Assembly: GCA_902635455.1 (NCBI GenBank)
Contig: CACPNW010000001.1
Location: 69,214 to 118,000 of the forward strand
Direction: 5' to 3'
Length of the DNA: 48,787 nt
From: an uncultured Alphaproteobacteria bacterium
Lineage (GTDB): Bacteria; Pseudomonadota; Alphaproteobacteria; HIMB59; GCA-002718135
In this document: piece by piece, positions 1-48,787 of the stretch
Numbering within the stretch: position 1 is the stretch's first letter
Layout: each line of letters begins with the position of its first letter
Position numbers and translations under genes: made by a program
The notes under the pieces: model-generated
What the model was told of the DNA's origin: nothing
Databases searched by the model: none
The model's input: only the letters and a program-made list of their open reading frames with translations

Positions 1-75
1 AGTATCTTAAAAAAACTTTGTCAAAATATTTGTAATTTCTTTATATTAATAAATAAGAGTTAAATATTTAATTAA

Positions 76-432
76 TCAATAATGCCCGTATCTTTGCATT
101 CTCCAACTGAGCAGTAAATAAATTGATAAAGGAATAATAAAAACAATTCCAGCCAGACTGATTAATAAACCCATGACCCAGAATAGTTCAAAAGTTTCCG
201 TCATAAAACTTTCATCATCACCCATAAACTTGTCAATACATACATCTTGATGCGTCCTTTCATCATCAGCCCATGTATCATTAGAGACATCTTTGCAATG
301 TTCTACCGCTTCTAAAAAAGAAGGACCTACCAACTTAAGCCTATCCCATACGAATAATAAATTAATAGAAAAAAATAATATGCTGAAGGCTACTGGGATA
401 GCATTAAAATAAAACCAGAAACTTTTAAACAT
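76..432 (-). CDS. Small two-TM membrane protein, unknown function
   Basis: I do not recognise this 118-residue protein. Two hydrophobic segments are visible, at about residues 7-30 and 83-110. They flank an acidic loop of about 50 residues with two cysteines (in CKDV and VCID) that could form a disulfide if the loop is periplasmic. It is the last gene of a tight four-gene minus-strand run and overlaps the end of the preceding gene by 8 bases, so the two are probably translationally coupled. Start is an ATG. Base composition is less AT-rich than in the core genes further right. Function is unknown; membrane placement is inferred from hydrophobicity only. Confidence 0.6.
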   Translation of the reverse strand: MFKSFWFYFNAIPVAFSILFFSINLLFVWDRLKLVGPSFLEAVEHCKDVSNDTWADDERTHQDVCIDKFMGDDESFMTETFELFWVMGLLISLAGIVFIIPLSIYLLLSWRMQRYGHY

Positions 433-703
433 TGCACCATTGATGAGCTACTTCATCTTCTAGTAGATTACAAAATACAGTTTCATAGCATTGTTGAAAT
501 TCATGTCTCTGATGGGAAAATTTTGAGCTGTTATAGTTAAAGCCTTTGTTTTCACATACTTTAATAATGCTAGTATCATAATTATTATATGCATAATTAG
601 ATGCTCCTACCCACGCATAAGCAAACTTAAATACTAATAATAAAACAGCAATTACAATAATAATTAGAAACTTATTTAGATATACTGAAAAGCCTCTAAA
701 CAT
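425..703 (-). CDS. Small single-TM protein with cysteine-rich tail, unknown function
   Basis: Unrecognised 92-residue protein. One hydrophobic segment (about residues 10-32) is followed by a soluble tail of about 60 residues with four cysteines (VCEN, QCYE, FCNL, WCNV), enough for two disulfides if the tail is periplasmic. Its ATG follows directly on the TAA of the preceding gene with no spacer, and its end overlaps the next gene by 8 bases, so it lies inside a compact operon. It may form a complex with the neighbouring small membrane proteins, but that rests on context only. Confidence 0.6.
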   Translation of the reverse strand: MFRGFSVYLNKFLIIIVIAVLLLVFKFAYAWVGASNYAYNNYDTSIIKVCENKGFNYNSSKFSHQRHEFQQCYETVFCNLLEDEVAHQWCNV

Positions 704-976
704 TTAATCAATCACACTTAAATCTAAATTAAAAGACCATAGAGCAGTAATTAAACATAAATATAACATTACATACAAAATCTCTCGAAGAAAAACGGGT
801 GATGATTTTTTGATGAAATGTAAATAATATATCCACCCACCAAGAATTAGAGAAGTAGAAATAAATATCACGACTTGGAAATATTTTATTGTATTTTCTA
901 TATTTGAAATACATGTAAGAATTAGAATAATAAAATAGGTTCCAAAAAATAAACCTGTTCTAGCAATAGATTCCAT
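704..976 (-). CDS. Small three-TM membrane protein, unknown function
   Basis: Unrecognised 90-residue protein made almost entirely of hydrophobic segments (about residues 8-26, 33-51 and 64-83). A short basic stretch (FIKKS) between the second and third segments is probably cytoplasmic by the positive-inside rule. Its ATG overlaps the stop of the preceding gene by one base (TAATG), and its own stop abuts the next ATG. Such spacing indicates translational coupling in one transcript. No catalytic motif is visible. Confidence 0.55.
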   Translation of the reverse strand: MESIARTGLFFGTYFIILILTCISNIENTIKYFQVVIFISTSLILGGWIYYLHFIKKSSPVFLREILYVMLYLCLITALWSFNLDLSVID

Positions 977-1407
977 TAAATTGACTCACCCGGCAAATTT
1001 GAAAAGATTAAATAAACAGCCATTGCAAAGTTGTTGTCATCTTCAATTTCTACTTCCTCACAGGCTACTACAAGTTTGTTATAAATATCTTCATAACCAA
1101 CATCTTTATCTGCAACGGGGCGTAAATCTTTAAAGGTATTGGTTTTTTCATAATACCTTATATTAAATGCTGTAAAAAAACCGTAAGCCCATTGAATATA
1201 TTCTAATCGGTAAATAAACGAACGACCACTTAGTTCTCCATCTTCATTTATTTGGTTGGTTGATTCGATGAATTGTTCACAATCAAGTGTACCTTTACCT
1301 GCTCCTACTGGAAAAGGTACAGCATAAGAATTGGTGGCACCTATAAGGAGGGTAATTATGAAAAAAATCGTAATTAAAAAAAGAACTATTCTCTTAACAA
1401 GTGCCAC
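976..1407 (-). CDS. Secreted/periplasmic small protein, unknown function
   Basis: This 143-residue protein starts with a clear signal peptide (KRIV followed by a long hydrophobic run, probable cleavage after NSYA). The mature part has two cysteines and a motif of the form YxxWAYGFFTAFN. A late cysteine is followed by an amphipathic helix ending in LPGE. This pattern resembles small periplasmic proteins of the Rap1a/HdeA-like kind common in Proteobacteria, but I cannot assign it firmly. It is the first gene of the four-gene run. The start is a GTG; no better in-frame ATG precedes the signal peptide. Confidence 0.6.
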   Translation of the reverse strand: MALVKRIVLFLITIFFIITLLIGATNSYAVPFPVGAGKGTLDCEQFIESTNQINEDGELSGRSFIYRLEYIQWAYGFFTAFNIRYYEKTNTFKDLRPVADKDVGYEDIYNKLVVACEEVEIEDDNNFAMAVYLIFSNLPGESI

Positions 1408-1471
1408 AGATTAATTAATATTAATACAATCAGGCAAATGTTAGGCTTAAACATGATAATTTTATGTTACC

Positions 1472-2038
1472 TTAAATATTTACTACTAAACTACTTATTG
1501 CAGAACAAATTGCACAAATACCAATGATAGCAATAAATATATCACTACCTTTTTGATTTTTTCTTTTACGTAGACTTAACCTTCTTTTTAATTCACCTGC
1601 AATTACTGCAGAACGAAATTCTGCTTCTTCGTTATTTGGTTTATTTTCAGCTATATCATAGATACATTTATTATAGATATTGACTAATTCTTTATTTTCC
1701 ATTGGTTTTAGACTTTTGAAAAAATCTGTCATATCTGTTGTATTTTCAGTAATATTAACTGGCTTGATTTCGTGATTAAGGTCGGTTGGACAAAAATAAC
1801 TATAACAAAAAACTGAAAGTAGAGCTTTAGATGGATAATTATGTTTCTTTGCTATCTGTAAACAACGCTCATATTCAGAGACAATTTCTTCTTTAGAAGC
1901 TTTGGAATTATGACGTTTAACGATATCTAAGCAAGCTTGACGATAGGCCATAGGGATATAAACGAAAGTTCGGTTTTCGAGCTTTTCTTTTTGTTCCTTA
2001 TAGTCTTTAAGGTTTATGACCTTTCTGTTATCGTTCAA
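1472..2038 (-). CDS. C-terminally membrane-anchored protein, unknown function
   Basis: Unrecognised 188-residue protein. The first about 165 residues are charged and helical-looking. The last about 20 residues are hydrophobic (DIFIAIIGICAICSAISSLV) and preceded by a very basic stretch (KRRLSLRKRKNQKG), which fits a C-tail membrane anchor with the bulk in the cytoplasm. The only plausible start is TTG at the right edge. Separate gaps on both sides suggest that it may not be cotranscribed with the 76-1407 run. Confidence 0.5.
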   Translation of the reverse strand: MNDNRKVINLKDYKEQKEKLENRTFVYIPMAYRQACLDIVKRHNSKASKEEIVSEYERCLQIAKKHNYPSKALLSVFCYSYFCPTDLNHEIKPVNITENTTDMTDFFKSLKPMENKELVNIYNKCIYDIAENKPNNEEAEFRSAVIAGELKRRLSLRKRKNQKGSDIFIAIIGICAICSAISSLVVNI

Positions 2039-2071
2039 CGATGAGATATATATAATAAAAAAATTGATTAC

Positions 2072-2635
2072 TCAATATATAATTATTCTTTGCATTAAAT
2101 GAGAGCAACTTCTTTCAATAATTTCTAAGTCTTTAACAGTTAAAATTTTTTTATTATCAAATAAAATATTTTCTAAATAAAATACTCTTTTCTTTAAAAC
2201 GTTTGCCAACACCCCACTTCTTTCTGACTGATTCATAATTGCAATAAATTGCGGTATCCATCTTTCAGTTAATATTCTGTTTTCATTTTCTGCAGATTGT
2301 GAATAAAACAAAGCAATACCTAAATAACCTAGAAAATCTGGATACTTAAAATTATTAGCAAAATATTCAATAGAGACATCCTTTACTTTTTCCTGAACAT
2401 TATGAGAAAAATCATTTAAAAGTTTATCCTTCATATAGTAATAACTTGGTATTCTTGTTATGCCATTAATTGATAGTGCAAGCGGTCTACGATTAATTAA
2501 TAAAGCTAAAGATTTTACAAAATTTCTATGACCACAAGTACCACAAAATAGATTCCAGCACCATTGCTCCTCATTAGCTACTGTACAAATTTCTTGAAAA
2601 GAATTTAATTTTACTACATCTTCATAATTTCTCAT
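2072..2635 (-). CDS. Conserved-looking cytoplasmic protein with CxxC motif, unknown function
   Basis: Unrecognised 187-residue protein with no signal peptide. Near residue 25 there is a compact Cys/Trp motif (WCWNLFCGTCGHRNF) that could bind zinc or another metal. The rest looks helical. Its ATG is preceded by a good ribosome binding site (GGGGA) that overlaps the stop codon of the preceding gene, so the two are probably translationally coupled. Confidence 0.55.
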   Translation of the reverse strand: MRNYEDVVKLNSFQEICTVANEEQWCWNLFCGTCGHRNFVKSLALLINRRPLALSINGITRIPSYYYMKDKLLNDFSHNVQEKVKDVSIEYFANNFKYPDFLGYLGIALFYSQSAENENRILTERWIPQFIAIMNQSERSGVLANVLKKRVFYLENILFDNKKILTVKDLEIIERSCSHLMQRIIIY

Positions 2636-2644
2636 TAATTTCCC

Positions 2645-2998
2645 CTAATCACAAGTTCCCTGTACATCACCCCATATGCCCCTGAGATAATCTTGGCTAA
2701 AACTTGGTTCGATAACACTTGTGATTGATATGGTTTTATTAAATTTATCTATAAATATAACTCTAAATACAGTCTTACTGTCTTCCACATATTGAGGAGC
2801 TCCAATAATAAGAAGTTTATCTGTTTCTCCTAAAATATATTCTTCTGTTTCATAATGCATATTAAAGACATAAGAATAATCATTTTTCTGTTTTATATTT
2901 AGAGGAAAATTTTCTTCATCAAATATATAAGAGCAATTGTATTCTTTTCCAAAAACTGATGATGAAAAAAGTAGAAAAAGAATTATTAATCTAATCAT
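2645..2998 (-). CDS. Small secreted protein, unknown function
   Basis: This 117-residue protein has a clean signal peptide (hydrophobic residues 2-14, probable cleavage after VFG). The mature part of about 100 residues looks beta-rich, with one cysteine near each end (YNCSY and GTCD), which suggests a disulfide closing the domain. No family is recognised. It lies just upstream of the CxxC-motif gene, with only a 9-base gap and a shared ribosome binding region. Confidence 0.55.
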   Translation of the reverse strand: MIRLIILFLLFSSSVFGKEYNCSYIFDEENFPLNIKQKNDYSYVFNMHYETEEYILGETDKLLIIGAPQYVEDSKTVFRVIFIDKFNKTISITSVIEPSFSQDYLRGIWGDVQGTCD

Positions 2999-3052
2999 AT
3001 GCGTACAAAACCATTCCTATTCCCACAAAGCAGAGTACAACTAAATCTATTA

Positions 3053-3529
3053 TCATAGAGCTTTCCAATCTTTAAATTCTTCTTGCTTGTTGTCTTTATC
3101 GCGGTAATTAATTTCTCCAATCAACTTTCCACCGTCCTCAACTTCAATCTTGCCGTAAATGACTTTTCCATTTACCGAACCCGTTGATTTGATTTGGAGC
3201 AGGTCATTAATTGTAATTTCTCCTTCTGCCTTACCATCTATGGTCATGGTTTCAGTCTTCACTTTGCCTTTAATATTGCCTGATTTACTCACTATAAGAC
3301 AGTGACAGTCAACATCTCCGTCTAGAGTGCCTTCAATAGTCACCTCATTATCAGCCTTGATCGTACCGGTAATGGTCACCCCATTTCCAATTTGAAGGGA
3401 GCTTGCAGAATTAATAGGGTTTTTTGTAATCCCCTCTCTTGCCTCTGATAATGGCTCTCTTCGTGTTAATTCAGAAGATTTACTGAAGTATTTTGGTTCT
3501 GTTTTTGATTTTAATTTTATAAGTGACAT
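3053..3529 (-). CDS. Bactofilin-family cytoskeletal protein
   Basis: The central part of this 158-residue protein (about residues 45-145) is a run of short beta-strand repeats with regularly spaced glycines (GVTITGTI, VTIEGTLDGDV, GNIKGKV, GEITINDLL, GSVNGKV, GGKLIGEI). This is the right-handed beta-helix signature of bactofilins (DUF583, polymer-forming cytoskeletal). Disordered polar tails flank it, as is typical. Bactofilins polymerise into filaments that localise cell-wall or stalk machinery. The ATG is preceded by an AAAGGA ribosome binding site. It is divergent from the response regulator at 3720. No M23 peptidase, a frequent bactofilin partner, lies nearby. Confidence 0.9.
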   Translation of the reverse strand: MSLIKLKSKTEPKYFSKSSELTRREPLSEAREGITKNPINSASSLQIGNGVTITGTIKADNEVTIEGTLDGDVDCHCLIVSKSGNIKGKVKTETMTIDGKAEGEITINDLLQIKSTGSVNGKVIYGKIEVEDGGKLIGEINYRDKDNKQEEFKDWKAL

Positions 3530-3719
3530 GATTTTCCTTTCTTGTGTTTTGTTTTAGGAAATAAAGAAGGCCAAAGGATGCTGAAAGTTTGTTGATAAAA
3601 AGATTTTTGAAAAAAAATAATTTTATTGCAAAAATATTTTTTATGACATACTTTCGCCTAAGTTCATTTTTAATGAATAGAAGATTGGTTTTTTTGGTGT
3701 GATGAAATGGAAAGGAAAA

Positions 3720-4430
3720 ATGAAAAAAACAATATCTATTATTGACGACCATGACACACTACTAACCTCCCTAGCCCTTCAGTTTCAATCCCATGGTTAT
3801 AAGACCATAACCTTTGCGTGCCCTCTGAAGGCTTTAGAATACCATTCACAACATCCAGCTGACGGCTATGTCATCGACATGAAGATGCCTAAACTCACAG
3901 GCATTGAATTTTATAAGCAATTGTGCCAAAAATTGAATAAAGACAAACTTCCCGCCCTCTTTCTAACAGCTGTCCATGAACTTGAGGAAAAAGTTCTTAA
4001 ACAAACCTCCATTGGCGATTTTGTCAAAAAACCCTTTAGTTTTGATATTCTTGTTGTCAGATTGGAGAAAGTTATTTCCTACTTCACACCGCAAGAAAAA
4101 AGCAAAACCTACAAGATAGGCAATCTGGAGATTATGCCCGAACAAATCATAGTCAAATGGTTTGGTAAAGATATAGAGATGACCAAAAGTGAATTTGCCC
4201 TTGTTGAGCAATTAGTCAAGCGACCTTACGTAGTAAACACTCGCGACTATCTTCTAGATATTTGCTACGGTGAAGATATAGTGGTCGTGGATAGAAACAT
4301 TGATAGCCACATTAAACGTATTCGCAAAAAGTTTAGAGAAGCTAATCCGTCCATTAAGTTTGATAGAATCAAAACACATTATGGTAGTGGATACTCTTGG
4401 CACCCTAAATCACTTGCCTCAAACTCTTAA
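3720..4430 (+). CDS. OmpR-family response regulator, ChvI-like, orphan
   Basis: An N-terminal receiver domain has the acidic pair D9/D10, the phospho-acceptor D53 (in VIDMKMP), a conserved threonine in FLTAV and a lysine in VKKPFS. A C-terminal winged-helix DNA-binding domain (about residues 135-230) includes RNIDSHIKRIRKKF, very close to the ChvI recognition-helix region. ChvI regulators respond to envelope or acid stress with the sensor ChvG in Alphaproteobacteria. No histidine kinase gene is adjacent. I chose the ATG at 3720 because GGAAAGGA sits just before it; GTG 3699 and ATG 3702 are in-frame alternatives. GC content is visibly higher than in genes right of 4500. Confidence 0.85.
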   Translation: MKKTISIIDDHDTLLTSLALQFQSHGYKTITFACPLKALEYHSQHPADGYVIDMKMPKLTGIEFYKQLCQKLNKDKLPALFLTAVHELEEKVLKQTSIGDFVKKPFSFDILVVRLEKVISYFTPQEKSKTYKIGNLEIMPEQIIVKWFGKDIEMTKSEFALVEQLVKRPYVVNTRDYLLDICYGEDIVVVDRNIDSHIKRIRKKFREANPSIKFDRIKTHYGSGYSWHPKSLASNS

Positions 4431-4498
4431 ATTTTACAAAAGTTTTGAGATTCATAATAAAATATGAAAATTATAATAATATTATATAAATTATACTT

Positions 4499-4870
4499 AT
4501 GATTAATGTTGTTGCAGCAATTATAAAAAAAAATAATTACTACTTAATTGTTAAAAGAAACAGAAATAAACATCTTGGTTTAAAATGGGAATTTCCTGGC
4601 GGTAAAGTTGAAAAAAATGAAACTTTTGAAGATGCACTAAGAAGAGAAATTAAGGAAGAATTAGATATTAAAATAAATATAATAGAAAAATTTTCTGAAG
4701 AAAAATATAAAGATGCAAAAATAGATGTTTTACTACATTATTATTTTTGCACTTTTAAAAGTGGAAAAATAAAGCTAAATGAACATGAGGATTTAGCTTG
4801 GATAAAAAAAGAAAGCTTCAATAAATATGAATTTGCTGAAGGTGATAAAAATATAGTATCTTTACTTTAA
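4499..4870 (+). CDS. mutT: MutT-type Nudix hydrolase
   Basis: This 123-residue protein carries a complete Nudix box (G35, E41, R49, E50, E53, E54) in GGKVEKNETF...REIKEELDI, preceded by WEFPGG as in MutT. MutT hydrolyses 8-oxo-dGTP to the monophosphate and so prevents A:T to C:G transversions. Length matches the family. The glycine near the end of the consensus box is Asp here, a common variant. It is the first gene right of the composition change near 4440 and has the AT-rich style of the core genome. Substrate is inferred from similarity; other nucleotides are possible. Confidence 0.85.
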   Translation: MINVVAAIIKKNNYYLIVKRNRNKHLGLKWEFPGGKVEKNETFEDALRREIKEELDIKINIIEKFSEEKYKDAKIDVLLHYYFCTFKSGKIKLNEHEDLAWIKKESFNKYEFAEGDKNIVSLL

Positions 4871-4898
4871 TTAAATTATTACTAAATATATTATAAAT

Positions 4899-5468
4899 AT
4901 GGAAAAAATAAAAAAAAATTTAGTTTACGTTTTACTGGTATTATTTTATTTTAACACTGCAATGGCAATTGAAGAAAGCAACTATGAAGTTGTAAAAAAG
5001 ACAGATATTTATGAAATAAGATATTATCCTGAGCGGATTGTTGTACAAACTAGTTTTTCATATGAAGATCGTAGTTTTGGGAAATTATTTAGATATATTT
5101 CAGGATCAAATGAATTAAATCAAGAAATCAAGATGACAACTCCAGTTACTGAAATGAATGTTAATAATTCTAGAATAATGCAATTTTTCTTACCTTCAGA
5201 ATTTACTATTAAAAACGCACCTAATCCAAACGATCCAAATGTTGAAATTAAATCGATTAATGAAGGTTATTATGCTGTAATTCAATATTCTGGAAGATCA
5301 TCAGATCAAAATTTTATTCAACATAAGAATATTTTGTACAAAGCCCTTATTGCTGATGGAATTAATGTTAATGTTGATGATGGTATAAAAGCTACATATA
5401 ATGGTCCTTATACATTGCCAATTCTACGTCGAAATGAAGCAATGTTTAATATTATTTGGAATAAATAA
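4899..5468 (+). CDS. SOUL-family heme-binding protein, exported
   Basis: An N-terminal signal peptide (KIKK then a hydrophobic run, probable cleavage after AMA) is followed by a full SOUL domain: YEVVKKTDIYEIRYYPERIVVQT at the start, KMTTPVTE in the middle and FLPSEFTI / YNGPYTLPILRRNE towards the end. SOUL/HEBP proteins bind heme or related tetrapyrroles; in bacteria the role is not well defined. Mature length of about 165 residues fits the family. It lies 28 bases after mutT on the same strand and may be cotranscribed. Confidence 0.85.
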   Translation: MEKIKKNLVYVLLVLFYFNTAMAIEESNYEVVKKTDIYEIRYYPERIVVQTSFSYEDRSFGKLFRYISGSNELNQEIKMTTPVTEMNVNNSRIMQFFLPSEFTIKNAPNPNDPNVEIKSINEGYYAVIQYSGRSSDQNFIQHKNILYKALIADGINVNVDDGIKATYNGPYTLPILRRNEAMFNIIWNK

Positions 5469-5529
5469 ATTTAATTATATTTTACAATGATATAAAAAAA
5501 TTAAAATAATTTTTAAATAGGAGATAAAA

Positions 5530-5814
5530 ATGTCAGTTGCAAGAATTACAACTTTAAACTTTAAATCGAAAGAAGGTGCTGATGAAATTGAAGAAACTTA
5601 CAAAGAAAGAGCGCCATCTGAATTCTCTGAAGCAGAACAATTATTAGAAGTACGTGTAGATGATACAACTTTAATGTTTGTTTCATTGTATGCAGATAAT
5701 GATGCAATGGAGAGAGCTTCAGCAGCAAGAACAAAACGAATGGATTTAAATAAGGATCTTATTGACTCAATGGATGGAAAAACTGGAGAAGTTATATTAA
5801 ATCATAAAAATTAA
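5530..5814 (+). CDS. Small cytoplasmic protein, possible dimeric alpha/beta barrel
   Basis: This 94-residue protein has a beta-alpha-beta-beta-alpha-beta pattern (VARITTLNF; helix with EEIEETYKERAP; LLEVRVDD; LMFVSLYADNDAMERAS; GEVILNH) that fits ferredoxin-like dimeric alpha/beta barrels such as ABM/Dabb proteins. I cannot name the family with certainty. A good ribosome binding site (AGGAGA) precedes the ATG, which suggests fair expression. It is the last gene before a convergent hairpin. Confidence 0.6.
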   Translation: MSVARITTLNFKSKEGADEIEETYKERAPSEFSEAEQLLEVRVDDTTLMFVSLYADNDAMERASAARTKRMDLNKDLIDSMDGKTGEVILNHKN

Positions 5815-5821
5815 TTTATAT

Positions 5822-5852
5822 ATATTAGAGGATGAATCCAATCCTCTAATAT
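5822..5852. terminator. Bidirectional terminator-like hairpin
   Basis: A perfect 12-bp stem (ATATTAGAGGAT / ATCCTCTAATAT) with a 7-base loop lies between two convergent genes. T-rich sequence follows in each direction but there is no long U-tract, so efficiency is uncertain. The position after the 94-residue gene and after the deacetylase supports a shared terminator. Confidence 0.7.
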
Positions 5853-5863
5853 TATTTCAAATC

Positions 5864-6808
5864 TTAATTACTTGTTAAAGCAATTACGTGTTCTTTTACT
5901 GACTCTGATAATGCTATAAGATCATATCCACCTTCTAAAAAAGAAATTATCCTCCCATTTGAATGCTTATTGGCAAGATTTACAATTTTATTAGTTAAAA
6001 TTTTAAAATCTTTAGATTCTAAATTGATTTGAGATAAAGGATCTCTTTTGTGCGCATCAAAACCTGCAGATATAAGAATTATTTCAGGTTTAAATAGATT
6101 AATTTTTTTTAATATTTTATTTTCAAATATTTCAATAAATTTATTTCCATTTATTCCAGCTAAAATTGGAGCGTTAAATATGTTCCCTACTCCATTTTCA
6201 TTTTCTAATCCAGTTCCAGGAAATAATGGAGATTGATGTATTGACCCATAGACAACAGAATCATCGTTATAAAAAATTTCTTGAGTGCCATTACCGTGAT
6301 GAACATCAAAGTCAATTATAGCTATTTTTTTAATTTTAAAATTTTTTTGTAAATAGCGAGCAGTAACAGCAACATTATTTATAAAGCAAAATCCATTAGC
6401 TCTTTTAGTTTCAGCATGATGTCCTGGAGGTCTTACTGCACAAAAGATTTTTTTGTTATTTTCTTTATCAAATAAATAATTTGCAGCATCAATACCTGAT
6501 CCACAAGCTCTTAAAATAGCATTCTTACTGTATGGACACAAAAATGTATCAGCATATGGTTCTTGCTCTACTCCTACTAGTCCTTTCAAGGGTATTCTTG
6601 AGAAAATGTTATTGATATATTTTTCTGGATGAACCAATGATATATCTGATAATTTTGCTAAAGAAGATTCTCTAAAATCAACACTTATATTTTTAATGTT
6701 TTTTATAGAATTTAAAACAGATTTTACCCTCTCTTGCCTTTCAGGATGCCTAGGCCCATTATCTTTAAATAAACAATCTTTATGATAAATAGTAATTAAA
6801 TCACTCAT
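5864..6808 (-). CDS. Histone-deacetylase-family deacetylase/amidohydrolase
   Basis: This 314-residue protein has the full HDAC/AcuC/AphA fold signature: RHPERQERV near the N-terminus, RPPGHHAE with the tandem histidines, FCFINNVAV, DFDVHHGNGT with Zn-binding Asp and His, SAGFDAHKRDP with the second zinc Asp, and EGGYD near the end. Bacterial members deacetylate small amines such as acetylpolyamines, or lysines on proteins; the substrate cannot be told here. It ends at a convergent hairpin and is divergent from the EamA transporter gene at 6860. Confidence 0.92.
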   Translation of the reverse strand: MSDLITIYHKDCLFKDNGPRHPERQERVKSVLNSIKNIKNISVDFRESSLAKLSDISLVHPEKYINNIFSRIPLKGLVGVEQEPYADTFLCPYSKNAILRACGSGIDAANYLFDKENNKKIFCAVRPPGHHAETKRANGFCFINNVAVTARYLQKNFKIKKIAIIDFDVHHGNGTQEIFYNDDSVVYGSIHQSPLFPGTGLENENGVGNIFNAPILAGINGNKFIEIFENKILKKINLFKPEIILISAGFDAHKRDPLSQINLESKDFKILTNKIVNLANKHSNGRIISFLEGGYDLIALSESVKEHVIALTSN

Positions 6809-6859
6809 TTAAATATTATACAGTTATATAAATAATTTAAAATTAATTAATTTTTTAAA

Positions 6860-7717
6860 ATGACACAAGCATTAAGCTTTATTTTTGTATTACTATGGTC
6901 GTCCGCTTTTATAACAAGTAAAGTTATTGTTGAAAATTCAACTCCTTTTGCATCATTAACCTTGAGATTTGCAATTGTTACTTTTGGTTTTTTATTATTC
7001 ACAATTTATTTAAAAGAAAAAATTTTAGTTAATATAAAATACGTCTATGAAGCTTGCTTTACAGGAATATTATTTCATGGATTTTATTTAGGTGGGGTTT
7101 TTTATTCTATATACATTGGTTTGCCGGCTAGTATCTCAGCTTTGATTGTATCTATGCACCCAATATTAACTAATATATTGGCAGGACCAATTTTAAATGA
7201 AGAAGTTTCTTGGAAACAATGGGTTGGAATTTCATTAGCATTTATTGGAACAATAATAGTTTTAGGTTTTGATATAGGCATAAGTATACCAATTATAGGA
7301 GTTATATTTTCATTTATTTCTTTATTAGCTGTTACTTCCGCAACAATAGTACAAAAAAAACTAAGTAGAAGATTGCCATTGTCTGTTAGCAATTTTTATC
7401 AAGCTTTAGGAGCTACTATTTTTTTATTATTAGTGATGTTTTTTACTGAAAATTCTTATCTAATATTTAATTATAAATTTGTGTTGGCTATGGGGTGGCA
7501 GATTATTGCTATATCATTTGGGGCATTTTCAATCTTAATGTACTTAATCAAAAATGGAACTGCTAGTCAAACTTCTAATCTATTTTTTTTAGTACCGCCT
7601 GTATCTGCATTAATGGCTTGGTTATTTTTAAAAGAAGTAATTACTTATTATGATATTTTAGGTTTGATCATTACTACATCTGGTGTCTATATAGCTACTC
7701 GTGATAGAAAAAAATAA
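6860..7717 (+). CDS. EamA/DMT-superfamily transporter
   Basis: About ten hydrophobic segments in 285 residues form two EamA repeats. The opening LSFIFVLLWSSAFITSK and the second-half motif SALMAWLFLKEVITYYDILG (EamA end-of-domain KE motif) are typical. DMT proteins usually export amino acids or other metabolites; substrate unknown. The gene converges on a second, diverged EamA gene with only 4 bases between stops. Confidence 0.9.
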   Translation: MTQALSFIFVLLWSSAFITSKVIVENSTPFASLTLRFAIVTFGFLLFTIYLKEKILVNIKYVYEACFTGILFHGFYLGGVFYSIYIGLPASISALIVSMHPILTNILAGPILNEEVSWKQWVGISLAFIGTIIVLGFDIGISIPIIGVIFSFISLLAVTSATIVQKKLSRRLPLSVSNFYQALGATIFLLLVMFFTENSYLIFNYKFVLAMGWQIIAISFGAFSILMYLIKNGTASQTSNLFFLVPPVSALMAWLFLKEVITYYDILGLIITTSGVYIATRDRKK

Positions 7718-7721
7718 ATTA

Positions 7722-8576
7722 CTATTTTTTAATTTTACCAAATAATATTACACTTACGCCAAAAACTATAACAGCGCCACCTATATAAGTATTAATATCA
7801 GGCCTATCACCTAGTAAAATAATAGCAGAAATAACACCAGTAACAGGTAACAGTAACATTATTGGCATTATTTTGTTTACTTCGTAATAACCTAAAACAT
7901 GATACCAAGCACTATATCCAACACAATTCATCAAAACAGCTAAGTATAAAACAATAATCCAAGCTTTATAATCAGCTTCTAATAAATTATTAATGACATT
8001 GCCTTCAATAAATTCTGAGCCTAAAATTAATTGAGGACCTGCTAAAATTCCTATCCAAGCTGTTAGTATAATTCCGTTAACTTTTTCGCTAACTTCTTTA
8101 GCTATTACCTGTCCTAACGCCCAAGTAAATGTTCCTGTTAATAGAAGCAGAACTCCAATATATTTTCCTTCTAGACTAGGTGCTCCAGAAAGAATTATTA
8201 AACCAATAAAAGCCACAAATATTCCCAAGAGATTTTTTAATTTTGGTTTTTCTTTCAGATAAAAATATGCAACTAATAGTCCAAAAGGAACTTCAAATTG
8301 AACAAATAAAATCGCAGAAGATGCATCAATTATATTTAAGCCTGAATAAGTTAAAGAATATTGGATTGTACAACCAATTACTGAGACTATAAAAATTTTT
8401 TTTAAATATTTTCTCGGTATAGGGAACCACCAAACAAGTATAAGTCCTGTTAAAGTCCATCTAAGTCCATTTATTAACATAGGTGGAAATTGATCCATTC
8501 CAGCTTTTGTAATGGTAAAACCGATGCCCCATAATATCGGAACTGATAGAGCTAAAAAAATATGCTTTATGGGCAA
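7722..8576 (-). CDS. EamA/DMT-superfamily transporter
   Basis: A 284-residue membrane protein with about ten TM segments and two EamA repeats: the opening LALSVPILWGIGFTITKAGM, the mid-protein FYLKEKPKLKNLLGI, and the end GDRPDINTYIGGAVIVFG. It aligns only loosely with the convergent neighbour, so recent tandem duplication is unlikely. The start appears to be TTG at the right edge, 2 bases beyond the stop of the GFA-family gene, so the two may be coupled. Substrate unknown. Confidence 0.88.
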   Translation of the reverse strand: MPIKHIFLALSVPILWGIGFTITKAGMDQFPPMLINGLRWTLTGLILVWWFPIPRKYLKKIFIVSVIGCTIQYSLTYSGLNIIDASSAILFVQFEVPFGLLVAYFYLKEKPKLKNLLGIFVAFIGLIILSGAPSLEGKYIGVLLLLTGTFTWALGQVIAKEVSEKVNGIILTAWIGILAGPQLILGSEFIEGNVINNLLEADYKAWIIVLYLAVLMNCVGYSAWYHVLGYYEVNKIMPIMLLLPVTGVISAIILLGDRPDINTYIGGAVIVFGVSVILFGKIKK

Positions 8577-8578
8577 AA

Positions 8579-9034
8579 TTAACCCTTCAAACGATCTTCG
8601 TCGTCTTTGAGAGGTTTGTAAGAAGAACTTGTTTCGAATGAATTTTCACAAAAATTGTTTTGAATAAAATTAGCTCTTGATCTTGTAAAAACTTCTTTAG
8701 AAATTTTATATTTATACGTTGGTGGATCAAAAAGACCACCTGGAACACCAATATTATCTTTCCTAACTTCCAATATACAATAAATAATAGTTGCACAATT
8801 ACTGCAAAAATAATTTTTCCATTCTCTTCCACTCTCAGTAATAAATTTGTATGTTTTTAAATTTCCAGTTATAAATTTAAAATCTTTTTTATCAAAATAA
8901 AGTATATTTCCAAAAGGACTGCCTGTTCTAAGTTGGCAATAACGACAATGACAAATAATATTTGCAACTGGTTTTGCATATGTTTCGAATCTACTTTTTC
9001 CACATAAACAACCACCTTTATGAATATTATTCAT
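8579..9034 (-). CDS. GFA/CENP-V-domain zinc protein
   Basis: This 151-residue protein has every cysteine of the GFA fold: GGCLCGKSRF (CxC), CHCRYC (CxCxxC) and CSNC (CxxC), which bind two zincs. The family is named for glutathione-dependent formaldehyde-activating enzyme, but most members have no proven activity. Length matches a single-domain protein. It stands just upstream of an EamA transporter, a loose pairing without clear meaning. Confidence 0.9.
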   Translation of the reverse strand: MNNIHKGGCLCGKSRFETYAKPVANIICHCRYCQLRTGSPFGNILYFDKKDFKFITGNLKTYKFITESGREWKNYFCSNCATIIYCILEVRKDNIGVPGGLFDPPTYKYKISKEVFTRSRANFIQNNFCENSFETSSSYKPLKDDEDRLKG

Positions 9035-9084
9035 AAAGTACTATAATAAATCTTTTTAATATATGCTATGAGCAAATTTTAATT

Positions 9085-9092
9085 AAGGAGGA
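9085..9092 (+). promoter_or_regulatory. Strong Shine-Dalgarno site
   Basis: AAGGAGGA lies three bases before the ATG of the 133-residue membrane protein. Many neighbouring genes lack any clear Shine-Dalgarno site, so this near-perfect one fixes the start and suggests high translation. Confidence 0.75.
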
Positions 9093-9095
9093 TAT

Positions 9096-9497
9096 ATGAT
9101 TGAAACTGCAGGAGGAATGATCCCTTTTATTTGCCACGTATTTTTAATATTGTTTGGTGGTTTTTTTGGAATAAGTTTTGCATTTAACAAAAGTTTTGCA
9201 AAAAACAGTCTAGGATTTGCATCCATTGATGCTATGTATATGGGAAGACCTTTGGGTTTTTTAATGATTGGTATTGTTTTAATGTTAGTAGCAACATTAT
9301 TTCAAGTTGGTAATTTTAATTCAGCAAATGAAATTCTTGGAGCTATGTTTATTTTTACAGTTTTGGCTTTTACATACAATTTATTAACAACTTTAAAAGT
9401 ATTAGAAAGCTTTGATGGTAATGATTGGCCAATTAAGCATGCAATTAGACCTCTAATTCCAATGATTGTTATTTTAATTCGTTTTTTTACATTATAA
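9096..9497 (+). CDS. Small four-TM membrane protein, unknown function
   Basis: This 133-residue protein has four hydrophobic segments at about residues 8-27, 52-70, 80-100 and 115-132. No family is recognised and no catalytic residues stand out. A very strong ribosome binding site and a tight rho-independent terminator directly after the gene mark a single-gene transcription unit that is probably well expressed. Confidence 0.7.
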   Translation: MIETAGGMIPFICHVFLILFGGFFGISFAFNKSFAKNSLGFASIDAMYMGRPLGFLMIGIVLMLVATLFQVGNFNSANEILGAMFIFTVLAFTYNLLTTLKVLESFDGNDWPIKHAIRPLIPMIVILIRFFTL

Positions 9498-9503
9498 ATA
9501 TTT

Positions 9504-9528
9504 AAGCGACAATTTATTGTCGCTTTTA
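9504..9528 (+). terminator. Rho-independent terminator
   Basis: The stem AAGCGACAA / TTGTCGCTT has a short loop (TTTA) and is followed by TTTTATC. It sits 7 bases after the stop of the membrane-protein gene and faces the end of the convergent dehydratase gene. Confidence 0.8.
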
Positions 9529-9529
9529 T

Positions 9530-10504
9530 CTACTTATAAGCAATTTTTTTCCATGATCTGTAATCAATATTTGATCCACACAAAATTAATACAGTATTTT
9601 TATTTTTAAGTTCACTAGTTTTTATTTTTTTTAAAGCAGCTAAACCAGCTGCACATGCTGGTTCTAAAATTAACTTTAAATTTTCAAAAGCAAATCTCAT
9701 ACTAGTTTGTAATTCTTTATCAGTAACATTGATCATTTTATAAATAGTTTGTTTAGCAACTCCAAAAGAATAAGGCATATGCAACGGACTACTTAAACTA
9801 TCAGCTATGCTTTTTAATTTTATATTATTTAATGGCTCACCTTTATTTAAACTTTGAGTCATACCGTTAGCCAATTTTGGTTCGACTCCATAAATTTTTG
9901 CATTTGGGAATTTTTGTTTAATAAATGAACCTGCTCCACTTACTAAACCACCTCCTCCAACAGAAATTATTACATTGTCAATTTTTTTTTTGAATTTAAT
10001 GAATTCTTCGCAAATTTCTAAACCTAATGTTGCACTACCCTGTAATGTATATGGACCATCAAATGGGTGTATAAAATTATAGCCATTACTTTCTGCTATA
10101 CTCACATTTTTAAAGGCATTTTCAGGATTTGTAAAAATTATTTTTGCATTGAAATTTTTACAAGTATCAACACGATATTTATTTGCAGATTTATACAAAA
10201 ATATTTTATTTTTTAATTTAAATAAATTAGATACATATGAAGCTGCGATGGCATGATTTCCAGCACTAACTGCTGTAATACCATTTTTTAATTTTGATTT
10301 ATCCATTGATAAAATATTATTAATAGCGCCTCGAGCTTTAAAAGAGCCACTTTTTTGCAAAAATTCACACTTTAGAAAAATATTAGTTTTAAAATAATCA
10401 TTTAATTGGTTGCTTGCCTCAATTAACGGTGTTTTATAAATGTATGGTCTTATTTTTTTGTATACTTTTAAAATTTTTGTATGCTTTAGTTCATCAGGTA
10501 TCAA
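9530..10504 (-). CDS. Threonine/serine dehydratase-family PLP enzyme
   Basis: This 324-residue fold-type II PLP enzyme has the cofactor lysine in SGSFKARGA (about residue 53), the phosphate-binding loop VGGGGLVSG and a C-terminal LCGSNID motif. It lacks the ACT-like regulatory domain of biosynthetic IlvA, so it resembles catabolic TdcB or serine dehydratase/racemase types that release ammonia from Thr or Ser. The start is TTG, overlapping the previous TGA as TTGA; a stop lies directly upstream in frame, so no longer form is possible. Confidence 0.85.
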   Translation of the reverse strand: MIPDELKHTKILKVYKKIRPYIYKTPLIEASNQLNDYFKTNIFLKCEFLQKSGSFKARGAINNILSMDKSKLKNGITAVSAGNHAIAASYVSNLFKLKNKIFLYKSANKYRVDTCKNFNAKIIFTNPENAFKNVSIAESNGYNFIHPFDGPYTLQGSATLGLEICEEFIKFKKKIDNVIISVGGGGLVSGAGSFIKQKFPNAKIYGVEPKLANGMTQSLNKGEPLNNIKLKSIADSLSSPLHMPYSFGVAKQTIYKMINVTDKELQTSMRFAFENLKLILEPACAAGLAALKKIKTSELKNKNTVLILCGSNIDYRSWKKIAYK

Positions 10505-11238
10505 TTAATACCTCTCATTTTTTTTATTTTATCATAAGCCTGATTAATAGATGCTAACTCTATGTTTGATCTTTTAATAAATTCCTTAGGCAAGCCTTTA
10601 GCTATTAAATTATCTGGATGATGTTCCTTACTTAATTTAATCCATTTTTTTCTAATTATATCATCATTATCATTCCTACTTGCTCCTAATATTTTATAAG
10701 GATCAGCAGATTTATCCTTTAAATTTGTTTGGAAAATTCTTTGGAAATCCTTTTCAGAGAATTTGAATGATTGTGAGATAGACTTTAGCATTTCTACTTC
10801 ACTTAAAGATATTTTGCCATCTGAAGCAGCAATAAAAAATAAATTATTCAATAATTCTTCAAGAATTAATTTATTATCAGAAAATAAACTGCCTATCTGA
10901 TCAGAAACCTTTTTATAGCCATATGTTTCTTTTTTTGCTTCATTAAATAATTTACCAACTTTTCCAATGTCATTTTTTGATATTTTAAATTTTTCCTTAA
11001 ATGCATTTATTTCATCTTTAGTTACCTCACCATCTGATTTAGCTAATTTGGCTGATAAAATAATTACACTAATTGCAAAAATTTGTTGTTTTTGATAATT
11101 AGTAAATTGTGATGATTTAAAGCTTTTACCCTTTCTTTTATCAAAGGCACTTCCTGCCATGACTCCTAAAATTGCACCTAAAGGACCACCTAATGCAAAA
11201 CCTGCTGTACCACCAATAATTTTACCCCATATACTCAT
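10501..11238 (-). CDS. DjlA-like TerB/J-domain co-chaperone
   Basis: This 245-residue protein has a glycine-rich hydrophobic N-terminus (IIGGTAGFALGGPLGAILG), a TerB-like helical domain (about residues 45-165) with paired acidic motifs (LAKSDGEVTKDE and IAASDGKISLSE), and a C-terminal J-domain (about 175-242) with the HPD tripeptide in SKEHHPDN. This is the DjlA layout; J-domains stimulate DnaK. The short N-terminal segment may anchor it in the membrane. It overlaps the EF-hand gene by ATGA and the dehydratase by TTGA. Confidence 0.88.
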   Translation of the reverse strand: MSIWGKIIGGTAGFALGGPLGAILGVMAGSAFDKRKGKSFKSSQFTNYQKQQIFAISVIILSAKLAKSDGEVTKDEINAFKEKFKISKNDIGKVGKLFNEAKKETYGYKKVSDQIGSLFSDNKLILEELLNNLFFIAASDGKISLSEVEMLKSISQSFKFSEKDFQRIFQTNLKDKSADPYKILGASRNDNDDIIRKKWIKLSKEHHPDNLIAKGLPKEFIKRSNIELASINQAYDKIKKMRGIN

Positions 11239-11477
11239 TGAAATAAATTGACAATTTTGTTTAATTCATCCAATTCTTCAGATGAAATTTTATTATCATT
11301 ATTTATGTCTATTAATTCAAAGACTATATTTTTAATTTGTTCTATTTCTTCATGAGAAACATAACCATCATTATTTAAATCTAAAAAATTAAAATAAGTG
11401 TCATGGATGTTTTGAGTATTTTCAGCTTTTAAAGAAAAAGAAATTAATATAAAAAAAATTAACTTGAGCCAAACCAT
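11235..11477 (-). CDS. Exported two-EF-hand protein
   Basis: This 80-residue protein has a signal peptide (hydrophobic residues 4-15, probable cleavage after LKA). Two canonical calcium-binding loops follow: DLNNDGYVSHEE and DINNDNKISSEE. The second has Asn where Gly is usual at position 6. It probably binds calcium in the periplasm. It overlaps the downstream DjlA-like gene by ATGA and the upstream small membrane protein by 19 bases, so the three form an operon. Confidence 0.85.
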   Translation of the reverse strand: MVWLKLIFFILISFSLKAENTQNIHDTYFNFLDLNNDGYVSHEEIEQIKNIVFELIDINNDNKISSEELDELNKIVNLFQ

Positions 11478-11686
11478 CTTATCATTCCTATTATACCAGC
11501 TATTCCATAAAATAACTGAAGAAATAATATACCTTTATGATTAAGATTATAAGACCATAAACCAATCAATATAGCTGATATAAATAATAAACTAAATCCA
11601 AAAAATTCTAGACCAATATTGAAAGATACAAAAAGAGAATAGAGTATAGCTGTGCTAACTCCAGTCCACTCAAGTAATTTGTTCAA
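11459..11686 (-). CDS. Small three-TM membrane protein, unknown function
   Basis: A 75-residue protein with three hydrophobic segments (about residues 7-26, 30-46 and 52-68). The start appears to be TTG; an in-frame stop lies two codons upstream, so this is the longest possible form. It overlaps the EF-hand gene by 19 bases and heads the operon with the DjlA-like co-chaperone. The family is not recognised. Confidence 0.55.
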   Translation of the reverse strand: MNKLLEWTGVSTAILYSLFVSFNIGLEFFGFSLLFISAILIGLWSYNLNHKGILFLQLFYGIAGIIGMIRWFGSS

Positions 11687-11706
11687 TTTTTAGGGAATTT
11701 TTTATA

Positions 11707-11910
11707 TTATACTTTTTTAATATTTATAGCGTTTTCTTTACCTCTGTTTTCACCAATTTCAAATGAAACTGCTTCACCTTCTTGTAATGTTTCAATTCCA
11801 GCTTCTTCTAATGCTGAAATATGGAGAAAAACATCTTTTCCTCCCTGATCATTTTCAATAAATCCATATCCTTTGGTTGGATTAAACCATTTTATTTTAC
11901 CTGTTGGCAT
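11707..11910 (-). CDS. cspA: Cold-shock domain protein (CspA family)
   Basis: A 67-residue single cold-shock domain with the RNP-1 motif GYGFIEND (KGYGFI) and RNP-2 DVFLHIS, preceded by GKIKWFNPTKG. CspA-type proteins bind single-stranded RNA/DNA and act as RNA chaperones. A strong AAGGAG ribosome binding site precedes the ATG, and the region upstream carries a perfect -10 hexamer. Whether it is cold-induced cannot be told from sequence. Confidence 0.95.
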   Translation of the reverse strand: MPTGKIKWFNPTKGYGFIENDQGGKDVFLHISALEEAGIETLQEGEAVSFEIGENRGKENAINIKKV

Positions 11911-11959
11911 ATATTTCTCCTTTTCAAATGTTAATGGGGTTTTAAAATAAAAAATTAAT

Positions 11960-11965
11960 ATTATA
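11960..11965 (-). promoter_or_regulatory. Probable -10 box of cspA
   Basis: Read on the minus strand, GTATAATATT contains a perfect TATAAT about 50 bases before the cspA ATG. No good -35 hexamer is seen at 17 bp. The predicted leader is only about 45 bases, shorter than the long cold-responsive leader of E. coli cspA. Confidence 0.4.
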
Positions 11966-12066
11966 CGTTATTTCTTCTCTTAATTATTTGTAAAACTAAT
12001 TAACTATTAATAAATGAATTGCAAGATATTTATTTACATTTATTTAGTTTATTTTTTAAAAACATC

Positions 12067-13431
12067 GTGAAATACCATAATATCAATATAAAAGAGGACT
12101 CAATTTTTAGACTTTTCATTAAAATTGCTATCCCCTCTTCAATTGGCACAATTTTTCAAAATTTAAATTCAATCGTTGATGCAATATTTGCTGGCCAAAT
12201 GATATCAACAACTGCTCTAGCTGCAATTGGCCAAATTTTTCCAATATATTTTATTATCATAGCTATGGGTGTTGGTTTGAGCATAGGTACAACCTCCTTA
12301 ATTGCCAATAATATTGGAAAAAATAATTTAAAAGATGCGACTAATATATTTGCTCAAGGAATTTTTATATCATTATTATTATCGATTATAATAAGCTTTT
12401 TGGGAATTAATTATAGTGAAATTATAATATCTTCAATTAATTCAGATTTGGAAACATTAATTTATTCATCAAAATATCTGAACATAATATTTTTAGGATC
12501 AGTTTTTATTTTTATTCTTATGATTGTAAATTCATGTCTAAGTGCGCAAGGAGATACAGCAAGCTATAGAAATGTTTTAATATTTAGTTTTTTTTTAAAT
12601 ATAATACTGAATCCTATTTTAATTTCTGGAAAATTATTCAGTATAGAATTATTTACACCTTTAGGAATAAGTGGCATTGCTATAGCAACTATAATATCTC
12701 AGTTTATAGGTGTATTTTATTTAATATACAAACTTCAAAAAACTTTTATTTTTAAAATATTTAAATTAAGCTTATTGAAACCAAAAATTAATTTTATCAA
12801 AAATATTTTAACTCAAGGCATCCCTGCCTCTATTGGCCTAATGATGATTGCTGTAGGTTCTTATATATTGTTATATTTTGTTGCTTTGTTTGGTAATGAA
12901 GCGATTGCTGGATATAGTGCAGCCATAAGATTTGAACAATTATTCTTTTTACCTCTTTTAGGCTTAAACACTGCAATAATTTCCATTGTTGGACAAAACT
13001 TTGGTGCTAAAAATTATAAAAGAATAATCGAAGCTTATGACAAAGGTTTAAAAGTTGGTATAATAATATTAATTTTGCTAGGAATAATAATTTTTATTAT
13101 TTCAGAAATTGCAATAAAATTTTTTACAGACAATAATGAAGTTATAAAATATGGATCTTTATATTTAAAAATTTCTGCTTTCATGTTTCCAGCTTTTCCA
13201 TTTTTCTTTATTGGAAATGCCACCTTCCAAGGATTGAAAAGAGCTATAATTGTAATGTATATGTCAATTTTAAGATTTGTAATAATACCATTAATTTTTT
13301 TGATAATGATATTAAAAATTTTTGAAATAAATTATACTTATATGTTTATATCACTAGCTACTGTTCATTGGATAGTAGGAATAATGTATTATTTTTTTTC
13401 AAAATATAAAATTAATAAAATATTAGAATAA
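12067..13431 (+). CDS. MATE-family efflux transporter
   Basis: About twelve TM segments are arranged as two six-helix MATE repeats. The start of helix 1 reads FRLFIKIAIPSSIGTIFQNL, and FAGQMISTTALAAIGQI plus AIRFEQLFFLPLLGLNTA are typical family stretches. MATE proteins exchange Na+ or H+ for cationic drugs or metabolites. I chose GTG 12067, which places a normal short N-terminus before helix 1; TTG 12019 would add 16 residues. Neither has a clear ribosome binding site. The 3' end abuts convergent pcm with 3 bases between. Confidence 0.88.
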   Translation: MKYHNINIKEDSIFRLFIKIAIPSSIGTIFQNLNSIVDAIFAGQMISTTALAAIGQIFPIYFIIIAMGVGLSIGTTSLIANNIGKNNLKDATNIFAQGIFISLLLSIIISFLGINYSEIIISSINSDLETLIYSSKYLNIIFLGSVFIFILMIVNSCLSAQGDTASYRNVLIFSFFLNIILNPILISGKLFSIELFTPLGISGIAIATIISQFIGVFYLIYKLQKTFIFKIFKLSLLKPKINFIKNILTQGIPASIGLMMIAVGSYILLYFVALFGNEAIAGYSAAIRFEQLFFLPLLGLNTAIISIVGQNFGAKNYKRIIEAYDKGLKVGIIILILLGIIIFIISEIAIKFFTDNNEVIKYGSLYLKISAFMFPAFPFFFIGNATFQGLKRAIIVMYMSILRFVIIPLIFLIMILKIFEINYTYMFISLATVHWIVGIMYYFFSKYKINKILE

Positions 13432-13434
13432 AAT

Positions 13435-14061
13435 TTATTGCACTCCTTTAAGATTTGGAACAAAAACAACATCATCATACACATCTTTGGTTATCTTATT
13501 GTCAATTTTTTTATATTTTACTAAACTTTGTTTATTTTGATTAACTACTGGGCATACTATAATGCCATCATTATCAATATGTTTAAAAAAAATATCGGGT
13601 ATATTTGATGTTGCTGCTGTAAAAATTATTCTATCAAATGGTATTTGTTCTTTCCAACCTAAATTACCATCTGCATATTTTGTTACGATATTTGTTAGTT
13701 TAAGATCCAAAAATATATTTTCTGCTTCTGTTAAAAGTGATTTAATTCTTTCTATCGAATAAACTCTTCTACATAGTAGTGATAAAATTGAAGTTTGATA
13801 ACCACTGCCTGTACCTATTTCTAAAACTTTATGTGTTTTATTAATATCAAGTAATTGAGTCATTTTTGCAACAACAAATGGTTGGCTAATAGTTTGGTTC
13901 TCAGCAATTGGTAAGGCAATATTATCATAAGCTTGGTTTTTAAAATTTATTGGAACAAATTTTTCTCTCGGAATTTTTTCTATAGCAGATAATACTTTAG
14001 AGTCATTAATTCCTAATTCTCTTAATTCTAAAATAAGTCTAATTTTCCTGACATCTAACAC
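13435..14061 (-). CDS. pcm: Protein-L-isoaspartate O-methyltransferase
   Basis: This 208-residue class I SAM methyltransferase has the PCMT hallmarks: PREKFVP, ENQTISQPFVVAKMTQLL, motif I VLEIGTGSGYQT and the later RIIFTAA. It repairs isoaspartyl residues by methylating them with SAM. The start is GTG, directly after the serS stop. In many Alphaproteobacteria surE lies between serS and pcm; here there is no room for it. Confidence 0.93.
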   Translation of the reverse strand: MLDVRKIRLILELRELGINDSKVLSAIEKIPREKFVPINFKNQAYDNIALPIAENQTISQPFVVAKMTQLLDINKTHKVLEIGTGSGYQTSILSLLCRRVYSIERIKSLLTEAENIFLDLKLTNIVTKYADGNLGWKEQIPFDRIIFTAATSNIPDIFFKHIDNDGIIVCPVVNQNKQSLVKYKKIDNKITKDVYDDVVFVPNLKGVQ

Positions 14062-15324
14062 TTACAAAAGAGTAGTTTCGTTGTTAAAATATTTTCTTAA
14101 AACTTCAGGTATAATTATATTGCCATCAGAAGTTTGATAATTCTCAATTATTGCTATCAAAGTTCTGCCAACAGCTAATCCAGAACCATTTAATGTATGA
14201 ACAAATAAATTTTTATCTGATTTTTTATATTTTGTATTCATTCTTCTTGATTGAAAATCACCACAATTAGAGCAACTTGATATTTCTCTATAATTATTTT
14301 CACCTGGTAACCATACTTCAATATCATATGTTTTTTGTGCGGCAAAACCCATATCACCAGTACACAAAGTCATAACACGATAATGTAAATTTAAATCTTT
14401 TAAAATACTTTCAGCACTTTCAAGCATTCTTTCTAATTCTTGATTTGATTGCTCTGGCTCAACTATTGAAACTAACTCTACTTTTGTAAATTGATGCTGT
14501 CTTAACATTCCTCTCGTATCTTTTCCTGCAGCTCCTGCTTCAGATCGAAAACATGGAGTGTAAGAGGTAACTCTCATCGGTAAAGAGTTAATATTTAAAT
14601 TACTTTCTCTTACTAAATTAGTTAAAGGAACTTCTGCAGTAGGAATTAACCAATGATTTTCTCCTGCTGTAAAAAGGTCTTCAGAAAATTTTGGCAACTG
14701 CCCTGTTCCATACAAAGCATCATCTTTTACCAAGTAGGGTAAACTAAATTCACTATATCCATTTTCTGTTGTATGCTTATCTAGCATAAAATTTGATATT
14801 GCTCTTTCAAGTTTAGAAAGTTTGTTTTTTAATACCACAAATCTTGAACCTGAAAGCTTAGCTGCAATTTCAAAATTCATCATATTAATATCCTCGCCTA
14901 TTTGAAAATGCTGCTTAGGTTTAAAATCAAACTGTGGTTTTTGACCCCATTCTCTATATAACTGATTGTCATTTTCTGAAATCCCTATTGGAGTAGTTTC
15001 ATGAGGAATATTCGGTAATCTTGATAATATAGATTTCAATTCATCGTTTTTTAAATTTTCTAATTCTTTTAAAGTGTTAATTTCTAATTTAATTTTTTCT
15101 ACTCTTTTCAAATCATCTGTGCAATCTTTGTTTTTACTTTTAAATTCACCAATCTTTTTTGATAACTCATTTCTTTCAGCTAATAAATTTTGCAATAATG
15201 TTTGTGTATTTCTTTTTTTTAAATCAATTTCCAATATTTTTTTTGAAAGAGGATTTTCGCCTCTTTGTTTCATTGCATTATCAAATTGAATTGGATTTTC
15301 TCTTATAAAATTAATATCATGCAT
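14062..15324 (-). CDS. serS: Seryl-tRNA synthetase
   Basis: 420 residues, normal length. The N-terminal coiled-coil arm (about residues 30-105) that binds the long variable arm of tRNA-Ser is followed by the class II core: motif 2 in CFRSEAGAAGKDTRGMLRQH, the SerS signature near REISSCSNCGDFQSRR, and motif 3 in NGSGLAVGRTLIAI. It charges tRNA-Ser, and also Sec-tRNA where present. The start overlaps tatC by 8 bases. Part of the conserved tat-serS block. Confidence 0.97.
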   Translation of the reverse strand: MHDINFIRENPIQFDNAMKQRGENPLSKKILEIDLKKRNTQTLLQNLLAERNELSKKIGEFKSKNKDCTDDLKRVEKIKLEINTLKELENLKNDELKSILSRLPNIPHETTPIGISENDNQLYREWGQKPQFDFKPKQHFQIGEDINMMNFEIAAKLSGSRFVVLKNKLSKLERAISNFMLDKHTTENGYSEFSLPYLVKDDALYGTGQLPKFSEDLFTAGENHWLIPTAEVPLTNLVRESNLNINSLPMRVTSYTPCFRSEAGAAGKDTRGMLRQHQFTKVELVSIVEPEQSNQELERMLESAESILKDLNLHYRVMTLCTGDMGFAAQKTYDIEVWLPGENNYREISSCSNCGDFQSRRMNTKYKKSDKNLFVHTLNGSGLAVGRTLIAIIENYQTSDGNIIIPEVLRKYFNNETTLL

Positions 15325-16099
15325 CTTCTTTTTCTTTATTTTTTTTCTTATTTCTTTGTATTATTTTAGCTATATAAATTGAAATTTCATATAATATAAT
15401 AATAGGCAAAGCTAAGCTTATTTGGCTAAATGGATCAGGAGGTGTCAAAAAGGCTGCAGATAAGAATGCTATTACAATGGCATATTTTCTGAATTTTTTT
15501 AAGGATTCATGATCAACAATACCTACTTTAGCCATTAAACCTAACACAACTGGTAGCTGAAAAGCCAAACCAAATGCAAAAATAAAACGCATCATTAATG
15601 ATAAGTATTCACCCATTTTTGCTTCTAAACGTATTGGAATTCCAGAAGAATTTAAATTTTGGTACGAAAGAAAAAATTTCCAAGCAATAGGTGAAATAAG
15701 GTAGTAGACCATGGCCCCACCAGCAAAAAATAGTATAGGTGTTGCTATAAGAAATGGTAAAAATGCCCTTTTTTCATTCTTATACAAACCTGGGGCAATA
15801 AATTTCCAAATTTGAATAGAAATTAATGGAAAAGCAAAAAATAATGAAAAGAAAAATGCAATTTTCAATTCTGTAAAAAAAGCTTCTTGTAAAGCGGTAT
15901 ATATAAAACCTTGGCCTTTTTCTAAATCCATAAGATTAATTAATGGATACGCAAGGAATGCAAATAATTGATCAGCAAAATAAAAACAAAATATAAAAAT
16001 TATTACAATATATAAAAAACTCCATAACAATCTTTTTCTAAGTTCTGAAATATGATCAATAAGAGTCATTTCTTGAAATTCTTGATCTTTATTTTTCAT
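15317..16099 (-). CDS. tatC: Sec-independent translocase subunit TatC
   Basis: This 260-residue protein with six TM helices opens with the TatC signature HISELRKRLLWS, and has FAFGLAFQLPVVLGLMAKVG and FLTPPDPFSQISLALP further on. TatC recognises twin-arginine signal peptides and forms the receptor complex with TatB. It follows tatB by 3 bases in the order tatA-tatB-tatC. The C-terminal tail is very basic (NKKKNKEKE). Confidence 0.97.
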   Translation of the reverse strand: MKNKDQEFQEMTLIDHISELRKRLLWSFLYIVIIFIFCFYFADQLFAFLAYPLINLMDLEKGQGFIYTALQEAFFTELKIAFFFSLFFAFPLISIQIWKFIAPGLYKNEKRAFLPFLIATPILFFAGGAMVYYLISPIAWKFFLSYQNLNSSGIPIRLEAKMGEYLSLMMRFIFAFGLAFQLPVVLGLMAKVGIVDHESLKKFRKYAIVIAFLSAAFLTPPDPFSQISLALPIIILYEISIYIAKIIQRNKKKNKEKEDA

Positions 16100-16102
16100 T
16101 AA

Positions 16103-16432
16103 TTAATTATTTTTTGTATTTTTAATATCTGAAATGTCTTTATCGACTAAAGAAGTTGTTTCTTTAATGGTATTGATTTCATTATTTAAATTTTTTTTAA
16201 TATCAAATTCTTTTTTTAAATTTTTGACTTCATTAATAGAATTTTTGAAATCTTTAATTTCAGAATCTTCCGTGATTTCATTTAATGAAGATTTAAATTC
16301 TCTAGATATTTTTTTAATAGATTTTGATAATTTTGCAATCTGACTTAAAAATTTTGGAATGTCTTTTGGTCCTACAACAATAACAACGACTACAGTTATT
16401 AGTAAAATCTCACCCCAACCAAAAGAAAACAT
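16103..16432 (-). CDS. tatB: Sec-independent translocase subunit TatB
   Basis: This 109-residue protein has an N-terminal TM helix with the TatB pattern MFSFGWGEILLI...VVGPKDIPKF, then an amphipathic helix and a long acidic/lysine-rich tail with coiled-coil character. TatB joins TatC in the signal-peptide receptor. It is 5 bases from tatA. Confidence 0.94.
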   Translation of the reverse strand: MFSFGWGEILLITVVVVIVVGPKDIPKFLSQIAKLSKSIKKISREFKSSLNEITEDSEIKDFKNSINEVKNLKKEFDIKKNLNNEINTIKETTSLVDKDISDIKNTKNN

Positions 16433-16437
16433 TAGTT

Positions 16438-16623
16438 TTATTTTTCTGAATCGGGATTATTCTCTATGTTTTTTTCTTCTTGTTTTTCCTCGTCAGTCAT
16501 TCCTCTTTTGAAAGATTTTATACCTTTAGCCATATCTCCCATAAGTTGAGGTATTTTTCCTCTCCCAAACAAAAGAAGAACAATTACAAGTACTATTAAA
16601 AGTTGCCAAATACTAGGTGTCAT
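16438..16623 (-). CDS. tatA: Sec-independent translocase subunit TatA
   Basis: A 61-residue protein with one TM helix, the [23 protein letters not shown] hinge and amphipathic helix that define TatA, and an acidic tail. TatA oligomerises to form the transport pore. I chose the ATG at the right edge because GGAG lies 7 bases before it; an in-frame TTG four codons upstream would give 65 residues but lacks that spacing. Confidence 0.94.
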
Positions 16624-16693
16624 ATAATTCTCCAATTTTTAGACGCTCATAGCCTAAATGCTGGTAAAATAAAATCTTTAATAAAAAAAATTA

Positions 16694-17335
16694 CTAATTT
16701 TTAGGAGTTTCAGGTATAAAATCCTCTAAACTTTCAATTTCTTCTTCTTTTTGATCATTTTCAGCATCATTTTCGCCACTCACCATATCGGTAATTTTTG
16801 CTATTGCAGATCTCTTTTCTAAAAATCCGCTAGCTTTAAGCTCATTTTTATTAGGTAAATCAGCTAAATTATTAATGCCAAAATGCTCTAAAAACATATC
16901 AGTTGTTATCCATAAAACAGGTTTTCCAGGAATATTCTTTCTTCCAGATGGTTTTATCCAGCCAATTTCCATAAGATGATCAATAGAACCCCTGCCCATT
17001 TGTACACCTCTTATATTCTCTATTTCTGAACGAGTTATGGGTTGCTGATAAGCAATTATAGCTAAAGTCTCGAGTGCGGCTCTTGATAACTTTCTTTTTT
17101 GCTTCTTAAAAATAGTTAAATCGTTTTTTATGTCTTCACTTGTTCTAAATGACCATTTATTACCAGTTTTTACTAAGTTAATTCCACTATTTTTATAAGA
17201 GTCTTGTATATTTTCTAAATATTGGATCAGATTGTTTTTAAATGAAATTTTTTGTTTTAAATCATCTTCAAGAACTGGTTCTCCTGAAGCAAATAATATT
17301 GCTTCTAAAATTTTAGTGTCTTTTTGTTCAGACAT
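16694..17335 (-). CDS. scpB: Condensin accessory protein ScpB
   Basis: This 213-residue protein has the ScpB tandem winged-helix domains. Typical stretches are ILEAILFASGEPV at the start, LSRAALETLAIIAYQQPITRSEIE and GRKNIPGKPVLW. ScpB binds ScpA and SMC in the chromosome-segregation complex. Its ATG overlaps the scpA stop (TAATG). An acidic unstructured tail follows the second domain. Confidence 0.95.
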   Translation of the reverse strand: MSEQKDTKILEAILFASGEPVLEDDLKQKISFKNNLIQYLENIQDSYKNSGINLVKTGNKWSFRTSEDIKNDLTIFKKQKRKLSRAALETLAIIAYQQPITRSEIENIRGVQMGRGSIDHLMEIGWIKPSGRKNIPGKPVLWITTDMFLEHFGINNLADLPNKNELKASGFLEKRSAIAKITDMVSGENDAENDQKEEEIESLEDFIPETPKN

Positions 17336-18093
17336 TATTCTTTAGCCCTTATGTATATTTGTTCAAAAGTATCATTTTGTTTTAACTCTAAATAACCATT
17401 TTTTGTTAACTCTAAAGTTGCTACAAAATTAGAACTTACAATAGATTTATTTATAATTTTCTTTGAGCTAAATTTAGGAATTAAATTTAAAAAACTTGTC
17501 CATTCAATAATTGTTCCAAATAAATTTTTTAATCTTTCTAAAGCTTGATCTACAGAATATAGTTCAGAAAAAGTTATAGTTAATTGTGTGCTTTTTTCAT
17601 TTTTGATTAAATTCAAAGAATATGATTTTAATAAATCAAATAAATTTGCAGAATATGATATATCAAGTTTAACATTTAGACCATCTAGAGAACCACCATA
17701 AAATACATCTCTATCAATTAAAGAACGTGCATATAATTCATGAGATACCTTTTTAAACGCTTCAAGTCTTTGTAATTGATATTTTAATGCCTCCTCAAGC
17801 TCCTCAGGCGTGTAATCATCTGTTTTTTCATCTTTTGGCAATAATAATCTTGATTTTAAATAAGTTAACCAGGCAGCCATTACAAGGTAGTCAGCGGCAA
17901 TTTCTAAGTGAATCTCCTGATATTTATTTATAAAAGCTATATATTGTTCAGCAAGCTTTAAAATAGAAACTTGTGATAAATCAACTTTTTGTTTTTTGGC
18001 TAATTCTAAGAGTAAATCAATAGGACCCTCGAAAGAGTCAAGAGATATATTGAATTGATTATTACTATTATTTTCACCCATTTCACTAAGCAT
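17335..18093 (-). CDS. scpA: Condensin kleisin subunit ScpA
   Basis: 252 residues with the N-terminal kleisin motif FEGPIDLLLELAKKQKVDLSQVSI, LVMAAWLTYLKSRLLLP and a C-terminal winged helix ending LELKQNDTFEQIYI. ScpA bridges the SMC heads with ScpB. In many Alphaproteobacteria nagZ lies between the SPOR gene and scpA; here only about 40 bases separate them, so nagZ is absent from this position. Confidence 0.95.
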   Translation of the reverse strand: MLSEMGENNSNNQFNISLDSFEGPIDLLLELAKKQKVDLSQVSILKLAEQYIAFINKYQEIHLEIAADYLVMAAWLTYLKSRLLLPKDEKTDDYTPEELEEALKYQLQRLEAFKKVSHELYARSLIDRDVFYGGSLDGLNVKLDISYSANLFDLLKSYSLNLIKNEKSTQLTITFSELYSVDQALERLKNLFGTIIEWTSFLNLIPKFSSKKIINKSIVSSNFVATLELTKNGYLELKQNDTFEQIYIRAKE

Positions 18094-18134
18094 ATCTTTT
18101 TATATAGATTAAATATCAAGATTCTTGCTAATAA

Positions 18135-18650
18135 TTATAAATTATTCAAATTAACTATTAGACAATTGTCTAACTTTGTTAAAAAATCATTGCAAAAATC
18201 AAGCGCTTTTTCTCTAGTATTAAAATTTTTGAATAATAGTAAATAATCTTTACCTATTTCAGTAGTAAGCGTTACTATATAAAAATCATCACTGGAATAA
18301 ATATTTTCATCTTGATTAATCAAATCACCTAAAAAACTCTCTATTGTTTTATAATCAGGTGATGAAAAAAATTGAATCGAAAATTTCATATTTGATATAT
18401 CTTCATTTATATTTTTAGAATCTAAGTTCTCATTCATATGTAAACTTTTTTTATTAATATTTAGTATTTTTTTACCACCTTTATTCTCAGGTATTATAAA
18501 AAAAGTCTCATTAAATGGTGGTATTATAAATAAATCTGTATTTGTATTTTTAACATAAGTAAAAGAGAAAAATATAATGAAAATAATGAAAATGACAAAA
18601 ATAATATAAGAATTTTTTTTGTTTTTAAAAAAAATATTTTTTTTAGACAT
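18135..18650 (-). CDS. Membrane-anchored SPOR-like protein
   Basis: This 171-residue protein has a short basic cytoplasmic N-terminus, one TM helix (about residues 15-31), a linker, and a C-terminal domain of about 75 residues. The pattern MKFSIQFFSSPDYKTIESFL ... YLLLFKNFNTREKALDFCNDF fits a SPOR domain. SPOR domains bind denuded septal peptidoglycan. The position between argS and scpA is where Alphaproteobacteria carry a SPOR gene, which strengthens the call. Sequence is very Asn/Lys-rich and diverged. Its ATG overlaps nothing upstream but sits on the argS side of the operon. Confidence 0.7.
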   Translation of the reverse strand: MSKKNIFFKNKKNSYIIFVIFIIFIIFFSFTYVKNTNTDLFIIPPFNETFFIIPENKGGKKILNINKKSLHMNENLDSKNINEDISNMKFSIQFFSSPDYKTIESFLGDLINQDENIYSSDDFYIVTLTTEIGKDYLLLFKNFNTREKALDFCNDFLTKLDNCLIVNLNNL

Positions 18651-20389
18651 TACATATTTTCAGGTGCTTCTATTCCTATAATTTCAAATGCATTTTTAAA
18701 AACAACTTTAAAGCATTGCAGCCAAAGTATTTTTGTTTTAGTAATATTAATATTTTCCTCATCAATAAATCTTAGTGATTTTTCTGCATTACCCATATTC
18801 CAGAAGGTATGAAATAAACTAGCAAGATCCTCAAGATAATTTGTAATTCTATGAGGTTCATGGTTTATAGAACATTGAAGTAAAAGATATTGGTAGGCAA
18901 GTAATTTTAATATTATGTCCCATTCTTTTTCTGAAATATAATTTATTGATAAATATTTTTTATCTTTTTCATGAGAATAAATAATATTTAAATCTTTAGC
19001 TTTATTAATTACAGATGAAGCTCTTGCAAAAGCATATTGACAATAAAAAACTGGATTATCTTTGTTTTTTTCTATAACTTTATCAAGATCAAAATCCATA
19101 GCAGTTTCATTTTTAGTAGAAACCATAAAATAGCGCAAAGCATCCTTACCTACAGAATTATATAAATCTCTTAAAGTAACAAAATTGCCTTCTCTTTTTG
19201 ACATTTTGACAATTTGATTATTTTTAATTAATCGAACAATTTGACAGGTTAAAACATTAAAATAATTTTCATTATTACTTAATGAATATACTAAAGATTT
19301 CATTCTTGAAATATAACCTATATGATCAGAACCCCATATATTAATCAATTTGTCATAATTTCTTAAAAATTTATCATAATGATATGCTGAGTCATTAGCA
19401 AAATAAGTCCAACTTTTATCAGATTTTTGAAAAGCTCTATCCTGATTATCAAATAGTTTTGATGATTTGAATAATAATTGTTTTCTTGGTTCCCAATCAT
19501 CTGAATCATCACTTTTAGGTTTTTCTAAAACACCTTCATAAATTAAATTATTTTTTTCTAATATTTTAAATAATTTTTCAATTAAATTTTTTTCAACTAT
19601 ATGAGATTCATAACTAAATTGATCAAATTCTATACCTATTAGTTTTAAGTCATCCTTGATACACTCTATTAAAATTTTTATACTGTAATTTTCAAAATAA
19701 TTTTTTCTTTCTTTACTATTATTATCAATCCATTTATCTTTATCTTTTTCTGCTAATTTTCTTGCAATATCAATCAAATATTCACCAGGATATTCATTAT
19801 CATCAATTTCAATATCAACATTAAATAGCTGACAATATCTTTTAAATAACGAGTTACCTAAAATTTCAATTTGAGAGCCAGCATCATTAACATAATACTC
19901 TTTAGTAATATTAAAACCTGTTTTTTTTAAAATATTTGTCAAAACATCTCCAAAAACTGCACCTCTTATATGTGCAACATGTATGGGTCCCGTTGGGTTA
20001 GCTGAAACAAATTCAATATTTATATTTTTATTATTTCCAATTTTAATATTAGGGTAATTTTTTTCATTATTTAAAATATCTATTAACTGATTAAGTAGAT
20101 ATTTTTTTTTAATAAAGATATTTATAAAGCCCTTATCTACACTTATGTAATCTACAAATTCTATACTTTTAATTTTGGTTTTAATATCTGACTCAATATC
20201 AAAATTATCAATAATAATTTTTTTTTTAATAATTAAGAGAAAATTCGAAGAAATATGACCTTTTTTGTTTTTAGAAATGTAGTCTAAGCTTATATTTTTT
20301 TTATTGATATCTGATGCAATATTATTTTCAATTAAATTGTCTAAATAATTCATAAAGAAATTATTTAAAATACTTATATGATCATTCAT
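18650..20389 (-). CDS. argS: Arginyl-tRNA synthetase
   Basis: 579 residues, normal length. The class I HIGH motif appears as HVAHIRG in ANPTGPIHVAHIRGAVFGD; the KMSKS-like loop is KMSKREGNFVTLRDL; DALRYFMVS and a C-terminal all-alpha DALR anticodon domain follow. An N-terminal additional domain (about residues 1-110) binds the tRNA D-loop. The start overlaps the end of dgt by 8 bases and the stop overlaps the SPOR start (TAATG), so they are cotranscribed. Confidence 0.97.
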   Translation of the reverse strand: MNDHISILNNFFMNYLDNLIENNIASDINKKNISLDYISKNKKGHISSNFLLIIKKKIIIDNFDIESDIKTKIKSIEFVDYISVDKGFINIFIKKKYLLNQLIDILNNEKNYPNIKIGNNKNINIEFVSANPTGPIHVAHIRGAVFGDVLTNILKKTGFNITKEYYVNDAGSQIEILGNSLFKRYCQLFNVDIEIDDNEYPGEYLIDIARKLAEKDKDKWIDNNSKERKNYFENYSIKILIECIKDDLKLIGIEFDQFSYESHIVEKNLIEKLFKILEKNNLIYEGVLEKPKSDDSDDWEPRKQLLFKSSKLFDNQDRAFQKSDKSWTYFANDSAYHYDKFLRNYDKLINIWGSDHIGYISRMKSLVYSLSNNENYFNVLTCQIVRLIKNNQIVKMSKREGNFVTLRDLYNSVGKDALRYFMVSTKNETAMDFDLDKVIEKNKDNPVFYCQYAFARASSVINKAKDLNIIYSHEKDKKYLSINYISEKEWDIILKLLAYQYLLLQCSINHEPHRITNYLEDLASLFHTFWNMGNAEKSLRFIDEENINITKTKILWLQCFKVVFKNAFEIIGIEAPENM

Positions 20390-21506
20390 ATATAGAACTA
20401 TAAAGTCTTGAAGCGTATCTATCTGTCATACCTGATATATAATCACATACATTTCTTTCTATTTCGATTTTATTATTCATTTTCCAGTCATTAGGTAATT
20501 TATTTGAATTATTTATAAAATAATTAAATAATTTCATAATAATTTTCTCAGAATTAGATCTTTTTAGCAATAAACTTTTATGATTATATAAGTTGTCATA
20601 AAGAAATTTCTTTATTGTAAGGCATTTTTTATTCATATCTTCTGACATTGAAACTGTAAACATTTGTTGGTCTTTAATATTATTTAGTTTTTTTAAATTT
20701 GATTTATAAATTATTTTTTTTGTATTATCATATACATCCATAATCATTTTAGAAATACTTTTTCTTATCATTTGATACATTAATTGATTTGAATTGATCG
20801 CTTTATATTTATCATTAATTTCTGAAATAATAACTTTATAAAAATCAATTTCTTTCAACTGATCTATATGAATTAGTTTCGCTCTTATAGCATCTTCAAT
20901 ATCATGATTGTTATATGCAATATCATCAGATATAGAGGCAATTTGGGATTCTAAATGTGGTTGTTTACTTAAATTTAAATCATGAGATTTATTGTATGAT
21001 TTTAAGTGAAAATGAATATTATTAGATAATATGCCATTATGTTTAACAATACCCTCTAAACTCTCCCAAGATAAATTTAAACCATTAAAATTTGGATGCC
21101 TTTTTTCTATAAAAGTTATTAATCTTAGAGTTTGATCATTATGGTTAAATTTCCCAAAATCCATCATTACATCATTTAATGATTTTTCACCATTATGACC
21201 AAATGGTGGATGACCTAAATCATGGGCCAGGGCAACTGTTTCTCCTAAATCTTCGTTTAAATCAAATAACCTGCATAAAGATCTTGAAATTTGAGCTACT
21301 TCTAATGAGTGTGTGAGTCTAGTTCTAAAATAATCACTTTCTGTTTCTATAAAGACCTGTGTTTTATGTTTAAGTTTCCTAAATGAATTAGAATGAATGA
21401 TACGATCTCTATCTCTCTCAAAAGGAGTTCTAAATAAATCTTCATCATATTCATTATACAATCTTCCCTTAGTTTTTAATGGATTTGCAGCAAGAGATTT
21501 AAACAT
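20382..21506 (-). CDS. dgt: dGTP triphosphohydrolase-like HD protein
   Basis: This 374-residue HD-superfamily protein has the metal ligands of Dgt: RLTHSLEVAQIS (His), ALAHDLGHPPFGHNGE (HD pair plus later His) and SISDDIAYNNHDIEDA (distal Asp). The opening SNSFRKLKHKTQVF is typical. It removes triphosphate from dGTP or other dNTPs. It heads the dgt-argS-SPOR-scpAB run and is divergent from erpA, the usual alphaproteobacterial arrangement. Confidence 0.94.
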   Translation of the reverse strand: MFKSLAANPLKTKGRLYNEYDEDLFRTPFERDRDRIIHSNSFRKLKHKTQVFIETESDYFRTRLTHSLEVAQISRSLCRLFDLNEDLGETVALAHDLGHPPFGHNGEKSLNDVMMDFGKFNHNDQTLRLITFIEKRHPNFNGLNLSWESLEGIVKHNGILSNNIHFHLKSYNKSHDLNLSKQPHLESQIASISDDIAYNNHDIEDAIRAKLIHIDQLKEIDFYKVIISEINDKYKAINSNQLMYQMIRKSISKMIMDVYDNTKKIIYKSNLKKLNNIKDQQMFTVSMSEDMNKKCLTIKKFLYDNLYNHKSLLLKRSNSEKIIMKLFNYFINNSNKLPNDWKMNNKIEIERNVCDYISGMTDRYASRLYSSIYE

Positions 21507-21560
21507 AGAAATTTTATTATATAATTATATAAAAAATAACTTATAGTAACAATATAACAT

Positions 21561-21887
21561 ATGGAAAAAAATATAGAAATTACTAACAATGCACAAGAGC
21601 ATATTACTAAAATTCTAAAGGAAGACAATTCAAAATATTTTAGAATTACAGTTTTGGGAGGTGGTTGTGCAGGCTTTCAATATAAATTTGATTTTGTAAA
21701 TCAAGCAAATAACGATGATATTGTATTTAAAAAAAATAAAATAACTTTAATAATTGATGATAGCTCACTGGAATTAATAAAAGGTTCAAAAATTGATTAT
21801 GTTAATGAACTCATTGGATCATCTTTCAAAATAACAAATCCACAAGCAACATCATCTTGTGGATGTGGTACTTCTTTTTCAATTTAA
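21561..21887 (+). CDS. erpA: A-type iron-sulfur carrier ErpA
   Basis: A 108-residue HesB/IscA-family protein with all three conserved cysteines: one in GGGCAGFQYKF and the pair in SSCGCGTSF. It carries Fe-S clusters to target apoproteins. ErpA next to dgt/argS and xth is the usual alphaproteobacterial location, which favours ErpA over IscA. Only 3 bases separate it from xth. Confidence 0.93.
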   Translation: MEKNIEITNNAQEHITKILKEDNSKYFRITVLGGGCAGFQYKFDFVNQANNDDIVFKKNKITLIIDDSSLELIKGSKIDYVNELIGSSFKITNPQATSSCGCGTSFSI

Positions 21888-21890
21888 TTA

Positions 21891-22673
21891 ATGAAGCTTA
21901 CTACATGGAATGTTAATTCAATAAATGCAAGAATTGAGCATTTAGAAAAACTAATTAAAAAAGATAAATCTGATATTTATTTTTTACAAGAACTTAAATG
22001 TACAAATGATAATTTTCCTTATGATGTAATTAAAAATTTAGGATATGAAATTATTGTTAATGGTCAAAAAGCCTGGAATGGGGTAGCAATTTTAAGTAAA
22101 AAAAAATTAGAAATAATTAACGATAAGATTCCAACCTTTAAAGAAGATGAAAATTCAAGAATATTAGAAACTGAACTTAAATTACCACAGATCAAAAATA
22201 AAATTAAATTATTTAATATATATTTACCAAATGGAAATCCTATCGAAACTGAAAAATTTAAATATAAAATTGATTGGATGAAGAAGTTTAATGAATATGT
22301 TCTAGATCTTTGCAAAAGAAATACACCAATTATAATTGGAGGTGATTTTAATGTTATCCCTAGTGATGAAGATGTTTATTCTCCAGAAAATTATAAAAAC
22401 GATGCTTGTGCTCACCCTCTAACTAGAGAACAATATAGGAAATTAATAAATTCAGGATTTACAGATACTGTAAAATACTTTGTTGAAGGTAAAACTAATT
22501 GGACATTCTGGGGTTATCGAGGAGGTGGTTGGCAAAAAGGTAACGGTTTAAGGATAGACCATTTTTTAACTACATCCGAAATCACTGATATTATTAAATC
22601 TGTAACAATTAATAGAGAACCACGTGGATGGGAGAAAGCATCAGATCACACCCCTGTAACTATAGAAATATAA
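21891..22673 (+). CDS. xth: Exodeoxyribonuclease III
   Basis: This 260-residue endonuclease/exonuclease/phosphatase-fold protein has TWNVNSINARIEHL, FLQELKCTNDNFP with the metal Glu, the NGVAILSK region, IIGGDFNVIP with the catalytic Asp/Asn, and the terminal KASDHTPV His. It acts as AP endonuclease and 3'-5' exonuclease in base excision repair. Directly downstream of erpA in the same transcript; convergent with ilvD. Confidence 0.95.
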   Translation: MKLTTWNVNSINARIEHLEKLIKKDKSDIYFLQELKCTNDNFPYDVIKNLGYEIIVNGQKAWNGVAILSKKKLEIINDKIPTFKEDENSRILETELKLPQIKNKIKLFNIYLPNGNPIETEKFKYKIDWMKKFNEYVLDLCKRNTPIIIGGDFNVIPSDEDVYSPENYKNDACAHPLTREQYRKLINSGFTDTVKYFVEGKTNWTFWGYRGGGWQKGNGLRIDHFLTTSEITDIIKSVTINREPRGWEKASDHTPVTIEI

Positions 22674-22688
22674 ATTTAATAAAAAATA

Positions 22689-24416
22689 TTAAATATCAGC
22701 ATAAGTATGGGTTTCATCTTTTGCGCCTGGTTGAGTTACTGCACCTTCATACGCAGGACCAACAGTTTGCGCATATTTCCATATTGAGCCAGAGTTATGA
22801 TTAGTTTTTCTTGGCTTCCAATCTTTTTTTCTTTTTTCAATTTCATCTTTGGATAAATTAACATTAATTTCACCTTTAATAGCGTCAATAATTATCTCAT
22901 CACCATCTTTCAATAATCCAATCATTCCTCCAACTGCAGCTTCTGGACCTACATGACCTATGCAAAAACCTCTTGTCCCTCCGGAAAATCTTCCATCAGT
23001 TATCAAAGCAACGGTTTCACCTAATCCTTGTCCATAAATAGCACCTGTTGTAGATAACATTTCTCTCATTCCAGGACCGCCTTTTGGCCCTTCATATCTT
23101 ATAATTACTGCATCACCGGCTTTTATTTCATTTTTTAAAACCGCTGTTAAAGCATCTTCTTCACAATCAAAACATTTAGCATTTCCATGAAATTTCAAAT
23201 TTTTTAAACCAGCAATTTTAGAAATACTTCCATCTTCAGCTAAATTACCCCATAAACCCACTACTGAGCTGTGTTTACTTATAGGTTTATCACATGAGTA
23301 AACAACGTCTTGATTTTTTGGAAATATAATATCTCTATGATTTTCTCCAATAGTTTTTCCGGTAGCTGTAATACAATCTCCATTTATATAACCCCCATCA
23401 ATTAGAGATTTAATAACAACAGGAACACCACCTACTTCATAAAGATCTTTCGCAACATATTTACCTCCAGGTGACATATCTCCAATATATGGAGTAGATT
23501 GATAAATTTCTACTACATCTCTTAAGGTAAACTTTATTCCAGCTTCATTTGCAATAGCAGGTAAATGAAGTGCTGCATTTGTTGATCCACCAGTAGCAGC
23601 AACAACTACTGCTGCATTTTTAAGGGATTCAATCGTAACTATATCTCTAGGTCTTATATTTTTAGATATTAGATTCATTACCGCCTTACCACTTTCTATT
23701 CCATAATTATCTCTTTCTTTATATGTAGCTGGGGTCATTGCTGAATTAGTTAGTGCTAAACCAACTGCTTCAGAAATACAAGCCATTGTATTTGCTGTAA
23801 ATTGACCTCCACAAGATCCTGCTGTTGGACAAGCAACTTTTTCGATGTTTTTTAATTCAGCATCATCTATTGCACCCTGCGCATGTTTACCTACGGCTTC
23901 AAAAACGTCTATAATAGTTAAATCCTTACCTTTATAATTACCTGGTAAAATAGAACCTCCATAAATAAATACAGAAGGTATGTTAAGTCTTACCATAGCC
24001 ATCATAAGACCTGGTAAAGATTTGTCACAACCTGCTAAACCAACAATACCATCATAACAATGCCCTCTTACTGAAAGCTCAACACTATCAGCTATTACTT
24101 CCCTGCTTACTAATGAAGCTTTCATGGCTTCATGTCCCATAGCAATACCATCAGTCACTGTAATAGTTGTAAATTCTCTAGGTGTTCCATTTAACTCCTT
24201 AACACCAATTTTTACTGCTTGAGCCTGCCTACCTAATGTAATATTACATGGCGCAGATTCATTCCAAGTTGTTGCAACTCCAATAAAAGGTTGATAAATT
24301 TCTTCTTCTGTTAATCCCATTGCATAATACATAGATCTATGAGGTGCACTTTTAGGACCAACACTTACATGCCTACTTGGAAGTTTTGATTTTATATTAG
24401 ATCCTTTTTCTGTCAT
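22689..24416 (-). CDS. ilvD: Dihydroxy-acid dehydratase
   Basis: 575 residues, normal length. Cluster-binding cysteines occur in APCNITLGRQA, GCDKSLPGLMMA and CPTAGSCGGQFTANTM; the C-terminal GGTRGFCIGHVGPEAAVGG region is typical. It makes 2-keto acids for Val, Leu and Ile synthesis with an Fe-S cluster. It lies 7 bases after valS on the same strand, so a valine-biosynthesis enzyme is paired with the valine synthetase. Confidence 0.97.
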   Translation of the reverse strand: MTEKGSNIKSKLPSRHVSVGPKSAPHRSMYYAMGLTEEEIYQPFIGVATTWNESAPCNITLGRQAQAVKIGVKELNGTPREFTTITVTDGIAMGHEAMKASLVSREVIADSVELSVRGHCYDGIVGLAGCDKSLPGLMMAMVRLNIPSVFIYGGSILPGNYKGKDLTIIDVFEAVGKHAQGAIDDAELKNIEKVACPTAGSCGGQFTANTMACISEAVGLALTNSAMTPATYKERDNYGIESGKAVMNLISKNIRPRDIVTIESLKNAAVVVAATGGSTNAALHLPAIANEAGIKFTLRDVVEIYQSTPYIGDMSPGGKYVAKDLYEVGGVPVVIKSLIDGGYINGDCITATGKTIGENHRDIIFPKNQDVVYSCDKPISKHSSVVGLWGNLAEDGSISKIAGLKNLKFHGNAKCFDCEEDALTAVLKNEIKAGDAVIIRYEGPKGGPGMREMLSTTGAIYGQGLGETVALITDGRFSGGTRGFCIGHVGPEAAVGGMIGLLKDGDEIIIDAIKGEINVNLSKDEIEKRKKDWKPRKTNHNSGSIWKYAQTVGPAYEGAVTQPGAKDETHTYADI

Positions 24417-24423
24417 ATCAATA

Positions 24424-27048
24424 TTAACTAATAGTATTTATTATTTGATCTATTTTTTCAATAGAAGACTTTAGTTCATTTTCTTGAAATTTAAAATCAT
24501 CAATTACATTTTCTGGCGCTTTTTCTAAAAAATTATCATTTTTTAATTTATTTTTTAAATCTGTTAGTTTTTTATTTTGAATATTTTTCTTTTTTGTCAA
24601 TTTGTCAACTTCTTTATCAGTATCAATAATTCCTTCTAAAGGTATGAACAAAGATAGGTTTGATAATACTATAAAAGCTCCTTTTGTATTTGTAATTTTA
24701 TCAAACATAACAGATTCAATTTTTAAAAATTGTTTAATTTCTTTCAAATTTTCTTTTATAAACTTTTCTATAGATCTATCTTTTAATTCTATATTTAAAT
24801 TTATAGACTTTTTATATGGTATATTTAATTCAGATCGAATATTTCTTATTGATGAAATTAAATTAATTAAAATCTCTACTTTATTCTTTGATAAAATAAA
24901 ATCTTTTGAAAGATTTAATTTATCGAAATTTTGCAACATTAAAAAATTATTTTTATCAAATAATTCATTCCAAATTTTTTCTGATATAAATGGCATTATA
25001 GGATGTATAATTTTTAAAATTTGTCCAAATGTCCAACCAGCAACTATTTTATTTTCAGATGATTTTGTTTCATCATTAAAATTAGATTTAATTAATTCAA
25101 TGTACCAATCACAATATGTATGCCATACAAAATGATAAATTGAATTTGCAACTTCATGAAATAAATATTTATTAATATTTTTTTCTACTGAGTTCATTAA
25201 TGTAACTAACTCTGCAATTATCCACTTATTTGTATTTAATTTAATATTATCTAAGTTAATATTTTGCTCAAAAACACAATTATTTATTTGTAAGAATTTA
25301 GCTGCGTTCCAAATTTTGTTTGAAAATGACTTGTAACCTTTTACTCTAGTTTCTGATAATTTAACATCACGGCCTGGATTGATTAATGCAGTTAATGAAA
25401 ACCTGAGTGTATCAGCTCCATACTTGTCTAATAAATCTAAAGGGTCAATAATATTCCCTTTTGATTTCGACATTTTCTTTCCTTTTTCATCTCTAATAAG
25501 TGGGTGAATATATATATCTTTAAACGGAGTTTTTTTCATAAAATATGAACCCATCATCATCATTCTTGCTACCCAAAAGAAAATTATATCAAAACCAGTA
25601 ACCAAAACATTGCCTGGATAAAATCTATTTAATTCATAAGTATTGTTTGGCCAATCTAAAGTAGAAAAAGTCCACAAAGCTGAGGAGAACCAAGTATCCA
25701 AAACATCTTCATCTTGAATAAGTTCAGTTTCTTTTCCATAATATTTTTTGGCTTTAATTTTTGCTTCTTTTTCAGAAATATCTACAAAGTATTTATTATC
25801 AGGTCCATACCAAGCTGGTATCTGATGTCCCCACCATAGTTGTCTAGAAATACACCATGGTTGTATATTTTCCATCCAGTTATAAAAAGTATTTTCCCAT
25901 TGTTTAGGAATGAAATTAGAATTACCTTCTTTGACTGAATTGATTGGATCTATTGATAATTTTTTGGCATTACAAAACCATTGATCAGTCAGCCAAGGCT
26001 CTATAACTACTCCAGATCTGTCACCATATGGCACAACCATTATTTGTTTTTCTTCTTTAATTAATAGATTCAAGTTAGTTAATTTCTCCAAGATCATTTT
26101 TCTTGCTTTATATCTATCTAGATTTTGAAATTCTGTAGGAGCATTTTTATTAATTTTTGCAAATTCATTAAAAATATTAATAAATTCAAGATTATGACGT
26201 TTACCAACTTCAAAATCATTAAAATCATGAGCAGGAGTAATTTTTACCGCTCCAGATCCTTTTTCTGGATCAGCATAAGCGTCTGCTATAATTGGTATTT
26301 TTTTATTAATAATAGGTAAAGTGCAAAATTTTCCAATCAAATTTTTATATCTTGTATCATCTGGGTGCACTGCAACAGCTGTATCACCAAGCATTGTTTC
26401 TGGTCTAGTAGTTGCTACTACAACATAATTATTATCATCTATAGGGTATTTTATATGCCATAAACTCCCTTCTTGTTCAATTTGCTCAACTTCCAAATCT
26501 GAAATTGCAGTCAATAATTTAGGATCCCAATTAACAAGTCTTTTGTCTTTATAAATTATACCATCATTGAATAAATCAACAAATACCTTACGGACTGCAG
26601 TAGACAATCCTTCATCCATGGTAAATCTTTCACGCGACCAATCAGCAGAAGCTCCAAGTCTTTTTAGTTGATTTTTAATTTTTCCGCCTGATTCATTTTT
26701 CCATTTCCAAACTTCTTTGATAAAATTTTCTCTTCCAATATCTCTTCTTTTAATATTTTTTTTGGATAATTGTTTTTCTACAACCATTTGTGTTGCTATA
26801 CCTGCATGATCGGTACCTGCTTGCCACAAAACTTCTTTTCCTTTCATTCTATGATATCTTATTAAAATATCCTGAATTGTAAAAGTTAGAGCATGCCCCA
26901 TATGTAAACTTCCAGTAACATTAGGTGGAGGCATCATAATCGAGTAAGGTTCCTTTTTTTTTATTGATTTAAAACATTCAGATTGCTCCCATTCTGAATA
27001 AATTTTCTTTTCATCAATTTCGAATTCAAAATATTTAGAAGTCAACAT
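24424..27048 (-). CDS. valS: Valyl-tRNA synthetase
   Basis: 874 residues. HIGH motif in PPPNVTGSLHMGHALTF, KMSKS in GKKMSKSKGNIIDPLD, the CP1 editing domain (ATTRPETMLGDTAVAVHP, about residues 210-360), the anticodon domain and the C-terminal coiled-coil of ValS (about residues 800-874). It charges tRNA-Val and edits mischarged Thr. It follows the PopZ-like gene by 2 bases, the usual alphaproteobacterial order. Confidence 0.97.
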   Translation of the reverse strand: MLTSKYFEFEIDEKKIYSEWEQSECFKSIKKKEPYSIMMPPPNVTGSLHMGHALTFTIQDILIRYHRMKGKEVLWQAGTDHAGIATQMVVEKQLSKKNIKRRDIGRENFIKEVWKWKNESGGKIKNQLKRLGASADWSRERFTMDEGLSTAVRKVFVDLFNDGIIYKDKRLVNWDPKLLTAISDLEVEQIEQEGSLWHIKYPIDDNNYVVVATTRPETMLGDTAVAVHPDDTRYKNLIGKFCTLPIINKKIPIIADAYADPEKGSGAVKITPAHDFNDFEVGKRHNLEFINIFNEFAKINKNAPTEFQNLDRYKARKMILEKLTNLNLLIKEEKQIMVVPYGDRSGVVIEPWLTDQWFCNAKKLSIDPINSVKEGNSNFIPKQWENTFYNWMENIQPWCISRQLWWGHQIPAWYGPDNKYFVDISEKEAKIKAKKYYGKETELIQDEDVLDTWFSSALWTFSTLDWPNNTYELNRFYPGNVLVTGFDIIFFWVARMMMMGSYFMKKTPFKDIYIHPLIRDEKGKKMSKSKGNIIDPLDLLDKYGADTLRFSLTALINPGRDVKLSETRVKGYKSFSNKIWNAAKFLQINNCVFEQNINLDNIKLNTNKWIIAELVTLMNSVEKNINKYLFHEVANSIYHFVWHTYCDWYIELIKSNFNDETKSSENKIVAGWTFGQILKIIHPIMPFISEKIWNELFDKNNFLMLQNFDKLNLSKDFILSKNKVEILINLISSIRNIRSELNIPYKKSINLNIELKDRSIEKFIKENLKEIKQFLKIESVMFDKITNTKGAFIVLSNLSLFIPLEGIIDTDKEVDKLTKKKNIQNKKLTDLKNKLKNDNFLEKAPENVIDDFKFQENELKSSIEKIDQIINTIS

Positions 27049-27050
27049 GA

Positions 27051-27323
27051 TTATTTTTTTAAATATTTATTAATATAATCAGGAATTTTTTCTTCCAAAA
27101 CTTTATCTAATTTTTGATTAAAAATTTCATTAATTTTTGAATCTAATATTTGTTTTATATTCTCTTTGTCAGATTTATCTTTTGTTAAGTTTTTTATTGT
27201 TCCATCATCGATAACTTGTTTGTTTAAAATTAAAACATCATTTTGAAATTCTTTAGTATCATCATCTTCTAAAGCTCTTCTTATTACATCTAAGGTTTCT
27301 TTTATTGATTGATCTTTGCTCAT
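27051..27323 (-). CDS. PopZ-like (DUF2497) polar organising protein, very short
   Basis: This 90-residue acidic protein starts SIKETLDVIRRALEDD, which matches the N-terminal helix of DUF2497/PopZ proteins (form: SMEEILASIRRIIxED). It ends in a short helical part (EKIPDYINKYLKK) that resembles the C-terminal LPxxVExxVxxEI helix. The position, immediately upstream of valS and downstream of a TolC-type gene, is that of popZ/DUF2497 in Alphaproteobacteria. PopZ self-assembles at the pole and tethers ParB. The linker is only about 40 residues, much shorter than in Caulobacter (177 residues in all). Function is inferred from N-terminus and synteny. Confidence 0.7.
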   Translation of the reverse strand: MSKDQSIKETLDVIRRALEDDDTKEFQNDVLILNKQVIDDGTIKNLTKDKSDKENIKQILDSKINEIFNQKLDKVLEEKIPDYINKYLKK

Positions 27324-27363
27324 TTATTACAATTATAAATCATAAAAAAAAGTATCAAAGTAA

Positions 27364-28647
27364 TTAATTAAATTTTGGAATATAATTTTTAAATAATTCA
27401 AGGAGATTTCCCTCAAGAGCTTTGATTTTAAAATAATTCAAGATGTAATCTTTCTTTGCATTTAAATAACTTACATTAACATCTAATAAATCACTCTCAG
27501 CTTCAATTAAATCAGTTATTGATTTCGTTCCAATATCATATTCTTCTTTTATTATTTCAATAGAGGTTTCAATAGTATCTATTCTTTTTAAATTTGTTTT
27601 GATACTAGATTTGCTTATCAAATAATTTTTAAATAAATTTGAAGTTTCAATATCAAGGTCTGCTAAATAATCTTCAACATTTAACTCAGATTGTAAAATT
27701 TGTGAATTATACTTACGAATATTTGAGTTATCAATATTTTGCTGAAATATTGGAATTGTAAGTGTTAAAGCTATAGTTCCATCAGTTGATTCTGTTCCAT
27801 CATCCATTCTTCCTGCATTTGAATATTCAGCAGAGGCAGACAAATCTAAACTAGGTAATTTTGTATTTTTTTCTTTTTCCAAAAGTATTTTTTTATTAGA
27901 AATTTCGTTTTTTAATATCAATAAATTAAAATTTTTTATATTAACATTACTAATTACATTTTTAAAAATTAAATCCTCATTTAAATCTATTAAAGTTTCC
28001 AATTCTAATGGTTCTTCACCAACAATTCTTTTAAAAGTTTTTTTGCTAATTAAATAATTTTGATCAGCAATAAATAAATTAGTTTCTGCTATAGAAAATG
28101 CAGACTCAGCACTTTGTAGATCATATAAAGTAGCAGAACCTAATTCAAATCTAGTTTTTGTTTCTTCTAAAACCCTTAAAACAGAATCATAATTTTTTTT
28201 ATTTGCTTCTAATGATTCTTTATAATTTATAACTGTTAAATAACCATCAATTGCATTCAATATCAGTTCTTGTAATGTATTTTGAAATTTTAAAATTTCA
28301 TTATTATATAATATTTGAGACCTATTAATTTCTAAATTATTAATACCTCCATCATAAAGATTTTGTGATAAGCTAAGTTTGTATTTATCAGTTAAAGTTT
28401 CAGGAGTTGTGTCTCCAGTAGTTGCAGATTTATCAGCATTTGAATACGTTCCTGAAATTGTTGTTGTTATTGAGGGTAGTTTTTGTCCATATGCATTTTC
28501 AATCAATTCTTTTGATTCATTCAATTTTTCAATTGATATTTGAACTTTAGGATTGTTGTCTATAGTACTTTTTACTGATTGACTAATAGTCAACGCGTAA
28601 AGAGGATTAAAAAAGAATAAAACAAATAATATTAATAATAATTTCAT
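27364..28647 (-). CDS. tolC: TolC-family outer-membrane efflux channel
   Basis: A signal peptide (MKLLLILFVLFFFNPLYA) is followed by two OEP repeats of long coiled-coil helices (about residues 20-210 and 230-420), with the NLYDGG motif typical of TolC around residue 100. It forms an outer-membrane/periplasmic trimer tunnel for type I secretion or RND efflux. I chose the ATG that begins the signal peptide; the longer open frame runs back into the methyltransferase gene and would put 28 non-signal residues in front. One base separates it from that gene's stop. Confidence 0.9.
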   Translation of the reverse strand: MKLLLILFVLFFFNPLYALTISQSVKSTIDNNPKVQISIEKLNESKELIENAYGQKLPSITTTISGTYSNADKSATTGDTTPETLTDKYKLSLSQNLYDGGINNLEINRSQILYNNEILKFQNTLQELILNAIDGYLTVINYKESLEANKKNYDSVLRVLEETKTRFELGSATLYDLQSAESAFSIAETNLFIADQNYLISKKTFKRIVGEEPLELETLIDLNEDLIFKNVISNVNIKNFNLLILKNEISNKKILLEKEKNTKLPSLDLSASAEYSNAGRMDDGTESTDGTIALTLTIPIFQQNIDNSNIRKYNSQILQSELNVEDYLADLDIETSNLFKNYLISKSSIKTNLKRIDTIETSIEIIKEEYDIGTKSITDLIEAESDLLDVNVSYLNAKKDYILNYFKIKALEGNLLELFKNYIPKFN

Positions 28648-28648
28648 C

Positions 28649-29308
28649 TTATAATTTAAAGGTTGATTTAATTTCATCTGAAGAAAAACTTGAAAAAACA
28701 TCAAATAGATATTCATTAGTATGGGCATCACTGTTTCTCGTTAATTTAAAAGCTTTTGATAAATCATTTTTTAATTTTTGAATATAAATTAATCTTCCTT
28801 GATTTGGATTTAGTTGTTCAACAAGTTTATTGTTAAAATTATAAACTGGTGAGTCTATAATAATTAAGTCATAGGGAGCTTCAATACCGTAACCATAATC
28901 TAATTTTGACTTTACAATTTCAGCATTTAAAATTTTAAAAGTCTTGAAATTATTTTTTAATTTTTCAATTAAATTTTCATTTTCTTCAATAATAATGATT
29001 TCATGACAGAATTTTGCAATAATTAAAGACAGATATCCGGTCAATCCACCAACATGAAGAACCTTATCACTTTTATTAATTTCAGCATATTTAATGATTT
29101 GAGCTAAATGAAGATTTTTTAAATATCCTCTATTTTCAAATAAATTAATATTATTGTCAGAATAACAAATATTTTTAAGCTTTTCCGGTAAAAAATTTTC
29201 TTTAGGAGTATATTTGAATATATTTAATATATTTTGGTCGCTAATTTTATTTGGCTTTAACTGGTTAAGAACCATTAATTCCCTTGCTATTTCAAAATTT
29301 AAATTCAT
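28649..29308 (-). CDS. PCMT-like SAM methyltransferase, probably not a repair enzyme
   Basis: This 219-residue protein has the PCMT layout: N-terminal helix with MVLNQLKPNKISD, then PKENFLPEKL, a motif I (VLHVGGLTGYLSL), and IIEEN at the end of the second strand. Compared with pcm at 13435 it lacks the ENQTISQP substrate motif (here ENRGYLKNLHLAQI), and motif I reads HVGGLTG rather than EIGTGSG. Homologues sit upstream of tolC in many Alphaproteobacteria. The substrate is unknown; isoaspartate repair seems unlikely. Confidence 0.75.
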   Translation of the reverse strand: MNLNFEIARELMVLNQLKPNKISDQNILNIFKYTPKENFLPEKLKNICYSDNNINLFENRGYLKNLHLAQIIKYAEINKSDKVLHVGGLTGYLSLIIAKFCHEIIIIEENENLIEKLKNNFKTFKILNAEIVKSKLDYGYGIEAPYDLIIIDSPVYNFNNKLVEQLNPNQGRLIYIQKLKNDLSKAFKLTRNSDAHTNEYLFDVFSSFSSDEIKSTFKL

Positions 29309-29405
29309 TTGTAGAAGTATTTTGTTATATAAGCAGATTTAAATTATTAGCAAATACATATATTTTTTTATTACATAATTAAGCTAAGTTATCTTGTTAA
29401 TTGAC

Positions 29406-29411
29406 TATAAT
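29406..29411 (+). promoter_or_regulatory. Probable -10 box of the tRNA-Cys transcript
   Basis: A perfect TATAAT lies 28 bases before the mature 5' end of tRNA-Cys. No good -35 hexamer stands at 17 bp. The distance fits a short 5' leader cut by RNase P. Confidence 0.45.
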
Positions 29412-29439
29412 GAGATAAAGCATTAATTGTCCACAATTT

Positions 29440-29513
29440 GGCTCGGTGGCAGAGTGGTTATGTAGGGGCCTGCAAAGCCTTGCACAGCGGTTCGATTCCG
29501 CTCCGAGCCTCCA
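29440..29513 (+). tRNA. tRNA-Cys (GCA)
   Basis: A full cloverleaf can be drawn: acceptor GGCTCGG pairing with CCGAGCC, D-arm with AGTGGTTA, anticodon stem GGGGC/GCCTT (two G-T pairs) around loop CTGCAAA with anticodon GCA, and T-arm with TTCGATT. The discriminator T and encoded CCA follow. T-rich sequence right after the CCA may end transcription or be part of a transcript that also includes tRNA-Asn. Confidence 0.96.
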
Positions 29514-29561
29514 ATTTTTTCTTGTTTTTTGTATTTTTTTTAATTAACAGCTAAAATGTGT

Positions 29562-29636
29562 TCCTCGGTAGCTCAGTGGTAGAGCAATCGGCTGTTAACC
29601 GATCGGTCGCTGGTTCGAGCCCGGCCCGGGGAGCCA
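29562..29636 (+). tRNA. tRNA-Asn (GTT)
   Basis: Cloverleaf: acceptor TCCTCGG with CCGGGGA (one T-G wobble), D-arm GCTCAGTGGTAGAGC, anticodon arm TCGGCTGTTAACCGA with anticodon GTT, T-arm GCTGG-TTCGAGC-CCGGC, discriminator G and encoded CCA. Only two bases separate its end from the stop codon of the convergent metallo-hydrolase gene, so 3' processing must take place inside that gene's antisense strand or termination is very close. Confidence 0.96.
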
Positions 29637-29638
29637 AA

Positions 29639-30322
29639 TTAATTTGTAACTCCTTTTATGTTAGCTGGTATGGCAATATCCATTAATTTAGGATCTTCTA
29701 AATTTAAATTGTTCATTATATTTGCATATTCTTGAGCGGAATTAACCTGCAGTCTTGGATTTAATTTTTTTTCATTTCCTATAGAGCTAACTTTTTCACC
29801 TTTATAGTCGTGAGCAGGGAATATTAAAGTTTCATCTTTTAATTTTAACAATCTTTCAAATAAAGAATTATATTGTTCATATGGGTTACCATTTTGGAAA
29901 TCTGTTCTACCTGTACCATTTATCAAAAGTGTATCTCCTGTAAAAACTCTATCATTCATTAAAAAGCTATATGAATCATCTGTATGTCCAGGTGTATACA
30001 ATGATTTTAATTCTAATTTTTCTAATTTAATTATTTCATTATCTTTAACTTTTAAATTAACTATCTCTGCTTTTGTTTGCTCGCCCATTACAGTAATACA
30101 TTTAGTTCTTTTTTTTAATTCAGATAATCCAGAAATATGATCAGCGTGTAAATGTGTGTCTATAACTTTCACAAGTTTTAAATTCAATTTTGATAATATT
30201 TCAATATATTCATCAGTTTTATCTAAAACTGGATCGATAATTAGAGCTTCTCTGCCAATACCGCTAGAAATCAAATATGTATAGGTTGAGGAGGCAGAAT
30301 CAAACAATTGCTTAAAAATCAT
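29639..30322 (-). CDS. ETHE1-type persulfide dioxygenase
   Basis: A 227-residue metallo-beta-lactamase-fold protein with the zinc/iron motif THLHADHISG, YTPGHTDDS, GDTLLINGTGRTDFQNG and FPAHDYKG. The GRTDFQ and PAHDYKG motifs define the ETHE1/persulfide dioxygenase branch, which oxidises glutathione persulfide to sulfite with a mononuclear iron. No rhodanese or SQR gene is adjacent. A sulfite exporter (TauE) lies further along in the window. Confidence 0.85.
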   Translation of the reverse strand: MIFKQLFDSASSTYTYLISSGIGREALIIDPVLDKTDEYIEILSKLNLKLVKVIDTHLHADHISGLSELKKRTKCITVMGEQTKAEIVNLKVKDNEIIKLEKLELKSLYTPGHTDDSYSFLMNDRVFTGDTLLINGTGRTDFQNGNPYEQYNSLFERLLKLKDETLIFPAHDYKGEKVSSIGNEKKLNPRLQVNSAQEYANIMNNLNLEDPKLMDIAIPANIKGVTN

Positions 30323-30383
30323 AGTTACGTTAATTATAATAAATTATTTAAAAAGCTATTATAATTTTAGGAGGAATAATATT

Positions 30384-31049
30384 ATGTCACTAAGAATTAA
30401 TGATACAGCGCCAGATTTTAAAGCAAATACAACACAAGGAGATATAACTTTCCATGAATGGATAGGTGACAGTTGGGCAGTTTTATTTAGTCACCCTAAA
30501 TATAAAACTCCAGTTTGCTCTACTGAATTAGGAGAAGTTGAGCATTTATCTGAAGAGTTTAAAAAAAGAAATGTTAAAACCATAGGTTTAAGCGTTGACA
30601 CTGTTGATGAAACATCTTCGTGGTTAGATGATATAAATGATATAGCTGGAGCTAAACCCAAGTTTCCAATTATAGCTGATACAAATTTGGAAATTTCTAA
30701 AATGTACAATATGCTCCCTACTAGTCTAGAGGGAACATCTGATGGAAGAACAGCTATTGATAATGAAACGGTAAGAACAGTGTTTATAATTGGTCCTGAT
30801 AAGAAAGTTAAACTTTATTTAACTTATCCAATGACAACTGGAAGAAATTTCAATGAAATATTGAGAGTTATTGATTCTATGCAATTAACTTCATCTCATC
30901 CTGTAGCAACACCAGTTAATTGGAACAAAGGTGAAGAGGTAATTATCAAGCCATCTGTAAAAGATGAAGAAGCAAAAAAATTATTTCCAAATGGTTGGAA
31001 CACTATCAAACCTTATTTGCGTAAAATACCTGACCCTTCTAACAATTAA
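30384..31049 (+). CDS. 1-Cys peroxiredoxin (Prx6 type)
   Basis: This 221-residue protein has the peroxidatic motif TPVCSTELGE (family TPVCTTELG), KTIGLSVD, and the Prx6 C-terminal extension with TYPMTTGRNFNEILRVIDS. It reduces peroxides with a single catalytic Cys. The ribosome binding site AGGAGG is strong, which fits an abundant protein. It is followed 17 bases later by the methyltransferase gene on the same strand. Confidence 0.92.
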   Translation: MSLRINDTAPDFKANTTQGDITFHEWIGDSWAVLFSHPKYKTPVCSTELGEVEHLSEEFKKRNVKTIGLSVDTVDETSSWLDDINDIAGAKPKFPIIADTNLEISKMYNMLPTSLEGTSDGRTAIDNETVRTVFIIGPDKKVKLYLTYPMTTGRNFNEILRVIDSMQLTSSHPVATPVNWNKGEEVIIKPSVKDEEAKKLFPNGWNTIKPYLRKIPDPSNN

Positions 31050-31066
31050 TAACTATTTTAATTGAT

Positions 31067-31726
31067 GTGATTGCAAATAATGATTTATTAAACAAACAGA
31101 AGGAGCACTGGGATAATCAATTTTCAAATAAGAAAGATATGTTTGGAAACTCACCAAGCATTGCAGCAATAAAAGCAAATAGTGTATTTACAAATAACAA
31201 ATGCACTAATTTGCTTGAACTAGGTGCTGGACAAGGACGGGATACATTATTTTTTTTAGAGAAAAATTATAAAATTTCTTCACTCGATTATTCAAAAACT
31301 GCTATTAACCAAATAATAAAAAAATCAAAATTTTTTAAAAATAATAAAAATTTAAATGCAAAATGCCATGATGTTCGTTTAAAATTGCCATTTGATGATA
31401 GCAGCTTTGATGGATGCTATTCACATATGCTTTTTTGTATGGCATTTACATATGAGCAAATACATTCAATAAATACTGAATTATTAAGAGTTCTAAAACC
31501 TGGTGGAATTAATATTTATACTGTTAGAAATCATTCTGATGGAGATTTTCAAAATGGAAAATTTATAGATAAAAATATATATCAAAATGATGGTTTTATT
31601 GTTCATTTTTTTTCTATAAAAATTATTAATGAGTTATCACATGGTTATGAAATTTTAAAAATTAAAGATTTTGATGAAGGAAACTTTCCTAGAAAACTTT
31701 TTCTAGTAATTATGAAAAAAAAATAA
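31067..31726 (+). CDS. Class I SAM-dependent methyltransferase
   Basis: This 219-residue protein has motif I (LLELGAGQGRDTLFFLE), SLDYSKTAI as motif post-I, LPFDDSSFDGCYSHML as motif II, and LRVLKPGGINIYTV as motif III. The substrate cannot be told from sequence. The start is GTG; no Shine-Dalgarno site is visible, so translation may be coupled to the peroxiredoxin gene. Confidence 0.85.
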   Translation: MIANNDLLNKQKEHWDNQFSNKKDMFGNSPSIAAIKANSVFTNNKCTNLLELGAGQGRDTLFFLEKNYKISSLDYSKTAINQIIKKSKFFKNNKNLNAKCHDVRLKLPFDDSSFDGCYSHMLFCMAFTYEQIHSINTELLRVLKPGGINIYTVRNHSDGDFQNGKFIDKNIYQNDGFIVHFFSIKIINELSHGYEILKIKDFDEGNFPRKLFLVIMKKK

Positions 31727-31748
31727 TTTACATATTTTTCATTTTTTC

Positions 31749-33053
31749 TTAACATTTAACCCTAATTATATCTTTAAAATTTGTAGTATAACTCGGTGTT
31801 AGCTTTTCTCTTTTTATTTTCCATTTATTTTCTACTCCTTCTGAAGCTATCTTTAATGTTGAATTTCCATAACGAGAGTTGATTAAATCCATACTTTTCA
31901 TAATAGATTCTGATACATCTCTTTTATAATCCAATAAACCTTTTGTAATAGAAGATTTGCTTAATTCATTTAAAATAACTCCTGCTTTTTTATAATTATA
32001 ACCCTTTCGATATATTTTTTTGAGTCCCAAAAGTGCATTTTTAACTATTTGTAAACTGTCATTGGTTGGATACGGTAACTGCAATTTAATTGAATTTGAA
32101 TATTGTTTTTCTCTTCTGTTAAAATAATTAGTTAAAATAAAAACATTCATAGAATGTGCTACTAACCCCTCTTCTCTTATTTTTTGTGCTGCACGGGAGC
32201 TATAATTTGTTACTGATTCTTCTAAATCTATTAATTTATTTACAGATTTGCCAAAAGATCTAGAAACACAACAATTTTTTTTATTAGTAGGCATTAAATC
32301 AAGCTCCAAACAAGAAATTCCATGTAATTCTAAATAAATTTTTTCTCCAACAACACCCATATTTTTTCTAATCCACCCTTTGTCAGTGTTAATAAAATCT
32401 AAAGCATTATTAATTTTATAACTTCTAAGAAACATTGATAAACGCCTTCCTATACCCCAAACATCACCTATTGGTGTTCTTGCTAATCCATTTTTTACAT
32501 CTAACCACTCTTTTAAAATACAAACACCTTGATAATCTTCATTTTTTTTAGCTAAATTATTTGCTATTTTAGAAAGTGTTTTTGTAGACCCTACTCCGAT
32601 ACTAACTGGTATGCCAATCCATTTTTTTATTTTTTCTACTATATGACTACAATAAGTATTTAACTCATAATTTTCAAAACCATTCAAACTAAGAAAAGCT
32701 TCATCTATTGAGTAAATTTCCACTTCAGGTGAAAATTTTACTAAAGTCTCCATTACTCTCTGAGAAATATCTCCGTATAAAGAATAGTTTGAAGAAAAAA
32801 CTTTAATTTTATTTTTTTCTATAATTTTTTTTGCTTTGAAATATGGCTCTCCCATTTTAATACCTAAGCTCTTGGCTTCAGAAGAACGAGTAATAATACA
32901 GCCATCATTATTAGATAAAACTACAATAGGCTTTCCCATTAATTTTGGATTAAATATACGCTCACAAGATGCATAAAAAGAATTACAATCAATAAGTGCT
33001 ATTGATTTTTTTAATGAGTAATGATTATTAGGTAGTTGTTTTGTGTATAACAT
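31749..33053 (-). CDS. umuC: Translesion DNA polymerase V catalytic subunit UmuC
   Basis: A 434-residue Y-family polymerase. ALIDCNSFYASCERIF carries the first metal Asp and steric-gate Tyr, NNDGCIITRS is the finger motif, and YSIDEAFLSL carries the second acidic pair (about residue 115). The little-finger domain and the UmuC-specific C-terminal tail (DUF4113-like, NSRYGNSTLKIASEG) are present, so it is UmuC rather than DinB. It overlaps umuD by 26 bases. It performs error-prone synthesis past lesions under SOS control. Confidence 0.95.
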   Translation of the reverse strand: MLYTKQLPNNHYSLKKSIALIDCNSFYASCERIFNPKLMGKPIVVLSNNDGCIITRSSEAKSLGIKMGEPYFKAKKIIEKNKIKVFSSNYSLYGDISQRVMETLVKFSPEVEIYSIDEAFLSLNGFENYELNTYCSHIVEKIKKWIGIPVSIGVGSTKTLSKIANNLAKKNEDYQGVCILKEWLDVKNGLARTPIGDVWGIGRRLSMFLRSYKINNALDFINTDKGWIRKNMGVVGEKIYLELHGISCLELDLMPTNKKNCCVSRSFGKSVNKLIDLEESVTNYSSRAAQKIREEGLVAHSMNVFILTNYFNRREKQYSNSIKLQLPYPTNDSLQIVKNALLGLKKIYRKGYNYKKAGVILNELSKSSITKGLLDYKRDVSESIMKSMDLINSRYGNSTLKIASEGVENKWKIKREKLTPSYTTNFKDIIRVKC

Positions 33054-33468
33054 AAGTTACTACTCCCCAAATAAAACATTCCATCTCTTCTTTAACCTCA
33101 ATAGCTGGATACTCATCATTTGCAGAAACTAAAAAAAAAGATTTATTTTTTTTAAGTATTTTTTTTACTGTTAAATCTCCAAAAATAGAAGCTATAACAA
33201 TGTTGTTATTGCGTGGTGAAACACTTCTATCTACAATTAACAAATCCCCTGATAGTATTCCTGCTCCTGACATAGATGACCCGCTAGCTTTGACTATAAA
33301 AGTAGCTGCAGGATGTTTTATTAAATACTCATTTAAGTCTAACTTATTCTCCATATAATCAGTAGCTGGAGAAGGAAAACCTGCAGATACAGAATCTTGA
33401 AAGAAAGTTGTAATGATTTGTTTTTTTGACTTATTTTGATAAATTTCTATTTTTTTCTCTTTAAACAT
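33028..33468 (-). CDS. umuD: UmuD-like S24 autoprotease subunit of DNA polymerase V
   Basis: This 146-residue protein has AGFPSPATDYMENKLDL around the cleavage site, the catalytic Ser in GSSMSGAGI and Lys in DLTVKKI. E. coli UmuD is cut between Cys24 and Gly25; here the bond is Ala29-Gly30, as in LexA. RecA-driven self-cleavage yields UmuD', which joins UmuC. It heads the umuDC operon, with a LexA box in its promoter. Confidence 0.94.
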   Translation of the reverse strand: MFKEKKIEIYQNKSKKQIITTFFQDSVSAGFPSPATDYMENKLDLNEYLIKHPAATFIVKASGSSMSGAGILSGDLLIVDRSVSPRNNNIVIASIFGDLTVKKILKKNKSFFLVSANDEYPAIEVKEEMECFIWGVVTYVIHKTTT

Positions 33469-33506
33469 ATAATTAAATACTATTTCTAACTAATTGATAA
33501 ATAATA

Positions 33507-33545
33507 ATTATATTAAATTAATATAATTATGTTCTTATTTTGTTC
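33507..33545 (-). promoter_or_regulatory. umuDC promoter with alphaproteobacterial LexA (SOS) box
   Basis: The direct repeat GTTC-N7-GTTC, the LexA operator known from Alphaproteobacteria, is perfect at 33531-33545. On the minus strand a perfect TATAAT (33512-33507) lies 17 bp from AGAACA (33535-33530), which would make the box overlap the -35 element about 65 bases before the umuD ATG. This fits LexA repression. The -35 itself matches poorly. Confidence 0.75.
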
Positions 33546-33604
33546 TTTTTATTACGAAAGATAAAAAAGTCAATATATATAATTAAAATCTGCTAAAAAA
33601 ATAT

Positions 33605-34306
33605 ATGATAAAAATATACGAAAACGATGCATACATAAAAGAATTTGTAACAAATATAGCGGAAATAAAAGAAATAGAAAAATTAATAGAACTTAAAGAA
33701 ACTGCATTTTACGCTAAAGGTGGAGGTCAGCCAGGAGATATAGGAGTACTAATAAATAATAACCAAGAAATAAAGGTAATAAATACAATAAAAATAGAAA
33801 ACAAAATATATCATGAGGTAGAAAGCATTGAAAATATAAGCTTAGAAGAAAAAATAGAAGGAAAAATAAATTGGAAAATTAGATATAAACATATGAGAAT
33901 GCATAGTGCACTACATCTAATGTGCTCAATAATTCCAATGGGGGTAACAGGAGGTCAAATAGGTTTTGAAAAAAGTAGATTAGATTTTAACGACCCAGAC
34001 AAAAAAATAAATAAAGAAGAAGTAGAAGAAAAATTAAATGAACTTGTAAGTGAAGATCATAAAATAACTTATGAATTGATAGATAGTAAGATTTTAGAAG
34101 AAAAACCAGAAATTGTTAGAACAATGTCTGTAAAGCCACCACAGATTAATGGAAAAATTAGATTAGTAAAAATTGGTAATGTCGATTTACAACCTTGTGG
34201 AGGAACCCATGTTAAATCAACTTTAGAAATTGGTAAAATTACAATAGGAAAAGTTGAAAACAAAGGTAAAATGAATAGAAGAGTAAATATTATTCTTAAT
34301 GATTAA
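33605..34306 (+). CDS. AlaX-type alanyl-tRNA editing protein
   Basis: A free-standing editing domain of 233 residues. [11 protein letters not shown] is the glycine-rich AlaX motif; the zinc ligands are H100 and H104 in HSALH and C198 and H202 in CGGTH. It hydrolyses Ser (or Gly) from mischarged tRNA-Ala in trans. The first two thirds use ATA for isoleucine and AAA for lysine very heavily. Divergent from umuD; its 3' end overlaps aapP by 11 bases in convergent orientation. Confidence 0.92.
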
Positions 34307-35039
34307 GGATTTGACTTAAGAATAATTTAGTTCTGTCACTTTCAGGGTTGTTAAAAAATTTATCTGGTGAAGCTTCTTCAACAATCCTGCCTTCATCCAT
34401 AAAAACCATTCGATTAGCAACAGTTTTAGCAAATCCCATCTCATGAGTAACAACTATCATAGTCATACCACCATCGGCTAAGTCTACCATTACATCTAAA
34501 ACTTCTTTAATCATTTCAGGATCTAAAGCAGATGTAGGTTCATCAAAAAGCATAATATTAGGCTTCATGGCAAGAGATCTTGCAATAGCAACTCTTTGTT
34601 GTTGACCACCTGAAAGTTGCCCAGGATATTTATTCGCTTGTTCAGGTATTTTTACAATTTCAAGTTGTTCCATTGCCAATTCTTCAGCCTCAGCTTTTGG
34701 CATTTTTTTAACCCAAATTGGTGCTAGAGTAATATTTTCTTTTACACTTAAGTGAGGAAAAAGATTGAATTGTTGAAAAACCATCCCAACTTCTTTTCTT
34801 ACACTATCAATATTCTTTAAATTCCCGGTAAGCTCAATGCCATCAACAATTATAGTGCCTTCTTGGTGCTCCTCTAATCTATTAATACATCTAATCATTG
34901 TTGATTTTCCAGAACCAGAGGGACCACACACAACAATTCTTTCTTTCTTTTTTACCTCAAGATCAACATCTTTAAGTACATGGAATTCACCAAACCACTT
35001 GTTTACATTTTTTAATGAAATTATTGAATCTTCTGACAT
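34296..35039 (-). CDS. aapP: General L-amino acid ABC transporter ATPase
   Basis: This 247-residue ABC ATPase has Walker [10 protein letters not shown], the Q-loop in [11 protein letters not shown], signature LSGGQQQR, Walker [14 protein letters not shown] and the H-loop in VVTHEMGF. It belongs to the polar amino-acid (GlnQ/AapP) branch, and gene order aapJ-Q-M-P confirms it. It is 2 bases past aapM. Confidence 0.94.
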
Positions 35040-35041
35040 AT

Positions 35042-36175
35042 TTAATCTGCTCCCATGTTAATACCTGTTTTTAACTTTTTTTCCAAATATAAACTGTACC
35101 TAGACATTGCAAAAGTGAAAATAAAAAATACCAAAGATACGAAGAAGTAAACCTCATAAGCTAAACCAAGCCAAGTAGTATCGGCTAAAGCCCCTCTTCC
35201 AATCCCAAGTAGATCTAATAAACCAACTATAATTACCAAAGTCGTATCTTTAAATAACCCAATGGATGTGTTAACAATTGATGGGATAGAAATTCTAATT
35301 GCCTGAGGTAAAACTACTTTCATATTCATTTGCCAATATGACAAACCAATTGATCTAGCAGCTTCATATTGTCCTTGAGGTATTGCTTGTAAACCTCCTC
35401 TAATTACTTCTGCCATATATGCTGATTGAAATAAAGTAACAGCCACTAAGACTCTTGCTAAACCATCCATATCAATACCCTCAGGTAAAAATAATGGAAG
35501 CATAACCATACCAAAGAATAAAAGAGTAATTAATGGGACGCCTCTAATAAATTCAATAAATAAAGTACACATCATGCTTATTACTGGAAGATTAGATCTT
35601 CTACCTAAAGCCAATATAATACCGAGAGGAAAAGCTAATGCTATTCCTGTACAACCTAATACTAATGTAACAAGCAATCCTCCCCATTTATTTGTAGATA
35701 TTGATTCTAATCCAAGACCTCCATTTAGAAGAAAAAAAGCTATTATAGGAAAAATATATGTGAATTTTAAAAAATGTTTTCTATAAGGAAATCTATCAAA
35801 AAGCAAAGGTACAACAGCAACTACCAATAAAAAATAACTTAAGTTTACTCTCCAAACTTCATCTCTTGGATAGAATCCATACATAAATTGATAAAACCTT
35901 ACGTAAATAATAGCCCAACATGCACCACCATTTTCTGGGTCAAGAACTCTTGAGCACATCTCTCTGTTTACAATTTCTTCACCATTAAAATTATATTTAA
36001 AATCTGCAGCAAAAATAGTCCAATTGAGTATCCAAGGAATAAATTGGAATAGGATATAAATAACAAATAAGGAAATTAGAGAATTTACCCAATTAGAAAA
36101 TAAATTTGCCCTAAGCCATCCTAAAACACCAGTTGTAGCAACTGGAGGTTTTCTAGATTCAGTTATTTCATTCAT
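35042..36175 (-). CDS. aapM: General L-amino acid ABC transporter permease
   Basis: This 377-residue permease has about eight TM helices and the EAA loop in [16 protein letters not shown]. An N-terminal extension with a periplasmic loop ([18 protein letters not shown]) is typical of AapM. It is the second permease of the pair and lies 1 base after aapQ. Confidence 0.93.
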
Positions 36176-36176
36176 A

Positions 36177-37340
36177 TTACTTTTCTTTAAATTGTATACT
36201 TTTATTATAAATATTCATAAAGACAGATATGGTTAAACTTATAGTTAAGTATGTTGCCATTACAATAACCATACACTCAATAGCCTGACCAGTTTGATTT
36301 AGACTAATACCACCAAAACCATGTACTAAATCAGCATATCCTACTGCTATTCCAAGAGAAGAATTTTTTGTTAAATTTAAATATTGGCTTGTTAAAGGAG
36401 GAACAATAACTCTCAATGCCTGAGGTATAATTATAAGCCTCATTATCCAACTCTTTTTTAAACCTAAGGAAGCTGAAGCTTCTCTTTGACCTTTTGTTAC
36501 TGACAATATACCAGATCTTACTGTCTCTGAAATAAAAGCAGCAGTATAAATAGTTAGTGCTAAAAACATTGCGATAAATTCAGGTCTAATAACCATACCA
36601 CCTTTAAAGTTAAAGCCCTTAAGCGCTGGATAATCGAAAGATAACGGAGAGCCTAAAATAAAGAATAATAAAAGTGGTACAAATATAATCATGCCAAAGG
36701 CAGTTGATATAACTGGAAACTGTTTGCCAGTTTCATCTTGTCTTTTTTTAGCCCATCTCCTTATTATATAACTTGAAATTAAAGCTAATATGAACGCAAT
36801 AAACACATAAGAAAATCCATTTTCAAATACAGGTCTAGGAGAATATATTCCCCTATTTGATATAAAAAAAATATCTAAAAATTCTAAAGCTTGTTTTATT
36901 CTAGGTAACTGAATTAAAATACTATACCAAAGTATAATTTGCAAAAGTAATGGAACATTCCTTGTAAACTCAACATAAATATAAGCTACCCTAACAAGTA
37001 ACCAGTTTGATGAAAGTCTAATAATTCCAACTAAAAAACCAAGTATTGTTGCAGCAATACAACCACAAACTGAAACAAGAAGAGTGTTAAGTACGCCTAC
37101 AAAATAAACATCCAAATGTGTGTCTGTAGATTTAAAATTAATAAATGGTGAAAAACTTATATCAAATCCTGCAGGATCTGTAAGAAATCTCCATCCAGTT
37201 GCAATATTTCTTTTTTCTAAATTGTAAGCGGTTGTTTGAACAATAAAATATATACCAAGTGCAAAAAGACCAATGACTAAAGTTTGAAAAAAAATAGATC
37301 TAAACTTTTCATCTGAAAAAAAATTTAAGTTAGATCTCAT
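36177..37340 (-). CDS. aapQ: General L-amino acid ABC transporter permease
   Basis: This 387-residue permease has the EAA loop KGQREASASLGLKKSW and a large N-terminal periplasmic region (ATGWRFLTDPAGFDI) characteristic of AapQ. It works with AapM and AapP to take up a broad range of L-amino acids. It lies downstream of aapJ but behind a terminator-like hairpin. Confidence 0.93.
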   Translation of the reverse strand: MRSNLNFFSDEKFRSIFFQTLVIGLFALGIYFIVQTTAYNLEKRNIATGWRFLTDPAGFDISFSPFINFKSTDTHLDVYFVGVLNTLLVSVCGCIAATILGFLVGIIRLSSNWLLVRVAYIYVEFTRNVPLLLQIILWYSILIQLPRIKQALEFLDIFFISNRGIYSPRPVFENGFSYVFIAFILALISSYIIRRWAKKRQDETGKQFPVISTAFGMIIFVPLLLFFILGSPLSFDYPALKGFNFKGGMVIRPEFIAMFLALTIYTAAFISETVRSGILSVTKGQREASASLGLKKSWIMRLIIIPQALRVIVPPLTSQYLNLTKNSSLGIAVGYADLVHGFGGISLNQTGQAIECMVIVMATYLTISLTISVFMNIYNKSIQFKEK

Positions 37341-37365
37341 TAAACACCTATGATGTTATAAAAAA

Positions 37366-37393
37366 AAATAGGGGGTTTTGAAACCCCCTATTT
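37366..37393 (-). terminator. Hairpin between aapJ and aapQ (attenuator)
   Basis: The inverted repeat AAATAGGGGGTTT / AAACCCCCTATTT with a 2-base loop is GC-rich at its core. On the minus strand it is followed by a run of T from the A9 at about 37360-37368. It would stop most transcripts after aapJ, so that the binding protein exceeds the permeases, as is common for ABC systems. Confidence 0.8.
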
Positions 37394-37408
37394 AAAAAAA
37401 TTAACGAT

Positions 37409-38413
37409 TTATCTGAATGGAGGCGCGTATAAAATACCACCTTGAGTCCAAAGAGCATTAAGTCCTCTAGCAATTTCAAGAGGTGTATCTGGACCTACAT
37501 TAGCTTCGTAAGATTCTGAGTAGTTACCAATTTGTTTAATAATTTGGTAAGCCCAATCAGGTGCTAATTCAAGCATTTCACCATATGAACCTTCAACGCC
37601 TAGAAGTCTAAGTACCTCAGGAACATTTGAACTCTTTTGAGCATCAACGTTTTCAGATGAAACACCTAGTTCTTCAGCAATAATCATTGCATTTAGAGAC
37701 CAACGTACTACGTCACCCCATTGGTGGTCACCGTGTCTTACAAGTGGACCAAGAGGTTCTTTAGAAATAATTTCTGGTAAAACAACCCATTTATCTGGAT
37801 TAGATGCTGCAGCTCTTGTAGAAGAAAGACCTGAAGCGTCAGTTGTATAAACATCACATCTACCAGCAAATAAGTTTTCTTTACCTTCATCATTGGTTTC
37901 AATTGGAAGTGCTTCATAACCAATTCCATTTAATCTAAAGAAATCAGCTAAGTTTAATTCTGTTGTAGTACCAGTTTGGATACAAACAGTAGCACCGTCA
38001 AGTTCAGTTGCACTTGAAACACCAAGAGCAGAAGGAACCATGAATCCTTGTCCATCATAGAAGTTAACACCTACGAACTCAAAACCAAGATTAACATCAC
38101 GGCTTATTGTCCAAGTAGTATTTCTCGCTAACATATCAACTTCACCAGAAGCTAAAGTAGGGAAACGAGATTTACCAGTTGTAGTGATAAATTCTACTTT
38201 TGAACGGTCTCCAAAAACTGCTACAGCAACTGCACGACACATATCTGCATCAAGACCAGCCCACTCTCCGCTATCATCAGGAGCAGCAAAACCAGCTAAA
38301 CCAGTTGTTACACCACATTTTAGAAAACCTCTATTTTTAACATCATCAAGAGTTCCTGCATTTGCAGAAAAAGCAAATACTGAAACAGCTAAGATTGATA
38401 ATAGTTTTTTCAT
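37409..38413 (-). CDS. aapJ: General L-amino acid ABC transporter binding protein
   Basis: This 334-residue protein has a signal peptide (MKKLLSILAVSVFAFSANA) and the AapJ hallmarks LKCGVTTGLAGFAAPDDSG, GLDADMCRAVAVAVFGD and LARNTTWTISRD. It captures L-amino acids in the periplasm and delivers them to AapQM. GAGAGGAA precedes the ATG. The sequence is less AT-rich and more codon-biased than its neighbours, as expected for an abundant protein. Confidence 0.95.
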   Translation of the reverse strand: MKKLLSILAVSVFAFSANAGTLDDVKNRGFLKCGVTTGLAGFAAPDDSGEWAGLDADMCRAVAVAVFGDRSKVEFITTTGKSRFPTLASGEVDMLARNTTWTISRDVNLGFEFVGVNFYDGQGFMVPSALGVSSATELDGATVCIQTGTTTELNLADFFRLNGIGYEALPIETNDEGKENLFAGRCDVYTTDASGLSSTRAAASNPDKWVVLPEIISKEPLGPLVRHGDHQWGDVVRWSLNAMIIAEELGVSSENVDAQKSSNVPEVLRLLGVEGSYGEMLELAPDWAYQIIKQIGNYSESYEANVGPDTPLEIARGLNALWTQGGILYAPPFR

Positions 38414-38573
38414 ATTATTTTCCTCTCATTAAATAATTATTTAAGGATCTTTTTTCAAAGATTAGTATCCCATTACCAAATTAATATGTTATTCGAAATA
38501 ATAAATTTTAACGATGTTATAAATCTATAAATTGTTTATACTAAGGACATCAACATACTAAATGTAGTAGTAT

Positions 38574-39734
38574 ATGAAAAAAAGTACAAAATTAGTAAAA
38601 TTAGGAAGAGACCCGTTAAAGCAAAAAGGATTCATTAATCCTGGAATTTATAAAGGGTCAACAATGATATTTAAAAATTTCAAAGAATATTTGCATGATA
38701 TTAATAGAAAAGATGATGACTCAAGGCTTTATGGAATAAAATCAAATCCATCACAAAAGGAGTTAGAGGTAGCTATCTCAACTTTATATAGAGCTAAAGA
38801 TACAGTTATTGCACCAACTGGTATGGCTTCAATTATTATTCCTTTTTTTGCATTTCTAAATTCAGGTGATGAAGTTTTAATTAATGATTCAGTATATGGA
38901 CCTACAAGAATTTTTTGTAACGATATAATAAAAAGACTTGGGATTAAAATCAAATATTTTCATCCAACTCAAAATATAAAAAATTTTAAAAAATTGATCA
39001 CAAAAAAAACAAAATTAATATACTTAGAATCACCTGGAACAGCAACTTTTGACATTATTGATATTCCTTTTATTACTAAAATTGCTAAAAAATTAAATAT
39101 TCCAACAGTAATTGATAATACTTGGGCTTCTCCTATATTTTGTGATCCAATAAAACTTGGAATAAATGTGATAATAGATGCAGGAACAAAATATATAAAT
39201 GGACACTCGGATGTTTTAATAGGCTTTATAAGTTCAGATAAAAAACACTATAAGAAAATTAGATCAACAATAAAAACTTTAGGTATAATTCCAGGATCTG
39301 AAGAAGTTTATTTAGCTTTAAGAGGGTTACCTACATTAGAATTAAGACTAAAACAAATTGAGAAAAATGCTCTTGAGATGGCAACTAAGTTAAAAAAACA
39401 TCCATTAATAGAGGATGTATTTCATCCAGCATTATCACATACAATTAATCATAATATTTGGAAAAGAGATTTTACAGGTAGCTCAGGTTTATTTTCTTTT
39501 TCCATGAAAAAACATTATTCAAATAAAATGATAGAAAGATTTTATAAAAAATTAAAAATATTTAAAATTGGATATAGTTGGGGTGGTTTCGATAGCTTAA
39601 TTACATTTCCGCAAATAGATAAAAGAATTATTAAAGAAAAAAAATATACAGGAAACCTTATAAGATTGTATTGTGGCCTAGAAGATTCAGAAGACCAAAT
39701 TAAAGATATAATGAATGCTCTAAAAATCTTTTAA
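38574..39734 (+). CDS. metC: Cystathionine beta-lyase / C-S lyase
   Basis: This 386-residue Cys/Met-metabolism PLP enzyme has the cofactor lysine in DAGTKYINGHSD, PTGMASIIIPFFAFL, and YLESPGTATFDIIDIP, the latter typical of MetC-type beta-lyases. It cleaves cystathionine to homocysteine, pyruvate and ammonia; related enzymes also attack cysteine or methionine. TATACT at 38537-38542 is a possible -10. The tauE gene begins at the base after its stop. Divergent from aapJ. Confidence 0.85.
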   Translation: MKKSTKLVKLGRDPLKQKGFINPGIYKGSTMIFKNFKEYLHDINRKDDDSRLYGIKSNPSQKELEVAISTLYRAKDTVIAPTGMASIIIPFFAFLNSGDEVLINDSVYGPTRIFCNDIIKRLGIKIKYFHPTQNIKNFKKLITKKTKLIYLESPGTATFDIIDIPFITKIAKKLNIPTVIDNTWASPIFCDPIKLGINVIIDAGTKYINGHSDVLIGFISSDKKHYKKIRSTIKTLGIIPGSEEVYLALRGLPTLELRLKQIEKNALEMATKLKKHPLIEDVFHPALSHTINHNIWKRDFTGSSGLFSFSMKKHYSNKMIERFYKKLKIFKIGYSWGGFDSLITFPQIDKRIIKEKKYTGNLIRLYCGLEDSEDQIKDIMNALKIF

Positions 39735-40466
39735 ATGGAAACAAATATATATTTATTTGCTGCAATAGGTGTATTTTTTTTTGGCATAGCTAAAGGAGGT
39801 TTTGCAGGTCCTATATCAATGCTTGCAATACCATTGATGTCATTAGTAATGAGCCCACTTAAAGCTGCAGGAATACTATTACCACTATTAGTTTTAATGG
39901 ATATTATTGCAATTTTTATATTTTGGAAAAAATGGGATGTTAGAATTTTAAAAATAATTATACCTGCTTCAATAATTGGTATAATCTTTGGGACTTTCAC
40001 TTTTCAATACACAACAGAAAATCAAATAAGATTAATAGTAGGAATAATTACAATTTTATTTGTAATAATATCTGTTGTTCAAAAAAATAATTTATTACTA
40101 AGACCTACCAAAATAAAGGGTTATTTTTGGGCAGGAACCTCAGGTTATACAAGTTTTTTAATTCATGCTGGGGCACCCCCAATGAATTTTTATATGTTAC
40201 CATTAAAATTAGATAAGATAACCTATATTGGCACAGCAACATATGCTTACTTTATAATTAATTTAGTTAAATTAATACCTTACTATTACTTAAATTTACT
40301 TGGTCCTTCTAACCTTAGGATATCGTTTTATTTAATTCCAATAGCAATTATTAGTGTTGGTATAGGGTACTACTTACAAAAAATCATATCAGAAAAGATA
40401 TTCTTTAACATAATTTATATTCTACTATTTGTAAGTGGTTTAAAATTAATTTATGATGCTATTTAA
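39735..40466 (+). CDS. TauE/SafE-family sulfite or sulfonate exporter
   Basis: This 243-residue membrane protein has about eight TM helices and the TauE/SafE pattern: GIAKGGFAGPISMLAIPLMSL near the start and a second copy GTSGYTSFLIHAGAPPMNFYMLPLKLDKI in the middle. The family exports sulfite, sulfoacetate or other organosulfur anions. Coupling to metC with zero spacing suggests disposal of a sulfur product. Confidence 0.88.
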   Translation: METNIYLFAAIGVFFFGIAKGGFAGPISMLAIPLMSLVMSPLKAAGILLPLLVLMDIIAIFIFWKKWDVRILKIIIPASIIGIIFGTFTFQYTTENQIRLIVGIITILFVIISVVQKNNLLLRPTKIKGYFWAGTSGYTSFLIHAGAPPMNFYMLPLKLDKITYIGTATYAYFIINLVKLIPYYYLNLLGPSNLRISFYLIPIAIISVGIGYYLQKIISEKIFFNIIYILLFVSGLKLIYDAI

Positions 40467-40878
40467 TTTTGGTCTTATATTTAGCTCTTTTATTTTTTCT
40501 TAAACCAAATGGACCAGGTATAAACAATGTCATAGTTTCTTTACCAGGTTCTAAATCAACACGATGTAAATGATCTGCAGAACGAAAACCAATATAACCA
40601 GGTGGTCTCCAAAATTTTCCTTTAGAAGTTGTCTCCCAATAACCTCCTTTTAAAATTATGGTAATATAGGGGCACATATGATTATGAACGCCATCACCAT
40701 GATCATCATCCAACATTTTATGGATAATAATATTAAAAGGAAACCATTTGGGTCTTTGTCTAAATAACAAATAATATCTTTCAATCCAGGGTTTTGCATT
40801 ATTGAATTCTGGATGAGATGGACCTCTATCTAAAACAACTTTTTTTCTACCTAAATATTCAAGAAATTTAAAAAACAA
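40459..40878 (-). CDS. Cupin-fold protein, unknown function
   Basis: This 139-residue protein has a single beta-barrel pattern with metal-ligand-like residues (DDDHGDGVHNHMCPYITIILKGGYWE, then HLHRVDLEPG), consistent with a cupin/RmlC-like fold. The enzyme or sensor role is unknown. It follows the aldolase/SDR gene by 2 bases and is the last gene of the catabolic operon, so it may handle a pathway intermediate. The start appears to be TTG. It overlaps the end of the convergent exporter gene by 8 bases. Confidence 0.7.
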   Translation of the reverse strand: MFFKFLEYLGRKKVVLDRGPSHPEFNNAKPWIERYYLLFRQRPKWFPFNIIIHKMLDDDHGDGVHNHMCPYITIILKGGYWETTSKGKFWRPPGYIGFRSADHLHRVDLEPGKETMTLFIPGPFGLRKNKRAKYKTKIK

Positions 40879-40880
40879 TT

Positions 40881-42914
40881 TTACCTTAAGCTAGCCTCAA
40901 TATTTCCGCCATCAACAGTAATTATACAAGCAGTTGTCTTTAACGAAACGGATAAGTGATAAAATGCTTGAGCAACATCATCCGCAGTCACTGCTTTTTT
41001 CAGCATATTTCCTGATAAGTATTCTTGAACTGTTAAACCTCTACTTTTTGCTCGTGCTTTAAGAAGTTTTGGAGGAAAAAAACCACCTTCAATTCTATCA
41101 GCATTAACTCCATTAAATCTTATACCAAATTTACTAAACTCGACTGCATTTTGTTTCATTAAAAAGAATGAAGCTGCTTTTCCTAAGCCATAAGCAGCAA
41201 ATCCTGATCCAGGATTAATTGCTTGTTTTGATAAATTATACAACAAACTGCCTCCAGTATTTTGTCTTTTAAAAATATCAACTGATAATTGCGAAATATA
41301 ATGATGAGCAAAAAAATTAACATCAAGGCTTTTGTCTAATGTTTTTTTATCTAAGTCTTCTAAGTTTCTTTGAATACCAAAGCCAGCATTTGAAATACAA
41401 ACATCAATTCCACCAAATTTTTCAGATATTTTATTAAATATGTTAGTTATCTGATTTTTATTTTTTACATCACATTGAAAAACTGTAAAATCTTTTAAAT
41501 TTAAATCTGTATTTTTAGGATTTTTAATATCAAGAAGAACAACTTCAGCTCCTTCATTTTTAAATTTATTACCAATAGAATAACCAATTGTTCCAAGACC
41601 ACCCGTAATTACAACTACATTTCCTAGTAATCTTTTAGTAGATGTTTTAATTTTAGCTAATTCTAGTGGCCAATATTCCATTCTAAAAATTTCTTTCTCT
41701 GGAATAGATTTGTAAGTTCCATAATTTGCAGCATCTAAAATAACTGATAAAGAATTCAATCCAACATCCATAGCAATTTTAGCGTCTTTAAAACTAGATC
41801 CAGTTGAAAAAATACCCATTCCCTTAACTATAATAATTCTAGGTGATAAATCTAAAATATTTGCATTTTTATTATATTTTTTATTTCTTAAAAAATATTT
41901 ACTATACGTTTGCTGATAGTTTCTAATTGCTTTTTCTATTTCATTTTCAAAATTAATATTTTTTTTATTAGAAAAATCTAAAACTAAAGGTTTTGATTTG
42001 ATTCTGATAACATGATCTGGGGTAACGGGCCCTTGATTTAAAAAAGATTTATGATTTTTATGTGAAAATATTTTATTAATTAAATTATTATTATTATTAA
42101 AATAAACAATTTTTTTTTCATAATCATCACCTTTTTTTGTAGCTATATTTTTTCTAATCAAGTTAGAAAAATCAGCTACAGATATTCTATTCTCAGTATA
42201 TTTTTTAATTTTAAGTGATTTTTTATTTTTCTTTAATTCATTTTCTGCTTTAGAAATATATTTAATCATTAATTCATAACTAGTTTTTGCATCTTCGGCA
42301 AAAGTAAAAATACCATGATTAAGCAAAATCAAACCTTTAACTTTTTTATTTTTATTAAAAACTTCAGAAGCTTTTTTTGCCAATTCAAATCCAGGCATAA
42401 TATAAGGAACTATTCCAACCTCATCTCCAAAAACTTTTTTGCATATATTTACTGGATTAGGTTGATCAATAATACTTAATATTGCTGTTGAATGACTATG
42501 GTCAACATATTTATGCGGTAAAAATGCATGCAATAAAGTTTCAACAGATGCATTTGGAAATGAAGTATCAAGCATATATTTACGTTGATAATTAACCATT
42601 TGAAAATCATTTAATTTACTTAGTTTTTCTAATTCTAAAAGATTATTTAACTCTAAAGATGGAAAACCATCTTCTTCAATATTGGACATATCTTTGCCGC
42701 TACCTTTTACATAAATTATCTTTGTTGAATTACCTAAAAGAGTTTTAAATTTACTTTTTACTGAAGTGTTTCCTCCACCATGTAATACAACTTTAGGATC
42801 ATTACCTAAGAGTTGTGTTGTATAGATTCTCAAAGCCAAATCTCTATCAACTTTTTTATTTCTAAATTTTTTTATAAAAGAATTAGCTTCTTTATTGTTC
42901 CATTTGCTTTTCAT
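40881..42914 (-). CDS. Fused class II aldolase / short-chain dehydrogenase
   Basis: 677 residues in two enzymes. The N-terminal aldolase/adducin domain (about residues 1-400) has HGGGNTS, the catalytic Glu in ASVETLLHAFLP, metal histidines in VDHSHSTA and a third in LLNHGIF. The C-terminal SDR (about 430-677) has the cofactor loop TGGLGTIG and catalytic YGLGK. The layout matches the RhaD-like rhamnulose-1-phosphate aldolase/lactaldehyde dehydrogenase found in rhizobia. It would cleave a ketose-1-phosphate to DHAP and an aldehyde, then oxidise the aldehyde. I chose the ATG after the ATPase stop, not the longer frame. Confidence 0.87.
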   Translation of the reverse strand: MKSKWNNKEANSFIKKFRNKKVDRDLALRIYTTQLLGNDPKVVLHGGGNTSVKSKFKTLLGNSTKIIYVKGSGKDMSNIEEDGFPSLELNNLLELEKLSKLNDFQMVNYQRKYMLDTSFPNASVETLLHAFLPHKYVDHSHSTAILSIIDQPNPVNICKKVFGDEVGIVPYIMPGFELAKKASEVFNKNKKVKGLILLNHGIFTFAEDAKTSYELMIKYISKAENELKKNKKSLKIKKYTENRISVADFSNLIRKNIATKKGDDYEKKIVYFNNNNNLINKIFSHKNHKSFLNQGPVTPDHVIRIKSKPLVLDFSNKKNINFENEIEKAIRNYQQTYSKYFLRNKKYNKNANILDLSPRIIIVKGMGIFSTGSSFKDAKIAMDVGLNSLSVILDAANYGTYKSIPEKEIFRMEYWPLELAKIKTSTKRLLGNVVVITGGLGTIGYSIGNKFKNEGAEVVLLDIKNPKNTDLNLKDFTVFQCDVKNKNQITNIFNKISEKFGGIDVCISNAGFGIQRNLEDLDKKTLDKSLDVNFFAHHYISQLSVDIFKRQNTGGSLLYNLSKQAINPGSGFAAYGLGKAASFFLMKQNAVEFSKFGIRFNGVNADRIEGGFFPPKLLKARAKSRGLTVQEYLSGNMLKKAVTADDVAQAFYHLSVSLKTTACIITVDGGNIEASLR

Positions 42915-42915
42915 A

Positions 42916-43974
42916 TTAATTGATTCTTTTTTTTGTATTAAAGTCAAAAATATGTATTTTTTCTTCTTCAAAATTCACATTTAATTGATCACCAATAGTT
43001 ATTTTTGTTTGTCCACCAGGTACAACTATGTGAAATTGTTTATTCTCAAAAAAAGTAGATAAATGAGTTTCAGAGCCTGTTGTTTCAACAAGGTCTACTT
43101 TAACTTTAAAATCAGAAGAAGATTGTATTTCAACATCTACAGGCCTGATACCAAAAAAAACTTTTGAATTAGACTGTAAATTTATATTTTTTAAAGGTAT
43201 TTCTACATTATTAAATTTGATAGAATTTTTTTCAGTAATAATTCCTTCCATTAAATTAATAGAAGGAGATCCAATAAAATCTGCTACAAAAATGTTATTA
43301 GGTTTTGTATAAATTTCATAAGGTGAACCAATTTGTTCAATAACACCATTATTCATAACTACAATTTCGTCTGCCATTGTCATGGCTTCAATTTGATCAT
43401 GTGTCACATAAATAGTTGTAGTTTGTAAATCGTTATGTAATTTTCTAATTTCATATCTCATATGACTTCTTAATTTAGCATCCAAATTAGATAATGGCTC
43501 ATCGAATAAAAAAACCTTAGGATCTCTTACTAGGGCTCTTCCCATAGCCACTCTCTGTCTTTGACCTCCAGACAATTCTTTTGGTAACCTTTTTAAATAT
43601 TCTGTTAAATTTAAAATTTCTGCAGCCCAATTTACTTTTTTGATAATTTCGTCTTTTGAAATTTTTCTAATTTGCAAACTAAATGCTATATTATCGAATA
43701 CATTCATTTGAGGATAAAGAGCATAGTTTTGGAATACCATCGCAATATCACGATCTCTTGGGTGAATTTGATTCATAACCTTGTCATCTAAATTTATCTC
43801 TCCTTGAACAATATCCTCTAATCCAGCTGTCATTCTTAATAGCGTAGTTTTTCCACAACCAGATGGGCCTAACAAAACAACAAATTTTTTATCATCAATT
43901 GTAAAATTAACATCTTTTAAAACTTGAAGGTTACCGAAGTATTTTTGAACGTTTGTATATTTAACTTGAGCCAT
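42916..43974 (-). CDS. ugpC: CUT1-type sugar ABC transporter ATPase
   Basis: This 352-residue protein has an N-terminal ABC domain (Walker A GPSGCGKTT, signature LSGGQRQR, Walker B VFLFDEPLSNLDAKLR) and a C-terminal OB/TOBE domain ending with FGIRPVDVEI. UgpC/MalK-type ATPases drive uptake of sugars, polyols or glycerol-3-phosphate. No permeases lie between it and the binding-protein gene; they may be beyond the right edge of the window. One base separates its stop from the aldolase ATG. Confidence 0.9.
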   Translation of the reverse strand: MAQVKYTNVQKYFGNLQVLKDVNFTIDDKKFVVLLGPSGCGKTTLLRMTAGLEDIVQGEINLDDKVMNQIHPRDRDIAMVFQNYALYPQMNVFDNIAFSLQIRKISKDEIIKKVNWAAEILNLTEYLKRLPKELSGGQRQRVAMGRALVRDPKVFLFDEPLSNLDAKLRSHMRYEIRKLHNDLQTTTIYVTHDQIEAMTMADEIVVMNNGVIEQIGSPYEIYTKPNNIFVADFIGSPSINLMEGIITEKNSIKFNNVEIPLKNINLQSNSKVFFGIRPVDVEIQSSSDFKVKVDLVETTGSETHLSTFFENKQFHIVVPGGQTKITIGDQLNVNFEEEKIHIFDFNTKKRIN

Positions 43975-44002
43975 ATTTACACTATTTAATAATATTTAAC
44001 AT

Positions 44003-45301
44003 TTAGTCTATATATTTTTCTAATTGATCACTATCATCAGCAAAATCAAGTATTGTATACCTATCTCTGATAAATCTTCCATATTTCAAAGCATCATTGT
44101 AAAGATCTAAATCCATATCTGCTTCATTTGGTGTTTTTTTTGCGCCACAATCATCCATCGCACTCCATATTTTTTCAAAAGGAAGCATTACTTTCTTTAA
44201 AGGTTCAGTAAAAGTCAACCAATTTTTTTCTAAATATGTATTTAGCTCATCAGTTTTTTTATTATCAAAAATTTTATTTTTCATTTGCATTTTTACATTA
44301 TTCACCATTTCTATTCCTAATTTATTTTTAATTTCTTCATCAGGGATAATAGTTGAATGAAAAATTGGTGGTGTTTTACTATTTAAAATACCGTTTTGAA
44401 TTTTTGAAACACTTAATGTTGCTATACCTACTTGTTCTCCATGTGAAGTACCTGGATGTTTATCTTTAAAAAACATATCAATGTAATGCGAAATACCATG
44501 TTCAGCCATGCTTCCTGAATGTGTTGTGCCTGTAAAAAAAGTACCTAAACCCATTATTGCTGATATTTTTGTTAAAAGTGCTAAAGAATCTAAATTACCA
44601 TCTGCAATTTTTTTTGCGTTTGCAACCATCTCTTCCTCATAAAGTCCTAGTAAAATATAAGGAGTTTCATCATAAGGGGTTTTTAAAAGTATATTAGATA
44701 ATAACCAATCAACTTGTGCAGTAGTTCTGCAAATTACATCAGCAAAAGCTGCTGCTGTTAATCGTTGAGGGCATCCTGATAAAACAGATAAATCAAAATA
44801 TACACCTGTAGCAGCATGTGTGTGAATAGATTTTTTATAACTATTAAAATAAACTGAAGCAGTTGGTGTAGTGTAAGCATTCATAGGTGTTGTTGCAAAA
44901 ACTGAATATTTTTTTTTATCTAAAAATGATGCATATTTTACACTATCATTGATCGTGCCTGAACCTATTGCGATTATTGAATTATAATCTTTACTTGCTC
45001 TTTGAATTTCATTAACGCCCTCTTCACTACAATGAGGTTTTTTCCAAATAAATTCTGAAACATCTGATTTTCCATTTAAATTATTAAATACTCTTAATCC
45101 AAGAGCATCATGAGTATATTCGTCTGAAACTATTAGTATTTTCTCACTATTATGTGTTTCATTGATAAAATCATATTCTAAACCATCCAAAGATTTAGAT
45201 ATTTCAATTTTTTTAATAGGAATACTAACTGGCTTATTATTACTTGGATTTATCCATTTTCCTGAGGTTAAATCATCAATTATTCCATTTAAACTAGACA
45301 T
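44003..45301 (-). CDS. Glycerol-1-phosphate-dehydrogenase-like (AraM/EgsA type) enzyme
   Basis: This 432-residue iron/nickel alcohol-dehydrogenase-superfamily protein has the NAD loop IIAIGSGTINDSVKYAS, ATTPMNAYTTPTAS, and metal ligands in ADVICRTTAQVDW, MAEHGISHY and GTSHGEQVG. These are features of bacterial AraM and archaeal EgsA, which reduce DHAP to sn-glycerol-1-phosphate. In this operon it may instead oxidise or reduce a sugar-derived substrate; DHAP is a product of the neighbouring aldolase. Start is ATG. Confidence 0.83.
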   Translation of the reverse strand: MSSLNGIIDDLTSGKWINPSNNKPVSIPIKKIEISKSLDGLEYDFINETHNSEKILIVSDEYTHDALGLRVFNNLNGKSDVSEFIWKKPHCSEEGVNEIQRASKDYNSIIAIGSGTINDSVKYASFLDKKKYSVFATTPMNAYTTPTASVYFNSYKKSIHTHAATGVYFDLSVLSGCPQRLTAAAFADVICRTTAQVDWLLSNILLKTPYDETPYILLGLYEEEMVANAKKIADGNLDSLALLTKISAIMGLGTFFTGTTHSGSMAEHGISHYIDMFFKDKHPGTSHGEQVGIATLSVSKIQNGILNSKTPPIFHSTIIPDEEIKNKLGIEMVNNVKMQMKNKIFDNKKTDELNTYLEKNWLTFTEPLKKVMLPFEKIWSAMDDCGAKKTPNEADMDLDLYNDALKYGRFIRDRYTILDFADDSDQLEKYID

Positions 45302-45305
45302 GTAT

Positions 45306-46818
45306 TTAATCTGATGAAAATTCTACTAATTGTTTATTTGTTTTCTTATTAGACGAATAAACATTTTGATAAATATTTATCAATTCGTCATATTTTTTTT
45401 TATTTGATAAATTTGGTTTTATTAATTTAGTTTTACCACTCATCTCATTAGCAGCTTCTTTGATAGAAGAAAACCAACCTGCTCCAAAAGCTGCAATCAT
45501 TCCTGCACCTAAAGATGATGCCTCTACAGTGTCTGAAATTAATACATTTTTACCTGAAGCATCAGCTAAAATTTGTGTCCAAACTTTGCTGTTAGCACCA
45601 CCTCCGATAGCCAGGTATTCTTTTACATTTAGTCCAGTTTCTTTTTCAATATTTTGAGTTCGAAAAACTGAATCTAGAGTTAAGCCTTCAATAATTGATC
45701 TATATAAATGATAAGGTGTATGACTTAAATTAATTCCTACCATTACTCCTCTAGCATATGAGTCCCAATAAGGATCCATAACACCTGAAGTATATGGTTG
45801 AAAGATTAAACCTTCACATCCAATTGGTATTTGAGATATTTTTGTTTCTAAATCTGAAAAAAAATTTTTATCTTTTCTGTCACCTTGAACGAATTGATCA
45901 ACAAACCAATTGACTAATATAGCGCCCGAAAGAAGCACATTTTCAAATATATAACCTTCTCCATGAGCTGCTAATTCAGTTCTCCAATTTTTCGAGCACA
46001 TGTATTTTTTTTGACCACACCCCTGATACAACTGCTGTTCCTAAATTAATATATGCCCTATCAGATTTAGTACAATTTGTTCCCAATCCAGCTAATTGAC
46101 CATCACCTCCAGCAGCGTAAATTGGTAAATCTTGCTTTAAACCACAATCATAAGCAGCTTCTTTAGATATTCTGCCAATTAAGGTTCCTGGTTTATAAGA
46201 TTTAGGTAATTGATTTTCATCAATTTCTAAATGATCAAGAATTTCTTTTGACCATTTTTTTTCAACAACATCAAACATTCCATGAGGATCAGAACTTATC
46301 CATCCTGTTTTAAATTCTCCTGTTAATCGGTGTACTAAAAAAGATTGTACATCAGCAAAACAATGAGTTTTTTTAAAAATATCCGGCTCATTTTTTTTTA
46401 ACCAAAAGATTCTATATAAACATGGACAAGGATCTTTTGGTCTACCAGAAATTTCATGAATTTTGTTTCCACCAACAAGTTCATTTAATTCTTCAACTTC
46501 CTTTACGCAACGCTTATCCATCCAAACAGTAGCAGGATAAATTGCTTTTCCATTTTTATCTAAAACAGCTAGAGTTTCTCTTTGATTTGAAATAGCTATA
46601 CTTTCAACTAAGTTCAAATCAATTTTAGAAATTAAATCCTTAGTAGATAAACAAAAAGCTTTCCACCAATCCTCAACATTTTGTTCAAACTTTTCTAAAG
46701 ATGGATTTGATAAAGGAATATCACATCTGCCTTCTGCTATTAATTCACCTCGCTCATTCCAAGCAATTGCCTTGGTAGATTGTGTTGAACTATCAACTCC
46801 TATAACTAATCTCGTCAT
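45306..46818 (-). pseudogene. FGGY-family carbohydrate kinase, interrupted by a frameshift
   Basis: Two open frames together make one FGGY kinase. The N-terminal part (about 271 residues) has the nucleotide-loop GVDSSTQSTKA, SNQRETLAVLD and the catalytic Asp in GGDGQLAGLG; the C-terminal part (232 residues) has GEGYIFENVLLSGA, SLGAGMIAAFG and IGGGANSKVW. They meet at an eight-A run on the minus strand (46005-46012): with seven A's the reading becomes SGVWSKKYMCSKNWRTEL and the product is 503 residues, the family length. So this is a one-base insertion, an assembly error, or a slippage site. The kinase would phosphorylate a ketose or polyol; its start overlaps the SDR stop (TAATG). Confidence 0.85.
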
Positions 46819-47540
46819 TAAAATTCTTGTCTAGTTGGAGTAACACACATTTCTTGAATAAGAACATTTTGAGGCATATTATAGGCAAAATAAATCATAT
46901 CTGCTACATAGTCAGCTGAAATACCTCCACCTATTCGTTTTTTATTATCTTGATAATTTTTAAGTGTGTTCTTATCTAGAACTCCTGACAAAACTTCAGT
47001 TTCAATTATTCCAGGCGATATCACAACTACTCTAACATCATAAGGTGCTAAATAACTTCTAATACTTTCTGATATTGCGTGAACAAAATATTTAGTACCG
47101 CAATAAACAGTGTGGTCAGGATATACTTTTCTTCCAGCAATGGAGCTCATATTTACAATCGTTCCACCCTTTCTCGATTTCATACCATCCATAACTGCGT
47201 AAAGAGCATTCATTACACCGTTAGTATTAATATTAATCATTTCATCCCATTCTGAAGGATTTTGATTACCAATATCTGCAAGTCTTGCTATTCCAGCATT
47301 ATTAAATAACATATCAGTTGGACCAAATTTATCTTCAGCTTCTTTAACTGCTTTTACTAATGAATCCCTATCTGTTACATCAACTTTTCTTGACATAGAA
47401 TTAGGTAAATTAAAAGATTCCATTTTTTCTAGTCTTCTTGCAAGCATTAGTACTGGATGACCTTCCTTTGAAAATCTTTTTGCAGTGGCTTCACCGATAC
47501 CTGAGCTTGCACCAGTTATAACAGCTAATTTTTTAGTCAT
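46818..47540 (-). CDS. SDR-family NAD(P) dehydrogenase
   Basis: This 240-residue short-chain dehydrogenase has the cofactor loop TGASSGIG, NNAG, the catalytic Ser in NMSSIAG and YCGTK. The end NVLIQEMCVTPTRQEF resembles the YdfG/IsfD branch (3-hydroxy acid or sulfoacetaldehyde types). Here it may oxidise a polyol to a ketose at the head of the pathway. AAAGGAG lies before the ATG. It is downstream of a terminator-like hairpin that follows the binding-protein gene. Confidence 0.88.
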   Translation of the reverse strand: MTKKLAVITGASSGIGEATAKRFSKEGHPVLMLARRLEKMESFNLPNSMSRKVDVTDRDSLVKAVKEAEDKFGPTDMLFNNAGIARLADIGNQNPSEWDEMININTNGVMNALYAVMDGMKSRKGGTIVNMSSIAGRKVYPDHTVYCGTKYFVHAISESIRSYLAPYDVRVVVISPGIIETEVLSGVLDKNTLKNYQDNKKRIGGGISADYVADMIYFAYNMPQNVLIQEMCVTPTRQEF

Positions 47541-47561
47541 AATAAACTCCTTTAAAAAAAA

Positions 47562-47584
47562 AGTGGCCCATTTGCAGGGCCACT
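47562..47584 (-). terminator. Strong hairpin after the binding-protein gene
   Basis: On the minus strand AGTGGCCC and GGGCCACT enclose a 7-base loop, and a run of T (from A9) follows. It lies between the binding-protein stop and the SDR gene, so it is either a partial attenuator or the end of the binding-protein transcript. Confidence 0.85.
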
Positions 47585-47620
47585 AAACTGATTAAATATA
47601 AATAATCTGTAAAAATATTT

Positions 47621-48787
47621 TTAAACTCCAACGGTGCTATTAAATATTTCTCCAATTCTATTCATACATTCTTTAGGTGAACTGTACTCTCCAGCATAAA
47701 ATCTACCAAGTTCAATTGGTATAGCATTACTAGAAAGATCAGCCCATTCTGGTAGATCAGGTTCAGAACCCATATCATTGAAGATAGTATCTCTAACAAC
47801 ATCAAGGTGTCTAGTAGTTCCACCAATACCTCTAATAGCGTTAGCTTTTATTCTTTCATCTTCATAAACACCAGCTCTTGTAGGGCCAGTTCCACCACCT
47901 AGTGCAGTAATATACACTTGTGTTTCGTAACTAGTTGCCCATTGTGCAAACAACCATGCAGCATCTTTATTCTTAGAATATTTGGATACTGCAAGAGATG
48001 ATCCACCTTGGTGTCCAACACCAGGTATTTCACCATAACCACAATCACCAGTTGCTCTTAAAGCTCTTGTTGGAGCTGGGCATCTTACTGCCTCCATTTT
48101 TCCTTGAACTTTAGATTCATCAGAATCCCACCAAGGGAAAAATTCACCCCAAGAACATGTTTGTGCAGAACCACCTTGAAGAATATCTTGTCCTTGTCCA
48201 TCCCAAGTCCAAGAAGTTACACCAGAAGGCATATTTTCTTTGAGTTTTACCCAATAGTCCATTGCTTCAATTCCATAATCATCTCCACCAGCAAAAGAGC
48301 CATCTGGATTTGTTACAGAACCACCATGAGCCCACAAGAAATGAGTCCAATCACATTCTAAACTATAGTGACCAGATTTCATTTGACCATTACAGCCATA
48401 AATTGGTCGACCATCTTCATTTAGATGTCCTAGGCTAGCTCCTTGTATAATTTGAGCATTCTTCATGTATTCGCCCATTGTTGTAGGAACTTTTAAACCA
48501 AGTTCTTCATAAACATCTCCGCGATACATCATGATGAAAACAGGAATATCATATGGTACTCCAACCATGATACCATTATACATTGAAATACCGTCAACTA
48601 GTGGTCCTAAGAAATCATCAAAATTGTAATTAGGCATAGCTAGATCTGGTTTTGCAGCATAAAGCTCTCTTGGATCATCAACATCTCCATTAAACGCAGC
48701 CATCCAACTTTGATCCAAATAATAAGTATCATAAGTACCAAGTCCAGATGCAACATCTAAAGTTAATTTTTGAAGAACTTGTTCAAG
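47621..48787 (-). CDS. Carbohydrate ABC transporter binding protein, partial (5' end off the window)
   Basis: This is the C-terminal 388 or so residues of a family-1 extracellular solute-binding protein; the frame runs open to the right edge, so the signal peptide lies beyond it. Family features: SGLGTYDTYYLDQSW near the edge, VPYDIPVFIMMYRGDVYEELGLKVP, GDCGYGEIPGVG and WLFAQWATS. The protein would bind the sugar or polyol fed to the operon. It is less AT-rich than its neighbours, as for an abundant protein. Upstream permeases, if any, cannot be seen. Confidence 0.88.
   Translation of the reverse strand, partial: LEQVLQKLTLDVASGLGTYDTYYLDQSWMAAFNGDVDDPRELYAAKPDLAMPNYNFDDFLGPLVDGISMYNGIMVGVPYDIPVFIMMYRGDVYEELGLKVPTTMGEYMKNAQIIQGASLGHLNEDGRPIYGCNGQMKSGHYSLECDWTHFLWAHGGSVTNPDGSFAGGDDYGIEAMDYWVKLKENMPSGVTSWTWDGQGQDILQGGSAQTCSWGEFFPWWDSDESKVQGKMEAVRCPAPTRALRATGDCGYGEIPGVGHQGGSSLAVSKYSKNKDAAWLFAQWATSYETQVYITALGGGTGPTRAGVYEDERIKANAIRGIGGTTRHLDVVRDTIFNDMGSEPDLPEWADLSSNAIPIELGRFYAGEYSSPKECMNRIGEIFNSTVGV

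What the first reader, a model, noticed from the sequence alone, without database searches (positions are those of the whole stretch)
76..1407. Tightly coupled four-gene cluster of unknown small membrane and secreted proteins
Four genes with 1-base (TAATG), zero-base and 8-base junctions encode a secreted protein, a three-TM protein, a single-TM protein with four cysteines in its tail and a two-TM protein with two cysteines in its loop. The cysteines are placed where periplasmic disulfides could form. None is recognised, and the tight coupling suggests one envelope complex.
Basis: partly seen in the sequence, partly recalled or inferred. Interest (0 to 1): 0.5.

Follow-up and report, generated by a model that had tools for sequence, protein, structure and literature searches.

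The report
Mobile envelope operon with hairpin start
Four small genes of a marine bacterium form one operon of unrecognised envelope proteins; two of them travel together through its relatives, and the first gene begins with a shared promoter, RNA hairpin and export-signal cassette that also heads other, different genes.

Summary
The four genes and their junctions are real (minus strand: P1 976-1407, P2 704-976, P3 425-703, P4 76-432). No Pfam, NCBIfam or PADLOC model fits; PHROGs gives only marginal hits. They are not a fixed four-gene unit. The conserved core is P2+P4: P4 is in 28 of 102 genomes of the genus, P2 in 24, both in 22; P2 lies just upstream of P4 in 21 of 28 P4 loci (here with P3 between). 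P1 was found in 2 of 101 genomes; P3 convincingly only here. The gene in front of P2-P4 varies. P1's weak model resembles Tai4/HdeA. The unexpected part is P1's start: its first 74 bases are a copy of an element found in 88 of 102 genomes (86 at a stricter cut). Compensatory changes support an 11-bp stem on the coding strand; the same bases encode a signal-peptide-like helix; upstream of the divergent copies compared lie four direct repeats spaced 11 bp, the layout of OmpR/PhoB-class operators (the window's own copy is weak). The element heads stand-alone small peptides, different secreted proteins and P2-P4 operons. Best reading: a mobile envelope module under an OmpR/ChvI-type regulator. Its biochemical function and regulator are not shown.

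The parts
976..1407 (-). P1, secreted protein of 143 aa, GTG start, C43 and C116; predicted fold resembles Tai4/HdeA (weak model)
   Evidence: ORF; 74% identical ortholog in G054 with both cysteines kept; model pLDDT 61.9; VIA Z 6.2 Tai4, 5.7 HdeA
1334..1407 (-). 74-bp element: start codon plus signal-peptide-coding sequence, GTGGCAC...GTGCCAC
   Evidence: same element in 88 of 102 genus genomes at E 0.1, 86 at E 0.01
1397..1407 (-). 5' arm of the stem
   Evidence: 11 pairs; covariation over copies
1334..1344 (-). 3' arm of the stem
   Evidence: 11 pairs; covariation over copies
1424..1467 (-). place of the four 11-bp direct repeats upstream of the element; weakly kept in this copy
   Evidence: 11.0-bp period over 26 divergent upstream regions; the window copy scores 15.4 at the expected place, third best in the window, and 5 shuffled windows peak at 14.7-16.6
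704..976 (-). P2, 90-aa protein with three hydrophobic regions, constant member of the module
   Evidence: 24 of 102 genus genomes; A6; just upstream of P4 in 21 of 28 P4 loci
425..703 (-). P3, 92-aa protein with one hydrophobic stretch and four cysteines, found with confidence only here
   Evidence: 2 of 101 genomes, the other a weak partial hit with a stop; 1 of 28 P4 loci; no profile similarity to P4
76..432 (-). P4, 118-aa protein with two hydrophobic stretches and a loop holding C46 and C65
   Evidence: 28 of 102 genus genomes; both cysteines invariant in the 9 copies aligned
1472..2038 (-). P5, 188-aa protein upstream of P1; its homolog lies directly downstream of P4 in G127. Loosely linked
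   Evidence: L089 6734-7300; 2 of 28 P4 loci, the window included
3699..4430 (+). OmpR-family response regulator (listed ORF; homologs begin about 7 codons later), candidate regulator
   Evidence: PF00072 and PF00486; in 14 of 102 genus genomes at E 1e-80; within about 1.5 kb of P4 in 5 of 28 loci; binding not tested

Best explanation
The cluster is one version of a mobile, co-regulated envelope module in a genus of the HIMB59/AEGEAN-169 order. Transcription starts at a promoter with four 11-bp direct repeats, the layout bound by OmpR/PhoB-class regulators, perhaps ChvI or its paralog at 3699-4430. The mRNA probably begins close to the GUG, and its first 74 nt fold back into a stem that holds the start codon; the same 74 nt encode the signal peptide that exports P1. 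P2 and P4 are the constant membrane part, P4 exposing a loop with two conserved cysteines that probably form a disulfide. The gene in front (P1 here, other proteins elsewhere) is the exchangeable periplasmic part. I propose that envelope stress switches the module on and that it protects the envelope or blocks an intruder there. Shown by computation: cluster, P2-P4 pairing, shared element, stem covariation, coding constraint, 11-bp period over copies. Inferred: regulator, near-leaderless start, stem as translational switch, disulfide, P2-P4 contact, stress or defence role.
For: P2 in 24, P4 in 28, both in 22 of 102 genomes (hypergeometric 7.5e-15, relatedness ignored); P2 just upstream of P4 in 21 of 28 P4 loci. 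Variable front gene: 281-aa protein 8, P1 2, 209-aa 2 of 28. Element in 88 of 102 genomes. Stem: 463 of 528 cells paired against 415.3 +/- 5.8, maximum 436 of 2000 with shuffled 3' ends; both-side changes at pairs 4, 5, 7-11; 70 G-U against 4 A-C cells on the coding strand. Coding: frame 0 open in 59 of 59 distinct copies; codon position 2 almost fixed in yjbQ copies. 11.0-bp period, power 25.1 against shuffle maximum 3.1. The Sel1-repeat gene at L002 10808, outside the training set, scores 28.4 exactly at its start. Islands: integrase and tRNA-like ends in G054; restriction-type neighbours in 6 loci.
Against: The window's own repeats are weak. The local regulator is in only 14 of 102 genomes, so it cannot serve most copies; in 26 genomes scanned for OmpR-class regulators one, G007, which has the element, showed none (G007 is 59% complete). 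PMC9731502 finds a different motif, TTGC-N3-GCAA, for Caulobacter ChvI. No RNA ends, binding or phenotype are known. The stem count on the first 24 copies was weaker inside the stem (pair 12 unpaired in 17 of 24). P1's model is poor. The restriction neighbours were picked by eye for testing.
Confidence: 0.4

Rival explanations
1. Ordinary descent: a good promoter plus signal peptide was duplicated and recombined onto several exported genes. The stem is a relic or chance feature without function.
For: All copies look homologous in DNA and peptide, promoter included; 14 VCG-family proteins share both signal peptide and body.
Against: Stem changes are compensatory, with sequence changed on both arms and amino acids changed on both sides, in several lineages, e.g. 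GTGGTAC/GTACCAC (L150, L152) and GTGACAC/GTGTCAC (L084:672); G-U far exceeds A-C on one strand.
Confidence: 0.2
2. The stand-alone element is a type I toxin-like gene: a short hydrophobic peptide whose mRNA is held silent by long-range pairing, with an antisense RNA still to be found. Fused copies arose by capture of its start as a signal peptide.
For: Stand-alone copies encode hydrophobic peptides of about 28-33 residues under coding constraint, in several copies per genome in some genomes, and the stem joins start codon and distal end. AapA toxin mRNAs are silenced by a 5'-3' long-distance interaction (PMC6733600, passages).
Against: No antisense RNA or promoter was found or sought systematically; the peptide works as a plausible signal peptide in secreted proteins; the 11-bp operator fits an exported regulon.
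Confidence: 0.15
3. The P2-P4 pair with its front protein is a phage-defence or superinfection-exclusion device carried on islands.
For: Integrative islands and restriction-type neighbours; small membrane proteins with a variable partner.
Against: No PADLOC match for P1-P5 at E 0.1; restriction neighbours differ from locus to locus and were chosen by eye; P1 has no relative found in viral contigs.
Confidence: 0.2
4. One reading: one four-protein envelope complex held by disulfides.
For: Tight junctions; conserved cysteines in P1 and P4.
Against: P3 in 1 and P1 in 2 of 28 P4 loci.
Confidence: 0.05

Closest known systems
OmpR/PhoB-class regulons, in particular ChvG-ChvI of Alphaproteobacteria
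   Same: Direct repeats with 11-bp spacing upstream; PMC9731502 (passages) quotes N-GCC-N8-GCC for S. meliloti ChvI; envelope role of ChvGI; a ChvI-like and a local related regulator exist here.
   Different: Four repeats with CC core in AT-rich DNA; same paper finds another motif in Caulobacter; the target genes are unrecognised; regulator not identified.
Type I toxin mRNAs with 5'-3' long-distance interaction (AapA family)
   Same: Short hydrophobic peptide, several copies, long-range pairing around the start (PMC6733600, passages).
   Different: No antisense RNA shown; the same sequence is the signal peptide of larger secreted proteins; no Shine-Dalgarno was recognised by eye at the start.
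HdeA / Tai4 (Rap1a/Tai) helical periplasmic proteins
   Same: Best fold matches of the P1 model; two cysteines.
   Different: No Pfam match; Z about 6 on a poor model; no toxin partner known.
Rickettsia palindromic elements (recalled)
   Same: Short repeat with inverted ends lying in frame in different genes.
   Different: Here at the start of the frame with its own upstream repeats; not compared by any search.

Membership tests
HdeA / Tai (Rap1a) families | Match to a Pfam or NCBIfam family model | tested here: not met
   P1: 0 families at E up to 1 in both
HdeA / Tai (Rap1a) families | Fold | tested here: inconclusive
   Tai4 Z 6.2 (82 aligned, 3.1 A), HdeA Z 5.7 (78 aligned, 3.5 A), next unrelated row 4.3, of 78 chains compared; model pLDDT 61.9
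OmpR/PhoB-class regulon (ChvI) | Direct repeats of 11 bp upstream of the promoter | tested here: met
   Over 26 divergent copies; the window copy alone is weak
OmpR/PhoB-class regulon (ChvI) | GCC-N8-GCC core | tested here: inconclusive
   C at block positions 2 and 3 in 60% and 57% of blocks; G at position 1 in 15%; motif known to me from a passage only
OmpR/PhoB-class regulon (ChvI) | Binding by the regulator | not testable with these tools
   -
Type I toxin-antitoxin | Short hydrophobic translated peptide | tested here: met
   Stand-alone copies, codon test and hydropathy
Type I toxin-antitoxin | mRNA silenced by long-range pairing | tested here: inconclusive
   Stem supported by covariation; silencing not tested
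Type I toxin-antitoxin | Antisense RNA antitoxin | not tested
   No systematic search made
Type I toxin-antitoxin | Toxicity | not testable with these tools
   -
Known anti-phage defence systems | Match to a PADLOC model | tested here: not met
   P1-P5 and the 187-aa protein at 2072-2635: 0 families at E up to 0.1
Known structured RNA families | Rfam match at the element | tested here: not met
   8 loci searched at gathering score, two tRNA hits only

The most novel reading that the evidence does not exclude
A portable start cassette: four 11-bp operator repeats, a near-leaderless GUG start and a 74-nt sequence that is at once an mRNA stem and a signal peptide. It is exchanged between unrelated exported proteins and stand-alone micro-proteins, so that one regulator controls an open set of envelope genes through transcription and RNA folding together.
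Probability: 0.4. Interest if true: 0.78.

Novelty: new variant of a known kind. Interest (0 to 1): 0.6.

Why it matters
It suggests how a streamlined ocean bacterium can add new envelope genes to an existing circuit by giving them a ready-made start, and it names an undescribed membrane pair (P2-P4) that travels with integrative islands. A sequence that is under both RNA-structure and peptide constraint is directly testable with a reporter.

Tried and rejected
Four-gene complex as a fixed unit: against it the distribution of P1 and P3.

P3 as a diverged P4: profile comparison finds nothing.

Protein-bound DNA dyad instead of a folded strand: 70 G-U against 4 A-C cells (29 against 3 without pairs 8 and 11) and compensatory changes favour folding of the coding strand; folding as single-stranded DNA is not excluded.

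A reading of the opposite strand (AGGAG followed by ATG inside many copies) was considered: in the type shared with P1 the ATG is not kept in all copies; not tested further.

A sigma-54 promoter and integron attC sites were considered from memory only.

CC-N9-CC-N9-CC in the window: 5 matches, 1.89 expected, none at the cluster. Rfam: nothing at the element. PDB by sequence for P1: best E 1.3, not convincing. VCG family fold: best VIA Z 5.2 and 4.7, Foldseek none at E 0.001; Pfam nothing (two members); no claim made. A P1 hit in G024:C14 (25% over residues 63-117, E 5e-4) and an A7 hit in G145 were not followed. Paper searches on Rickettsia elements gave nothing useful.

Full report
WHAT IS THERE. 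The window is G000:C1:69214-118000, from a 1.14-Mb, 68% complete genome in 43 contigs. The clade is inferred: P1's relative lies in G054, which matches the named single-cell record AG-404-B13, 'uncultured Alphaproteobacteria bacterium'; placing the order as HIMB59/AEGEAN-169 rests on G061 looking like HIMB59 and on recall; I made no taxonomy call. Pfam, NCBIfam and PADLOC give nothing over cut-off; PHROGs gives marginal hits only, best E 0.012 for P3.

WHICH GENES BELONG TOGETHER. Searching 101 genomes, P1's body is found here and in G054, 74% identical; one weak hit in G024 was not followed. In G054, P1 is followed through TAATG by a P4 homolog; P2 and P3 are missing there. Profiles find P4 in 28 and P2 in 24 of 102 genomes of the genus, both in 22 (hypergeometric 7.5e-15, which ignores relatedness). 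Around the 28 P4 genes, with about 1.5 kb on each side where the contig allows, P2 is directly upstream in 20 and in the window with P3 between, 21 of 28; in G118 a P2 lies on the same contig about 17 kb away. In front stands a 281-aa protein in 8, P1 in 2, a 209-aa protein in 2; a divergent secreted family, here called VCG, lies within that range in 17. In the 60 other genomes of the order P4 gave one weak partial hit. P4's C46 and C65 are invariant in the 9 copies aligned. P3 had one other weak partial hit, in G061, with a stop inside.

THE START OF P1. The P1 search drew hits in 36 of 101 genomes, nearly all by the first 28 or so residues only. They mark a DNA element, usually 74 bp, from GTGGCAC to GTGCCAC, at 1334-1407 in the window. 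The exact-end pattern occurs in 73 of 102 genus genomes (backward control: 1 of 102). A covariance model finds it in 88 of 102 at E 0.1; at E 0.01 in 86 of 102, plus two genomes of other genera of the family. In the loci that I read, copies head stand-alone frames of about 28-33 residues before yjbQ and beside bactofilin and other genes; P1; 281-, 257-, 191- and 183-aa secreted proteins; and, as a 73-bp stand-alone form, P2-P4 operons in G115, G127, G051 and G020, and by coordinates in G011 and G034.

STEM. Over 65 chosen copies (44 distinct end pairs) 463 of 528 cells of a 12-pair stem pair, against 415.3 +/- 5.8 with shuffled 3' ends (maximum 436 of 2000). Pair 12 itself pairs in only 15 of 44. 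With the two copies without a GTG anchor dropped (39 distinct pairs of 11-nt ends), changes on both sides that keep a pair occur at pairs 4, 5, 7, 8, 9, 10, 11, and there are 70 G-U against 4 A-C cells on the coding strand. Two of these, GTGGTAC/GTACCAC (L150, L152) and GTGACAC/GTGTCAC (L084:672), change amino acids on both sides. Caveats: copies were collected by exact ends or by a model holding this stem, and they are related. On the first 24 exact-end copies the inner pairs did worse (pair 9 unpaired in 8, pair 12 in 17 of 24).

CODING. Frame 0 is open in 59 of 59 distinct copies (other frames 0 and 22; the opposite strand 39, 7 and 1). In 12 yjbQ copies differences per site at codon positions 1, 2, 3 are 0.113, 0.010, 0.200; codons with one difference are 134 synonymous and 110 not, ratio 1.22 against 0.29 expected. 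Other stand-alone copies: 0.58 against 0.32; fused copies: 1.40 against 0.34; type 2 had only 2 sequences and says nothing. So the peptide is probably made where the element stands alone.

PROMOTER. In 26 divergent upstream regions C is concentrated every 11.0 bp, at -59/-58, -48/-47, -37/-36 and -26/-25 (power 25.1, shuffle maximum 3.1 of 2000). PMC9275681 (passages) says that OmpR-family factors often bind direct repeats; PMC3687685 (passages) mentions an 11-bp putative ChvI motif; PMC9731502 (passages) quotes N-GCC-N8-GCC for S. meliloti ChvI but finds TTGC-N3-GCAA in Caulobacter. Against the reading for this very copy: the window's upstream region scores 15.4 at the exact place, third best in the window, while 5 shuffled windows peak at 14.7-16.6; one of 25 training regions scores 0.7. 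For it: the Sel1-repeat gene left of the window (L002 10808), not in the training set, scores 28.4 at its start, the best in that 18 kb. The regulator at 3699-4430 is 35% identical to a ChvI-like protein of the same genome and 30% to a PhoB of G015 (the PhoB passes its NCBIfam cut-off, the other two pass none of those listed; 'ChvI-like' is my reading). It occurs in 14 of 102 genomes, so another regulator must serve most copies. OmpR-class domains were found in 25 of 26 genomes scanned.

P1 FOLD. The model (pLDDT 61.9, two sequences) has Tai4 and HdeA as best matches, Z 6.2 and 5.7, then unrelated rows from 4.3. That P1 might be HdeA-like had been noted by eye before. It is a lead only.

CONTEXT. 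In G054 the pair lies between a tRNA and a marginal tRNA-like stretch, with an integrase. Left of the window lie a tyrosine recombinase and a Sir2 protein; look-alikes of both recur in G103, G106 and G118 beside element-bearing genes or P2 (integrases of G106 and G118 confirmed by Pfam). In six P2-P4 loci, neighbours picked by eye were a cytosine methylase, type I restriction parts, helicases or a nuclease (G058, G101, G051, G111, G018, G020). PMC10734472 (passages) reports HIMB59 islands of mostly hypothetical proteins and no tRNA ends at its phosphate islands. Searches for an earlier description of such an element showed none in their listings; they cover open-licence papers only.

CONCLUSION. 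What deserves follow-up is the P2-P4 pair and the shared promoter-hairpin-signal start.

Noticed in passing
L026 2292-7371 (G054:C28): About 5-kb island between a tRNA (7300-7371) and a marginal tRNA-like stretch (2292-2364), with an integrase whose frame overlaps the latter.
   Followed up: partly
L002 5288-7244; L150, L154, L157: A tyrosine recombinase and a Sir2 protein recur side by side next to element-bearing genes or P2 in G000, G103, G106, G118.
   Followed up: partly
L002 10808-11659: Sel1-repeat protein with a related signal peptide; its upstream region is the best operator match in 18 kb, exactly at its start.
   Followed up: partly
L087 5231-5920, L080 4319-5092 and others (alignment A8): VCG family: secreted proteins of about 230-260 aa with two invariant cysteines after the signal peptide, often divergent from P2-P4; no Pfam match for the two members tested and no clear fold match.
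   Followed up: partly
1334-1407, plus strand: The opposite strand of the element carries a Shine-Dalgarno-like AGGAG and, here, a short open frame with ATG; the ATG is not kept in all copies.
   Followed up: no
L093 694-1362; L162 4182-4838; L039 2109-2798: A 218-229-aa membrane-anchored protein family follows P4 or the 191-aa protein in several loci; its member in L093 has no Pfam match.
   Followed up: no
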